Origin: Isoetes taiwanensis
Lineage: Eukaryota; Streptophyta; Lycopodiopsida; Isoetales; Isoetaceae
Reading direction: 5' to 3'
Length of the DNA: 64,000 nucleotides
NCBI GenBank assembly: GCA_021234155.1
Contig: JAJEKV010000062.1
Coordinates: 8,076,425-8,140,424, forward strand
The position numbers were made by a program, and so were the translations under genes. Below the pieces are notes generated by a model, which saw only the letters and a list, made by a program, of their open reading frames with translations, made no database searches and was not told the origin of the DNA. Positions 1-64,000 of the stretch are shown here, one piece after another (position 1 is the stretch's first letter; each line of letters begins with the position of its first letter).

Positions 1-2126
1 AAGAAAGCCTGTGTCGCCATTATTTATTTAATTTTCATTTATGCTTTTTTTTTTCAAGGACAGGTGGCATGCTCACATCTTTTTCTGGCGAAAAAATATT
101 AGGTTCAAACAAAAAACCCAACTGCCTTATATATGTTTAGAACACAATAGTGTCCCACTCTTCCTTCCTTCCTTCCTTCCTTCTTTGTGTTAAAACCGTG
201 GCGTCTGTCTGTCCGCCCGATCGACGGCCGAGATCGTCCCAATATCCCTCCGCCCCGATCGACGGCCCATATTTATTTGTTTGACCCTTCGCCTATTGGA
301 TGGCTTAGATTGCACCATATGACATCTTAGCGTCGGTGTCTCCCAAAATGAAAGGGTGCCAAAAGTGGAGGGGCCTTTCCGTTACTTTTATGCATAGGGA
401 TACCTCAAATCTGCCATAGCCATTCATAAACATGGCCTGGATAAATAGCCCCTCGAATAAGGCTGCTAGCCAGGTGGAAGCTTGAAATTCAATTGCTAAT
501 ACGCATGGATCAGTTTAGATCGTTGCAGAATTAGACCTTCAAATCAGATCTAATTCGAGGCCTCGCCCCGGCTGACGCACATGCCTCGAAAATTAAGAAC
601 TCGGGCCTGTCTGCCACAAGCAATACAAACACCAGGTCTTCTGCCAAACAAGAAAAGAAGCCCAAATCCGGCGACATGGTTTGTGTTTCTCACTTTTCAT
701 TCTTTGAAATTAACTTATTCGTTTCCATCACTATAAATATAGCTCGCCTGTTAAATATTGCTTATCTTTCTTTAAAGATGCATAAGAACACACACTTTGC
801 GCCTAGAGCTAGCCGAAAAGCATCCGAGACATAAAAAAGCAAAACCAATTTTGTCTATGCATCCTTAACGGGCAGTTCTCAACAATAATCCCCGCTCAAT
901 TTCCTTCTTTTAAATTTCATATACAATCACATAGAAAGCCCACCAACGGTGGGCAATTTTCTAGTTATCTATATAAGATTGTGGTTTAGCCAAGATAAGC
1001 AAATTTTGGACAAGTCAAGAGAGTTGTTTTTGGGCCAAAATTTGATAGATGATGCATATTCACACGGGGGGTGACTCCGGGCAACGAGAGCTGTTGGATA
1101 GGTATATTCACCCCTTATTCCTTAATCTACACCGTATGTAAAGTTCCTCGTTTGTGGAGTATGCAAGTACAAAATTTGCTATACTGTATAACAAGATTCG
1201 CAAAATACTATAAGATTTCAAAGCTTTAATACTATATGGTGTTGATTTCAGACGTGCAAAAAATACAATTATAAGGGCTCTCACTGCCCTACGCCACCCC
1301 CGTGTGAATATGCACCCAAACCAAAGGGGGTTTAAGGGGGATTTTAATTTAAACGTGTTGGACCCAATAGTTGTGTTAATTAATGTCAATGGTAGTTATG
1401 TGTTAGTTGTTAATGTCAATGGTTGTTATGTATTGGGGGATTTAATTTTTATATGTTAGATGTTAATGGTTTGTGTTGCAAAAAAATTTTGGCCCTTCTG
1501 GCCTTAGGGACGCCCCCAAGTGTGACAAAAATTTAGAATTCAAACCAGAAAAAAACTAGAATTCATTTGAGGCTTTCATCACCTGTAGCTTTTGAATTTC
1601 ATGACAATAAAACAAATAGAACATAAGTAAAAGTTAATTATTTTAAAAGTCATAAAGTTTTCAACACCCATACACAAACATTTTTCAACTGGAATTTAAC
1701 AGCAGCCTTTGGCCTCCATGGATTCTTGTGGTGAGAAACCAAAGTGGGAAACTTTTCTGCTTGTTAGCACAAGGATCTAGAAGCCTTGGAATTTGCTTAA
1801 TAACTGCCTCAAAATCTAAAAATGCATGGTAATTGTTTGCAAGCTTCATTCAGAATGAGCCATAAAACAATATCCAATAGCGCAATCCTGTATTAATCAG
1901 CTGGTAGGATGTGAAAGCCTACCAAACCCGGCCGAAAAATTGCTGTTTTATCATAGATAACTTAACCAAACATATTCATATCATACACTATCAAAAAGAT
2001 CTCGGAGAGAGCTTTCCAACGCAATAAAAATCATCTGAAACAGAGCTCTGGATCAAAAGTTATGATAAGAAATGTGTTGCCGGCGGGGAAACTGCACTAT
2101 ATGCGCCCTTCAAGCCCTCATGTGCC
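1..2126. other. Gene-free AT-rich stretch with small repeats
   Basis: I see no coding gene here. Small structures are a (CTTC)n tract at about 161-184, a 12-base direct repeat (CGATCGACGGCC) at 218-229 and 256-267, a 30-base-period imperfect duplication around 1381-1430, and an inverted repeat whose arms lie at 1053-1092 and 1275-1314. The short open frames here have no protein-like composition or recognisable motif. Confidence 0.6.
1053..1314. repeat. Short inverted-repeat element (MITE-like candidate)
   Basis: The left arm begins TGCATATTCACACGGGGG and the right arm ends with its near-perfect reverse complement. Weaker similarity continues inward for about 20 bases on each side. The arms enclose about 180 bases, giving a 260-bp fold-back unit. 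No clear target-site duplication is visible, so a MITE is possible but unproven. Confidence 0.4.
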
Positions 2127-2240
2127 CATTATACACCACACACACAAAAAGAGGGCTTTTGTTGTGAGCCATTGGTTGTTGACCATTATGCACCACACGC
2201 ACAAAAAAAGGGCTTTTGTTGTGAACCATTGGTTGTTGAC
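2127..2240 (+). repeat. 57-bp tandem duplication, two copies
   Basis: Two adjacent 57-base copies lie at 2127-2183 and 2184-2240 and differ at only a few positions. Because 57 is divisible by three, the open frame at 2062-2259 encodes two 19-residue copies (each with HHTHKKRAFVV and HWLLT). Nothing else marks that frame as a gene, so I annotate only the repeat. Confidence 0.75.
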
Positions 2241-2534
2241 CGAAAATGGTGCACTCTAGATGTACGCATTAGTACATCCATTTGAATACATCACGAAATC
2301 ATAGGAAAAACTTAGTGAAAAGCATACAAAAACACAAAGAAAACCCTATGTTATTATGCTACATATATGGTGCTGGTACAAGGCAGTGAATCCGTGCTCA
2401 TATTGCAACACGTTTCTGATCAATGGTCAGATATATGTGCATATACATGACCCTTTAGAAAGCAAATATGATTTGGCATGTTAATAAGAGAAGGAAATAA
2501 ATATGAACATCAGAACCATACAAGCATGTGGGTC

Positions 2535-4052
2535 AGTATCACTGTATTCATAATTGATTCGAGGAAGAGCTGAAGGAAAACCAGCAGAACGGCTAGAGGG
2601 CTATGGCGGCTAGAGCGCGCGCTTAGGCGCTTCGCTTTTCTTGCGTGGTGGGCCTGAGGTTGATGCCGAAGGGTGCACAAACGCGTGCACCACCGCCATT
2701 CCCAAGGCGTAAGCGGGCGGGGTCACCGATTCTTGGCGTGTCTAAGGCCGAAAGCGTAGGAGTTCCCTCTTCGCTTGGAGTATGGCGAGTACAAATGCTT
2801 CGTGGTTCTTCTCCCTGAGGTTTTGCCGGTAAGAAAGATGAGACCTCGCATGTTTTTCATATGGAATTCAAGCGTAAGGAATCCGGGCTTATGGAAGGGT
2901 TTGACACAAAGACTGCGGCATGTCTTTGCCGCACTCACCAAGGGGTTTCTCAAGGCTTGCACTCACCGCAGTTGGGCTCAAATTTGAGGTTTTTCCCTCT
3001 CCTATATGATCTTGGTCCGCATTCTCTTCATTGGCTTCTCAGATTGCTTGTCTTTGGCTCATCGCTTTTCCAAAGGGGATTGTGAAATCAGAGATACTCT
3101 CTAGAGGGCTGCATCGCTTCTTGGCACTTGTTATGTGCTTTCTTGATTAGTTAGTTCATCCTTGTTCACTTTTTGTGCTTCTTGCTCTCCCGGCCCGGCC
3201 GGGGAAGTTTGGCTTACTAAATCTGGCTAGGTCTCAGGCTATTGTCATTGAACCGAGACTTCCAAGCGTATATTTCGTATGAGACTTGGAGTGTCTCATT
3301 GTCGCTTGAGGAAGCCGAGCTCTAATGAGTCAAGAATCCATGTAAGTGTAGCAGTACATGGCTAAGCAGTAGACCACCCTTCGGGAGGCCCGATCCTTCA
3401 CCATTTTCGAGAAGAAGAAGGGAGGCTACCTCCCTTAGTACAAAAAGTGAAAAGGAGGGAAACTCCATCTAGTACCTTGAAATAGGTTTGATTTCTGGCC
3501 AAGTTAATGCGCAGGAATGAAGCCTGCTTGTCTGCCTCTGCTATGCTTGCATCTTACGGGGCTGGAACTTAGGTGTTTCTTGATCCATCATTTAACAGGT
3601 AGTCTTTGTTTGATGCCAATTGAATAGGGCTGACTCGCTTTTGTGGCTAAACTTGAGCATATGCGCTTTAAATCTTAACTGGGTCTTCGTGGATCTACAA
3701 CTTCTATATGGCACTAGGGCGGATGTGAAGGATTCAAGAAAGTGAGGAATCTTGCTCCTGTAGTACAGCTTAGAGCGGGAAGAGGGTGACTCCTTTCTCT
3801 AGTACCGCACAAGAACTTGTTAGAGGGAATTTGTTAGAGGTCCCTATAGTACTTGCTCGAGAGGGAAGAAGTTGAGCTGGTTTCAAATGGAGTAATCAAT
3901 TTCTACAACCGTATAGTGTAATTATAGTTGTTATGGGAATAATTCTTCCTATCTGGCCTTCAAGGGGTCCTTAATAAGGTTTATGTACCATTTATTATTA
4001 TTAATAAAAATCTTGCCTTCAACAAAAAAAAAAAAAAAGTATCACTGTATTC
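2535..4052 (+). mobile_element. Poly(A) retro-insertion flanked by 15-bp target-site duplication
   Basis: The 15-mer AGTATCACTGTATTC occurs perfectly at 2535-2549 and 4038-4052. The copy at the right directly follows a run of about 15 A (4024-4038), and an AATAAA-type signal lies about 30 bases before the tail. This is the hallmark of L1-type target-primed reverse transcription, so 2550-4037 is a reverse-transcribed polyadenylated RNA. The body is GC-richer at its 5' end (2590-2760). It repeats a TAGTAC plus GAGGGA-rich phrase several times between 3420 and 3860 and has no long open frame or reverse-transcriptase motif. It is therefore a retrocopy of a noncoding RNA, a 5'-truncated non-autonomous LINE, or a long SINE. 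I do not recognise the source. Confidence 0.8.
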
Positions 4053-4693
4053 TTTACAGAAGCAGACATTGGAAGTTTTACTTGAGCCTAGGAAACCACG
4101 AGCATAATAGCTCAGTCGTATAAAAAAGAAAGCAATCTTAACAACATGAGCGAGCTGAAATCTGCTTGGTGCTTTCGTCTGAATACAAGAGGAAAATTTA
4201 GTAATGGCTTGCCTGAATGATTAGAAGCTTGTCTTTAAAACTTGAGAATTTGTAACTTCTTAGAAAAGAACGGGCAAAAATATGGTGAAAACATTGATCG
4301 ATACCTTGCAAAATTGCTTATACCCTTAACTCCCAATGCAGAGTAAAGCTCTATTTGAAGTTGTCCACGGCAATATAGGCTTCTAGCCAGTGTAGGCTCA
4401 GTACGTGCGAGAAGTTTCGAGAATACGTTAGCCTCGCCATTGATTATAGGTGAAATCTAGGTAGAATATGAAGGCCACTACGTAAGGTGGGGACCTTCTT
4501 CCCTTTTTTTTTAACCCATGTGGTTACATCGTGTAGAAGAAGAGAGCATTTTCAAAGGAGACCAAAAGGAGCTTCTAAAATGGAACGAGTCTCGCTCAAG
4601 CATTTCGAAGAAATTACCTAAAGGAAAGTTGCCAGGCTAATAATAAGGGACCAAACATTAGTCTGATCGATCCTCCGTCCGCCATAGCCAGCC
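4053..4693. other. Upstream region of the first membrane-protein gene
   Basis: No gene or repeat is recognised. It should contain the promoter and 5' untranslated region of the gene starting at 4694, but I cannot point to a convincing TATA box. The retro-insertion ends about 640 bases upstream of the start codon. Confidence 0.4.
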
Positions 4694-5698
4694 ATGGACA
4701 AAGAAATCGAAGAAATGCAGTTTTTGGGGGTTTTCGGGTTGATAAAAGAAGCGCTGCATATGCTTGCCCGCCATGCCAAGCTTCTTTTTTCCATCACAAT
4801 TCTCCTTCTTTTCCCCTTGGTCTTGGTCGAGCTCTGCCATTCTTTTTTCACAAATCCGATCATTAACAGAATACTGGTCGATCAATTCCTTATCGGCGCA
4901 GAAGAAAGGGTCGGAGACGCCGTTGATGCTTCAAAAACACAGAAAGATCTCCGCCTGGAATGGATCAAACTCTTGGTATTTTTTTTAGGGTATCTTCTTT
5001 TCCTCCTTGCGTTTTCTTTGTTGTCTATTTCTGCCTTGGTGTATACTGTGGCGTCCATATATGTGGAAAAGGAGGTCGGATTCAAGAAGACCCTAAAAGC
5101 AATTCCTCGCATCTGGTGGCGCCTTTTGCTTACTCTGTTTTGGGGTTTCATCATAATCTTTGCCTTTAATTTTCTGCTGATCCTAGTTAGTGCAGTCTTC
5201 ATAAACCTGCTTGCTCTCATCAAAATTTCTCCTGCTGTTTCCATGGTTTTTTTTGTTCTGGTTTACTTTGGAATTCATATCTACTTGAGTTTGTGCTGGC
5301 ATCTTGCAAACGTGATCTCGGTTATGGAAGACAAGTATGGAATTGGTGCTCTTAGAAAGAGCCTGAACCTTGTCAGAGGCAGAGTTCTAGTTGGATATGC
5401 ACTCATTTTCATCTCCTTCATCTTCACAACAATAGTTGGTTCAGTTTTTAGAAGAAAGGTGCTGATTGGAGGCTCAGGCGTGGCTGCCAGGATTTGGTAT
5501 GGAATTCTGCTTGTCATTGCTCTTACTTTTGTCAATCTGGTGGCCATACTTGTGCAGACCCTGTTCTACTTCTCATGTAAGTCTTACCACCATGAAAGCA
5601 TAGACAAGCTAGCCCTTTCTGACCAGTTAGATGGCTACCTTGGAGAGTATATGCCCTTGAAGGACCCTTCTATTCCCATGGAAGACTTTGAGGCCTGA
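4694..5698 (+). CDS. Intronless polytopic membrane protein, plant-specific uncharacterised family
   Basis: A 334-residue protein from a single exon. It has about six hydrophobic segments (roughly residues 30-50, 92-122, 144-176, 181-205, 231-251, 268-292), so it is an integral membrane protein, probably of the endomembrane system. The N-terminus (MDKEIEEMQFLG), the central WHLANVISVMEDKYG block (202-216) followed by a basic KSL.L.RGR, and the C-terminal LFYFSCKSYHHE match my memory of a plant family often labelled 'polyadenylate-binding protein 1-B-binding protein' or 'transmembrane protein'. No enzymatic activity is known to me. The ATG at 4694 is the first in frame, and the N-terminus aligns with the downstream paralogue at 6692. 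The frame has no stops, indels or missing blocks. Likely functional. Confidence 0.9.
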   Translation: MDKEIEEMQFLGVFGLIKEALHMLARHAKLLFSITILLLFPLVLVELCHSFFTNPIINRILVDQFLIGAEERVGDAVDASKTQKDLRLEWIKLLVFFLGYLLFLLAFSLLSISALVYTVASIYVEKEVGFKKTLKAIPRIWWRLLLTLFWGFIIIFAFNFLLILVSAVFINLLALIKISPAVSMVFFVLVYFGIHIYLSLCWHLANVISVMEDKYGIGALRKSLNLVRGRVLVGYALIFISFIFTTIVGSVFRRKVLIGGSGVAARIWYGILLVIALTFVNLVAILVQTLFYFSCKSYHHESIDKLALSDQLDGYLGEYMPLKDPSIPMEDFEA

Positions 5699-5808
5699 TA
5701 CTCTCACTTTACACACAAGATCCCCAGACGGTTTCATCAAACCACTATATGTAAAATTATCCTCTTGTATAGTTCAATTTTGTAAGAATATAACACTATT
5801 AAGATTCT

Positions 5809-5814
5809 AATAAA
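5809..5814 (+). terminator. Candidate poly(A) signal of the first membrane gene
   Basis: AATAAA lies 111 bases after the stop codon, followed by a T-rich stretch. Position and sequence suit a plant near-upstream polyadenylation element. Plants tolerate wide variation here, so this is only a candidate. Confidence 0.45.
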
Positions 5815-6691
5815 TTTTCCTTGGTACATAAATGGAAATTGGCATGGAACTTTCTATCAAAATACATCTCCACATATTATGACCAAAGAGGGATAAAAGG
5901 AGGATAATTAGAGTCTAATTGCATAAGATTTATATAAGATGAAGGACTTCATAAAAGCATTTCCAAATGTTCTCCACCATTTTAAATTTTGTTCTCTCTT
6001 GCGTGTCCATGTGTTCACCCATTTGCATTAGTATCATACCTACTTGAAACAACTTTATGCTTTGCAACATTATAAGATCTACTTGTTATCAGGATGAAAC
6101 CATGAAGTAAGAATCTGCAAAACTCAACAAAACCGACACGAAACCAAACTTGTTTGTGCATGATGGTTGACAATGAGCATTATCTAATTTCGCTTCAAAA
6201 ATACCTGATTGGAGCTACTAATATAGTTTAAGCCATTACTCACAAACATGCTACAATGGTGACAAATTCAAGCCACACATAAACACATTCCCACTTTATA
6301 GTGTCTTGATAATATGTTCTTTGACCACATTCGCCTGTGGCGTCATGATGAATCTCTGCGAAAACGATAAGATAAGGTAGAAACTTTTAACTCCACGGAG
6401 GCCACCAAGGGTTACGGGATGGTAGAGAGCAAAGATAATAACATTTGGCACATTAATTTAAGCATTGTTTTCTTTCTTTTTTGTTCAAGTCTTAAGTCGA
6501 CAAGTAACAGTCGAGAAATTGCATAGAAAGTTTAACAAACCCCACATTGAAAATTTCCTTGTATAAGGTTGATTATTGTGCCCTACTAGACTTTCTAAGA
6601 AATGCCTTCGCATGACTAAATATCCCCTTCACATGACTAAATATCCACTTCATACCTCACGTCTCTCATCTTCAGAAACGCAGCCATAGCC
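5815..6691. other. Intergenic region between the tandem paralogues
   Basis: No gene seen. A short direct duplication of a CATGACTAAATATCC unit lies at about 6611-6646, some 45-80 bases upstream of the next start codon, in what should be its promoter or leader. Confidence 0.45.
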
Positions 6692-7648
6692 ATGGAGAAG
6701 GAGCATGCCATGCGTTCCTTGGGGTTTTTTGGTCTAATAAGAAAGGCTTTGGTCATGTTTGCATGCCATGCCAAGATTCTTGTCGCAATTGCGTTCACTT
6801 TCCTTCTTCCATCTATCTCATTGAATTTCTTCATCATTTCTTTTTTCATTGGGAAGATAATCACTGATGCAACAATGCTTGTCAAACAAAGCAACATAGA
6901 TGTTTATCTAGACATGGTTAATTTGGAGTGGACACTTGTGGGCTACCTTGCTTTGGCCACTATGTTTTCATTTATACCCACCGCTGCCCTCATTTACAGT
7001 GTGGCATGCATTTATGCTGAACAAAAGATCAAGTTCATGAAAATTGTACGAGCAGTACCTCAAATTTGGTGGCGCCTTGTGCTCACGTGGATATGGAGGT
7101 TGTTGATCCAAATCATCTTTGGGATTTTGTTAAGTATTTGCGCAGTTACGGCTTTCCTTTGGGCACTAGGATTAAGCCTTGTCACTGTCCGCATTACCAT
7201 AGTAGTTTTTTCTTCTCTTGCTTTCTTGGCCTTTACCTCGTATATTGATGTATGTTGGCACCTTGCAAACGTTATGATAGTTGTAGAAGACAAGTATGGA
7301 CTTGAAGCTCTTGAGAAAAGTGTCCTACTTGTGAAAGGCAAATTTGGAGTTGGATTTGCAATCCTTCTCCTCCACACATTCATTGCCATGTTGATTGTTC
7401 CCATATACTCTACCAAGATGTACAAACATGGGGTTGTAGAACTATGTTATGGTTTTATGCTCATCATTCTTCTCACCTTTGTCAAGCTTATGGGCATGTT
7501 ACTACATAGTTTGTTCTACTTCTCATGTAAGTCTTATCACCATGAAAACATTGACATATTACTTCTTTCTGATCAACTCAATGGCCAAGCCAGAGGATAC
7601 ATGTCTGTGAAGGATCTTTCTGAACCCACAAAATGTGATGAGGCCTAA
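6692..7648 (+). CDS. Tandem paralogue of the polytopic membrane protein
   Basis: A 318-residue single-exon protein, clearly homologous end to end with the 4694-5698 product. Shared blocks are the N-terminal LGFFGLI(R/K), the IWWRL.LT segment, CWHLANV at 188-194 followed by VEDKYG, the basic K-S-(X)n-VKGK motif and the C-terminal LFYFSCKSYHHE (274-285). It has about six membrane segments. It lacks about 16 residues in the first loop relative to its neighbour. The two genes are about 1 kb apart in the same orientation, so they arose by tandem duplication. The sequences have diverged substantially, so the duplication is not recent. Frame intact; probably functional. Role unknown. Confidence 0.88.
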   Translation: MEKEHAMRSLGFFGLIRKALVMFACHAKILVAIAFTFLLPSISLNFFIISFFIGKIITDATMLVKQSNIDVYLDMVNLEWTLVGYLALATMFSFIPTAALIYSVACIYAEQKIKFMKIVRAVPQIWWRLVLTWIWRLLIQIIFGILLSICAVTAFLWALGLSLVTVRITIVVFSSLAFLAFTSYIDVCWHLANVMIVVEDKYGLEALEKSVLLVKGKFGVGFAILLLHTFIAMLIVPIYSTKMYKHGVVELCYGFMLIILLTFVKLMGMLLHSLFYFSCKSYHHENIDILLLSDQLNGQARGYMSVKDLSEPTKCDEA

Positions 7649-7714
7649 TGAGTTCAAAGCTTGTACGTATTCTGTAAAAGTAAAGAGATGACTTCTTTCT
7701 GCATCTGCTATATT

Positions 7715-8420
7715 ATGTGGTATGCCACTATTATTGTCTCTACAAGATTTGATGAAAATATCACAAAAAATCGTTCATTGTGCAAAATATATATTTATAC
7801 AACCATTTGCTATGGTTTTTATATAATTGTGTTAATGCATTTATTTGAGGGTTAGCATTTTGAAATGCTAGCGCAATTCTTAGTCCTATGATTCGCCCCG
7901 GTCTGCCTGGCCTAGCCACCTGGCTAGACGCCCATTTTTGGTGGTATATCTGACCACCCATTATCAGGCATGTGGTATATCTGGTCAAAAAGAGTGGTCT
8001 ATCTAGCCCAAAAAAGAGTATATTCGACCAAAAATGGTATCTCTGGCCAAAAACCAGGTGTGAAACTGCACGATGGGGCCGAAATCATTGATCAGACCTT
8101 TCTTCAGCTTTGTGGACGACTTGAACTGATTCAAAAGCCCTTTCAATCGCTTTGCTTGCCTCTTTGACACTAATTGATGAAGAGAGGAAGCAGGTCGACA
8201 AAAAAATGGTTCAAAGAAGTTGGTCTTTGGGCTCAAAAACTGAAGGCGCACATTGGCCGATATAACAAATGATATACCACCAAGAAAAGGCCGATATACC
8301 ACATCCGCGGACTCTAAACACCGCTATCCGCATCTATATGTATGTATTGGTAGTTTTCTTAGGCGTGGTATGTAGAGGTTGAGCCCTTCCATTTTAAGGC
8401 TTGTTGGAGTCGTTTCGCTT
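7715..8420 (+). repeat. Dispersed repeat, copy 1, interrupted by a nested insertion
   Basis: Sequence at about 7715-7890 and 8326-8420 matches, in order, an uninterrupted stretch at about 19940-20220. Shared phrases include TATGGTTTTT, CTATGATT and GAGCCCTTCCATTTTA. The 7.7 kb copy has about 435 extra bases (about 7891-8325) that the 20 kb copy lacks. The repeat starts just after the stop codon of the second membrane gene, so it may have come from that gene's 3' flank. No coding capacity. Confidence 0.6.
7891..8325. mobile_element. Nested insertion rich in GTATATCTGGCC-type repeats
   Basis: This segment is the extra DNA in copy 1 of the dispersed repeat. Its left part repeats a degenerate GGTATATCTGGCCAAAAA unit four to five times (about 7935-8055). 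Its right end carries the same motif in reverse orientation (GATATACCAC at about 8269-8310). The ends are therefore imperfect inverted repeats, suggesting a small non-autonomous DNA transposon. Boundaries are approximate, and I cannot see a clean target duplication. Confidence 0.4.
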
Positions 8421-8481
8421 TCGCGATGGCTAGGTTCAACAACAAACGATAGAGGAAACTTCGTTTCTCAAAGAAGAATCT

Positions 8482-8922
8482 CTAGTGGTATACCATAGCC
8501 GATATCGTGGGATGTGTGAAACAACCGCCTTCATGTGAGGGGGTAAGCAAGCCTAGGACACATGACCAAGGCTGAAAACGGTGGGGAGATTTTCGATCCT
8601 TAGCAAAGATCTCTGGTGATGTGAACTTGGGAGCATTGAGCCCCGCCACCCAATCGGCGTATGGTACATGGAAAATTAATTTGATACATGTCGTATCAAG
8701 GTATGGAATATGTTTTCTAAGAGATAGATCATGTTGAGCTTTATAAATATATCTCAATAGCTTCTTTACACATCTATCATTGATTGAAATGTAGTCTATA
8801 TGACAAGCAGAAGGACATGCAAAAATTTTAGACATAATGCTGACATAAGCACTCATAATTTTTGGATAGAGTTCTCTACGGATTTGATGCAACAGTGGAG
8901 AGAGAAATATTAGTGTCTCCAT
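8482..8922 (-). pseudogene. Possible copia RNase H-region scrap
   Basis: A 146-residue open frame. It contains VKKLLRYIYKAQHDLSL, then YADWVAGLN, then DRKS, in the spacing expected of the reverse transcriptase-RNase H junction of Ty1/copia polyproteins (typically LRYLKGT, then DADWAG, then DRKSTSG). The intervening residues are poorly conserved and the frame lacks the rest of the polyprotein, so it is at best a decayed fragment. The last 40 residues show nothing recognisable. Confidence 0.4.
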
Positions 8923-10098
8923 ATAAAGAAGCTCGAATTATACTCATACAGTTTATTTGGCTTGCTTGATTAAGTGTATATATGTTGATCTTTGCTATTT
9001 GAAGAATAAGTAGATGCTTGAATCGCAAAGGATCTTTCATGCATCTCATTTTCATCACCACTCTTTATAATGCCCCCTTTCTTACCTTCGCTAATGGCAG
9101 CACGCTATGGAGCTTGGTATATCTGCCTCCTTGATGAGAACACCAGGATACATATGGAAGGGATGCGTCTAAAAATTTCTTCTAAATGGTACTCAACATG
9201 ACAATTATTGGACTTTGAAGTTTGTCCGGCATCATAGACTTCAATGGATCAGATTGTAAGCTGGCATTCAAATCAGAGGTTACTATAGCCAATGGATATT
9301 GTAACAGAATTAAAAATGCTGGCATTTCATGTGACAATTCAGTGGAATATGAACTTATTACAAGAAAACAAAGCAAGCTCTCAAGAATTATCAGCTGAGT
9401 TGCATAGAGCATCTTTGAAGACACCTAAATATTTCAATTTGGGTTAATTGCATCTTCAAAGCAGATAATTGTCCCTTCATTTCTATAAATATTTGTCACC
9501 ATTCATTTGCTTATTTTGTTAATATAAGGATGAGGAGAATTTGCATTTTATATTGGAATCCATTTCTTCCAAAGAGGGCACATGCGCTTGCATGGCATGG
9601 AATTATTGATAGGTTTCAGCACATTGCATACCTAACAAAGTTTAAATTGGAACACACTTATTTGCTCCAAATGCACTTTAGAAGGAATCTTTGAAAGATT
9701 CCCTAAGATTCCCTAAAAAAAAGTCCATTTTGAAGGTTTGTTCGTGACAAGTGTAATAATTTAGGTAATTTAGGTATTCTTTTTGAGGGGTTGATTGAAC
9801 ATAGCTTGTATGCAAAAATATTTAATAGCTTTTTTTAGCCCCCTAATTTGGAACAATAAATAGTTACTTAGATGAAAAGTAAAAAAATAGGCAATGAAAA
9901 AATAGCAAGGGTAGTAGAGTGATAAAGAAGTGTTGTATTCATATCTTGTGAAAATTTTACAAAATTATGAACAAAATTGTCAAAAACATAGCACATTTTG
10001 ACAAAGCCTCATCACTGGCACTTTGTCTTGTTTACATGTCTGTGTCATCGGACGAACTTACATTTTGCAGCAATATCAGGATGCATGTCATCCTCAAA
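8923..10098. other. No gene recognised
   Basis: AT-rich sequence with short open frames on both strands and no motif I can support. A tandem GATTCCCTAA duplication is visible near 9695-9715. Confidence 0.5.
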
Positions 10099-10320
10099 CT
10101 AGTTCAGTCCTTGATCATTAGAGCTTTCATCCTCATCCTCACTCCCAAAACTGGATGTACTCGAACGATCTTCGTGATCACTGTCTACCAGTGAGTCTTC
10201 ATCATCATCTTTTTTGGCAACCTTTTTAGGTTCTTTATCTAATCCACATGCCGACCTTTTATTAAAGTTTAAGTGATCTGCGTAACTTATTAGCGAAGAG
10301 TCGAACAAAGTCATATACAA
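10099..10320 (-). other. Possible acidic C-terminal part of the DUF7869-like gene
   Basis: A 73-residue open frame ends in a lysine patch followed by an acidic/serine tail (DDDEDSLVDSDHEDRSS and similar). It lies about 80 bases downstream of, and on the same strand as, the DUF7869-like pseudogene. Such a charged tail could be its C-terminus or a final exon, but no splice junction ties the two together. Confidence 0.3.
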
Positions 10321-10400
10321 GAACCTTTTAGTTCACTAGATCTATGATACTAGTATTTGCTTTAGACTTTGCTCTCCTTCCCACTTCGCTTTTACCATCT

Positions 10401-12846
10401 TCAAACTATAACTTCCAATCGAAAGCATTGATAGCACTTGTTCTCATCCACCAAAGACACTTTAATTGAGTGGGAATTCCATCCTCTTGTTACCTCCAAT
10501 ACTCTAGCTAGCCAGAATGGATTCCCAGTTTCATTATCATCAGCTGGGACAACAACAAGCATTCCTTTCTGAATCTCTGAGACAACTTGTTGTGCCGTCG
10601 CGTCTGGGGCCAATATACATGACTCATCATCTTCATCCGAGCTAGGCATTAGTCGTACATGTTCTTCTTGATTCTCAACTTGCATAGGCGTAGTTTGCCT
10701 AGATGGCCAGCTTGAATGCAACAGGTCTTCTACCTTGTGACAAAGCTTGTAGCATGTCACGTTGCTGAGAAAAAAACTGAGGCCACCATAAAGCATCTGC
10801 CTCCCCAAAGTGGTTAGAGCATGACTGAATACTTGTCTCAATATAATCCAATGATTTGTTTGAGTTAAATGCTCTTCCCTCCTTTTTACTCTTTGTGATT
10901 TCTTTCAAGCTCTTTAGAGGCATTTGCTCTGCAGAGAGCATAGAAGTAGTCTCGGGGATGGTGCGAATGAATTGAATACCAGATGTTGGCTGCCACTGCA
11001 AGGATGTGGCATATTTCTTTCCTTGTAAGATGGCCTTGCCATCTGCAAGTGAGAATTTGATCTGATGCTGAAATGTAATGTTTCTTAAGGGCTCAATTGC
11101 ACAGTGACCCAATTGATCTCTCCGAAAAATCCATTCCTTGAAATCGTAAGTTTCTTCCAATATCTCGCTTTCTGGTCGAGGATTGTAGGAATCTTGGATA
11201 ACCTCAATCATTGCTGGCAGGCTGAGAGCTTTTTTTCGAGCAAGACATTTAGAGAACCTACTAAACATCTGATCAATTTGATCGTGTGTATGACCAACAA
11301 GCAGGAAACCAATCTTCAGCTTCTTGAAGATTTGTTTCTCAACTAGCATGGCACAGTAAGCAAACAATGCCTGATTCTTATTCTCTCTTGTCGTGTTGTC
11401 TAGCTGAAGATATAGAACTGGTGGTATATGTTCCAGACTGGAAAGAATCTTATTCAATATTGTGATAGTGAGATTTGGATCAGCATGAATGTTTGGATAG
11501 TTCAAAAATGCCTTGCAAGAGAGTTTTCCATTAAAAAACATAGCACCAACGACATGCAGGTGTATGAAATCTTCTTTAGGAGCATCCTTAGGCACATTGA
11601 CAAAGTGTGGTAGGGTGGTCTTCTTCTGGTCCATTCCACCAATAACAACCGATATATAGTTGAGTGGTTGTTCTAGTGCCTTCTTCCTGTGTTTTGTCAA
11701 TTTTCTCCTTTCCAAAGATTGTTGCTCTCTGTGCTTGTTCAGTTTCTTTTTCAATGCATCTGAAATGAAAACATGTTTAGGAAAAAAAAACCTACCATTG
11801 AGTAGAACTAGGCAAGAGTACGTTGTGGAAGCTTACTTTTAGTGTGAAGTGTCCTTGCATTTTGTCTCTGAGCTTTTAATTTAGAGCATGTAGCACAAAC
11901 AGACATCCGGTGCTTTCTAGGAATAGACAATGGGAGAGCACAGTGAAGTAAGAGTAGCATACATGGCGTTCTCCAGCCTCAACACACAAATCCTTATAAT
12001 TATTGTAGACTTCATGTTTCGTGAAGTTGTCATTCAAGTGGTACATAGGGCTGTTAGGGAGTTTCTCGCAAGACTCCTTGAAGAAACCTTCCATCCAGGA
12101 AACACGTTAAAGGGCATGAATTCTGGATATACTTCCCAAATGGCAGTAGTCATTAATGCCAGGATTCTTGTCAAGCCTTTTCTTCAGGCGATGAAGTCGT
12201 CTGCTGCCTAAAGCATGAATCAATTTAAAGGCCGTTTGACAGACAGTGTGGCCACCAGCTGTGTAAGTAAACTTATCACCATAATCTGGCCGAATATTGA
12301 AGGCTAAGTAGCCCCTTTGGTCTAACAAAGTCATTGAACTGTAGTTGTCACGAATCAACCTTAATTCCTTTAGTCCAATCTTGAGCAAACAACATTGAAG
12401 ACAACAGTGCTTTGTATGTGTTGCCCTCAAGTGACCCTCGTCTATTAGTTTCTTTCTTCTTTGCGATGTACAAGCTTTCTTGTGTAAGTTTCGCTTGAGG
12501 TTTTCACTCGCATGAGCTTTGAATTCGAACATAGAGTCATGTGGCTTTGCTACATCATCATCTGAGAGATCAACATGAGGTGTTTGCATGGGAGCAACAG
12601 ATGGTGTACTAGTAGATGCTGTGAGGTTGGGTGTGGGCAGGTCTTGGAGGGAGTTAGTTTTCCTTTCTCTTGGAAAAAGTAGTCGAGGTTGATGATGTAG
12701 TTGAGCAGCTCCTGAAGTGTCATAGAACATAGGAGTTACATGGCGCTGACTGCTCCCACTTAGTGTAGTATCAGGTAGCGAGATGGATGGAGTTGGAGTG
12801 ATTTGCGCCCGGGAAACCGGGTCTTTTTGGACTATAGGAGACGACT
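10401..12846 (-). pseudogene. DUF7869-type transposase-like gene, broken by indels
   Basis: Read from about 12846 down to 10401. The first block (12846-12107) is Ser/Thr/Pro-rich, then has a Cys-rich THTKHCCLQCC segment and a VC.TAFK.IHALG..RLHRLKK segment. An in-frame TAA at 12107-12109 is followed, in the same frame, by VSWMEGFFKESCEKLP and HEVYNNYKDLC. A one-base shift near 11930 leads to a VCATCSKLK zinc-knuckle-like segment. A 77-base intron (11836-11760, GTAAGC...TTTCAG) joins in frame to the core: SVVIGGMDQKKT, LYLQLDN..RENKN, and VGHTHDQIDQMFSRF. These three blocks are the conserved acidic/histidine core of the DUF7869 family (RNase H-like fold inferred). Another shift near 10720 leads to a C-terminal part with FWLARVLEV. 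The architecture is complete but three lesions prevent translation. Family name from memory. Confidence 0.72.
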
Positions 12847-13170
12847 AAAATAAAATGAACTGGAGGAGGGAGTCCGAGTCGCCTCTCGCTTCGTGGAGGA
12901 ATCAATGGGTGGAGGAAAGTTGCGATGTTCTCGTGGGTCAGTGGGGAGTAAAATGCATTGGTGGGGGCAAACGACGCTTAGGAGCAAAGCGATGGTGGAG
13001 TAAACCGAATGGTGGTGGAAGCCGACGGCACAAACGCCGGCCGGGCTTTGAATGTCGAGTCGGTTTTGTGGCTACTATCCGGGGACATTGGACAAGGTGT
13101 GAAAAGCATTGGAGGAAGGAGCCTCATGAAAGACGGGCGGCGCTTCTGAAGCTTCTCTTTTTCCAGCCAT
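12847..13170 (-). other. Possible first exon region of the DUF7869-like gene
   Basis: On the minus strand an ATG at 13170-13168 opens a Ser/Pro/Ala-rich frame (MAGKREASEAPPVFHEAPSS) that soon meets two stops. A TTTATTTTAG acceptor-like site lies just before the open block starting at 12846. The segment is distinctly GC-richer than its surroundings. A first exon plus an intron boundary is plausible; the exact structure is not resolved. The plus-strand frame over the same bases is Arg/Trp-rich and not protein-like. Confidence 0.3.
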
Positions 13171-13190
13171 AGTCAAGAAGTAGAGTCTCG

Positions 13191-13270
13191 ACGATAAATT
13201 TATACGACTATACGTATGTAAGAGATAGTGAACGGTATAAATTTATACAGAGACGGTATAAATTTATACG
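13191..13270. repeat. Three proximal copies of the 16-bp palindrome
   Basis: Copies of the GGTATAAATTTATACC-type palindrome lie at about 13193-13206 (shortened), 13234-13249 and 13255-13270, the last two 21 bases apart. They sit 20-100 bases upstream of the candidate start of the minus-strand DUF7869-like gene, that is, in its promoter or leader. Confidence 0.75.
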
Positions 13271-13544
13271 AAAACTTCAGATTTCCGTATAGGAAACGTT
13301 ATGGAAAACTGCTATACTAAGAACATACAAAGAGGTATACTTAAGACCAAAGAATGGCTAGTCTATTTCCTATATACGCTTGTTGATTCAAGGCGCCAAG
13401 GCGCCTTTATATATATGCCCAATTTGCTCCTCCCGACAATTATAAGCAATTCCATACGGTCATGGCCACGTAAGTCTCTAACCCGTACCATTTTAGTTCT
13501 GCATCTCTTTTAATCTTTTTACTTTTCTTCTATTTTGGGTCTAT

Positions 13545-13960
13545 GGTATAAATTTATACTGAGGCTGAGATCCCTCGTTATAAATTTATCCCATTGCAGA
13601 ACTCTCTCGGTATAAATTTATACCGCGAGTTCTGCAACGGTATAAATTTATACCTCTCGTGTTCCCTCAGTATAAATTTATACCGCTAGAACTTAGCAAA
13701 GATAAATTTATACCGAGAGACCACAGATGGTATAAATTTATATCGCTAGAAACTTTCGCAGTATAAATTTATACCGAGAGAGTTCTCGCAATGGTATAAA
13801 TTTATATCGAGGAAACGAAGCGTATAAATTTATACCGTTTGAACCTTTGCCGGGATAACTTTAATCCGCTCGTGTTCTTTCAGTATAAATTTATACCGCT
13901 GTATACTCACTCGGTATAAATTTATACCGAGAGACCACCTCCTCGGTATAAATTTATACC
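13545..13960. repeat. Palindrome array 1: 14 units, 28-33-bp period
   Basis: Fourteen copies of a 16-bp perfect or near-perfect palindrome (consensus GGTATAAATTTATACC) start at 13545, 13577, 13609, 13639, 13669, 13699, 13729, 13760, 13793, 13821, 13852, 13882, 13913 and 13945. Five successive starts (13609 to 13729) are spaced exactly 30 bases apart, and the rest 28-33. The 12-17-base spacers vary, but some recur: CTCGTGTTC(C/T)(C/T)TC twice, GAGAGACCAC twice, GCTAGAA twice. In several units the symmetry extends outwards as CTCGG...CCGAG. The 13852 unit is the most degenerate. There is no coding potential. Confidence 0.92.
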
Positions 13961-14198
13961 GAGGATGTGAGGTCTAAAGAAAGGTTTGGAATCATGTTTT
14001 TTAAATAATAGTGGTGTGTTTTAGAGTCTAAATACACCGAAAAAAGGGTACAATAGCCCCAAATTGAGGTTCTTTAAGGCACCATTTTTAGAACTAAAGT
14101 AGTTAAAAATTTGTTAAAAAAACAGTTTTCGTGAAGTAAAACGGGTCTTTTTACACCTTTTCAGCCCCAAGATTGTCATTAAAGGCAAAGGCTAGCAG
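13961..14198. other. Unassigned sequence after array 1
   Basis: AT-rich, no gene or repeat recognised. It ends in a GGCTAGCAG acceptor-like site before the exon-like frame at 14199. Confidence 0.4.
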
Positions 14199-14417
14199 TC
14201 ATCTTCGAAGACACAATCCTATGAACTGAAGGATGTGACATGGTACGTGCACAGGGGAGCGCGAGAACGCTACCCCACTGATGCGTACCTGTACTTGTGC
14301 AGTAAGACAGGAAGGGGGAAGTTTAGGCCTGAGGACTACTACCCCGCTGGTGAAATGACAAGTTTAACGTCCACAGAAAACGAAGACAAACTTCCTGATG
14401 AACTGTGTGAACGATGA
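14199..14417 (+). other. Exon-like open frame, unrecognised protein
   Basis: After an acceptor-like CTAGCAG a 72-codon frame runs to TGA at 14415-14417. It reads SSSKTQSYELKDVTWYVHRG, followed by a segment with YPTDAYLYLC, GRGKFRPEDYY and a polar tail ending DELCER. The composition is protein-like (balanced, Tyr/Asp-rich) rather than random. I do not recognise the family. It could be the last exon of a gene that includes neighbouring pieces, for example an upstream part of the ParB-like locus. Confidence 0.35.
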
Positions 14418-14508
14418 AGGGGATGTAGAGTAAATTCTGAACAGCAGAATGTTTCGTATCAGCATGTGCAAGCCTAAAGATAAGATGTCCACGAATACAT
14501 CTCAGAGA

Positions 14509-14626
14509 ATAACAAGCTTGGTTATGTAAGTATGCGCATCTCCCTTTTTCCTTCGTGGCTTCTCCGTATAACAAGCTTGGTTATGTAAGTATGCGCGTCT
14601 CCCTTTTTTCTTCGTGGCTTCTCCGT
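14509..14626. repeat. 59-bp tandem duplication
   Basis: Two adjacent copies (14509-14567 and 14568-14626) start ATAACAAGCTTGGTTATG and differ at a few bases. The second copy runs directly into a single palindrome copy at 14624-14639. Confidence 0.8.
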
Positions 14627-14639
14627 ATAAATTTATACC
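14624..14639. repeat. Isolated copy of the 16-bp palindrome
   Basis: CGTATAAATTTATACC, one mismatch from the array consensus, stands alone about 660 bases after array 1 and abuts the 59-bp tandem duplication. Confidence 0.75.
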
Positions 14640-14717
14640 GACAGCGGACTAATTTAACCTACACTACCGGACTTAGTGGACATCTTATCTTCAGTGACTC
14701 TCTGTGAAGAGAGAGTT

Positions 14718-15119
14718 ATGGTCAAAGGTTTGTGGTACCCACGTGCTAGGGATGATGTGGAGAAAGAAAGCAAACCGGAAGAGGAAGAGGAGGAAGAGGT
14801 GGTGATGAAAGGAAAGGGCAAGAGGCAAGCCCTGGTTGTAAAAACATAGGCCACAGAAATATCTAGAACCACAAAGGCCTTGACAATCGAGGAATCAGCA
14901 GAAGCGCTTCAAAAGGCTCCTAGGGCAGATGTTGTTTTGAAGCCCTCAGACAGATCAGGTGCTATACTAAAAAGGGTTAAAACCATCATTCATTTACTTT
15001 CGGTTTATGTCAGGAAATTGGGCATTTTAGAGAGCATCCCTTTTACCCGTGTGGCTTTTCCCGTCCGTGAAAATGGCTCCCGCTTAAAAACAATTCAAAA
15101 TTTTTTCCCTCTCTCCTGA
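14718..15119 (+). other. Acidic/basic open frame with one internal stop
   Basis: An ATG at 14718 opens a 43-codon frame (MVKGLWYPRARDDVEKE, then an acidic run of seven Glu and a basic GKGKR patch). After a TAG at 14847 the same frame stays open to 15119 (TIEESAEALQKAPRADVVLK). The strongly charged, non-repetitive composition suggests remains of an exon. I cannot name it, and no splice signals settle its ends. Confidence 0.3.
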
Positions 15120-15244
15120 ATCTCTCCCGAAGACGTTTTTTTTTCCCATTTTCTTCTTCGGCGCCGTTTTTTTTTCGCTTCATCTTCCCTTCTTCCCCGT
15201 TTTCACTCCACCGCCTCTTCTCTTCTCCTTCCTTTCTTCCGGTG

Positions 15245-15852
15245 ATGACAACGGCGCCTCCAACTCTTCTTCCGGCCATTGCTTCTGCCCCCGGCTATGA
15301 CGGCATTGCTTCCATGACGGCATCGCATAGGGAAGAAGCTTTTTTTGAAACACGAACGCTTGGAGCGCCATCGAGCAGTAGCGGTTTTGTAAATCTGATG
15401 CGCAGGGTTATTTAGAATCCAGAGGGCTCCTTCAAATCCCGACCTGTGAGTTTTGGCTCAGCCCAGATGACCTAGGTTGTTTGTTTCTGTTAGGCCTAAG
15501 AAGCTGCGCCTAAGAAGCTAGGCATACTGTAAATGTTTCGAAGGAAACATGCATATGTAGACAGAACTGCAAGAAAGAGGTACGAAATTCATTTGATTTT
15601 TGTTTGTATTGATACTTGTGAAATTTCAAGCTTTGCAATGAATGCTCTTTTTGTTGGATTTCTGGCATCAAATTCTGTAGTTTTGTTATTCATTTTTTTC
15701 TGATTTTTGCATAAAAGTCGTTAACATCTTCAGCATCTAACGTGCTTTGTTGAAGGTGGTTGCAGGTGCTAGATGATGCTCAATCACAGCTTAAAGGCGA
15801 TTAGAATCACGTCATATCCATATACGATACAACACTGCGAGACGGTGCCCAG
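15245..15852 (+). pseudogene. 5' fragment of a citramalate/isopropylmalate-synthase-type gene
   Basis: An exon at 15766-15852 encodes HVISIYDTTLRDGAQ. TTLRDG(A/E)Q is the metal- and substrate-binding signature at the start of the HMGL-like TIM barrel in isopropylmalate, homocitrate and citramalate synthases; the A form suggests the citramalate type. The exon is preceded by TTGCAG and followed by GCAAGC, a GC-AG type donor. One codon of this exon is TAG (15802-15804), so it is broken. Upstream, a pyrimidine-rich leader precedes an ATG at 15245 opening an Ala/Ser/Thr-rich 56-codon frame (MTTAPPTLLPAIASAPGYDG) that would suit a plastid transit peptide. No later exons are visible downstream. It is therefore a truncated gene copy or captured fragment. 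Confidence 0.55.
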
Positions 15853-16630
15853 GCAAGCAATCATCCAACTGTTCTGATCCAGTTGATCCAATTGTTCTGT
15901 ATAACTTGAAACGTAGTTTATGAAGTTGTTATTCCCCTTTGGCAGCATCAATTTCATTGCACAGATACTAGTATTAAAGCATTGGACAATAATAAAAAGC
16001 CCATAGTTCTGAAAGAATCCTTGAGCTTCACATGCAAATGCTACTCTGTAGTTGAATCAAAGCCCCTTAGTCTGATTTTTCTATATCACAAGAATAAAAG
16101 CTTCAGAATCCCAAATCAGTATTTTCAGTTAAGTGGGCATCATATTTTGAGCAGCTTTTGGAATTGATTGATTGTTGGCCTAATTTTGTGAGTTTATCTG
16201 GTTTGGAAAGAGCAGCTCAAAGATCATGAAGGCAGGCTAAATCACGCTTGGCATGATAATGTGCTACAACCTTTGTTGAATGGTCCTTCCCAAATCACGC
16301 TTGGCGTGTATTGCTGCTCCATACCTGCTTCATAACTGCAAAATCATGTGCTTAGTATAGAGAAAAAGCACTGCTATATTTCTCTTCAATGGAATATATG
16401 TTGATAAATCTGGTCAAGCATGTTTGATGCTTTAAGGAAAAAAGACTAATATAGTATATTTTATCTGAGAAGCAAATGTCTCAATGTATTATTGGGCTTT
16501 AATTTTCTAGTTTTTCTATAATAATTTCAATTTGACACAGCTCACAAGGGTTTTAAGTGAGATTTTTTTTAAAGTAATGACAATGTATTTTAATATCAAA
16601 GCAATAATAATTGCCAATAATAATAAAAAA
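15853..16630. other. No gene recognised
   Basis: AT-rich sequence after the synthase-like exon. I looked for the next exon of that gene and saw none. Short open frames here lack motifs. Confidence 0.45.
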
Positions 16631-16633
16631 AGA

Positions 16634-16787
16634 CTGGTTGGTCTAGTGGTAAGGGTGGGGGGTTTGGGGGGCAATGTCCAGGGTTCAAGTCCATGGTAAA
16701 CCAAAAAAAAAAAATTCATGTGCTCCATGGCCCCGCGAGGCCCAAGTGAGCATTAGACAAAAATTAAATTAAATTAAATTAAATATT
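16634..16787 (+). mobile_element. tRNA-derived SINE
   Basis: It starts with a tRNA-like head: box A TGGTCTAGTGG at 16639-16649 and box B GGTTCAAGTCC at 16682-16692, spaced as in an RNA polymerase III internal promoter. A run of A follows, then a body of about 50 bases (CATGTGCTCCATGGCCCCG...), and a repetitive (AAATT)n tail to 16787. The head cannot fold as a normal tRNA (a G-rich run replaces the anticodon region), which argues for a SINE. A flanking target duplication is not clear. Confidence 0.65.
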
Positions 16788-17726
16788 GTGTGTATGAATG
16801 TGCTAATGTCTGTAAATGCTGATCAAACATCAATTTCTTCCTCGTATTTTAAATAATAATTAAAACACCTATTAATTATGACTCAAACATTGTACTTTTG
16901 CATAACAACATGTCAAGCACCACATCATTATATTGAGTAAGGGGTTTGCAAAAGTGGCGTGCTTTTGGGACAGACATAATCCCAATTTAAATGAATGATG
17001 GTTTTAATGAGACGAAGATGTTGAAGCAAACTATTTTATTGACAATGAGCACGATCAAGAGGCCACCAAAAAATGAAGATGGGGTCAGAGTGTTTCAGGT
17101 GAGGAAGTTATACGTGGCACATGTGGCTATCCGAAAGCGGAGAATGCGAAGGAATCCACATGCACATGTGTCGCCACTTGTTGTCATGGTCGATAGAACC
17201 CAGGTCCAGGAGCTGAGGCATTATAGGAAGGCTGACTTCGAGGACTACGCTTATTATGTTCTTGGTGGCACACACAGTTATAAGGCAAGGAAAGAACTAT
17301 CTAAAGAAGAAAGCCAAAACGAGGTCTGGAAGAGCATGGAAGCCCACATATATGTGAGTCTAACAGACGAAGAAGCGAAAGTCATTGTCGTGAGCCACAA
17401 CCTCGACAATGACTTTAGGTTAAAGATAAGCCTTATAGATAAAATCCGCTTCATGCACAGAGAGTATGTCGAGTTCAAACAACTGCATGGAGAGGACTTC
17501 AAGAAGCAGAAGAACAAGCTCCAAGAACTTCGCGAGGCCTGACTGGATGCTGCCTAAGTTACGATTCTGATAAGAAGCCCATCATGGCTGTGAAGCAGTA
17601 CGATAACTACTTCCAACTTGCTTTCAGAGATGGCCAAGTAAGTGCAACCTTTGTATTATCCTTTCAATTCTATGTTTAGCGTGGTCTAGAAGGTGTAGAA
17701 CGGAAGGGAATAATGAAGACGAGAGC

Positions 17727-17966
17727 TGTATAAGTTCGTACCCTGGCGTGGAGCGGTATAAACTTATACCGCGCACCGGAACGGTATAAATTTATACCGC
17801 ACTCCGGAATGGTATAAATTTATACCGGTCCGGACCACAGTATAAAATTATACAGCAGCCTTCCACGGTATAAACTTATACCACAGCCTGGCACGGTATA
17901 AATTTATACCGAGGCCTGGCCCGGTTTAAATTTATACCATGGCATGGACTGGTATAAGAAAGAATT
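17727..17966. repeat. Palindrome array 2: nine units, exact 28-bp period, inside an intron
   Basis: Copies of the same 16-bp palindrome begin at 17727, 17755, 17783, 17811, 17839, 17867, 17895, 17923 and 17951, every one exactly 28 bases from the last. The outer two are degenerate. The 12-base spacers are GC-rich and vary (GCGCACCGGAAC, GCACTCCGGAAT, ACAGCCTGGCAC, GAGGCCTGGCCC and others). The array lies wholly within the intron 17638-18084 of the ParB-like gene. The same intron holds a run of about 26 A near 18009-18033. Confidence 0.93.
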
Positions 17967-18921
17967 TTCTCAAGATGTTCGAGGATGGTGAACTTATGAG
18001 AAAAAACTGCAAAAAAAAAAAAAAAAAAAAAAATAGTGAGACAAGAAAAAAAATATGAGCATTGTACATTGGACGCAAGTACAGGGGCTAAAGAGCAAAT
18101 AAATTTTTGTGCATCACTTAGAGAAAGTTGTGGCCAAAGAATTCACTCTCGATGAAATGGCAAAGGAAGCTAAGACGAAGTCGCCTTTTACTATGTTGTG
18201 TTCTTTTTTTCCTCATTTTGTCTTACAATCTCTTTCTTTTGGTCGGGAAAAGGACATTGTCACCTGCCAATCCAAGTTAATGAAGCAACTAAACCTAGAA
18301 GACTGGGAAGAGTGCAATCTTCTTTATCCAACTTGTACGACAGACATCATAATTAGAGAACACGCAGTGAACTTCAGTGGCTGGGTGAGTTTTGTAGAAA
18401 ACATGTTTTGTCTTCGTGTCTTTGTCTCATAGTTCTCTTTACGTAACAAGAAGAAAGTACGCCGCCAGAAAAGTTCAACCTGGGTTTGTAGGGCCAAAGA
18501 GGAAAGGCAAAGAATGAAGGCCATCGAACAGGGAAAGCAAGTCGCACCAAGCAGTTTTGACAATGGCTATCGAAGATTTACTACGCTTGGTTTCTCAGGA
18601 TCGCTTGGCCAAGGTTGTACAAGGTGATTGCACTAGGTTGGGACCGTGGATGGACAAGCAAAACTTGACAGCCGTGCATAGCCGACATTCCATAACGGAT
18701 TCAAGATTAAAGACCAGCGCTTCATGATGAGGCTTTCACACATGTGCAAGTACGTTTTTTGGATGGCCTCAAGGAAGTCACCCATCAAATTGGCAGTTAT
18801 CATTTTTTCACCCCACCGCACCATGTCGCTCAAACCAATAGGAGCGGCCTCGCAACGCCGGCCAAGATCGCATTTGGTAAGCTTTACATTTGTTCACGCT
18901 GCTTTTCACTAGGAATCCTAC

Positions 18922-18937
18922 GGTATGAATTTATACA
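18922..18937. repeat. Single degenerate palindrome in a second intron
   Basis: GGTATGAATTTATACA differs from the array consensus at two positions. It lies in the candidate intron 18877-19040 of the ParB-like gene, so two introns of this gene carry the motif. Confidence 0.6.
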
Positions 18938-19213
18938 TCGCTGGTGCCTTGCGGTCCATGGGGCGTAAGATCCTAGGCGTATCTATATTTATATATTTTT
19001 CTTATTGCTTCTAGTTTACAATTGCTTTATCTTCTACCAGTCAAGACTAACGCCAAAGGACATGGTAGGGGTCCGCTGATAGTCACCGCCGGGCATTCCC
19101 ATATAGGTTATTACAAAATAAGCAAACACCAAAACCATGGTGCATTTCAATACATAGATCGAGAAGTCGCCAGCCATGCAATGCATTCCACCTTCTTGCC
19201 TTGCAAAAGTTGA

Positions 19214-20849
19214 GAGACCCACGCAGACAAGGCGCTGTGGTGCCCGGACTTGGTTCGACGCCGAACAGCACCACAACATTTGCTCTTAAGAAGGGGCGAA
19301 TGTTGTTTCGCTTGGATATAGATCCAGATAAAATTAGTTTCATCGGGGACTAGAATAAGCTTCTATGAATCCTTTCCATGAAAATGAGGAATTGGGAGCA
19401 AAGAATGGTGCCGGGGATGTTAAAGGCACTTACCCGAAATCCGACCTCCACCACGGTGAAGAAAAGATGAGGAGGTGGAGTTCGTGGATCCGAGCCGAGC
19501 TAGAGCCCGCCAAACCGCTTTGCCAATAGGGATTAGAATCGTAAGGTGTGTCTCTCGGGCTTTGTGGCCTCTCAAGAGACAGATCCAAAGGGAGACGAGA
19601 GTCTTGCATTTTATGCTAGATATTAGCATGGCTTCATCTTCTCTTTTATTCATCCTTGCTCAACCAAAGATTAGTGTCAGCCTCTATCAAACCACTCCCA
19701 AAAACTCTCTGCCTTCCGGTCCCTAGAACTTGAACAATTAGTCACTTCCCATGGTCAAAGCCGACAATTAAAACATTTGCTTTCATCTTAGGGCAAATTT
19801 TGAATTTTTAGATGTCCACTAGTAATGGGTGCTCGGCATTGCCGTGCATAAGGAGGGGCATATCTTTGTATAGGATTTGTCTATAGGAATTTATTAGTTA
19901 AGTTGCTACCTTTACAATTTATAGTTAAATGCAATAAACTATGGCACACATTTTTTCCTAGACACAACAAATTAGCGATTCATCATGATAAATATCACAA
20001 AGAATGGTTTGCCGCAAAACGTATATTTATATAGTCATGTCACTATGGTTTTTCTATGATTATGTTGATGTTTATAGAGGCGTGCTTTAGATTTTGAGTT
20101 GCTAAAAGTAATTTAGTTCTATGATTGGGGCATTTATGTATGTGTTGGTGGACTTTCTTGGGCATGGTATATGGAGAGATCGAGCCCTTCCATTTTAGGG
20201 CTTGTTGATAGTAGTTTTGTTATTTAAAATGCCTTGTAAAGGTCTTACTTTCATGTCACTATTATCCCTACTTTTATGCAAGTAAAAAAGATCCGCCTAA
20301 AGTTGTCGCATGTACTGTGAGTACCGCTGTATGTAAGGAGTGTCAATTAGTTTATGAAGTTAATGCAAAACAAATAATTTGTTGTATTTGCATTGATTTA
20401 TGTTGGTTTATGATGTAAAATTGTTAATTGCCTTTTCATTGAGAAGGTAATATGCTAATCAAAAAGCCTTATATGGAATGTTCATCCGTTATGACTTTGG
20501 GAACTAATGGACAACTTAGATGCTAACAAATGTGATATTACATTGTTTGTTTTGATAATATTTGGGAACCAACTATGATACCATTGCACTTACAAAAGTG
20601 CTAAACTGAGCCTCTTAATCTTTCCATATTAAAGCTGAATCTCTTAATCTTTCCATATTTGCTATTAAATGTGTGCTGGACATAACTTATACCACTCAAA
20701 ACTATTAATACTCTTATAACCTTTAAGGTTTCACGTCAGCTCAAGATAAAATTGAATTAATGTCTTGGTGAATAAAATTATTTTACAGCTTTGAACCATC
20801 TTTGGAGACACCAATACATATGCAGTAAATGTTTAAAATGAAACGCGAC
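19214..20849. other. Gene-free stretch containing copy 2 of the dispersed repeat
   Basis: No gene is recognised. The segment at about 19940-20220 is the uninterrupted copy of the dispersed repeat described at 7715-8420. The rest is AT-rich, with a tandem duplication of a CTCTTAATCTTTCCATATT unit near 20611-20660. Confidence 0.5.
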
Positions 20850-22311
20850 TTATTTGTGTTTGAAAGATTCCTTCAAAAATTTGAAAAATTGCAAAAATGT
20901 ATAAAATAGGGAGCAAGATAGATTGTTGAGCACATTCTTAAGGTTAAAGAAGCCGCAAGATGGTGGAGAATAGGTAGTCGGATTTTTCTTTTTGACATCG
21001 TCCCCATCTACACTCATTATATAACCTTTGACCACACACCTTATATGCCCTATTATCACCGACATATACTTGATGTTCAGATGTAGATGCCCTCAAATGT
21101 TTCAAATATTTCTCTCACTGTGAGTCATGTGCATTGATGCCCGAGTCCAACCATATATCCCCTCGACTGATTCATTCCTGCGATGAACTTACCATGAATA
21201 ATTTATCACCATCTTTATTGTCTCCCTTTTCAAAGTTTCTTGATGGAAATCGTTTATCCACCGATGACGACATTAACTGTTCTGCAATCCTTCTCGCCAT
21301 ATGACCAGCCTTGCTACACAATCGAAAAGCAAGAGGATTTTTCTCGTCTTATTCCGCATGCTTGCTTCCCCTCTAAATCTGCCAAACGGAGTTGGGCTTC
21401 TATTCCCATCTGATGGAACATCCCTTGTCTGCATTGGTTTCTTTCCAAACCATCTCTTCTTGTCTTTGATCATAAAAGCTGTATTCTTCGCATTTCCTTC
21501 TAATTTCGCTTTTTTCCTCTTCTATTAACGCTTACAACCAAGCCGGCCCATTGACCGGTTTGGGATGTTTGTTAATGTTGTAACAACCGATCTGAAATCC
21601 GGAGGCCAATCCCTTCAATAGCACCGCCATTTGATCTTCTCGGCCGAGACCTTTTACATTCACTCTTGCTAATTGTATGACAAGAGCACGAACCCACTCA
21701 AAAATTTCTGAATAGATTCCCCTCGAGGTCATGTGGAAATCAAAAATTGCTAAGCTCAAAGACACCACATGTCTTTCCAAATTCCTCCAAATGTCTTCCC
21801 ATTGTTTCCCGCCTCTTGGCACTCTTCTTCAAGTCTACAAGGTGAATATATACTCTTCCCCAAGAGCTAATCCTATTGTGGGTGATCGCTCTTCCCCTCC
21901 TATCATTCATTCCGTGCTTTGTCGCTGGCCGGCCCTGGACCTCTCTGCAGGCCATCTACAAATCAGTCTGTGTTGCTTCTCTCTCATCATGATTAATTGA
22001 AGTTTTAGGGACCGATATGATAATTGTTTCAAAGAATTTCTCAGAAAACATCTCAAAGAATTTATCTATTCCCCGAAGTTGATCCCGCCATGCTTTAAAC
22101 TCAAATTGCGGTATGAAATTGCACCTCAATAGGTCACCGATAAATTTTTTGTGGAACTGAGCGTCTCAATACGCCCTCCTTTGTCAGAGGGCTTAATTCG
22201 ACCGTTTTCAAATTTTCTCGGCCGGGGTTCCTTTGATTTACCCCGTAGAACCCTTTGAATCCTTTCTTTTCTAAACTATGGCAACGCAATACCGTTTATG
22301 CCCATAGCAAA
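20850..22311 (-). pseudogene. Ty1/copia element remnant: gag and protease, minus strand
   Basis: Reading down from the primer-binding site at 22312-22323. The gag region (about 21980-21300) contains YSEIFEWVRALVIQLARVNV and EDQMAVLLKGL, as in the UBN2-type copia gag. A decayed zinc knuckle follows (CSKAGHMARRIAEQ, with the first and last cysteines lost). The protease motif WLDSG lies at about 21139-21150, followed by VYVGDNRAYKV. The remaining frame to 20850 has NLKNVLNNLS in the place of the copia 'KNVLYVPNLS' segment. Several frameshifts are present. Integrase, reverse transcriptase and both LTRs are absent. Confidence 0.7.
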
Positions 22312-22323
22312 GCTCTGATACCA
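22312..22323 (-). promoter_or_regulatory. Copia primer-binding site (initiator tRNA-Met)
   Basis: On the minus strand the sequence reads TGGTATCAGAGC, the standard copia primer-binding site complementary to the 3' end of initiator tRNA-Met. The LTR should end just upstream on that strand (plus coordinates above 22323). Instead a plus-strand copia reverse-transcriptase fragment begins there. The junction is thus a breakpoint between two elements. Confidence 0.8.
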
Positions 22324-22544
22324 TTGTGGCACTTTACGTAGATGACTGCATATTGGTCTCTAATTCCATTGAGTTCTTGAAACAAGTAAAAGTGCAACTC
22401 AGCGCAGAGTTCCGCATGTCCAACACGAGGGAGATTGATTACTACTTGGGCATACAGATTGTTAGAGACAGAACAAAAGGCTGGTTACAAATGGTGCAAA
22501 GACGGTACATTGAAGAATTATTGATCAGATTTGAAGATCCATGA
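22320..22544 (+). pseudogene. Copia reverse-transcriptase fragment
   Basis: An open frame encodes ALYVDDCILVSNSIEFLKQV, then MSNTREIDYYLGIQIVRDR and WLQMVQRRYIEELL. YVDD is the polymerase active-site motif, and YYLGI(Q/E)I is the following copia motif. The fragment ends abruptly at about 22540, where sequence from an earlier part of a copia polyprotein begins, so the domain order is scrambled. A second, indel-ridden version of this exact segment occurs at 24620-24840. Confidence 0.85.
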
Positions 22545-25345
22545 TGTGAAATACGTACCAGGATTGACTCAAACTTTACTATCCATTGGGAAGATAGCTG
22601 ATACAGGATTGGTGGTGACATTCACAAAGTACACTTCCACTATATTAGATGAACAAGGTGTGCAGGTCGCCAGTGGGAGTCGCAAGGATGGGCTCTACAA
22701 ATTAGATGTCACAATCAAGATTCCACATCAGGCATTGAATGGAGGAAGGAGTATGAATGAATTACAAAATTTTGGCACAATCAAGCTTGGGTCATGTGAA
22801 TGTACAAATAATAAAGAAGTTACACAAGGAGAGTAGCAAAGACTTCAAATTGGTGATGAGGAAGAGATAGAGCACCAGGAGGCATGTGTGATGGGAAAAC
22901 ATAAGAGAGGCACATTTCCAAGAGGGAGAAAGTGAGCAAAGCAAAAGATTTATTGGAGCCATACACTCGATATTTGTGGCCCTTGCGCACTATGTCCATT
23001 GGGAATAAGCGATATGTGATCACATTTATAGATGATTTCTCCATTTGTGACCGTAGATCAAGGGCTTAAAATCGGCATTGGACATGTTCGTGGAATTTCG
23101 CACAAAATGGAAACTCAAACCGGAAGAAGATTAAGCTGTTATGGCGACAATGGGGAGAATATTGTTCAAAACAGCTTGAGGCATATTTGCAAGAACATGG
23201 CATTATCCATCGTGAGAACTACTCCCTACACACCATAGCGTATCGGAGTGGCGAGCGATGAACCGCATATATTGATTGAAAGTGCCCGATCCATGTTAAG
23301 CTTTTCATTGATGCCTGACAAGTTCGGGGTGAAGCGTCGACCGCAGTATAGATATCTTCGCGAATCGACACCAACATCCTTCTTTGCAAGGACGCACATC
23401 ATTACTTGTGGTCGTCGTTCCCTCTCTTGGTCATTTGAGAATTTTTTGATGTATAGCATACCCTCTTTTTTCGCTGAAAAACGCCATAAATTGGAGGAGA
23501 AGAGTGTGCCGTGATCCATCCGGGATATTCTAGAATCAAAGGCCTCGAGGGGTTGTATCATTTAGAAACCAATCACCGATCATATGCCGCATTGGAGATG
23601 TGAATTTTAATGAAGATATGTATTATGGGGAGCAAGCAAATACCCTGAGGGATCATCATTGACATCTTAGGTGTAAATTTTGGAGACATAGATGAGTGGT
23701 GCATGGAGAGGGCTCTAGTTCAATCACCCACGATGGAAGAAGAGGAAGATCCTCTTCCAAACTATATTCCGTAAGATAATGCGAGAAAAATCAGATGGGT
23801 CTCAAGGGGAGGATCGATCTAATGTGGCGTGATGCACTTAGAGGACAAAGCAGCTGTTTTTTGGGATATGATAAAGTCAACAACCAAGTAAGGCATGCAC
23901 ATGAACAGCTTTATCGAGGGAAACAAGGGCACAACCGATCCGCGTTCCTAAGTTAAGTGTGAAAGCTAAGGAAGCGCTTAGAATCAGCTAGCTTCAACAG
24001 TAGAAAGTTTACCTATCTCAACTTGGTTATGCATGATGAAGATATACATGAGCCGCAACCGAAGAAGCACTAAACAAAGACGCGATGCAATGGAATGGCA
24101 ACAAAGCCATGGATACTAATACAAACTCTTTGTTGCGCCGTCGCATTTGGGAACTAACGACCTTCCACCGCCGTACGTGGTTAGTACCAAATGGTTGTTC
24201 AGCTAAAACTTAATGCAAAGAGTCACATTGAATCCATTCAAAGCATCTGCCAGGGCCCGAGGGTTCTCCCAAATTGCGGAGTGGATTTCACCTGACACCT
24301 TTTCCCCAGAGTAAGAATGTCGCCCATACGCGATTCCGCCGGCCCCGGCAGCTTCGCCGCTTAATTTAGAGGTCCATCGATGGATGCAAACAACATTTCT
24401 TCATGGAGAACTTCAAGAAGAAGTTTATGTATCACGCCCGTAAGGATATATCAAAGGTAAAATGAGCGCCTTGTATGCGTGTCATTAATAAGGCCTTATA
24501 TATAATGCCTACCTCCTGCATGGTTCCTCGAACGATAAATGGATATTTGCTTCGATTGGGTTTTGGCGCATTACCGTGAGATGGCAATGTTTATGTCAAG
24601 TCAATGGGCGCCTTTCACCATTGTGGCACTTTACGTGATGACGCATATTGGTCTCTAATTCCATTGAGTTCTTGAAACAAGTAAAAGAGAAACTCAAGAA
24701 AGTTCCGCGATGTCCGACATGGGGAGATTGATTAACGCTTGGGCATGTACGATTGTTAGAGACGTAACAAAAGGTCTGGTTACAAATGGTGCAAAGACGG
24801 CATAACATTGAAGAAGTATTGATCAGATTTGGTGGCGCGTGATTCAAACTCCCGCGGCAAACCTTAATGGAATCTCATTTGCAGCCTACTAAAGATATGG
24901 TTCCATCAAATGAAGAAGAGGCTAAAGAAATGGAATGTTCCATATATATAGGCATGCAAGAGGTGTTCTTTAACTTATCTGCTTAAATCATTCCGACATT
25001 TCATTTGGCGTGGAGTTGTAAGTCGGCCATGGATAATCCGACGCCAAAGATTGGCTTGCCATCAAGAGGGACGGCGCGCTTATCTAAAAAGGTACAATGG
25101 ATCGCGATTGGTGTATCAAAGGCAACATGATAAAGAATTGTTCGCTAGTAGCTGTACACGATGCGATTACCGGGATGTGGACAAAGACGATCAACTTCAG
25201 CCTCCCCATGTTTTTCAGCTTGGAACAAAATGTTATTTCATGGCAAAGTAAGCTAACCTATCAACGCTTTTATCATCAACGGTTGAGTATTATTGCCGCT
25301 ACTACAAGCAGCTCGTTACGGGTTTGGCTGCCATTAATGTGGAAT
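22531..25345 (+). pseudogene. Ty1/copia polyprotein remnant, post-protease to RNase H
   Basis: Recognisable in order: the post-protease segment with DVKYVPGLTQTLLSIGKIAD (22540-22600); the integrase core with a FIDDFS-type first aspartate (about 23025-23045), a GEYCSKQLEAYLQEHGI-type segment (about 23150-23210) and ARSMLSFSLMPDKF (about 23285-23325); KRHKLEEKSVP and a decayed 'YRLYHLE' block (23480-23570). Then the reverse transcriptase at 24620-24840, and the RNase H part with VYQRQHDKELFASSC, VFQLGTKC and a decayed SWQSKL/ATT block (25110-25320). Frame changes occur every 100-200 bases. No LTRs are recognised. Not functional. Confidence 0.8.
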
Positions 25346-25600
25346 GTTGTTACAAAGAAAGCACTAACCAACCTGCTCACAGCCACGCTGCATCGCCATC
25401 GAGTACCCCATTTCCCTCGGCTACACCCATCGCCAAGATCACCGGACGCCTCCACGGCAGCTTCCCCAAGAAACAATGATTTGGTGTACTATTTGCCGCA
25501 AGACGACATCCGCACGAGTAACTCGCGGATAGCATGATCCACCAAACGCCTAAACATGCGTAACCACACCACCCAAGAATGTACAAATCCACCACTAAAT
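25346..25600. other. Junction between copia and gypsy remnants
   Basis: Short open frames and Pro/Thr/His-rich translations, no motif. Probably the 3' end of the copia element, the 5' region of the gypsy element, or both. Confidence 0.35.
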
Positions 25601-28600
25601 CAGACGACAACGCCTTGTTCACCAAGTGCAAGGTACCCACGCTAAACCCCAAATCACGCACATGTGCACAAACACGATAACAACAACAACCTCAAAGATA
25701 ACAAGAACTACAACGGACCTCCTCGCTCCACTTTTGATCCAAGCAAGTCCTAATGTTTCAACTGTGGACCAATGGGGTCACTACCGCAGACATTGTCCTC
25801 AACTTCCCTGTCTAAAATACAAATTCTTGGCACCAATCAAACTACCCATAAAAGCAGCCTACACCTTTCAAGTATGGGTGCCAAGGAAGGCAAGGCCCAC
25901 GCCCACTCAAACGGGTCACCACACTAATAACAAATAACCACGCCAATGTAGTTGAACAACTCAAAAACAATTGATGATCAACTCCAAGAAGAAATTTACC
26001 ATGCAATCAACACTGTACCCTTTTGAAATCCTCCAACCTGATTGAGGTTCTCCTTGTCTCTTACGCCATAAGCAACCGCGTGCAATTAAGTTTTTGTACG
26101 ATTCTCACCAGCCGAGCCATCAACCAAATTGCTCATTTTGCACTAACTGTGGATCAACTACTCCTCATGTTCAACCTAAAACTTCGCAAAAGTCTCGCTT
26201 TCCAATTACTCTAACGCGTGTATGGTAAGGCACTCAAGTCTCGGTCGCTACCCATCGAGCCACGACCACGAATGCCACGACATCTCGCAGAATAACACTC
26301 ACCACTCAACATTGCCGTCAAGTCGACCTCAACAAGGTAGCGACATCTATTGGTCGAGCAACAACAACCTAATGATCCACCACACCACCTAATCCTCCTC
26401 AAATTTCAACAAGAAACTTGCTAAAATCAAAATTCTCTCAAATTTTACGACTATCCTGTATAACTATGTCCAAAGACTCACGAGCACATTTTTACAAAAA
26501 CCTCAGACATCTGCTAATGCACCGCTTAAGATCAACACCCAGCATGTAGCTGCACACGGGCCAAAAAGGTCAGCTCACCATGTTCGCATCGATGGTGGCG
26601 CTGCCACTAACTTATACAGAGGACCGACGATAATCAGCATGGGTGAGCCCACAACGCCCCCTATGACATCAAGTCATAACGGCCATATCACGACCACAAG
26701 GAGTTACACAACCAACAATATTGGAGATCTACAACCTACTATGGAATCTCTTGCGCTCGAGCGTGGAGAAGATCCGGAGATTATGAAATGTTAGTAGGAT
26801 CTAATTCTTTATATGCTCAAAAGCATTCACCATCGGGCCACGTGATTTAACTTTGGTTATCACGAGAAGGCAAGCCTTAATTTGTTGATTACGATCCCAC
26901 CACGGGCCAGATCATTTCAGAGATCACGCCCAACGACAGCGACCAACAAGTTTAAAACACCTATCAGTTATAAGCCAAGGGTTTGCCAATTACCAAGCCA
27001 CTTCCGTATCACAATCAACCATGGGAAGACATGGATATTGATAAAGGCATAGCAACGTTGGTTGACCCTATTTGACACCTTGTAACAACGCTGGCTGGTT
27101 CCACATGAGGAGACTACTCCCTGCATTCCTCCTCCTGTTCAAGAAGACACCACATCAACTCCTAGTGGCACGCCACTATTTTTCAAAATGGTCGTACCAT
27201 GAACATCCCTGGTCTCTAATTGTGAGGCCAAATTTAATCGGTTTTGTGATGATCGTCATTCCACACATTCAAACTCGCAGATACAATTGATATTGGAACA
27301 AATCAATCCGATTGCACGCCGACCACGCCCAGCATCTGTGGAAAGCAAGCCAATAAAGGCCCTAAACGTTTGCCATATCTCTTTGCTTGGAGCTACAAGA
27401 TCTCCCGGTATCAAGAAAGAATTGGGACAAACTCCTGACTCCACTGCCGATGCTAGACCATCTAACGATGCATCGTGCTTAACCCAAACTACCGTGAAAA
27501 GGTTAAAGCTTTAAATTACGACAAGCTTTTTGACGCTGGACTTATCTACGAGGTCAAACATCTCGTGAATGCAAAGCCCCATTGTTATTGCCCTCAAACA
27601 TAATGGAAAAATTCGCTTGTGGATTATAGAAAACCTTAACTGCTTTCAATGGACCGATCATTTCCTCTCCCTTCACACGGATCAAGTGTTGGAAGATGTA
27701 GCAGGCCACGAGATGTACTTTCATGGACTCCGGCTTCTCCGGGTTATAATCAAATATCCATTCGAAGAAGATCAATCAAAGACTACCTTCACTACTCCAT
27801 GGGGTGCCTTTGCTTAGCAAGTCGCTCCTTTTGGATTGTCAAACTCACTCATCCACATTTCAACGACATGCTTGCTGTTTTTCGTAAGAGTACATGCAAG
27901 TTCATCCCTTCGCAAGTCTTTCTGTGATGACTTCTCCACTTACACCCACGCTATGGACCATTTGGTAAAACTTGAAACTAGTTTCAACGCTGCGGATGAA
28001 CTGAATTAGCCCTTTAATCCGAAAGTGCACCTTCCGTGTCACTCCTGCATTAGGACATGCCTGAGTCGACACGGCATTACAACGGACCCATTAAAATCAG
28101 CTGTGGTCATCAGAAAGTGTCCACCGCTGGTCAAGGACACATCGCCTTTCTTGGCAAAGTCAACTTCTATGCCACCTTTATTCCAACCAATTGGCACCGA
28201 CCGCCGATCCAATTCACAACCGGGATCGAAATCCATACATGGACTTGGACATCTGATGCAAATCAAGCTTTTAAAGAACTCAAAGTCAAGCTCACGTAAG
28301 CCCCCGCATAGTACCACCTCAATGGGACAAACCATTTCATGTCCACGTTGATGTTTCTGTGCTGGACATTGAGTCGTTTCTAGCTCAAGAGTATGCACCA
28401 AATCGTGACAAGCTTCCATCGACACGCCACAGTAAAATCCTTAACTCGCTGAGGCAAGAACTATTCGCCACGGAAAGGGAAGCCCTTGGCCTTATCTTTG
28501 TGTACAACGCGACACTATCTTCCGGTAGTCACCCGCTTTTATGTGGATCATCAAGCCTTCTATATTTAATCAATAAGCCAAACCCCACGGGCGAATTGCT

Positions 28601-30052
28601 CGTGGATATTGATATTGCAAGAGTTTGCCCTTTGACATTATTCACAAGCCGGACGCCTCACGGTCCCGACTATCTTTTCCGCATACACGGATGATGATCC
28701 CTCGGAAGGAGTTCACGATGCCTTCCGGATGCTCTCTGCTGTTCTGGTCACCGCCACGCCTCATTGGTACCCGCGACTATCTGGCGCTTTCTCCTCACGG
28801 GCGACTCCCGTCAAATGACCCCCGCCTCTCGGAAAGACAACTTACGCATAAACAATGTAATTCCAGCTTCGCTGGCACGATTACACGATGGTTGGCCGGC
28901 CATCTCTATAAATGTGGCAAAGACAATGTAAGCCCGCACGATGTGTTCTTCCTCACGAAGTCCTCGATCTAGTCAAACAAGCTCAATGGTGACTTATGTT
29001 GGTCATTTCTGGCCGAGACAACATGCTAAGGGAAAACCCCTCCGTCGGTACACGGCCCACGCTTTTCAAAGATGTCATAAATACAGCACGCACGCAGTGA
29101 TGTTTGTCGAGGCTTGGTAGACCCACGGCCCGGTGACGCCCGCCACGCCCAATAGCCACGCCTCCCTTTGCCACGGTATGTGGATTTTGTTGGTCCCATG
29201 GACCCACCTGCAATCAACACTAGGGCACGCTACATTCTAGTCTTCACGACCATGCAACCAAAATGGGCCTAAGCGCAGTGCTCTAATTCGACAACACTAC
29301 CGCTAGTACAAATGGCATAAGTTCCCTACAAGAACATCATCACGCGATTTGATGTCCCTTAGAATTAGTTAGTGATCGTGGAGTTCATTTCATCAATCAC
29401 ACTATTGCTGAACTCACTAACATTATCTCGCACATTCATCACGAAAAAGCACGCCTTACTATCCCGTGGTAATGGCAGCTGAAAGCACAAACAAGGTGCT
29501 TATCCACATTCAAGAAGATTTGTGATCCCACAAGAAAAGATTGGCAAGATAAGTTACCCTCTTTATGGTTTATGAACACAATACAACATACAAAAGTATG
29601 GCCTTCAAACACCTTTAGACTTTGTGTATGGCCAAGAGGTCTTTATGCCTTTGAGTTCATTTTACCCTCACTCAAATTTCGGTTAGCAATGTAACATAAT
29701 CCATCAGCAGCTTTGCAAAGAGCGAGTTTATCAACTGGAACAACTGGATGAACTTCAAGAGATGCTTTTCTTAGACTTCAACAAAGGCAAACAACTACAA
29801 AACAATGGCATGACAAACACATCAAAACAAAACTTTTCAAATTGGCGACTTAACTTAGTTCTTCTTCACATTCGAGATATCAACAACATCACGGCAAACT
29901 CAAGCTTTCGGATGGTAGGGACCATACAAAATTTTCGAGATACCACATCACGGAGTTTTACAATTACAAGAATTGAATGGCACTCCATTTCCTACATTAG
30001 TCAATGGATTTCGACTCAAGAAATTTCAAACCCTACGCTTTGGCATCCTTGA
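25600..30052 (+). pseudogene. Ty3/gypsy retrotransposon, near full-length coding region, heavily frameshifted
   Basis: Gag zinc knuckle: CFNCG then, after a shift, HYRRHCPQLP (25750-25800). Protease: VRIDGGAATNL (about 26580-26620). Reverse transcriptase: KLFDAGLIYEVKH (27530), NGKIR and DYR.LN (27600-27640), TDQVLEDVAGHEMYF (27690), GYNQIS and DQSKTTFTTPWGAFA (27745-27815), a broken FLDDFSTYTHAMDHL-type site (27920). RNase H: KPFHVHVDVSV and AQEYAPNRDK (28330-28400), TEREALGLIF (28470), LLYLINKPNPTG (28560). Integrase: VDFVGPMDPPAINTRARYI (29170-29240) and ELVSDRGVHFINHTIAEL (29360-29410). C-terminal QELNGTPFPTLVNGFRLKKF (29960-30020). The order PR-RT-RH-INT identifies Ty3/gypsy. Indels break the frame throughout. 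LTRs are not recognised. Confidence 0.85.
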
Positions 30053-33000
30053 GCTCAAGAACAAAATTTACAACAAGATACCACTTGTACAAATTTATGA
30101 GAAACTTTTTCTATTATGTACAAAATTGCCTGAAGGCTACAATTATTTGTGGGATTTTTCACCCGAGCAGTCCCTAAACTAAACAAAAATGGGAAAACCC
30201 TATCATCATTTGCTACTTCGCCCCTTTACTGCAGGGGCACTCCCTTTCGGGAGGATCACGCGGAAGCCCCAGGCTGGCGACCACTCCAGCTGAGCGATCA
30301 CCTCCGGGCGTCGGAGTTTATCTCGGTTGGCGGCGGTGCCTCCAACCAAAGGATCCATAGGGATCGGGCATTCCTGACAGCCCGCGATCGTGTCGTCCAT
30401 CCGCATGTAATCCGGTCGCGAACTCACCCCGGTTGTTATCGAGTTCTCCATCTTCCGCAATTTTGGTTCTTCTCGTGAACAACTTCCAACCAGTGAATAC
30501 CAACCCGAAATTTTGTTCCGCGAAGGTCACCTCCGCAGATATTCGTAATCATTCCCCCCGATATTTTTGTACACGCAAACTTTTAGAGCTCCTCTTTTTT
30601 AATATGCGACAAGCGCCCGATTGTTAATACCGTCGCCATTAAAGTTTATTCTCCCCCGGGGAACTCTCCGCATCTTGGTTGCGAAGGCTGTCTCTTGAGA
30701 TTCTCAATCGTCCGCGATCTTTTCGACCGTGTCTCCCGACTCAAAAACCCCTTCCCAACCCGTCACTTCCACTCCCTCACTTTTCACTCATACTCCACTC
30801 CGTCCTTCCGACTTAGGTACTCGGCTGACCCTCGACCTTCAAGATGGCTTCTACCTCCAGAACTCAACACTCAACCTTGTTGCACCAATGGATCCGCCAA
30901 TTCCAAAAATATCAAAGTTCGTTTCTTCATCTGCACCAGCTCCCCACATCGGCATCACCTATAACCTCGGGTGAGTTCGGATTGTTTCATTTTCTCAGCG
31001 GGAACTCCCGCTCCCCAACAAGAACAAATTGACAATTTGTGGCTAACACAGTGAAGGAGGAAGATGGATATACCTCCCAATCGATGGAAACCCTATACTC
31101 CTAAACCCTCAAACCATAGCCTCTGCCTTTTCTCTACCCAATCCGCCCAATGCCTTGTCTTACCTTGACATTGGTAAATATGATATTTCCAAATTTCTGC
31201 TCTATTCCTTATAATCTTTGCACAAACCAAGTGTCCACCCTTTCCAAAGCAACATGATGCCTTTACCAAGTTTCTTTGGAATTTTTGGGTTACTCCATGA
31301 AGAATACCTCTATTAGCGATGTTTTCTACCACCATCGTACTATATCCTCACCAACACCCTTCCGAAACAATCAATTGGACTCAACTCTTGTGTATCGGAG
31401 ATTTCAGCGGGAACTTGTGATTTCGAGGGAAAAATCCTAACTCTTCCCTCGAATTTGCCCCATGGGGCCCACTTCCGGGCTTTTCATTAATTCATCAGAC
31501 CCCCGCAGCCATCATGCCCCCTTCTCCACCAAGCCAACATCGACCTTATTGATGCTTTGAAGGTCTTCAACCAAACTCTCCTCCTTCTCGGCAGATCAAT
31601 CTCAATTGGCCAACTCAGGGCCAGAAATATTTCACAACCACCGTCTCCACCTCTGTAAATTCCAATTCTCTAAAAACCTATTTCCTTACATTTGATAACC
31701 AACCACCAGAACAACCACCCGGTTAACCTTGTGCAACAATTCCACTTTCAGACTCAGCGGCACCAGCAAAAACAACGGCGTGACACAACAAAACTCCCAT
31801 TGATCTCCTCGAGGTACTCACAAGGACACTCCACAAAGAATGACCAAGGATCTATAAACAAAGGTGTTGCCGGATCAAAGCCATCCCATCCACCTCCTCA
31901 CACCGGTGGATACCTCGGTGAAGCTGTCCTCGGCTGCCTTGATGCCCTCATTGATCATCACCCGAACTTCATAGCAGCCACCCGAGGGGCCGACCGAGTC
32001 CGTGGACCAACTCAAGCCCGAAGTCATCCTGCAAGACCGGTTGGGTCATTTGTGAGGCGAGAAGAAGCCTTGCACAATCAATTCATGATCCATCGAGAAA
32101 CCCTTCATCAATCCCGACCAAATTGTCAAGGAACTCAAGGAGTCCCTCAAACAAAGCGACACCAAGTACAGCGATCTTGAGACCGCTACAACAATGCAGT
32201 GCGTCCGCGAATAATGCTACTCGGTAGAAAGGCGGCACACTTAATTGTGCAGCCAACTTGATACTTGAGTCCAAGGTCACGACTTTGAAACCACCTTGCG
32301 GAGAATAAGGATGCTCACGCCGCATCTCTCCAAGGCAAGTTAGACCAGCTCCGGCAACACCGCGGCTGCGGATGCTTTCTTGGAAATAGCTGCACTCAAA
32401 AAAGCGGACTTTGCAAGCCACTCGGAGCTTCAAGCTCCTCGATTCCCAACTTCTCAGAGCAAGTCAGACACCTCACCGCATAAAGTCGCGGAACCGCGGA
32501 CCGGTCTCTCAGAGCAACAAGATATCATTGCAGTTACAAGAATCGGCTTTCCAGATGGCGGCGGTGGCCGGATGATGCGAAGAAAAGCGAGAACAAACCT
32601 ATCAGCTTTTACGCTATTCCTGGACTATCAGAAGCCAGACCGGTTACCATGACTATGTGCAAGCAAGGAAAAACACTTTCTTTTATTACGGGTAGGAAAC
32701 AGGGTGATACCACAAGTCCCACGGCGATGTCGAGCGACAATGGCCCTTCATGTGCGTCCATGAGCGAGGCACACTTTGTGCTCTCGTCAATTTTGATATC
32801 CTCGGGTTGCGGATCTCGACCATTTTACTCGGCACCGCAGCCCCCCCGGCTTATGTCATACCGCGACTTCTACGGCACATGTTACTCGGGCTCATACGGA
32901 TAAGCGGCGAGAACTTTAAAGGAGATACCGCGTGGCGAGGGTTCTTTTGACCAAGAAGAACAAGTACCTCAAGACACAAAATTTCTGCAAGCTGTTACCA

Positions 33001-34680
33001 CGGAATACATGCCTCTTCTCTGAGAAAGAAAGTGGAGCTATGGCTAGCTGAACTTGGCACGCTCCTTCGGACACTATACAACTTCCCGAACAAAGAACTT
33101 GACCTTGCTGGTTGTTCTTACAACATTATGCTTCCTTACCCACGGTCAGACTGGCTGAAAGCGAGCGTCCTCCACGATGGGTGGGACCACATTGTACTGT
33201 GGACTGACACATGTACATTCCGGTGCATGGGAGGCGGTTACCAGGCTTGACTACGAGAAGATATTATTGGAATTCCAAGAGCGGTCGCGGGGATGACCGG
33301 CACCAACCCCCAAACAAGCCGAGTACACTAGCAAGCTTTGGATGCCCACCTCGATCAAGGTCAATTCCCGGCATGGAGACAAAAATTACGGACTCTGCGA
33401 AGTCAAAGAACATGCAGATTGGACACCCACGGCAATTGCAGCCGGACAAAGCGTTGGGACCCAGCGCTTCATCCATGACATAAAATGGCGTGAGGATGAA
33501 ACTTTGGACAACACCAACAAGCTGGATATACATGCCCAATGCGTGTTGGTGGAAGGCTGCCCGGAATGCAATTTCTGGTCTTGTAACCTTCCTTGCCAAG
33601 GCCAAAACGGGTGATCCATCGTATTTGGCAAAGCGGAGAGCGTGCGGCACTCATGACCATACTCGAGTATCGCGAAGCGCCAAGTGCGGATCCATTTTGC
33701 AACCCTGATGCAAATCTTTGGAAAGTTGGGTTGGACCTTGTCTTATACATGGAATCACAAATCTTCCATCGAGATCCATATTTGGAGAACATGATTTGAA
33801 GGCTTTCTCATAGGCGGCCGAATGTTTGGCATCGGGACTCAAGCAAATCGGAAAAGGCGAACAACACTCGAGTGAATATAGTGGGCGGGGCCTCCTCATC
33901 TCTATGTTCAAGATCAGAAAAGAGGCGAGGATTCCCACCCCGAATTCATGCCTTTTCTGTAGCCAATAAGTGTAGTTTTGGTAGAGAGAGTGTTAGCCCA
34001 GCACAGCGGACACACAGGTCTATACTGCTGCATGAGGGCGAGGCCCCACTGACCCGCGGTGTCGAAGAGAGGGATCTACAAGGCGCCACGGCGGGTCAAA
34101 GCTCCTCAAGCAGAAGACCCAAGGTGGGACCCACGGCGAGCCACTACTTGTGTGCCGCGACGCCCGGACAGCTTCAATTCCTGTTGAGGTGCCCAAGTAG
34201 TGGAGCCACGTTGTCATGATGAGGATCAGATTCGGGCGGTAGGCCACTTTCAGGTAATTCCTATATATTGGCATTTTTGCTCCTTCAAAAAGGGTTAGTG
34301 TTCTTTTGTGTCACTACCGGGCGGAGACATGCTGGTGCTTTGTTGTCGCGGCTCTTTTGAACCTTCATTGTACACTTGTTTTGATCAATGGATTGCGTGT
34401 TCTCCACAAGTGTCTTGTGTGTTTCATTGTGTATTGCCATTCTTTGTTTTATACGAGTTTTCTTGTTCTTTCCTCACGTTAGCAAAAATCCCGGCGTGAC
34501 AAGAGTGTCTGGGGATTTGCCCACCCGGACTTCACACGCGGATCTCCACGAGGAGATCTCATCCCTCGGCGATCGAGGCAGGACCCCAAACAATATCCAA
34601 TGGGAAGAAGTGATCTTGGTTGACTCGGATCTAAGACAATGGATCTCTAAGAAGATACTTATGAAGATGTGGAGGCAGCC
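30053..34680. other. Unassigned, probably repeat-derived region
   Basis: This region follows the gypsy coding end and should include its 3' LTR or the remains of another element. Open frames of 60-160 codons occur on both strands (for example 31692-32180 plus and 32083-32433 minus) but none carries a motif I can defend. Patches such as 30230-30460 and 32500-33000 are GC-rich and thick with CGG/CGCC words. A segment at 34290-34500 is T-rich and LTR-like in character. I see no intact gene. Confidence 0.4.
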
Positions 34681-38640
<3,960 letters not shown>

Positions 38641-38964
38641 AGATGATTATTTATTATGCAGTGAGACCATCGGGGTCTAGAAGACATAACCATCATTCAT
38701 TTAAATTGGATTTATAATCTGTTCCAAAAGCTGCCACTTTTGCATACCCTTTTCAATATAGTGTTGTGGTGTGTGACATCTTTGTTTTGCAAGGTTGCAA
38801 ATTTTTACATTATAGTAGTGGGTGGTTTAACATTTTTTTGTTTTAGTGAAAAGAATGTGTTGTTTGATTAGCATTTGTAGATAACAACACATCAATATAC
38901 ATGAGAACACTTTTAACATTGTATTCACTTGATATAAAGATTACATCATGGAGGGACTAGTCCT
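38641..38964. other. No gene recognised
   Basis: AT-rich sequence between the fold-back and the end of the minus-strand open frames. Nothing else seen. Confidence 0.4.
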
Positions 38965-41600
38965 TTTTCTTTGTCAAATAACTCTCAAGATAGGGATCCA
39001 TCTCCTTAGTCAGATCTAGTTACGGATGCATTTTGACAATATCGATCTTTATTTTACCGGTAACCAAGCCACTCATAATGGGCATGAATAGTACTAGAAA
39101 CTCATCGTTGAGTAATCTAGTGGAGTATAACTTGGTGGATTTAGAGCGACCTTGATTATAAAAGCACTTAAGAGCATCATCATCTACTATTATGATGTCC
39201 TCTTTCTTTTGAATGCCAAAGCTGATCCATCATAGTACCAAGATGTTTCCACGAAGCCCGGTTTGCCATCGGATCTCTTGGATGTGGAAACTTTATACAC
39301 TTAGTTTGGTCCCAAATTGTCACAAAGTCTCGATTCATGCACGGTAACACCCTAAGAACTTCATCAATATTTACTGCGTTCCATTGAGGACCGGATGGCA
39401 ACTTCGAAACAATCAGATGCCTCATTCATCATATCTTCTAAGTGTGGAGGATAGATCCACTTAGTATTCGATTCTAGAGGACTTGTTTGAAGTCATCCCT
39501 GTTAATAAGCTTCTTAGGAAATGTTTTACCGCAGGACACCATTGGATCGAAGGCAATGATTTTTGTCACAAGTAGGTGGAGCCACGAACCATGGAAAACA
39601 AAGAGTTAGCCATACAAAAATGGTCTTCAATACCGCCAAAGCCCGCGTTTTTGTCCGTCAGTAAGCTACATATCGCTTTTGGCGTGAATTACCTTTCATC
39701 ATCGTTGTCATCCCGGCCGATCGTAGTGTCTACTTCACTCTCCCAGGATGCTCCTTTGCCGGAAGCATCAACTCCGCGGTTTGGATTCGGACATGTTCTC
39801 TTCTATGAAAGCTACCTCGGGAATTTGATTCCCTAACCTCGATGGTTGAATACGAGCTTGCATGATCATCTGGCTTGTATCAGAGCTATTGTAGTCATCG
39901 CCCAAGTGTAACATTACCGGTTAGAATATTACCAAGCATGGACTCCATATTTTTGCTCCATGATCTCACGTTTCGCCCGGCATTGCGGCCTTCTCCTCGG
40001 GGTTGCATTGCTTTTTGAACGATTCGGACTTGCCCTTGGAGGCTTTTGTGAAAATAGTGATGCTTACGCCCTTTGTAAGGTACCAAAAGCCAGCGGATTT
40101 TTATCTTTGAGAGGACCCCAATCGGCCGTAGCTAGTACCTTTTCGAAAAACACTTCAAGGAAATCCACGGTGGTCATCGTTATTGAAACTTAGACATCTT
40201 CTTGATGTCTTGAGGGCTCTCTGCCAATATACCCTCCAACATGAAGTTCGTTGGACAAGTGGTATCAAGTGGTGCAAAAGCCTCAACAAGATAGCTTGCC
40301 AAATTGATTGCAAACCCATGTTTATTCAAGGCACCCTTTTCTTTCCTCGGCAATTCAGTGATGTCTTTCAGGTAAAGGTCGAAACATCAAATTCACGGCA
40401 TTCATTAAGCCGTCCTCATCATCGCTTTGTAGAACACATTTTCAAGCTGGGTTCATCCAAAGAGAACAACGCCATGCACCTTTTATCGATGTCCCTTTGC
40501 TCTTAGCTACCTCATAATCATCATCGGCACAAGGGATATCATTATGAAGATTATCTGAGCACTTTTAAGCTTTGCATCCTCAAATCGGTATCCTTTGTCT
40601 CAAAAGAAGAGTACCTTCCCTAACGACCTTTAGGCATTCCAAATTCGTATAAAGTCACCAAATCATGCATATGAAGCTCTCACGGGGGCATATGGTGACA
40701 ATAGTAAAAACTTTTAGGTTGTTAAGCCTATTTTGACTAGTAAAAAAAGCTGTTGCACTCTTTTTTGAGTCATTCCCTTCTCTCCTTTTAGATCCTGCTA
40801 TCAATACAAGCAGAGAAATATTATGAGGGCTTATTGTTGTATGGTAGGAGACCTTTATAGCCCGATAGAGACCAGGTATTGGAGTGCGGGTAAGTCACCA
40901 CCGGCATCTTTCGGGGATGGCAACCTTTCTTCTCATTTCGGCCATCATCTTATCGATAGTTTTGTAGTGTCTTTGTTGGTTCTTTGATTTCTGTTTTCGC
41001 GAGAAAGTCCTTGGACGAAGGCGTATTTCTTGATGTCATCGATGGACCATGCCATACTTGTCTAGCGGGCGAGTTCAAACAATGTTACATCACCGGATAG
41101 CTTCTAAAGTTCTTGACCAAGCTGCTACCTTCATAACTTCGCATGTCCTTTATATGAGTGCAATAATCAACGAAGGACATTTGTCCTTAACTGAAGAAAC
41201 CTTTTGTACAGAACTTCTTTGTTTATGCATTGATCTAACAGACAAATGACTTCATCATCCTGAAGGCCCTGTACTTTCCTCATCTTGGTGGTCTTCAAAT
41301 CAAATATTGAAGTATCTTGAGGAGGCACTCTTTCCATTGCATCTGGCAGCTGTTTCTGAGCATAAGCATCCCAGAACTCATTCCACTTCGCCCAGACTTC
41401 GTCCTTAGCGAAGATGATCCTTTAGGCATCTGTAGGGCCTCTCGAAGATGCTTCAGACGTCTCCCCTGCTTTCTCCCGGCCTTGGTTTCTTATCTTGGAT
41501 GATAGTCTGGGCCAAGTTCTTTTCCAACGCCTTATACTCCTCAGACTTCGTGCCTCCCTGTTTTGTTTGCAGCGGTCTTCCATATTCTATCCATTGCTGG
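38965..41600 (-). pseudogene. Decayed minus-strand protein gene of unknown family
   Basis: Three stretches on the minus strand read as coherent protein. First (41570-41180): EEYKALEKNLAQTIIQDKKP, then DEVWAKWNEFWDAYAQKQLP, SIFDLKTTKMRKVQGLQDDE and CINKEVLYKRFLQLR. Second (39425-39180): SGPQWNAVNIDEVLRVL, FVTIWDQTKCIKFPHP and ASWKHLGTMMDQLWHSK. Third (39180-38965): DDALKCFYNQGRSKSTKLYS, LLNDEFLVLFMPIMSG and KEMDPYLESYLTKKKD before a stop. The region between 39500 and 41100 on this strand is broken by indels. The sequence is helical and charged, without a motif I can name. A transposon-encoded or orphan plant gene are both possible. Confidence 0.4.
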
Positions 41601-41699
41601 CGGGCATGACGGAGTTGTTCCATGTAAGGGCTGCACGAATAAGGAAATCATATCAGCCAAAAGGATATATCAGGAATGGACAAAGCGGGCGTGCCCAAA

Positions 41700-42060
41700 G
41701 CGTTTAACGGCGTGTATTAATTTTGCCATAGTCATCTTTGCCAATTGCGCCGATGGCGGTGAATACCGCCCGAAGCGTTTTTGATCGGGCAATAGATTGC
41801 CAATTCGGCGCTGGCGTAGTAGCATGAATCGTGCGGGAGCGCGAATTGGCAATATCTTACTACTCGCTTTAAAAACGTTTTTGGCGTGTACTCATTCTAA
41901 CAATTTCGCGTCGGTAGCCCGACAACATGAACCCGAAGAGGAGTATGAAGCGTTCGGGCGAAGATTTATTGCCGGTAAAAATCTGAGAACAAACCTCGCC
42001 ACAATAATGGGACCAATGAACAAAGCGCTAAACACTTATCAAAGAATCGAGCGGTGAGCG
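41700..42060. other. CG-rich patch with a hairpin
   Basis: ATTGCCAATTCGGCGC at 41796-41811 pairs with GCGCGAATTGGCAAT at 41839-41853 (one unpaired base), giving a stem of about 15 bp with a 27-base loop. A related GCCAATTGCGCCG lies at about 41738-41750. The open frame at 41797-42057 across it is unrecognised. Confidence 0.4.
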
Positions 42061-42284
42061 AATGCTTCTTGAATGATGAACAATATCTGGTCTTGAGCGG
42101 CTTCTCTCATTAATCGGCCCGCGAGTTGGGGCTTAACCACGACCTTTGCGGCGACATCTTCGTGGCGATCTTGGCGCTTAGAGTTCTTGAATTCTTGGCG
42201 CGCCGAACAAGTCGCATGTCGAAAAGCAAGAAATGAAATTCAAAACTTATATAGATTTCGATAAGCAATCGAGGGTCGAGTTTG

Positions 42285-42465
42285 ATTAACCCGATTCGAC
42301 TTTGGATCGGCGATCCGATAGAAGCCAGCCGGTTAACCCGATTCGACTTTGGATCGGCCGGTCAGATAAGCTGGCGGTTATTGGATCGACTTTAGATCGA
42401 CGGTCCGATAGAAGCGAGTGGTTATTTAGATTTAGCGGTCGACTTCAAATCGGCGGTCGGCAATC
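42285..42465. repeat. Minisatellite, about 46-bp period, four decaying copies
   Basis: Units containing (G)GTTA..CCGATTCGACTTTGGATCGGC begin near 42285, 42332, 42377 and 42419. The first two are close copies and the last two increasingly diverged. No coding potential. Confidence 0.75.
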
Positions 42466-43248
42466 TTACGATTAAGCCTAATGGGACTTAGCGATTATGC
42501 GAGCATTTAATGGTTCAAGCATGGAATAAATTACTACTCCTATATTTTAAAGTAGCCAAAATAGGTTTAGCTAAACTACATTCAAGCTGGGGCTAGAAGT
42601 TTCTAACACTTGGCTAAACTAAATGGTTTTTCTCCATCACACTTTCTTGCTTTTGGCTAAATTTTCACAAAATGGAAAAGACAAATATTAGCCATCAGCT
42701 ATAGTAATTTAAAAATTCCAAGCATTTTGGCAAATACATTGAATTTATTGTAAATACATAAATCAAGACACAAGCATACATGAACATGTTCAAAAACCTA
42801 AAAAAAGGGACTACATTGTTCATTTTCCTCTAATGCTTCAACTTTTGTACTTGGAACAAGAAAGAAAGTGGAAAAAAAAAAAAAAATATAAACCCTATTT
42901 GAAATTTCTTAACTTTGTACATACATTGGTGTTGAATTTTGGGCTAATCTATCCATTTTCCAAGCCCACTCTATCTTAGGTTTAGCTAATCGGTTCACGA
43001 TGGATATATCTAGAGGTAAAGGTTTGGCTATTCAACCTAAAACTCACTTAGTGACAAAAATTTGGGCTAAAATTTTCTTTTTAAGGCATTTTTCCATTTA
43101 CTTTAGCCGTTTTTCTTGGCAAAAGCTGCTACAAAATAGCCATTTGGCTAACCAACCCGTTATTTTATTCCATGGTAACTTCAGCGACCCGTAGTATTAT
43201 GAAATCCATAATTAGATTTCACTCAACCGTTAAAAAAAAGTGCAATTA
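42466..43248. other. No gene recognised; upstream of the small two-exon gene
   Basis: AT-rich, with repeated TTTAGCTAA and GGCTAA words and an A run near 42872-42887. It should include the promoter of the gene starting at 43249, but I see no defined element. Confidence 0.4.
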
Positions 43249-43723
43249 ATGGAGAATTTGAAACTGCCACCTAATCTTGCCGCCAGCCTTTTTTCCATTC
43301 GAAGAGCTCGAAAAGAACTTCGGAAAAGGCGGGAAGAACTAGCGCTGGCGATGTCAAGCACCTTCATGTAAGTTCATCTACTCTTCTAGATCGCAAGCTT
43401 TAATTTAATCCCATAATCTTACAAGATTGAACAGTGTTGGAGAGGAATGTTCCATGCTGACGACGAATTTGAAGAGGAGGGTGGGAAAATGCATGATAGA
43501 ATCAGTCGATCCGGAAGCAGTATGCCATGGAAATGATCATGTGAAGATCCTAGTTACCAGTTGCCATTTCAACGACGAAGCATTACCCAGAAGGCATCCT
43601 GATGGAGACACAGTCGGAGAAAGCATCAGAACCTTTGTTGCATGGCCAATAATTCGCTTAAAAAATGTGAGTTTTATTTTTTCGGAAGAAATAGAGGAAG
43701 ATGCATCAGAAGAAGTAGATTGA
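43249..43723 (+). CDS. Two-exon gene, DUF8039-like domain, apparently intact
   Basis: Exon 1 (43249-43367) begins MENLKLPPNLAASLF and ends in a basic helix, RARKELRKRREELALAMSS. A 58-base intron (GTAAGT at 43368, TTACAAG acceptor ending 43425) joins it in frame to exon 2 (43426-43723), giving about 138 residues. Exon 2 contains KRRVGKCMIESVDPEAVCHG, VKILVTSCHFNDEALPR and DGDTVGESIRTFVAWPIIRL. This matches my memory of DUF8039, a domain often fused to or near plant CACTA (En/Spm) transposases: 'VAEG.I...DP...vHg..lg...vkV.v......da.LPrp.....tigeAig..VAWP'. The product ends in an acidic tail. A GTGAGT at 43668 could be a further donor, in which case the protein continues elsewhere. Function unknown. 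Confidence 0.6.
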
Positions 43724-45240
43724 GTACACATACTAAGATGCTCAAGCTGATTCTGTCATTTGTATGAAAGTAATACGCTTGCATACCAGACCATTCATTC
43801 AAAATTTCAAAACTATAAGGCCCGCAGACCAGACCATTCAGGAATTTACAAAACACTAGACACTCTTTACATTGTTTTAATTAGATCTGTGTGTTATTCC
43901 TCTGTGTGTTATTCCTCAGTAGTATCAAATGCTGGCACAGTAGTCTCAAATGTTGGCACAGGTTGTAGAAACAGAAGCTGGCACACAAGAATCTGGCAAA
44001 TTAGATGGTGCAGCTATTGATATATTACCCAAAATGGCTTTGAGTCCTACAACTCTCGTTCTCAGCTGAGCATTCTCCATTTCAAGCCTCTTCGAGCTTG
44101 TAGCCATTCCCGACTACATCTCACCAAGAACGGTCATATTAATATGGCAGTAAATATCAAGACCTTCACGAAACTATAAGATTGGCATAGGCCCTGGCAA
44201 GAAATGTCCTTCTGGCACAGAAGGAACTTCAGTTGAAGACGCGCCAGGCGTGTGTTCAAACTGCTCAACCGCAGCGTCATTTGAGTTAAAGCTAGGCGTG
44301 GGAGGTGGGGGCACTAGGCGTAGTAACTATACGTTAGCGAATTCGCGCCAGGTGCGAATTCCATTCATTTATAATTTAAATGCACTTTAGTGATTTCGGG
44401 CCACGCGCGAATCCATTCATTTATAATTTAAATGCACTTTATGCCCATTGTTAATTCGTGATTAGTATTAAGAGGACTTGCCATTGTACCCAACTACTTT
44501 GAAGTTTAAACTCATTGGATGCATTAATATAATTAGCAAAGGATCTTTTTTGTAAGTTAATACTAAGATAAGCAAGCTAGTTACTGTATGCAATTCACGC
44601 CAGGCGTGTATTGGACTACTGTACAATTTAAACATTTTGCACAGAAACTTAAATCGCGCCTGGCATGATTTCAAAACTAAGGTTATCAAAATTACAGGAA
44701 GAATTCAAAACAAATTACAGAATTCGAAAACAAATTGCAGGAAGTAAGTCTTTGTATTATCAGAAAAATATTTTACATAAGGAGGGCCTTTTATTAGCGT
44801 TGCCTAGTTCTTTGATCCAAAATAACAAAAGTTCAAGGCAGTTTAAGGAGATGCCTAGCTCCATTCAAAATCATCAGTTGAGGCCTTTTTTGGAGATGCC
44901 CAGCTTGCTTTCCTGCACAAAAAACTAAATAACAAACAAAAAAAAGATTTTAGGGCTCATCCTCCTCGTCCTCCTCTTCTTCCTCTGAGCTTTCTTCTGC
45001 CATCTCTTCAAGGATAAAGCCAGCTTTATCTTCATCATCGGAGGAGGAGAGGGCATCCATGATAATCTCTTCTTCTCTTCCTCCAATTATTCATGCCACT
45101 CCTCATCCACTTCCTCCATTTCTTCTGCTATTTCTACCTCCTTCACAAAGCCATATGTGCTTTTTGATCATGGTTATCAAATAGTAATTCTATTTCTTTG
45201 TGCTCCATCTAAATAGAGTGCATAATAAAAACATTAGAAA
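43650..45240 (+). repeat. Segmental duplication, copy A
   Basis: From the last part of the DUF8039-like exon (AATGTGAGTTTTATTTTT) to about 45240 the sequence parallels 49470-51075. Matching blocks include CATTCATTCAAAATTTCAAA, GGTCATATTAATAT, GTGATTAGTATTAAGAGGAC, TTAGCGTTGCCTAG, and a closing block around AAATAGAGTGCATAATAAAA. It also contains a CTC/TCC-rich tract at 44950-45170 (Glu-rich on the minus strand). No gene of its own is recognised. Confidence 0.75.
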
Positions 45241-48094
45241 CATGAGCTTTGGCGATCTTGGGGCATTAGTGGAATGGGCGTGTGGAATGAGTAGATGTAG
45301 CCATGGAGATGCATGGAATCTAGGGTATCGATTGATGCTTGTGATGCGGTTTAAGCTTTTATTGAAGATGATAGATCTTAGGCATAGTCAACACAATTGC
45401 AATTGAAAAGTGGGTGCATGTGGAATGGGAGATGATAGAAGTATCACGGGTGTGTTTGTGTGTAGAAGTATCGAGTTAAGTCCTTTCAGTTCTTTAATTT
45501 ACAATATGATAGATCCTCGAACCATAAACCCATAAATCCCTACAAACCTAAACCCATATCCTTATCCCATTAAACTTCATCCAAGAGATTGTAATGTGTC
45601 GAGAATGAATATGTATCTTTCAATGGAGTTTGTCTTTGTATATGGATTGTATATGTATCTTATTAGCACATGAACCTTAAATTCGTACGCCTATATCCTG
45701 CAAACACATAACCCTAAACCCACAATGCTATAAGTGTAAACCCTAATTAAAGCTCCACGGGTTTAGGCCTTTATTTGTAGTAGTTCAAAAGAAGAATTAT
45801 TAAGATAAGACTATAGGATATTAGTTATGCAAAATAAAATATGCTCAAACAAATACAGAGAATGCAAGTCACTAAATATAAAGAGAAAAATGGTTTGTTG
45901 TATAATATATGAGGATGTTCCACCAAGAACACTTATATCTTATCCAATAAATGGAGTTTACACTCTTGAGCTACATTATCATTGAAATTCAATGATAATG
46001 GACCAGTTTAAGAATCAGTTTTTGGTTTTGAAAACAGTTGATTAACACTTTAATGTCTTTTACTTCTCAAAGATGGCCACTCTATGTGATGTATGTCAAC
46101 TCATATCTCAATCATGGTTGTGACGTGTGTAGGTTGTTCACGATCGACAAAAATGAAGATGTGGAACCCCAATCACCTTCCATAATTGGTGAACACTCTA
46201 GTAAGATGAGCTTTTTTTCTTGCAAGGTGTTCATGAAAACAATAAGCAAGAATGATCTTTTATTATCAATAATTGTTATAAGGGACTATATTTAGAGGCA
46301 CACTTGGTTGTTGTAATAACTTCACAAATAGTTGTAAATCCCTACGTACTTTATTTGTATATTGCAGAAATAATCAAGATAGTATAGAGCAAGCCATATT
46401 TGGCTAAACCACCTCATTTCATGCCTAGTGGAGCAAATAATAATAAACACAAAGCGACTGATTATGATTTTATAGCCATGATTTTAGAAACTTTTAGTAG
46501 GTTTCCTATAAAGCACAATAACATGCAGACAAATAAATGATGAAACCTCGCTGAGAAGAATAATTACTGACTGAAATGTTCATGCCAAGCTGCAGTCAGG
46601 CTACCTCGATTTTGCTGCAGGCCAGCACATTTGATGGTATTGATTCATAAACAAAGTAATTTGGCATGTTTGATGGTGTTGAATTATAAAAGAGCTTGCC
46701 CTTGACAACATGCAATGAATTAAAATTGAATGATGCGGAAATGCCCTCAAATATAAAAGTATATGGTAAGATCGATGCACCAAATTGAGATTGAAGCTTC
46801 CCTTTCGTTGGCGACTCTGAAGAACCAAAATAAAATTGCTTTAGAAATATGTTTTGAATGGAAAATGTTTAGCGGCGGCGCACAAGTTTATCTTAACCAT
46901 CTAGCAAGGTAGAAAGTGAAAATGGAGGTAACAATGAGAAAATCATTTCAATAGTCCTGTTGCCTTTTTTAAATAGATTTCTAGTTTCCATTATGTCTAA
47001 AAGTCGATCATAAAATTTAAAAATAAAAGAGATACATAAAATCATTTTGAATCATTAGGCCTCTTTAAATAGAATTGGTAGGTGTATTTCAAAGGAGAAG
47101 TAGCTTGAAAAGAAATTCAGCATAAAATTTCACATGGAGGGCTTCGGTGTATGTACTTAGAAAAAGAAATTTAAATGTAGAGCAATGAAGATCTTATTGA
47201 AACACAAATTACGATGCAGAACCATGAGAGATTATATGGAAAGCTTTAGGTGGTGTTGGGCATATACACAAGTTTCAACACCCTGAGGAGAGGCAGTGAT
47301 AGAAAAGCGATAATAAAGACATCCTTATACATATATTCAAATCCCCTTATAACAAATTATTTAGTGAAGGGCGTGCAGATGGAGCAAATGATCCTAACAA
47401 TCTTGGCGACAAATAGATTAGTGCAATTTGAGGGCGTAGGCTTTGCAATTGCAAATGGATCCATTAAGCAATACCAAAGAAACTACATTTGGTGTAGCAA
47501 CCAAAGAGCTATTTTTTTTGTGAGAGGCAATTGAAAGCCCTGAGATGGGTAGCACTTACAATGGGTGGGGCAGCGACCATCTTATGATTGAAAAATTAGT
47601 TGTATCAAGCACTATACCTTTAAAATGGTTATTGTGTCATGATTGGAAGTCGCGATTACATAACCTTGATAAATGCACTTTATTTGATTAACCTAAGGAA
47701 AAGCGTTAATTAAATGAAAACAAAACAATCAAACATTTTTTTTTTGAAAGTTGATTAGAAAAAAAGGTTAAACATGCAATATTTCAGAATGATTGAGAAT
47801 ATATAAACAATGAAAATGATGCATGGGTATAAATATATATTCCTTGGCGGTGGCACAATCAAGCTTGGGAAGGTACGCGATCCAATAATAGAATCGTCAA
47901 TCAATATAAACTGCTCCTCCCTTGCTCTTCCTTTGATCGCACGCGCATATTTCAGATTTAGAAAAACACATAATATATTGGCAACCAAAACAGATAGAAG
48001 TTGTGGATATGATACATCCACTTGACTCTGAATTGCCCAAATCTTCTGATGCATTGACCATTGACATAAGTTCACAATCTATTTGGCCAAAATC
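45241..48094. other. No gene recognised
   Basis: AT-rich throughout. 45520-45760 is rich in AAACCC/CCCTAAA words (for example TAACCCTAAACCC at about 45708) without forming a regular telomeric array. Short open frames such as 46038-46295 and 47250-47534 have no recognisable motif. Confidence 0.45.
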
Positions 48095-48262
48095 CTTTTT
48101 TATGCTTCCAGAATGCTTGTCTCAAATGATGTAAAATACATGCAACAAATCCTGTTTTGTGCTTCCAGAATGCTTGTCTCAAACAATGTAAAATACATGC
48201 AATAAATCCTTTTTTTGTGCTTCCGGAATGCTTGTTTCAAACAATGTAAAATACATGCAACA
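48095..48262. repeat. 57/58-bp tandem repeat, nearly three copies
   Basis: Units starting TGCTTCC(A/G)GAATGCTTGT lie at 48103, 48160 and 48218. Each ends in GTAAAATACATGCAA. On the minus strand the first two spacings keep frame, producing a repeated CMYFT.FETSILEA peptide, but nothing else supports a gene. Confidence 0.8.
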
Positions 48263-49339
48263 AATTTAAATGTGCCAACATCCATAAAACAAATGAAATG
48301 CAAGAAAGAGTGTTGTCATGGAAATGTAAACCAAACATAGAGAATCTAAAACTATAACAAATACATATAGTAGATGCAATGGGAAATGAGAGGAGCAGAC
48401 AAATATAAATGGTAATAGTTCAAATCTATCATTTTTGCTAAATAGGAAAGCATGCAATGCGAGAAAACCAGAATACCTCCTTTTATGCTGGCAATGCTAT
48501 GAAGCATTTTTTTATCTTCTCCATTGGAAGAAAAGCAAGATGCATGCAACACAATCCACAAAACTCAAATCATGGCTTCAAAATAGGCAAAGCTTTAAAA
48601 GGGAATGACATCTTGCAAACACAATTGGTTGTATGAAAAACCTCATCTCTGCAAAAGCGAAATTACAATGGCAGAATGAGATAAAAGTTTGTCATGAAAA
48701 TAACAATGAAATGTAAGCCAAGAATTTGGAGGTGGCCTTTTGAATGATCTATGATTCCATTTAACCAAAGATAGATTAAAATGAGAATATACACATCCGT
48801 TATGGCAGAGAACATTCACTCATGCTATTGAAGAGAGTTCGGACTCAGCGCCTAAAAAACATGAATAAAAATCTGAAGCAAATCCTCTTTATGGAAAGAT
48901 ACAAAATAGTAGTACTTTTAACCAAAAAATGGGTATCTCAACATATACATAGCATCAAAGGATTCTTTAAACTATATAAGAAAAACTGTCAGGTTGAGAA
49001 AAATCTTGATGTGGAGCCAGAGCACCCCAGCAACAACTCGATTTCAGTTTAGATGCAATACTGCCGTTGGAATCTGGGTTAGTATATGTTTTAGAATTTT
49101 TTCCTTTTGTATCTGGAGCCCAAAGCACAAATCTTACCGATGCATGCTTTTCAAGACATTAGAAATGATATCTTTGATTCATCTGCATCCTTTCTTGAAA
49201 TAGATATGATAGTAATCGATTACGCTAGGAAAACACATACTTCAACATATCGCGACATCAAACCCTTCAAGCGAAATAGAAAAATATTATAAGGTACCAA
49301 AAACCTTAATGTCCAAAGATGATCTCCCCAAGCAACAAA
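48263..49339. other. No gene recognised
   Basis: AT-rich, short open frames only. The part near 49000-49060 (GATGTGGAGCCAGAGCACCCC) resembles 46155-46190 weakly, suggesting more dispersed repeat material. Confidence 0.4.
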
Positions 49340-51085
49340 CCCCATTTCGGGACCATGGAATGATCATGTACTACCTCTTGGAATGCCATATAGAAATATC
49401 ATTATGTTCCATATGGAGACCCTATTCTCGGTTCCATAAATCGAACCATTCTTACCAATGGAATCTCAATAAAAAAAATGTGAGTTTTATTTTTGGGAAG
49501 AAAATCAATCTATTTGAGAAAGAAGGAATGATGTAGATTGAGTACACGGGCTAAGATGCGATTCAAAGCTGAGAGAGAAAGGGTGCATTTAAAGGAAATG
49601 CAGACTTGCACTAAAACCATTCATTCAAAATTTCAAAACTATAAGGCCATGCCAGCGACCATTGCGGTGTTACGGGCAAAAAACCAACACCCTTCCCATT
49701 GTTAAAAAGAAGATGGCAACAACGTTATTCCTACGTGTGTTATTCCCGCCGGATGAATCATCAAATCAAGGCCCGATCTAGTCTCAAATGTTGCGCCACG
49801 TAAGCATCGTAATGTGCATACACGGCTTTTAGAGAAAAATGTAATGGGAGAGGGGGGGCGGCTAAAGCCAAAACAACCCAAAAATGGCTTTGTAGTCCTA
49901 CAACTCACGCCTAAAAAAGCGTTATTTCAACCCTCTTTTGAGAGAGAAAGAAAGAGCAAAAACATTTTAGACAAGTAGGTCATATTAATATATAGCCAAC
50001 ACCTTCTCAAGACCTTCGAATCTAACATATTAGCTAGAGTATTTATCATGCTTCTTGTCGCACATGCTTATGTATTTATAAGTAGCGCCTTTGTGTGCAC
50101 CTCATCTTTCCACTTAGACGGCGTCATTTGAGTTTATTTACATGTGGGAGCTTGGGGTGTTTACGTGTACGCTTTTTTTAATCCGAAGTAGTAATATTGT
50201 ACTAGTCCAACCATTGGTCTAATTTAATTGGTCTTTAGCAACAGAAAGTCTCTTCTATTCTTCATTTCTTTTTATGCGAAAATGGCCATTGTTAATTAGG
50301 TGATTAGTATTAAGAGGACTTGCCACTACTCAACAAATTGCTAGTTTAAATAAATTAGAGACTTTATACATCAATTGAAGGATCTTTTTTAATCTTAAGA
50401 CAAAGTATAAAAGAATTGTTGTTGCAATTCCATGTATTGGACCTTGCTACAAAAAGGGGTGACATTTAGGGAATTCTTTGTTGGGCGCCTGGAATGATTT
50501 CAAATGTAAACCATATTATTAAAATTGGGGAAGAATTCAAAAAGAAAATTACAGTTTTAATTCGAAAACAAATTTTTGTTTGAGGAAGTAGGGTCTGACC
50601 ATCCTCCCAAATGTTTTTTTTAAAGTGTAGTTTGATGTAATGTCCTTTGTTAGCGTTGCCTAGCTCTTTGATCCAAAATAGCAAATGATGGAAGAGATAT
50701 ATTGTATAGCTCCATTCAAAAACAAATGTTAGGCCTTTGAAGATAAGATAAGATAAGATAAGACGCACAAAAAAGCTATGCTCAAAAAAAAGTTAAATGC
50801 TCTGAGAGCATTCTAAATAAAAACATATCGATCTTTAAACTCAAATCTCACGAAAGAGGATGAAAGCAAATCAAAATAATATAGAATAGAAAATCCATGC
50901 TCATGATAATCTCTTCTTCTCCCTCAAGTGAACGAACCACTCCTCAAAAATACCCAATTTGGGAAGGAGAAGGAAGAGAAGAACACAAAAGCCATATGTG
51001 CACGATCATGGTTATCAAATAGTAATTCTATTTCTTTTGTGCTCTATCTAAATAGAGTGCATAATAAAAAACATGGCAATAACTA
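49340..51085 (+). repeat. Segmental duplication, copy B, with a decayed DUF8039-like exon at its start
   Basis: 49340-49540 aligns with the 3' half of the 43249-43723 gene (ACCATGGAATGATCATGT, then ATGGAGACCCTATTCTCGG-type and AATGTGAGTTTTATTTTT blocks) but has lost the reading frame. From 49470 the match to copy A continues to about 51075, with many small indels. The same orientation and about 5.8 kb spacing show a tandem segmental duplication or two copies of one element. Confidence 0.7.
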
Positions 51086-51129
51086 CGGCTATTCCGATGC
51101 ATCCAATGAGGACCACTTGGATGAATCAT

Positions 51130-52010
51130 GATAATCAAGGCCCGATCTATCCGGCTCCTTCCTTACGTAAGCATCTATAATGTGCATAACGAAGCAGAAA
51201 AAACACGGCTTTTAGAGAAAAATGTAATGGGAGGGAAAGGGGCCAGAAAAGCCAAAACAAAGCCAGAAATGCCTTTGTGGATTCCAAAACTCACGCCGGA
51301 AAAAGCGTTACACCAAGCATGAGAGACAAAGAGCAAAAAACATTTTAGATAAGTAGGTTTGAGCCTTAGTAGCCAATACCTTCTTTAGCCGAATCTAACA
51401 TATTAGCTAGAGTATTTATCATGCTCCTTGTCTACATGCTTATGTATATATATCGTAGGCTTTGTGTGCACCCTTATCTTTCCACTTAGACAACTGTCCT
51501 TGTGGCGAAACCGCTACATGTAAGAGCTTGGGTGTGTTTATGTAATGCTTTTTAATCCTAGTAGTAATATTGTACAAGTCCAACTATATGGTCTCATGGC
51601 TAATTGGTCTATGCAGTGGTAAAGTCTCTTCTATTCTTGATTTCTTTTAACGAAAATGACGAACACTTCAACTACTCAAGAAATTGCTAGTAAGCTTTAT
51701 ACATCAATTGAATCGTAGATTGAATCTTCTCCCTATGGGAGACAAGTAAAAAAATTGTTGTTAGTTTTTGTCGGCGCCTTGCTACAAATAAAGGGTGACA
51801 TACATGGAATTTTGTTTGTTGGGCGAAAGCAGAATGATTGCAACGATGTAAACCATATTATTAATGGAATTGGGGGGAAGAGGCAAGGTGCAGAGAGAAG
51901 AGTGCTCAGTTTTAACATCGCAAAATTTTGATTTTGTTTGAGTTGGTCGAGTAGGGTGGAGAGCCATCCTCCCACATGTTTTTGTCGGGACGACAAATTT
52001 CACTTTCATA
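51130..52010 (+). repeat. Partial third copy of the duplicated segment
   Basis: 51140-52000 parallels 49770-50660. Shared blocks include GGCCCGATCTA, CGGCTTTTAGAGAAAAATGT, ATATTAGCTAGAGTATTTAT and AAAGTCTCTTCTATTCTT. It follows copy B directly, so B and C are in tandem. No gene. Confidence 0.7.
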
Positions 52011-52828
52011 TGGTTATCCTTGCCCTTTCTTGCACAGAGAGGCATAAATGAGGAGAAACATCATCATTTGCTCTTGTCATATAGCCTGGGTCCATATCTT
52101 AGTAGTGAAGATGCATTAAGAGTCTCTTCTTTGTGCCATCTGCTCATTTTGAATTCTCTAGATTTGGTTTGTGCGTCATCCTCATAACATTGGCAAAGGA
52201 AGGGAACATTTTGCAAAACAAAACAGAGCAAGACCTTTTTGGGAGCCTCATCCGAGACTTCCTAAGATCAGCAAACAGAATTTATCTGATGGAAGTGAAA
52301 ATCTTATAACTACTAGTTTGTTTGCATATATCCCTCAGGAGTGGGGCACAGAGCGAGTGCTAGTGAACATGACGGATGACACGGATGTTAGAGAACAAGA
52401 TGGGCATGATAAAAGCCGAACATACGCTATATCCGATGTTACACCCTAGCCACATTGATTTTATTTTGCTACTGATCTGGAAGGATAAAGACTACATGCC
52501 AAATGGCGACATCACATATGGGGCCACGTGGCTTCACTAGGACGCCAAAGAAAAGTTACTAAAGTAATTAGTGATAAACTAAAATTACTTTTCTTTGCTC
52601 ATTATAACGTGACCAAACAAACGTAAACCCGGGTCGCCTTCACCGCCATAGCCAAATCCGGCGATTCCTCCGCGCTTTCTATACCCATAATTTGCAATTT
52701 TTGGATCGTTTTTCTTCCGGCCTGCTTCTTTCCTGTCTTTTTTCGTCTCTGCACCATTTCTTGGAGTAGAAAGAATAGGCATTTTGTGATTCGTTGAGTT
52801 TTTTCTCTTGAAGTGGACTAGACGAACT
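52011..52828. other. Region upstream of the glycosylase fragment, one unassigned open frame
   Basis: An open frame at 52171-52449 (92 codons, with SKQNLSDGSENLITTSLFA and NMTDDTDVREQDGHDK) has plausible composition but no motif. I cannot tell a real exon from chance. The rest is leader or promoter of the following gene fragment. Confidence 0.3.
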
Positions 52829-53900
52829 ATGGCTATGGCTTCCGAGGCAAGAATTAATCCGCGGCCACAAGGAAAAGTAATCACCGCTCCTGAAATTGGC
52901 CGTCCAGTTCTTAAGGGAATTCAGCCTAAGGTACTTCCCAAATCTCCCAAAATTTCTTCTCCGAAAAAAGACACTGTCAAGAAATCCCTGGATGCATTTG
53001 AAAAAGGTGCTCTCAAGAAATCCCTGGATGCATTTGAAAAAGGCGCTGTCCTGGATGCATTTGTCTTGACCGAGAAGATAGAATCTGTGAACATTGAGGT
53101 CTTTAATCTGGCTCAAGATGCTTCAATTAAGTCAAGTGCTCGACTTTTCGACAGTAAGATTGATGAGAAAGAGCTCTATGCCGTAACATCGGCTGGGAAA
53201 GTGAAAAAGATTTCAATGCAGGGGCTGGAAGTTTCATCTCCCCTTATTAAATCGCCAGGGGGCTCAAATGCCAAAAAGATTAAGCTTCCATTAGGTTCCC
53301 CTCGATCTTCGGCAATAAATTCTCCAGCTTCTCCGGCTATAAGGTCCCCTGCCACACCAAGATCAGATAAGCTTTCTAGAACCAGAGGAGGTATGTGCCT
53401 GGCCAAAATTTCTCCAAATTCAGCTGCAGATTCGCCCAAAGTTCTGAAGAAAGGTGCGGGTGGATCACATCACCAAGTGGTAAGGACATTTTAACCAATG
53501 CTGACAATCTGGTTTTCATCTTCAATTTGAATTGAATGCCAATTTTCCCGTGATTTTGCTGTAGACCCAGCCTATGTAGCTTATCACGATGAGGAGTGGG
53601 AGTTCCTGTTCACGATGACAAGTACGAACTTAGTTTGTTTTTTTACCTTTTCATGTTACAATCCCAATATCTTATGGAAGTTTGAGTTTTCTTAGGAATC
53701 AGATGTTGATCCAGGAGCCCAAGCAGAAACACAGCTGGTCTTCTATTGTAGTAAAGCGTGAGCAATATCGGTGAGTACCTGCAACAATTTAAATTGATGT
53801 CCTTACAGACCTCTTTTTCTCCCTCAATTTTGTCCCCAATTCTGACAATTTTATCTCCTTAGAGCTGCATTCATGTGCTTCAGGTACAAGGAATGCATTG
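52829..53900 (+). pseudogene. DNA-3-methyladenine glycosylase I (TagA-type), 5' part only, frameshifted
   Basis: Exon 1 (ATG 52829 to 53479) encodes a Lys/Ser/Pro-rich N-terminal extension typical of plant members, with a 12-residue duplication (KKSLDAFEKGA repeated, 36 bases). Its end carries the start of the catalytic domain, RCGWITSPS, but in a different frame from the upstream part (a one-base shift near 53450). It splices (GTAAGG donor) to exon 2 from 53565, giving DPAYVAYHDEEW. A missing G near 53610 then breaks the conserved GVPVHDDK. Exon 3 (53696-53770) reads MLIQEPKQKHSWSSIVVKRE, corresponding to the family's 'LILEGAQAGLSW..I..KRE'. A scrap AAFM lies at about 53865. Later exons, with the rest of the helix-hairpin-helix domain and catalytic residues, are not seen. 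The intact enzyme excises 3-methyladenine from DNA; this copy cannot. Confidence 0.75.
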
Positions 53901-54410
53901 CATTAACTTGAACTGTCTTAGATGATGAAGCAAGGAGACAGACAAAAAACCAGGGCATGCATGAGAAATAGGGGTAGAAGCTGTATGGAAGCTGTAGAAC
54001 AACCATTTTGACCATTTTCTAATGCCATTTTGTACATATGGAAGCTGTGTAAAAACTGAATTTGGTGGCAGTTGATAGCAAGCTTGATGAGGATAAAGAA
54101 TGGTGGAAGTATGGGAAATACTAAAGGATTACTTAATAGCCATTGTTGAATTATACATCCAAGGAAAGGAAATGATGGTTTTGTGAAATTGATTGAACAA
54201 TTGGCACAATAGAGAAGCATGGGAAGAAGAAACTTTGTGTATTATGAGCTTCAACCTATGTGCTTGACTAGAGCAAGCATGTACTTGAGCTCAAAAACTA
54301 TTGTTATGCTTTAATGCTAAAGCTTTACAACCCTCTCTAAATCTGTTCAATGCATTTTTCCACAAGATGTTAAAGATGTCCAAAGTGCCCAAAGTATTTA
54401 TTAGTTCAAC
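53901..54410. other. No gene recognised
   Basis: Searched for further glycosylase exons without success. AT-rich, no repeats of note. Confidence 0.45.
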
Positions 54411-54720
54411 CTTTGCCCTTTGATATAGATATGGCTTTTGCCCATTGATATATTATGTGAACATTTTGCCCTTTGATATAGATGAGGCCTTTGGCCCTTT
54501 GATATAGATAATGTGCCAAAATACGAGCCAAGCAAAATCGCCTTGTCTTGGCACATTTTTTTGTCGGATTTTTGCATTGGGCACATTTTTTGTCATAATG
54601 GCTCGGGGCACACGGCTATTTAGCTTAGGGTTGCAATAGCAATCTCGCTTGCCTTGGCACACTTTTTATCGGATTTTTGCCCTGGCACACTTTTTGTCAT
54701 AATGGTTTGAGGCAGAGTCT
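54411..54720. repeat. Two short direct-repeat families
   Basis: GCCCTTTGATATAGAT occurs three times between 54414 and 54509, with a related GCCCATTGATATAT copy. Then a segment of about 65 bases with TTGGCACA, TCGGATTTTTGC and TTTGTCATAATGG appears twice, starting at about 54548 and 54654 (spacing about 106). No coding potential. Confidence 0.7.
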
Positions 54721-57000
54721 ACCAAAGCATGTTGCACTTAGCACATGGAAATATGGGTATGTCTGCACTGTACTTTTTAAAGCACTCCTCTACTTGCATC
54801 TTTACACTATCTGCTTCATCATCTTGTTCTCATTTTCGTTTTTCGTCATCTCCCCGATGTACTTGCTAGACCATTCTCTTCATCGCTTTTTTAGTGGTTC
54901 CATCTACGAGGTAAAATTGCTTCCCTCAATGCATTTGTACATTGCTATCTAGCGCTAATTTCGCCTCATATCGGTATGCTATTTCACTCTCTTCCATGCG
55001 TTTGAATGGGACATATCCAATGTGCCATTCTCATTCATAAATAGGCAGGCATTTTTGCGTGGTATGTCGGATTACTGACGTTCCCATAAACATTGTCGAC
55101 AATATCATCCTGCTCATTTGTCGGCCCGGCGGCTTTTGCGTGATGGCGGTTGCAGCCCGCACCGCTTTCGTCCACTTAGCATTGTGCCAATGGGCTGCGA
55201 TTCTTGGCGGAAGTTGCATTAGCGGACATGCGATCTTGCGCATGCGTTCGTCGTCGATATAAATACGTTCTGACGTGGGATTGTAGTTGGATTGTGATTT
55301 AAGGTACACTACTATATGTCATCTACACGGATGAAGTGAAACGCATCTACCCTTATATCTTTGCTCTATTTTGCTTTCCCTCCCGTATGATAGACAACAT
55401 GCTAGTCACTCAACGTTGATGGGTTGGTGTGCATCGCGTCTAGCCCAAGGGCCGGTGGCTTTGTTTTGCACTCATCAATCTTTTTGCATGCTTTATTACT
55501 GTATGCGGGCAGACTTGAACATGCCTATGTTCTTGCAAGAATGCAACTGCCCTTCTTTGCGCTGATAACATCTTGTTTTCCTCCATGTCCCAAAATTGCA
55601 GCAGTAACGGATCATCCTCCTTTTGCCAGCGCTCATACACCATTGTGGACAGTCCCTGTAAAACCACGATATTAGATCAAGGTAGAAATTGATACATGCG
55701 GTACTAAATTTAATTAAAAACAAATATTCTAGAATTTGATTACATGCTAAGATCTTTTTAGAATGCACAAAAAAATTGTAGATTGCCTTTATTGACAAGA
55801 CAAAAAAGAAAAAGGTAAAAAGTGTCATATAACAGTACAGCTAACTACACTACAATCCTATACTGCAATAGAATGACCCATCTGCCATACCAGCTGCAGA
55901 AGTCCAACATATACGATTTAGAATAAAAAGAAAACAATTGGCACCATGTTTTGCAACTCTCTCATCCAATATCAAGCTAGAAAAAAGCTTACGGACCAGC
56001 TTATGCATCTAGAACATGAATTATGTACAAAATCAAGGGATCTTCTAGCCTACCAGTTTTCATTTTGTGCATGAGGATTTACGCCACTTATTATGAATCT
56101 TAGGTTAGCCAATAATCAAAGAATCTAACATCTATTAAACCAACACTAAAACATTAAACATTCTCAAAACCAAGCCTTTACCCAAAGCTCTACACCCAAC
56201 CAAACTACTCACCTAGCAATATCAGGCTGAAATATAAAGACATGCCTGACAATCAATTACCTCTTGTACCTCCTTTATCGACCTAGCAATCCCTCAATAT
56301 GATACACCAAAAACCAGGTCCTAGGATACTAACAGATATTAAACAACAACAGCGAAGCTCTAGAAAAAGTAATAGCTTTCTAGGAATCGATTGAAGACGG
56401 AATGAGTAGAGCAGTCTTTCTTGACCCCCTATCACTCTTCCGGCCATAACTCTCTTACTCGGAGGAGTTATGGGAAATGCAGCCCCAATTCAGAAACTAG
56501 ACTCGAACACGATTCCAATGAAGTAAGGGTCCTCAATCCGAGCTGTAATTAGAAGAGATATGCCATTGAATTTCAGGTTTTATTTATAGAACCCTCGCGA
56601 TTTCAACCTTCTTTGACCCTTTGCCTTTTGCCTTTGCCTTTTCCTTTCCTTTGCCTTTGTTCCCAACCATGACATATAATAACTCTATAAAAATGGTGGA
56701 GGAGCAAGCCTTCCAACCATCAACAACTAAAACCCCATTGCTTGTTGTCGTTAACCTCCATTGCTTGTCCTCATTCCTTTTCGAGATCCCATTAATGGAC
56801 CTCACACCGCAGATAACATCATCCGGTGGCACCAAACGCATACAAATGCGGGGAATCTATGCACGTGCCTAATACAAAAACGATCCAAAAACAACTTATT
56901 TGTTTGCTGCTCCTGGAAAAGAGATACATGTCCTCGTTCTAATCCAATACGAAAACTTCTATGACCAACATCCAACAGTTATAGGGCGTTAAATGTGGAT
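54721..57000. other. No gene recognised; a possible decayed minus-strand protein
   Basis: Minus-strand frames at 55680-55440 (HRHVQVCPHTVIKHAKRLMS) and 55309-55031 (ERIYIDDERMRKIACPLMQL, AHWHNAKWTKAVRAATAI) have a protein-like, basic composition. They could be remains of a transposase, but I cannot identify a family or catalytic triad. 56580-56660 holds a CCTTTGCC-type repeat. The rest is featureless. Confidence 0.35.
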
Positions 57001-57004
57001 GTCG

Positions 57005-58560
57005 TGGACGAGCAAGCAATGCACACAATCACAAGAATCTGGCGAATTTTAACGCTGGGCGTGGAATTACAAATCGTGTTGAGACCAGGTTTTGGGTCTC
57101 CATATGTAATTTCGGTGTAAGGAAGAGAAACCCATTGTAATGACGAGTACGGAGATTGTGTGAATACCATAAAGATTCAGAGGAACACTGAAGTGACACC
57201 CATTGAAGGGCCTGGAGTTCTGCTCTCCTTATTGCCCACAGACAGTGCAAACGTCACTGTTAAGTGCGACCCATGACCAACCCATTCACGTCAACCTGCT
57301 AGTTGCTATTGCCGAGGGGTCAAAAAGAACATATGATGTTCCCTTGTTTGCTAATCGCAGATGGGTGTGACAAAAAGGATGTCGCGAAATTAAAGTTACG
57401 GCACGAACCGGTACATGTGTTTGACAAGCTCAAACACTTGTTTCTTTTAGGACATAAACCCATTTGTCGTATTCAAGACCCTAAAGGCCCGCACGTTAAA
57501 GGGGCTTCACTAACTTAACATCTATAGCAATGATTTGGAGTCAGGTGGTTGAGCTCAAATGTGCATTTACTCCGGCTCTTGATTATGCTTTGGGTACGAA
57601 TGATCGAGGATCGCTTTCATTGTAGCTAATCGCCTCCTAATGGGTAATGGAGAAATTTATCAAGCAATGCTCCTACCATTGTGACATGTAGCGTGTTGGA
57701 TCCGGTCGATGTCGGCGAACATTGTTAACTCTTTCGTAACAAATTAGGATTCCTGACGTGTCGCAGTAGGACTGTCCGGCACTACCTTGTTGCAAGCATC
57801 GGACGTCTTGACGACCTTGTTTTCGCCAGTTATGTTCAATCTTAATGTGCCTAAGATCTGTACATGCAAGGATGTTTGATTAGTAGAGAGCTGTATGAAA
57901 GAAGGTAAAAAGCGAAGACAATTTTGGCTTAGTTTTAGTAGCAGAAGATATACATTGGTATTTTGTAGAACGTGTGCTGCAAAGACTTCATTTGTGAGTG
58001 TTGCTACTACGTCATCGTCTGGGAAACCATAAATCATCCAGAAACCAACTTGACAGTACGTCCTCTATAATCTTGAATGCCATTGTAGCTTCTATAGATG
58101 TTAAGCTAGTCTGGCCACGGAACGTGCTGGCCTTTAGGGTCTTGAATACGACAATGGGTTTATGTCCTAAAAGAAACAAGTGTTTGAGCTTGTCAAACAC
58201 ACATGCCCGCTCAGCCCCGTAAGAACTTTAATTGCGACATCCTTTTTGTCGCACCCATCCGCGACAGCAAGCAAATAAGGGAACATCGTATATTCTTTGA
58301 CCCGAGCCAATAGAAACTAGCGTGGTTGGCGGTATGGGTTGGTCATGGGTCGCGCCAATGTTGGATTATTTGTATGTTTGCACTATCTGTGGGCAATAAG
58401 GAGAGCAGAACTCCAGGCCCTTCGGGTGTCACTTCAGTGTTCCTTTAAATCTTTATGGTGTTCACACAATCTCCGTACTCGTACAATGGGTTTCTCTTCC
58501 TTACATCGAAATTACGTATGGAGACCCAAAAACTTGGTCTCAATACGGTTTGTACATTAG
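57005..58560. mobile_element. Second fold-back element, about 490-bp arms
   Basis: 57045-57535 reappears inverted at about 58090-58560. For example GGGCAATAAGGAGAGCAGAA (58399) is the complement of 57217-57236, and TAGGACATAAACCCATTTGTCG at 57449 mirrors 58151-58172. The arms differ by scattered substitutions and small indels and enclose about 550 bases (57540-58085). No transposase is found. The open frames in the arms are mirrored copies of each other, not independent genes. Confidence 0.75.
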
Positions 58561-58725
58561 AGAAAAATTTGGGGTCTCATATGGACCTCCTAAGAGAGAC
58601 TAAAAAATATTTTTCCTTTTTTATCCACGTCATATCATCTCATTTTCTCTTAACCATTATTATAGAGAGAGAGAAGATATCTTGAACCATCTAATTCCAT
58701 ATCTAATGGATATTCACATGTGTAT

Positions 58726-58827
58726 AGGTCTATTTTGGGTGTGAAAATATTCGGTACGTAAGAGAGGGTTTATTAGGTCTATTTTGTGCGTGAAAAAGAT
58801 TTGTAAATTTAAGGGAGGGTTTATTAG
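58726..58827. repeat. 49-bp tandem duplication
   Basis: Two copies beginning AGGTCTATTTTG (58726 and 58775), each ending in a GAGGGTTTATTAG phrase. They sit in the gap before the coiled-coil gene. Confidence 0.7.
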
Positions 58828-59123
58828 ATGCTAAATGCGGGAATGCTGCGGCGTCGGATCGGAGTTAGAGTTCTCCATCGAGCTGGAGATAATTCCCTGC
58901 TCGATCTCTTCTTAATGTTTTTTTCTCAAACCAAAGGCAGCTCATCAGTAGTATACTTGGCCTCTATTTCAAATTCTAGCATTTGAATTCGAATTTGAAT
59001 TACACTTCCTTACAGAAAGCAGATCTCACTAGCTTATAAAAGATGGGCAATTTTAGATTTAGATTTTTCTTTTGTATGCCTTTCTATGGCTCAAATTAGG
59101 ATCAATCCACCTTCCGAAGGAGT

Positions 59124-61677
59124 ATGCCCGCACAACAAATAAAAAGGAGAGGTAGATGTAGATGCAAATTTAAGGATGTAGATGCAAATTTACTACGCAT
59201 GTCCGGTGCAAAGAATGCTGATCTATGGTGTAAGGGAGAGATCTATCCATGTAATCCTCTAATGTGTAGAACTCAAACTTTAATTCAGCCAGGTTTGGTT
59301 ATATTTGCAATGAAGGAAAGGGAGGATTGCTTGGTTATGTTGAGAGCATGGTCCAGTACAATGGACAATTGACATTTCACCTTAACAATCTGAATTTGAG
59401 CATACAGCAGAAGCAAAATGAGATCTTCTCTTTACAAGGTAAAATGGATGAGAGCCATAGTAAAGTTAGCCACTTACAAAAGAGAATTGAGCAGTTAGAG
59501 CAAGATAAAATTCGGATGGAATTCGTGATCAAACAACAGGAGAATGAATGTTGTATCCTACAATCTGAAGCTCAGAAAAATAAGAGGCGGATTTGCTCAT
59601 TAGAAATTAGATTGAAAAGGCTAAAAAAGACTTCACTTGGCCTTCGTGAAAGGAAGAAATATTTAAAGCCAATTGAGCAAAAATTGTGGAGCTGCTAAGA
59701 GGAGAATCTATGCAGTGCGCCAAGTGCTCCATACAAATAAAACTAAAGGAATAATACGGGAAAATGTGGGGCAAGTTTTGAAGAAATTTGTGACTAATGA
59801 TGAAATTATTGCAATGCTAAAGCAGCCCTGTAATGTGAGCTTGCGAAAGAGCATAATTGAGATGGTAATAGGAGAAATTTATGCTAAAGTGGACGTTGAT
59901 GCTGTGCAAGGTGTATGTGATTCTCTTTGGAATTAGAATGGGAAGGCTATAGACTCCTCTTTAAACCATTCTATGATGCCTTAAAGGCTTTAGGCACAAA
60001 GAAAAAATAACCATTCCAAGACCTTACTACATGGAGAAGATAAGGGCAAGAAAGAATGTAGTCAGGTTAATGAGATTTTTTGGTAGCATGCACTCTCTAG
60101 AGTCGGGTACTCCAAGCATTATTTCAAAATCTTCAAAGGGGTAAGCGATCGATGATGCTGATATAATAGGGCTAAATGCAAGTAATAACGCCCGGGTTTG
60201 ATTTAGAGAAGGTTCTAAAATTTATGGTTGTTTATTACAACTTGAGAGAAAGTGACGTTGGGAGAAAGCTAGAGATCTGCCTAAAACTTGATGAAATGGA
60301 GCTCACAAGCAAGAAAAAATTTGAGAGAGTATCTTTAACGCTCATGAACAAAGCACTTTCAGCCCTTTATGATGAACAGAGGCAATTGAAGAAAAAGGAG
60401 AGAGATCCGGAATGGTTTTCTGTTCAATCGGAAGATTATACATGGTGGTTAGGAATGTTTCAAGTAAAGAAGGAAAATTACGAAGTATTAAAGTGGGTTT
60501 TTGACCAGACTGATATTCCCAAGCTCATAGGCATGTACAACAGCGGTGAGAAGTTACATGTTGAGGGTTATGGTGCATTTGTAGTTAACTTTCACTTGGC
60601 ATCTGATCTAAAGGCGAGAAAAAATGTATGTACAACATTAGCTCCTCTGTGCAAAAACTACAAAGAATTGTACTTATTGTTGTCATACTTTGAAAGTGAA
60701 GGGAGGACCATCCAGGAGCACTTTGTCATGTAACCAAAATGCTCCACCAAATCGCGTGATAGAAAGGATAAATTATTTCCAGCCAATTTACCTATTCCTT
60801 TAGAACAAGTTCATATTTGTACATTACATGCCTTGGTTTGGTGTTGAGGATGATTTGGCATTCGAATGTTTTGTGTGGAATATAAGAAATGAGAAGGAGC
60901 GGTTGGAAGGTATAGCGCGTGTGGAAAAGGTTCTTTCTGATGCTGGATTGCATGGTGGCTGCGTGAAATTGGAGAAGGATACGAAGCGATCCAATGGTAG
61001 AAGCTCTGTTCCAAAAAAAAGTTTCTATTATTGGCGGTGACAAAGCCGGGCGTTTTTAAACAATGTGCATAGTGTGAGTAAAGGGATGTTTGGATTTGGG
61101 AAGATGTTAGTCGAATTTGAAAGGGATAGGGCCGACGTTGCATGCGAAGCAAGGAAGTTACATGCTTGGAATGCAATGTCGATCTTAATGCACTTTTACA
61201 AAAACCATATTTCAATGATGCGGATAAGCAAACATTTCGCGGTGGTCGAAAGTAACTTTTCTTTGAAGCATACATAAGAGCATGGGGAGAGTGTGAAGTT
61301 ACACATTACATCCATATAATATATGCACATGCTCCCCGGTTCGCTTGAATAAATATGGCAACCTTGCCATTTGGAACACTCAAGGGATGGAAAAATCCCA
61401 TAAGCGGTGCAAAATGGCTTTCAATAGGAAGACCCAGCGTGGTGGATGTCATGGAAATGATAAAAGCAAACCGCTCATACAAATGGGCCAATGGTTTTAC
61501 AGAAAAGTACTTACTCGCCATGAGCAAAACATGGCAAGAAGAGCTTCCCCGGTAGTTCATATTGCCATGGCAGAAGTTGCAAAGAAACGAAAGCAAGATG
61601 CTTGGAAAACTCTGATGCAAGTAACAAATCCAGAGTGGAGAAAGAGGCGAAGGTGTGGGAGAAGGTATTGTTTATAA
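59124..61677 (+). pseudogene. Large broken gene: coiled coil plus transposon-type C-terminal block
   Basis: At least seven plus-strand blocks in changing frames read as one protein. (1) 59124-59372, with CRTQTLIQPGLVIFA. (2) 59327-59698, a coiled coil of about 100 residues (IQQKQNEIFSLQGKMDESHS, QKRIEQLEQDKIRMEF). (3) 59673-59936, AKRRIYAVRQVLHTNKTKG and LRKSIIEMVIGEIY. (4) 60176-60733, with FMVVYYNLRESDVGRKLEI, WSVQ-like sequence and YKELYLLLSYFESEGRTI. (5) 60740-61040, PANLPIPLEQVHICTLHALV then FVWNIRNEKERLEGIARVEK and GGCVKLEKDTKRSNGRSS. (6) 61065-61277, GFGKMLVEFERDRADVA. (7) 61345-61677, NKYGNLAIWNTQGMEKSH and NRKTQRGGCHG. Block 7 resembles the C-terminus of uncharacterised, transposon-like proteins of plants and invertebrates known to me without a firm family name. 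Introns explain some frame changes, in-frame stops do not. Confidence 0.5.
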
Positions 61678-63165
61678 TCTTTATTACGCCCTATAATGTG
61701 CAACATCCTCGAACAGCAGGTTTGTGTTCATGATGCTAGTGTCTTCATTATTATGCAGTCCCCTGATTATGCTAATGCTAGTTTATTATATGACAGGGTT
61801 TAGGATGCTAATCCCAATGCATGCATGCTACTAGAAGGCATGCATATTATGTTCTTGGCTTATTTGAGACTGCGACACTTACGCATATTATATAATTGGC
61901 CATGTTTGTAAAAGATGCAAGATTCAATTCTCTGGTAGAAATAAGGCAAGGTTCTGTGTTTTAAATGCATGTTATGTTTCAGAATAATATGCCTAGCAGT
62001 TATCCTCAGACACCTTGCCCAAGATACGGTATCAGATCTGGATCCAACAGCCTGGCACAAGGTATTTTTCTTCAAAGTATCTTCTCTAAAGTGAAATGGC
62101 AAATGATGTTGTTCCTCTTGCTTTCTGTTCCTCTACCAGATTAACTTGCATTTGAGGATTCGATGAAATTTACATACAATTGGCCTTTCATGTGTTGTAA
62201 GATGTGAAGACATTGGTTACTGTTTGAAGACATTGGTTACTTGTGAAGATGTGAAGACTTGCATCAACTGTTTGACTGAGGAAAAACTAAATTCTGCTGC
62301 AAACAATTGAAAGAGGACCCTAAATATGAGGCACAAAGAGCTTCCTCAACAAGAGCTTATGGAACAGAGCAAAGGGCATCAGTTCACTTAGGATCATTCA
62401 ACTTGTTTACACATAGCAAAAAAAGACATTTATAAATTACACATTTGTTTACACATTAAAAAAATGCCAACTTGTTTTTCACATAGCAAAAAGGCAGGTT
62501 ATATTATGTTATATCAAAATGTCCAATTACATATGTTCACAACCCCGCTTCAGAGTCAAAAACTAAAAGCATAAAGTATAATATCTTGTGATAAGATAAA
62601 AGCATACCGCAGATACTACAATGAAGATAAAGAGCAAAAGATAAACCGCAGGTCACTTTAATCGTGCATCTTGAGCACTATTTTGAGGGCTACCCGTCTC
62701 CATCAACTTCAATCTTCGGCGCCGAGAAGGCGTTCCTCATGCAAAGTGAAAGCGATCTACCCACGCCTTGACTTTTCCAGAACTAAAACTCCTTCGGTTT
62801 GCAAAACCATCTACCTTAGGAACAAACGGAAGCTCTTGAGCTCTTGCACTAATTTTTTGGACTTTTGAGAAGAAGCGACAGATTCCTCCATTGGCCCTCT
62901 GCAGGTGATCTTAGTCAAGCCATATCTAGAGTCGTAGGGATGGAAGCAATGCAAACCACAATTTATTGGCGGTTCATTTTGCATGCGAAATGATAGGACC
63001 TATATAGATCCTATAGACAAAAAGGTAGGCTATAAAATTATTATTCGATAGGACCTATATATAGGATATTCTTAGAATATTCTACTTTTATTTTGGGGTA
63101 GTGTGGTAAGTTTTTATATAAGTTTTTTTTTTTTTTTGGGTAGTGTATATGCCGGTCATCGTGTG
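61678..63165. other. No gene recognised
   Basis: A tandem GAAGACATTGGTTACT pair lies at about 62208-62241, and a duplicated TTACACATAGCAAAAA phrase at about 62409-62493. 62670-62870 in minus translation gives a short coherent stretch (RRRRLKLMETGSPQNSAQDA) that could be a retroelement scrap. Otherwise AT-rich, with a T run at 63125-63138. Confidence 0.4.
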
Positions 63166-63169
63166 CTGA

Positions 63170-63390
63170 CCCAAGTGGCGGTGCATGTCACTAGTCCATG
63201 GCATACATGTCACTAGTCCATGTGGCATGCCATGTGAGTAGTCCATGTGGCATGCCACTAGTCCATGTGGCACTAGTCCATATGCGATTACATGTCACTA
63301 CCCCATGTGGCATGCCATGTCCCGGTAGTCCGTGGCGTCCATAATGGCGATCCCATGTCGTGAGTCCATGTGGAGTCCATGTGCATTTGA
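63170..63390. repeat. Minisatellite of TAGTCCATGTGGCATGCCA-type units
   Basis: At least eight partial or complete copies of a unit of about 20-28 bases (CACTAGTCCATGTGGCATGC) follow one another with variable spacing, producing His/Met/Gly-rich minus-strand frames that are not genes. Confidence 0.8.
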
Positions 63391-64000
63391 AGTATCGTGT
63401 GGACAAGTATAAGTTTTTTTTAGCATTGAAGCTAACTTATTGGACAAGGGGGAACACCACATTGCTACATCAAAGGGGTGAAGCAAGAGGGGATAGAATA
63501 TGTCGATGGTTTATTCATGTAGTGCAATACCCCCATGTAATATGTTAATATTTAACTAAAAACAATGCAATAGAAGGTTTTTATAAAGGAGACATTCAAT
63601 AAAGCATGGTATTTAAAATATGTTCATAAATTTGGTCTTCTCTATGCATATACGTCCTAATTCATAAGTTTATAAGTGTTATATTGATCCATAAGGCCTA
63701 ACAATCCATGTATCCAAGTTGGCCTAAGACCAATACACACGTACCGCCTTAAAACCAACCTTCCAAGTTGAAGTTAAGTGTTATAGAAATCCATGTTGAA
63801 GTGCTATAAAAAATCCATGTGTTTCCATATTCTACTTGGGGGCATTCAGGTGCTTAGCAATTGTTTGTTGCACAAAGTGCTATAGTCTTAATCTGCCCGA
63901 AGCCTTTATAGAAAAGCCACACTACATACAAGAATCTGCTTTGAAAAATAGGAACATACATGATGTTCAATCCAAATCTCTTCCTCATGTGATAAATCCA
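63391..64000. other. No gene recognised
   Basis: AT-rich end of the window. A repeated AAGTTG/TATAGAAATCCATGT phrase at about 63765-63820 is the only structure seen. Confidence 0.45.

What the first reader, a model, noticed from the sequence alone, without database searches (positions are those of the whole stretch)
16991..19213. ParB-like gene carrying a parS-like array of 16-bp palindromes in its own intron
The sequence shows a ParB/sulfiredoxin-like domain (YYVLGGTHSYKARKEL, LTDEEAKVIVVSHN). An intron of the same gene contains nine copies of a 16-bp palindrome at a fixed 28-bp step. Known ParB proteins load onto 16-bp palindromic parS sites or onto centromere-like arrays. A eukaryotic ParB-fold gene with an in-gene palindrome array is a striking coincidence or a self-recognising system (autoregulation, replication or partition, or element targeting). 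I see no helix-turn-helix domain, so binding by this protein is a guess.
Basis: partly seen in the sequence, partly recalled or inferred. Interest (0 to 1): 0.85.

Follow-up and report, generated by a model that had tools for sequence, protein, structure and literature searches.

The report
Transposon with self-matching palindrome arrays and methylase
A jumping gene of a plant carries, besides a transposase-like gene, a bacterial-type DNA-binding and DNA-methylating gene, and its own non-coding DNA holds many short mirror-image sites that differ between related families, which suggests that the element recognises and marks itself.

Summary
In detail: a ParB-like exon sits beside a 28-bp-step array of GGTATAAATTTATACC. 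Corrections: the ORF start at 16991 lies in the end of a 2-kb nested insertion; the gene continues on both sides; a larger array (13545-13960) lies between this gene and a divergent DUF7869 gene. The genome (1.658 Gb, size fits Isoetes taiwanensis) gives 150 scored ParB matches of 2897 candidates. Copies with both ends (4 of 4) are DNA transposons with AACAA[A/G/T]GTTTAA termini and 4-bp target duplications. Open exons in relatives give a ParB-like domain plus beta-class DNA methyltransferase (PF01555). At <=1 mismatch, 75 palindromes lie inside those four copies (41.8 kb), none in their flanks (34.2 kb); all 16 fetched family-A copies carry them. Family B carries TGTATTCCGGAATACA instead (11 of 12 loci); a third family (one locus) carries GGTATGAATTCATACC mixed with A-like sites. 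Best reading: a transposon-encoded ParB-methyltransferase recognises its own family's palindromes to regulate or mark the element; binding and methylation are untested. ParB-methyltransferase genes in algal transposons, with a guess of self-binding, are in print (Ectocarpus Sola1). Family-specific palindrome arrays and the land-plant host were not in the listings and passages I saw.

The parts
9634..9663 (+). left terminal inverted repeat of the transposon (AACAAAGTTTAAATTGGAACACACTTATTT)
   Evidence: the left ends of c907, c1068 and c1066 align to the window from exactly this base
10401..13170 (-). gene 1: DUF7869 protein, transposase-like by eye; DUF7869 domain about 11005-11583; first ATG about 13170; frames partly broken in this copy
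   Evidence: Pfam PF25273 E 9.5e-53; frames; a DDE-type catalytic core was not tested
13191..13270 (.). cluster P1: palindromes at 13234 and 13255 (1 mismatch each) and a weak one at 13191 (4 mismatches), directly upstream of gene 1
   Evidence: units of this cluster in 12 of 16 copies
13545..13960 (.). cluster P2: main palindrome array between the two divergent genes, commonest steps 30-32 bp
   Evidence: units in 14 of 16 copies
14196..14414 (+). gene 2, N-terminal exon remnant (SYELKDVTWYVHRGARERYPTDAYLYL...), no family match
   Evidence: Pfam none
14624..14639 (.). cluster I1: single palindrome, intronic by inference
   Evidence: 14 of 16 copies
14670..14977 (+). gene 2, first part of ParB exon, with an in-frame stop at 14847
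14978..17007 (.). nested insertion of about 2 kb with inverted termini AACCATCATTCATTTA and TTAA (or TA) target duplication, splitting the ParB exon; not part of the system
17006..17539 (+). gene 2, ParB-like domain (YYVLGGTHSYKAR...LTDEEAKVIVVSHN), then frameshift; exon runs to about 17640
   Evidence: 15 of 16 copies
18103..18387 (+). gene 2, exon remnants (VHHLEKVVAKEFTLDEMAKEAKT; DIVTCQSKLMKQLNLEDWEECN...SGW)
   Evidence: equivalent open frames in loci of families A and B
18433..18909 (+). gene 2, methyltransferase first half with motif IV, frames broken here (open in copies: CIADIPYGFKIKDS)
18922..18937 (.). cluster I3: palindrome (2 mismatches), intronic by inference
   Evidence: units in 12 of 16 copies
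19043..19606 (+). gene 2, methyltransferase second half with motif I, frames broken here (open in copies: PGDWVLDAFSGSGTT)
   Evidence: homology to c1068 and in part c907; PF01555 E 8.3e-12 on the c907 piece
20828..20933 (-). right terminal segment of the transposon, in inverted orientation in this copy

Best explanation
The feature is part of a decayed copy of a multicopy, roughly 8.8-kb DNA transposon with two divergent genes: a DUF7869 transposase-like protein and a fusion of an unassigned N-terminal domain, a ParB-like domain and a beta-class DNA methyltransferase. The family's 16-bp palindromes stand in the region between the genes and in three introns of the methyltransferase gene. The most likely working: the ParB-methyltransferase binds its own family's palindromes as a two-fold symmetric dimer, through the ParB part, and thereby regulates its promoter region and/or methylates the element's DNA (probably N6-adenine), so that the element escapes or tunes host silencing or times transposition. 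Shown by computation: the transposon, its termini and target duplications, gene content, position and recurrence of the arrays, and their difference between families. Inferred: that this protein is the binder. Speculative: the modified base and the benefit.
For: Termini and 4-bp target duplications in 4 of 4 copies with both ends, of 10 fetched at 19 kb. ParB-like. Methyltransferase: PF01555 E 8.3e-12; nearest solved structures MboIIA 5.7e-12, RsrI 3.7e-10, CcrM 7.6e-10, N4-cytosine enzymes about 9e-4 (motif-I half only). Order ParB - motif IV - motif I as in an alignment of phage ParB proteins and ParB-methylase fusions (probabilities 58, 21, 40). Divergent pairing: a listed DUF7869 place within 15 kb of 21 of 150 family-A ParB places (21 divergent, 16 of them at 3.68-4.01 kb) and of 24 of 150 PF01555 places (22 divergent); three shifted controls gave 0, 0, 0 and 0, 0, 2 (all lists cut at 150). 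Palindromes: 16 of 16 fetched family-A copies; 75 inside and 0 outside four complete copies; 1.58-1.75 bits per base against 0.21-0.37 in flanks of the four arrays. Family specificity at <=1 mismatch: A sites in 16 of 16 A copies and 0 of 12 B loci; B sites in 11 of 12 B loci and 0 of 16 A copies. A and C differ by one symmetric pair of changes; all three share GTAT...ATAC. ParB exon: median uncorrected pN/pS 0.06 (0.04-0.38), 55 pairs of 11 copies.
Against: No binding, methylation or expression data. The difference between families rests on three families, C on one locus with 4 C-like and 4 A-like sites; two A copies (c1109, c907) also hold one C-like site. The DUF7869 protein is encoded by the same element, was not compared between families, and could be the binder; 105 of its 150 listed places have no listed ParB or PF01555 partner. 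The bits are partly built in, since units were chosen by a core match of at least 9 of 10 bases; only the outer three positions on each side were free. ParB signals are weak: a profile of 9 relatives found no ParB structure in the PDB, only DHFR-TS at 0.008 and p300 at 0.035; Pfam gave unrelated families at similar strength (IgA0_D2 0.004, CAC1F_C 0.006) and PHROGs an unnamed family at 0.001. No helix-turn-helix was shown; single-sequence AlphaFold gave pLDDT 38. pS (median 0.63) is near saturation. The genome-wide palindrome count did not complete.
Confidence: 0.6

Rival explanations
1. The palindromes are binding sites of the DUF7869 transposase-like protein (or of the N-terminal domain), comparable to internal or subterminal repeats used for synapsis or transposase autoregulation; the ParB-methyltransferase has another job.
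For: Arrays sit directly upstream of the DUF7869 gene (P1 and P2); all four complete copies hold homologues of both genes; c907 also has two sites at +3074 and +3114 and c1105 one at +2798, about 0.5 kb from the right end.
Against: Three of the five clusters lie inside the ParB-methyltransferase gene (I1, I2, I3), about 1.5-4 kb from the right end in c907, and no site lies in its left 3.5 kb, unlike subterminal repeats at both ends. Whether the DUF7869 protein differs between the families was not tested.
Confidence: 0.2
2. The arrays are ordinary tandem repeats or TATA-like promoter and intron repeats that differ between families only by descent, maintained by unequal exchange without a protein that recognises them.
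For: Copy number varies widely (cluster I2 holds one site in c1039 and d1078 but thirteen in d1007 at <=2 mismatches); the sequence holds TATAAA on both strands.
Against: Spacers are much less alike than the 16-mer, also at its outer positions that were free in the selection; commonest spacings differ between clusters (21/42, 30-32, 28, 29 bp); the same 16-mer recurs in five separate places; the A-to-C change keeps two-fold symmetry.
Confidence: 0.12
3. The palindromes are recognition sites of a host factor or are used by the host to detect and silence the element.
For: Nothing direct.
Against: Such sites would be expected to be lost by the element; instead they are kept in diverged copies and differ between families of one genome.
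Confidence: 0.05
4. A ParABS-like partition or replication centromere.
For: 16-bp palindromes and a ParB-like domain.
Against: The element is a chromosomal DNA transposon with target duplications; the ParB-like part is in one gene with a methyltransferase. No ParA was looked for specifically.
Confidence: 0.02

Closest known systems
Sola1-1_Ec32 of Ectocarpus and similar algal transposons with a ParB-like + N4C/N6A methyltransferase accessory gene (PMC12477816, passages seen; it cites Iyer 2011 and Petroll 2025, neither seen)
   Same: DNA transposon; accessory gene on the strand opposite to the transposase; ParB-like and DNA methyltransferase domains in one protein; authors suggest binding and modifying the own element
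   Different: Host here is a plant genome (quillwort by assembly size); transposase-like gene carries DUF7869 (relation to Sola1 not tested); about 8.8 kb instead of 21.5 kb; family-specific palindrome arrays, which the passages seen do not mention
VANDAL / VANC of Arabidopsis (PMC5735166, passages seen)
   Same: Element-encoded factor, short target motif repeated in tandem in non-coding parts of the element, motif and factor differ between families
   Different: VANC causes loss of DNA methylation; motif is 9 bases and not a 16-bp palindrome; different genes and transposase class
Actinophage genes with a ParB-like part that are annotated as DNA methylase (Gordonia phages Stormageddon gene 207 and KimmyK gene 81, prophage prophiT46-2 gene 50)
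   Same: ParB-like part followed by DNA methyltransferase motifs in the same order
   Different: About 400-445 aa; similarity remote; no palindrome array was looked for there; no transposase partner in the short stretches fetched
Bacterial ParB-parS
   Same: ParB-like domain and 16-bp palindromes
   Different: No partition context seen; GG(T/N)HS(Y/F)KAR instead of the canonical GERR motif (recalled); dense arrays between genes and in introns
Retrotransposons that took up DNA methyltransferases (DIRS with Dam-like enzymes, Symbiodinium and charophyte DNMT elements; PMC5890265, passages seen)
   Same: Mobile element encodes a DNA methyltransferase
   Different: Retrotransposons; no ParB domain and no palindromic target array in the passages seen

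Membership tests
DNA (class II) transposon | terminal inverted repeats and constant-length target duplication | tested here: met
   AACAA[A/G/T]GTTTAA termini and 4-bp duplications TATT, CTTC, AATA, TAAG in 4 of 4 copies with both ends, of 10 fetched at 19 kb
DNA (class II) transposon | DDE-type transposase | tested here: inconclusive
   DUF7869; no PDB relative (best E 2); acidic residues seen by eye only
Sola1 superfamily | 4-bp target duplication (recalled) | tested here: met
   other superfamilies share this length (Ginger1)
Sola1 superfamily | homology to Sola1 transposases | not testable with these tools
   no Repbase or eukaryotic protein collection; the superfamily paper is not held
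ParB-like domain | profile similarity to ParB proteins | tested here: met
   weak but repeated; control gene negative; against: Pfam's ParB family not hit, no ParB structure hit
ParB-like domain | ParB/sulfiredoxin fold | tested here: inconclusive
   AlphaFold without alignment, pLDDT 38
Canonical ParB (CTP clamp) | GERRxRA-type motif (recalled) | tested here: not met
   motif reads GG[TN]HS[YF]KAR in 9 of 9 rows
Canonical ParB (CTP clamp) | helix-turn-helix domain | not tested
   no usable structure model; no helix-turn-helix predictor was run
Beta-class N6A/N4C DNA methyltransferase | PF01555 match and motif order IV before I | tested here: met
   motif IV is DIPY or DLPY in 6 of 7 rows of A2 and DIPH in one, not DPPY (recalled canonical form)
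Beta-class N6A/N4C DNA methyltransferase | methylates DNA | not testable with these tools
   needs an enzyme assay or native long-read data
VANDAL/VANC-type anti-silencing | family-specific repeated target motif in non-coding parts of the element | tested here: met
VANDAL/VANC-type anti-silencing | VANC homologue and MuDR-type transposase | tested here: not met
   Pfam on the gene pieces found DUF7869 and PF01555, no MuDR-type family; VANC itself was not compared directly

The most novel reading that the evidence does not exclude
A eukaryotic transposon lineage runs a self-identification code: its ParB-methyltransferase loads at family-specific parS-like palindrome arrays, possibly spreading along the element, and writes N6-methyladenine on the promoter region and introns of its own family only, so that related families in one genome are separately addressed by their own palindromes.
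Probability: 0.25. Interest if true: 0.92.

Novelty: new variant of a known kind. Interest (0 to 1): 0.77.

Why it matters
ParB-methyltransferase genes in algal transposons have been reported with an untested guess that they bind and mark their own element. Here the likely binding sites are visible, in one plant genome, with three sequence versions in three families, which makes the guess directly testable by simple binding and methylation assays. If true, it is a bacterial- or phage-derived self-marking system working in plant chromatin, a parallel to VANC anti-silencing built from other parts, and a natural source of factors that recognise 16-bp sites in eukaryotic DNA.

Tried and rejected
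Partition or replication reading: set aside once termini and target duplications were found. Reading the inverted repeat 14977/16973 as the ends of the main element: rejected, it bounds a nested insertion. Terminal repeat search inside the window alone gave only a weak lead; copies from the genome were needed. Viral contigs: DUF7869 none, palindrome pair none, ParB alignment none, methyltransferase alignment 2 distant loci, not pursued. AlphaFold on the window ORF alone: pLDDT 38, so no fold search was made. Rfam: nothing in the window at gathering thresholds. Academ as superfamily: not pursued, since the paper read gives 9-10 bp duplications for AcademH (passage cut before AcademX). First dN/dS script mixed misaligned rows (34 of 91 pairs usable); replaced on the ten 19-kb copies plus the window, the six 5-kb copies left out. 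L037, a PF01555 hit, shows none of the family motifs or palindromes and was left out of the family counts. L036, a family-B locus, lacks the B palindrome at <=1 mismatch and is counted as the miss. The shuffled-palindrome control was run only on loci under 6 kb.

Full report
What is there. The 28-bp-step array of GGTATAAATTTATACC at 17727-17958 is real, and so is the ParB-like ORF. Twenty-two sites with at most two mismatches lie in the window, all between 13234 and 18937, against none in five simulated windows together. A larger array at 13545-13960 was not in the finding; it lies between a minus-strand gene with Pfam DUF7869 (E 9.5e-53) and the plus-strand ParB gene. The ORF start at 16991 is inside the end of a 2-kb insertion: its arms match 31 of 35, TTAA stands on both sides, and the joined flanks read like the uninterrupted protein of copy c907.

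Copies in the genome. The window's genome is held (1,658,258,908 bases, 1110 contigs). Size and number fit the Isoetes taiwanensis assembly (1658.30 Mb, 204 scaffolds plus 909 contigs; PMC8566536, passages seen); this identification is inference. The ParB ORF has 150 scored matches out of 2897 first-look candidates, at 75-100% identity. Ten copies were fetched with 19 kb each and six of the more diverged ones (75-78%) with 5 kb each.

A DNA transposon. Homology among copies stops at sharp points. Both termini start AACAA[A/G/T]GTTTAA; the four copies with both ends (c907, c1068, c1105, c1066) are flanked by 4-bp duplications TATT, CTTC, AATA and TAAG. The two shortest complete copies are 8.84 and 8.87 kb. 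The window copy runs from 9634 to about 19606, with its right end inverted at 20828-20933.

Genes. Open frames in copies c907 and c1105 give gene 2 as an unassigned N-terminal part, a ParB-like domain, a linker with KEFTLDEMAKEAKT, and a DNA methyltransferase with CIADIPYGFK (motif IV) and PGDWVLDAFSGSGTT (motif I). No copy was shown to be intact throughout. PF01555 matches at 8.3e-12; the nearest solved structures are enzymes named or known as N6-adenine (MboIIA, RsrI, CcrM, motif-I half only). The ParB-like call rests on PHROG ParB families (best E 0.005; phrog_723 in 4 and phrog_6392 in 3 of 9 relatives), NCBIfam TIGR03764 (1.6e-4, 2 of 9) and hhalign to phage ParB proteins with one negative control. 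Against it: the PDB profile search found no ParB but DHFR-TS (0.008) and p300 (0.035), Pfam listed unrelated families at 0.004-0.02, and PHROGs an unnamed family at 0.001. Three hhalign comparisons place ParB, motif IV and motif I in the same order as an alignment of three phage ParB-methylase genes and two phage ParB proteins, each with moderate scores and no control of their own (probabilities 58, 21 and 40). The ParB exon is under purifying selection (median uncorrected pN/pS 0.06, range 0.04-0.38, 55 pairs of 11 copies; pS near saturation).

Two-gene unit. DUF7869 has 150 scored matches of 9902 candidates, with none in the 14 control genomes; PF01555 has 150 of 1442, and rings in 11 of the 14 controls. 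Within 15 kb of a listed DUF7869 place lie 21 of 150 ParB places, all 21 divergent, and 24 of 150 PF01555 places, 22 divergent; shifted controls gave 0, 0 and 0 for ParB and 0, 0 and 2 for PF01555. The lists are cut at 150, so the fractions are lower bounds; 105 of 150 DUF7869 places have no listed partner, and only 1 of 150 ParB places has a listed PF01555 partner, since the PF01555 list is filled mostly by another family.

The palindromes. They occur in 16 of 16 fetched copies, in five clusters: upstream of gene 1 (P1, 12 of 16 copies), between the genes (P2, 14), and three places inside gene 2 taken as introns (I1, 14; I2, 15; I3, 12). In the four arrays the 16-mer holds 1.58-1.75 bits per base and the flanks 0.21-0.37; the single I1 site has 1.80 and 0.94 (331 units). 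Units were chosen by a match of at least 9 of the 10 core bases, so the contrast is partly built in; the outer three positions on each side were free. Commonest steps are 21 or 42 (P1), 30-32 (P2), 28 (I2) and 29 (I3). In the four complete copies 75 sites at <=1 mismatch lie inside and none in the 34,182 flanking bases. A few further sites lie about 0.5 kb from the right end (c907 +3074 and +3114, c1105 +2798).

Other families, other palindromes. Loci found through PF01555 belong to two further families with the same gene-2 order where the pieces were seen (ParB identity to the window 60% for C and 48-50% for B). A divergent DUF7869 neighbour is listed for some B loci (for example those of L036 and L045); for C it was not looked at. 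Family B carries TGTATTCCGGAATACA in 11 of 12 loci and no A or C site; no family-A copy carries a B site, and two of 16 (c1109, c907) carry one C-like site; shuffled palindromes of the same make-up average 0 to 0.15 per locus in the loci under 6 kb. Family C, one locus (L044), carries GGTATGAATTCATACC-type sites, mixed with A-like ones in its upstream region. All share GTAT...ATAC; A and C differ by a symmetric pair. One PF01555 locus without these motifs (L037) was left out.

Interpretation. Family-specific, symmetric sites that are much more alike than their spacers, in an element that encodes a ParB-like methyltransferase, are best explained by recognition of the element by its own protein. 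Two genes compete for the role; the ParB-methyltransferase is preferred because three of five clusters lie in its gene and because ParB proteins are known to load on palindromes (recalled). What the methylation would do (protect from silencing, activate the promoter, time transposition) is open.

Known work. [quoted passage not shown] of the works it cites, Petroll 2025 is not held and Iyer 2011 was not looked up. VANC (PMC5735166, passages seen) shows the same logic with other parts. In the listings of searches and the passages read I saw no report of palindrome arrays with such genes; DUF7869 gave no paper. Titles and starts of abstracts are all that I saw of most listed papers.

Limits. One genome, three families, no wet data, no genome-wide palindrome count, no usable structure model.

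Noticed in passing
window 14978-17007: About 2-kb insertion with AACCATCATTCATTTA termini and TTAA (or TA) target duplication inside the ParB exon.
   Followed up: partly
G000:C1070:8175464-8176012 (L003): A second copy of the interrupted ParB ORF, 100% identical in protein over 183 residues, 82 kb away on the same contig: segmental duplication or assembly duplication.
   Followed up: no
genome-wide, PF01555: A plant-sized genome with 150 scored bacterial-type N6A/N4C methyltransferase pieces (1442 first-look candidates) is itself unusual.
   Followed up: partly
L037 (G000:C1034:14627601): PF01555 match with none of the family motifs or palindromes in the fetched stretch; may be another source of such a methyltransferase or a chance frame.
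   Followed up: no
window 14509-14630: 59-bp tandem duplication inside gene 2, ending at the single palindrome 14624.
   Followed up: no
window 44334-44441: 52-bp tandem repeat with GCGAATTCGCG-like inverted pieces, another palindrome-bearing repeat far from this element.
   Followed up: no
window 35200-35309: Perfect (CT)55 run.
   Followed up: no
window 4688-5698 and 6641-7648: Two neighbouring, similar-looking ORFs of about 335 aa, membrane-protein-like by eye; the first has no Pfam match above cut-off, the second was not scanned.
   Followed up: no
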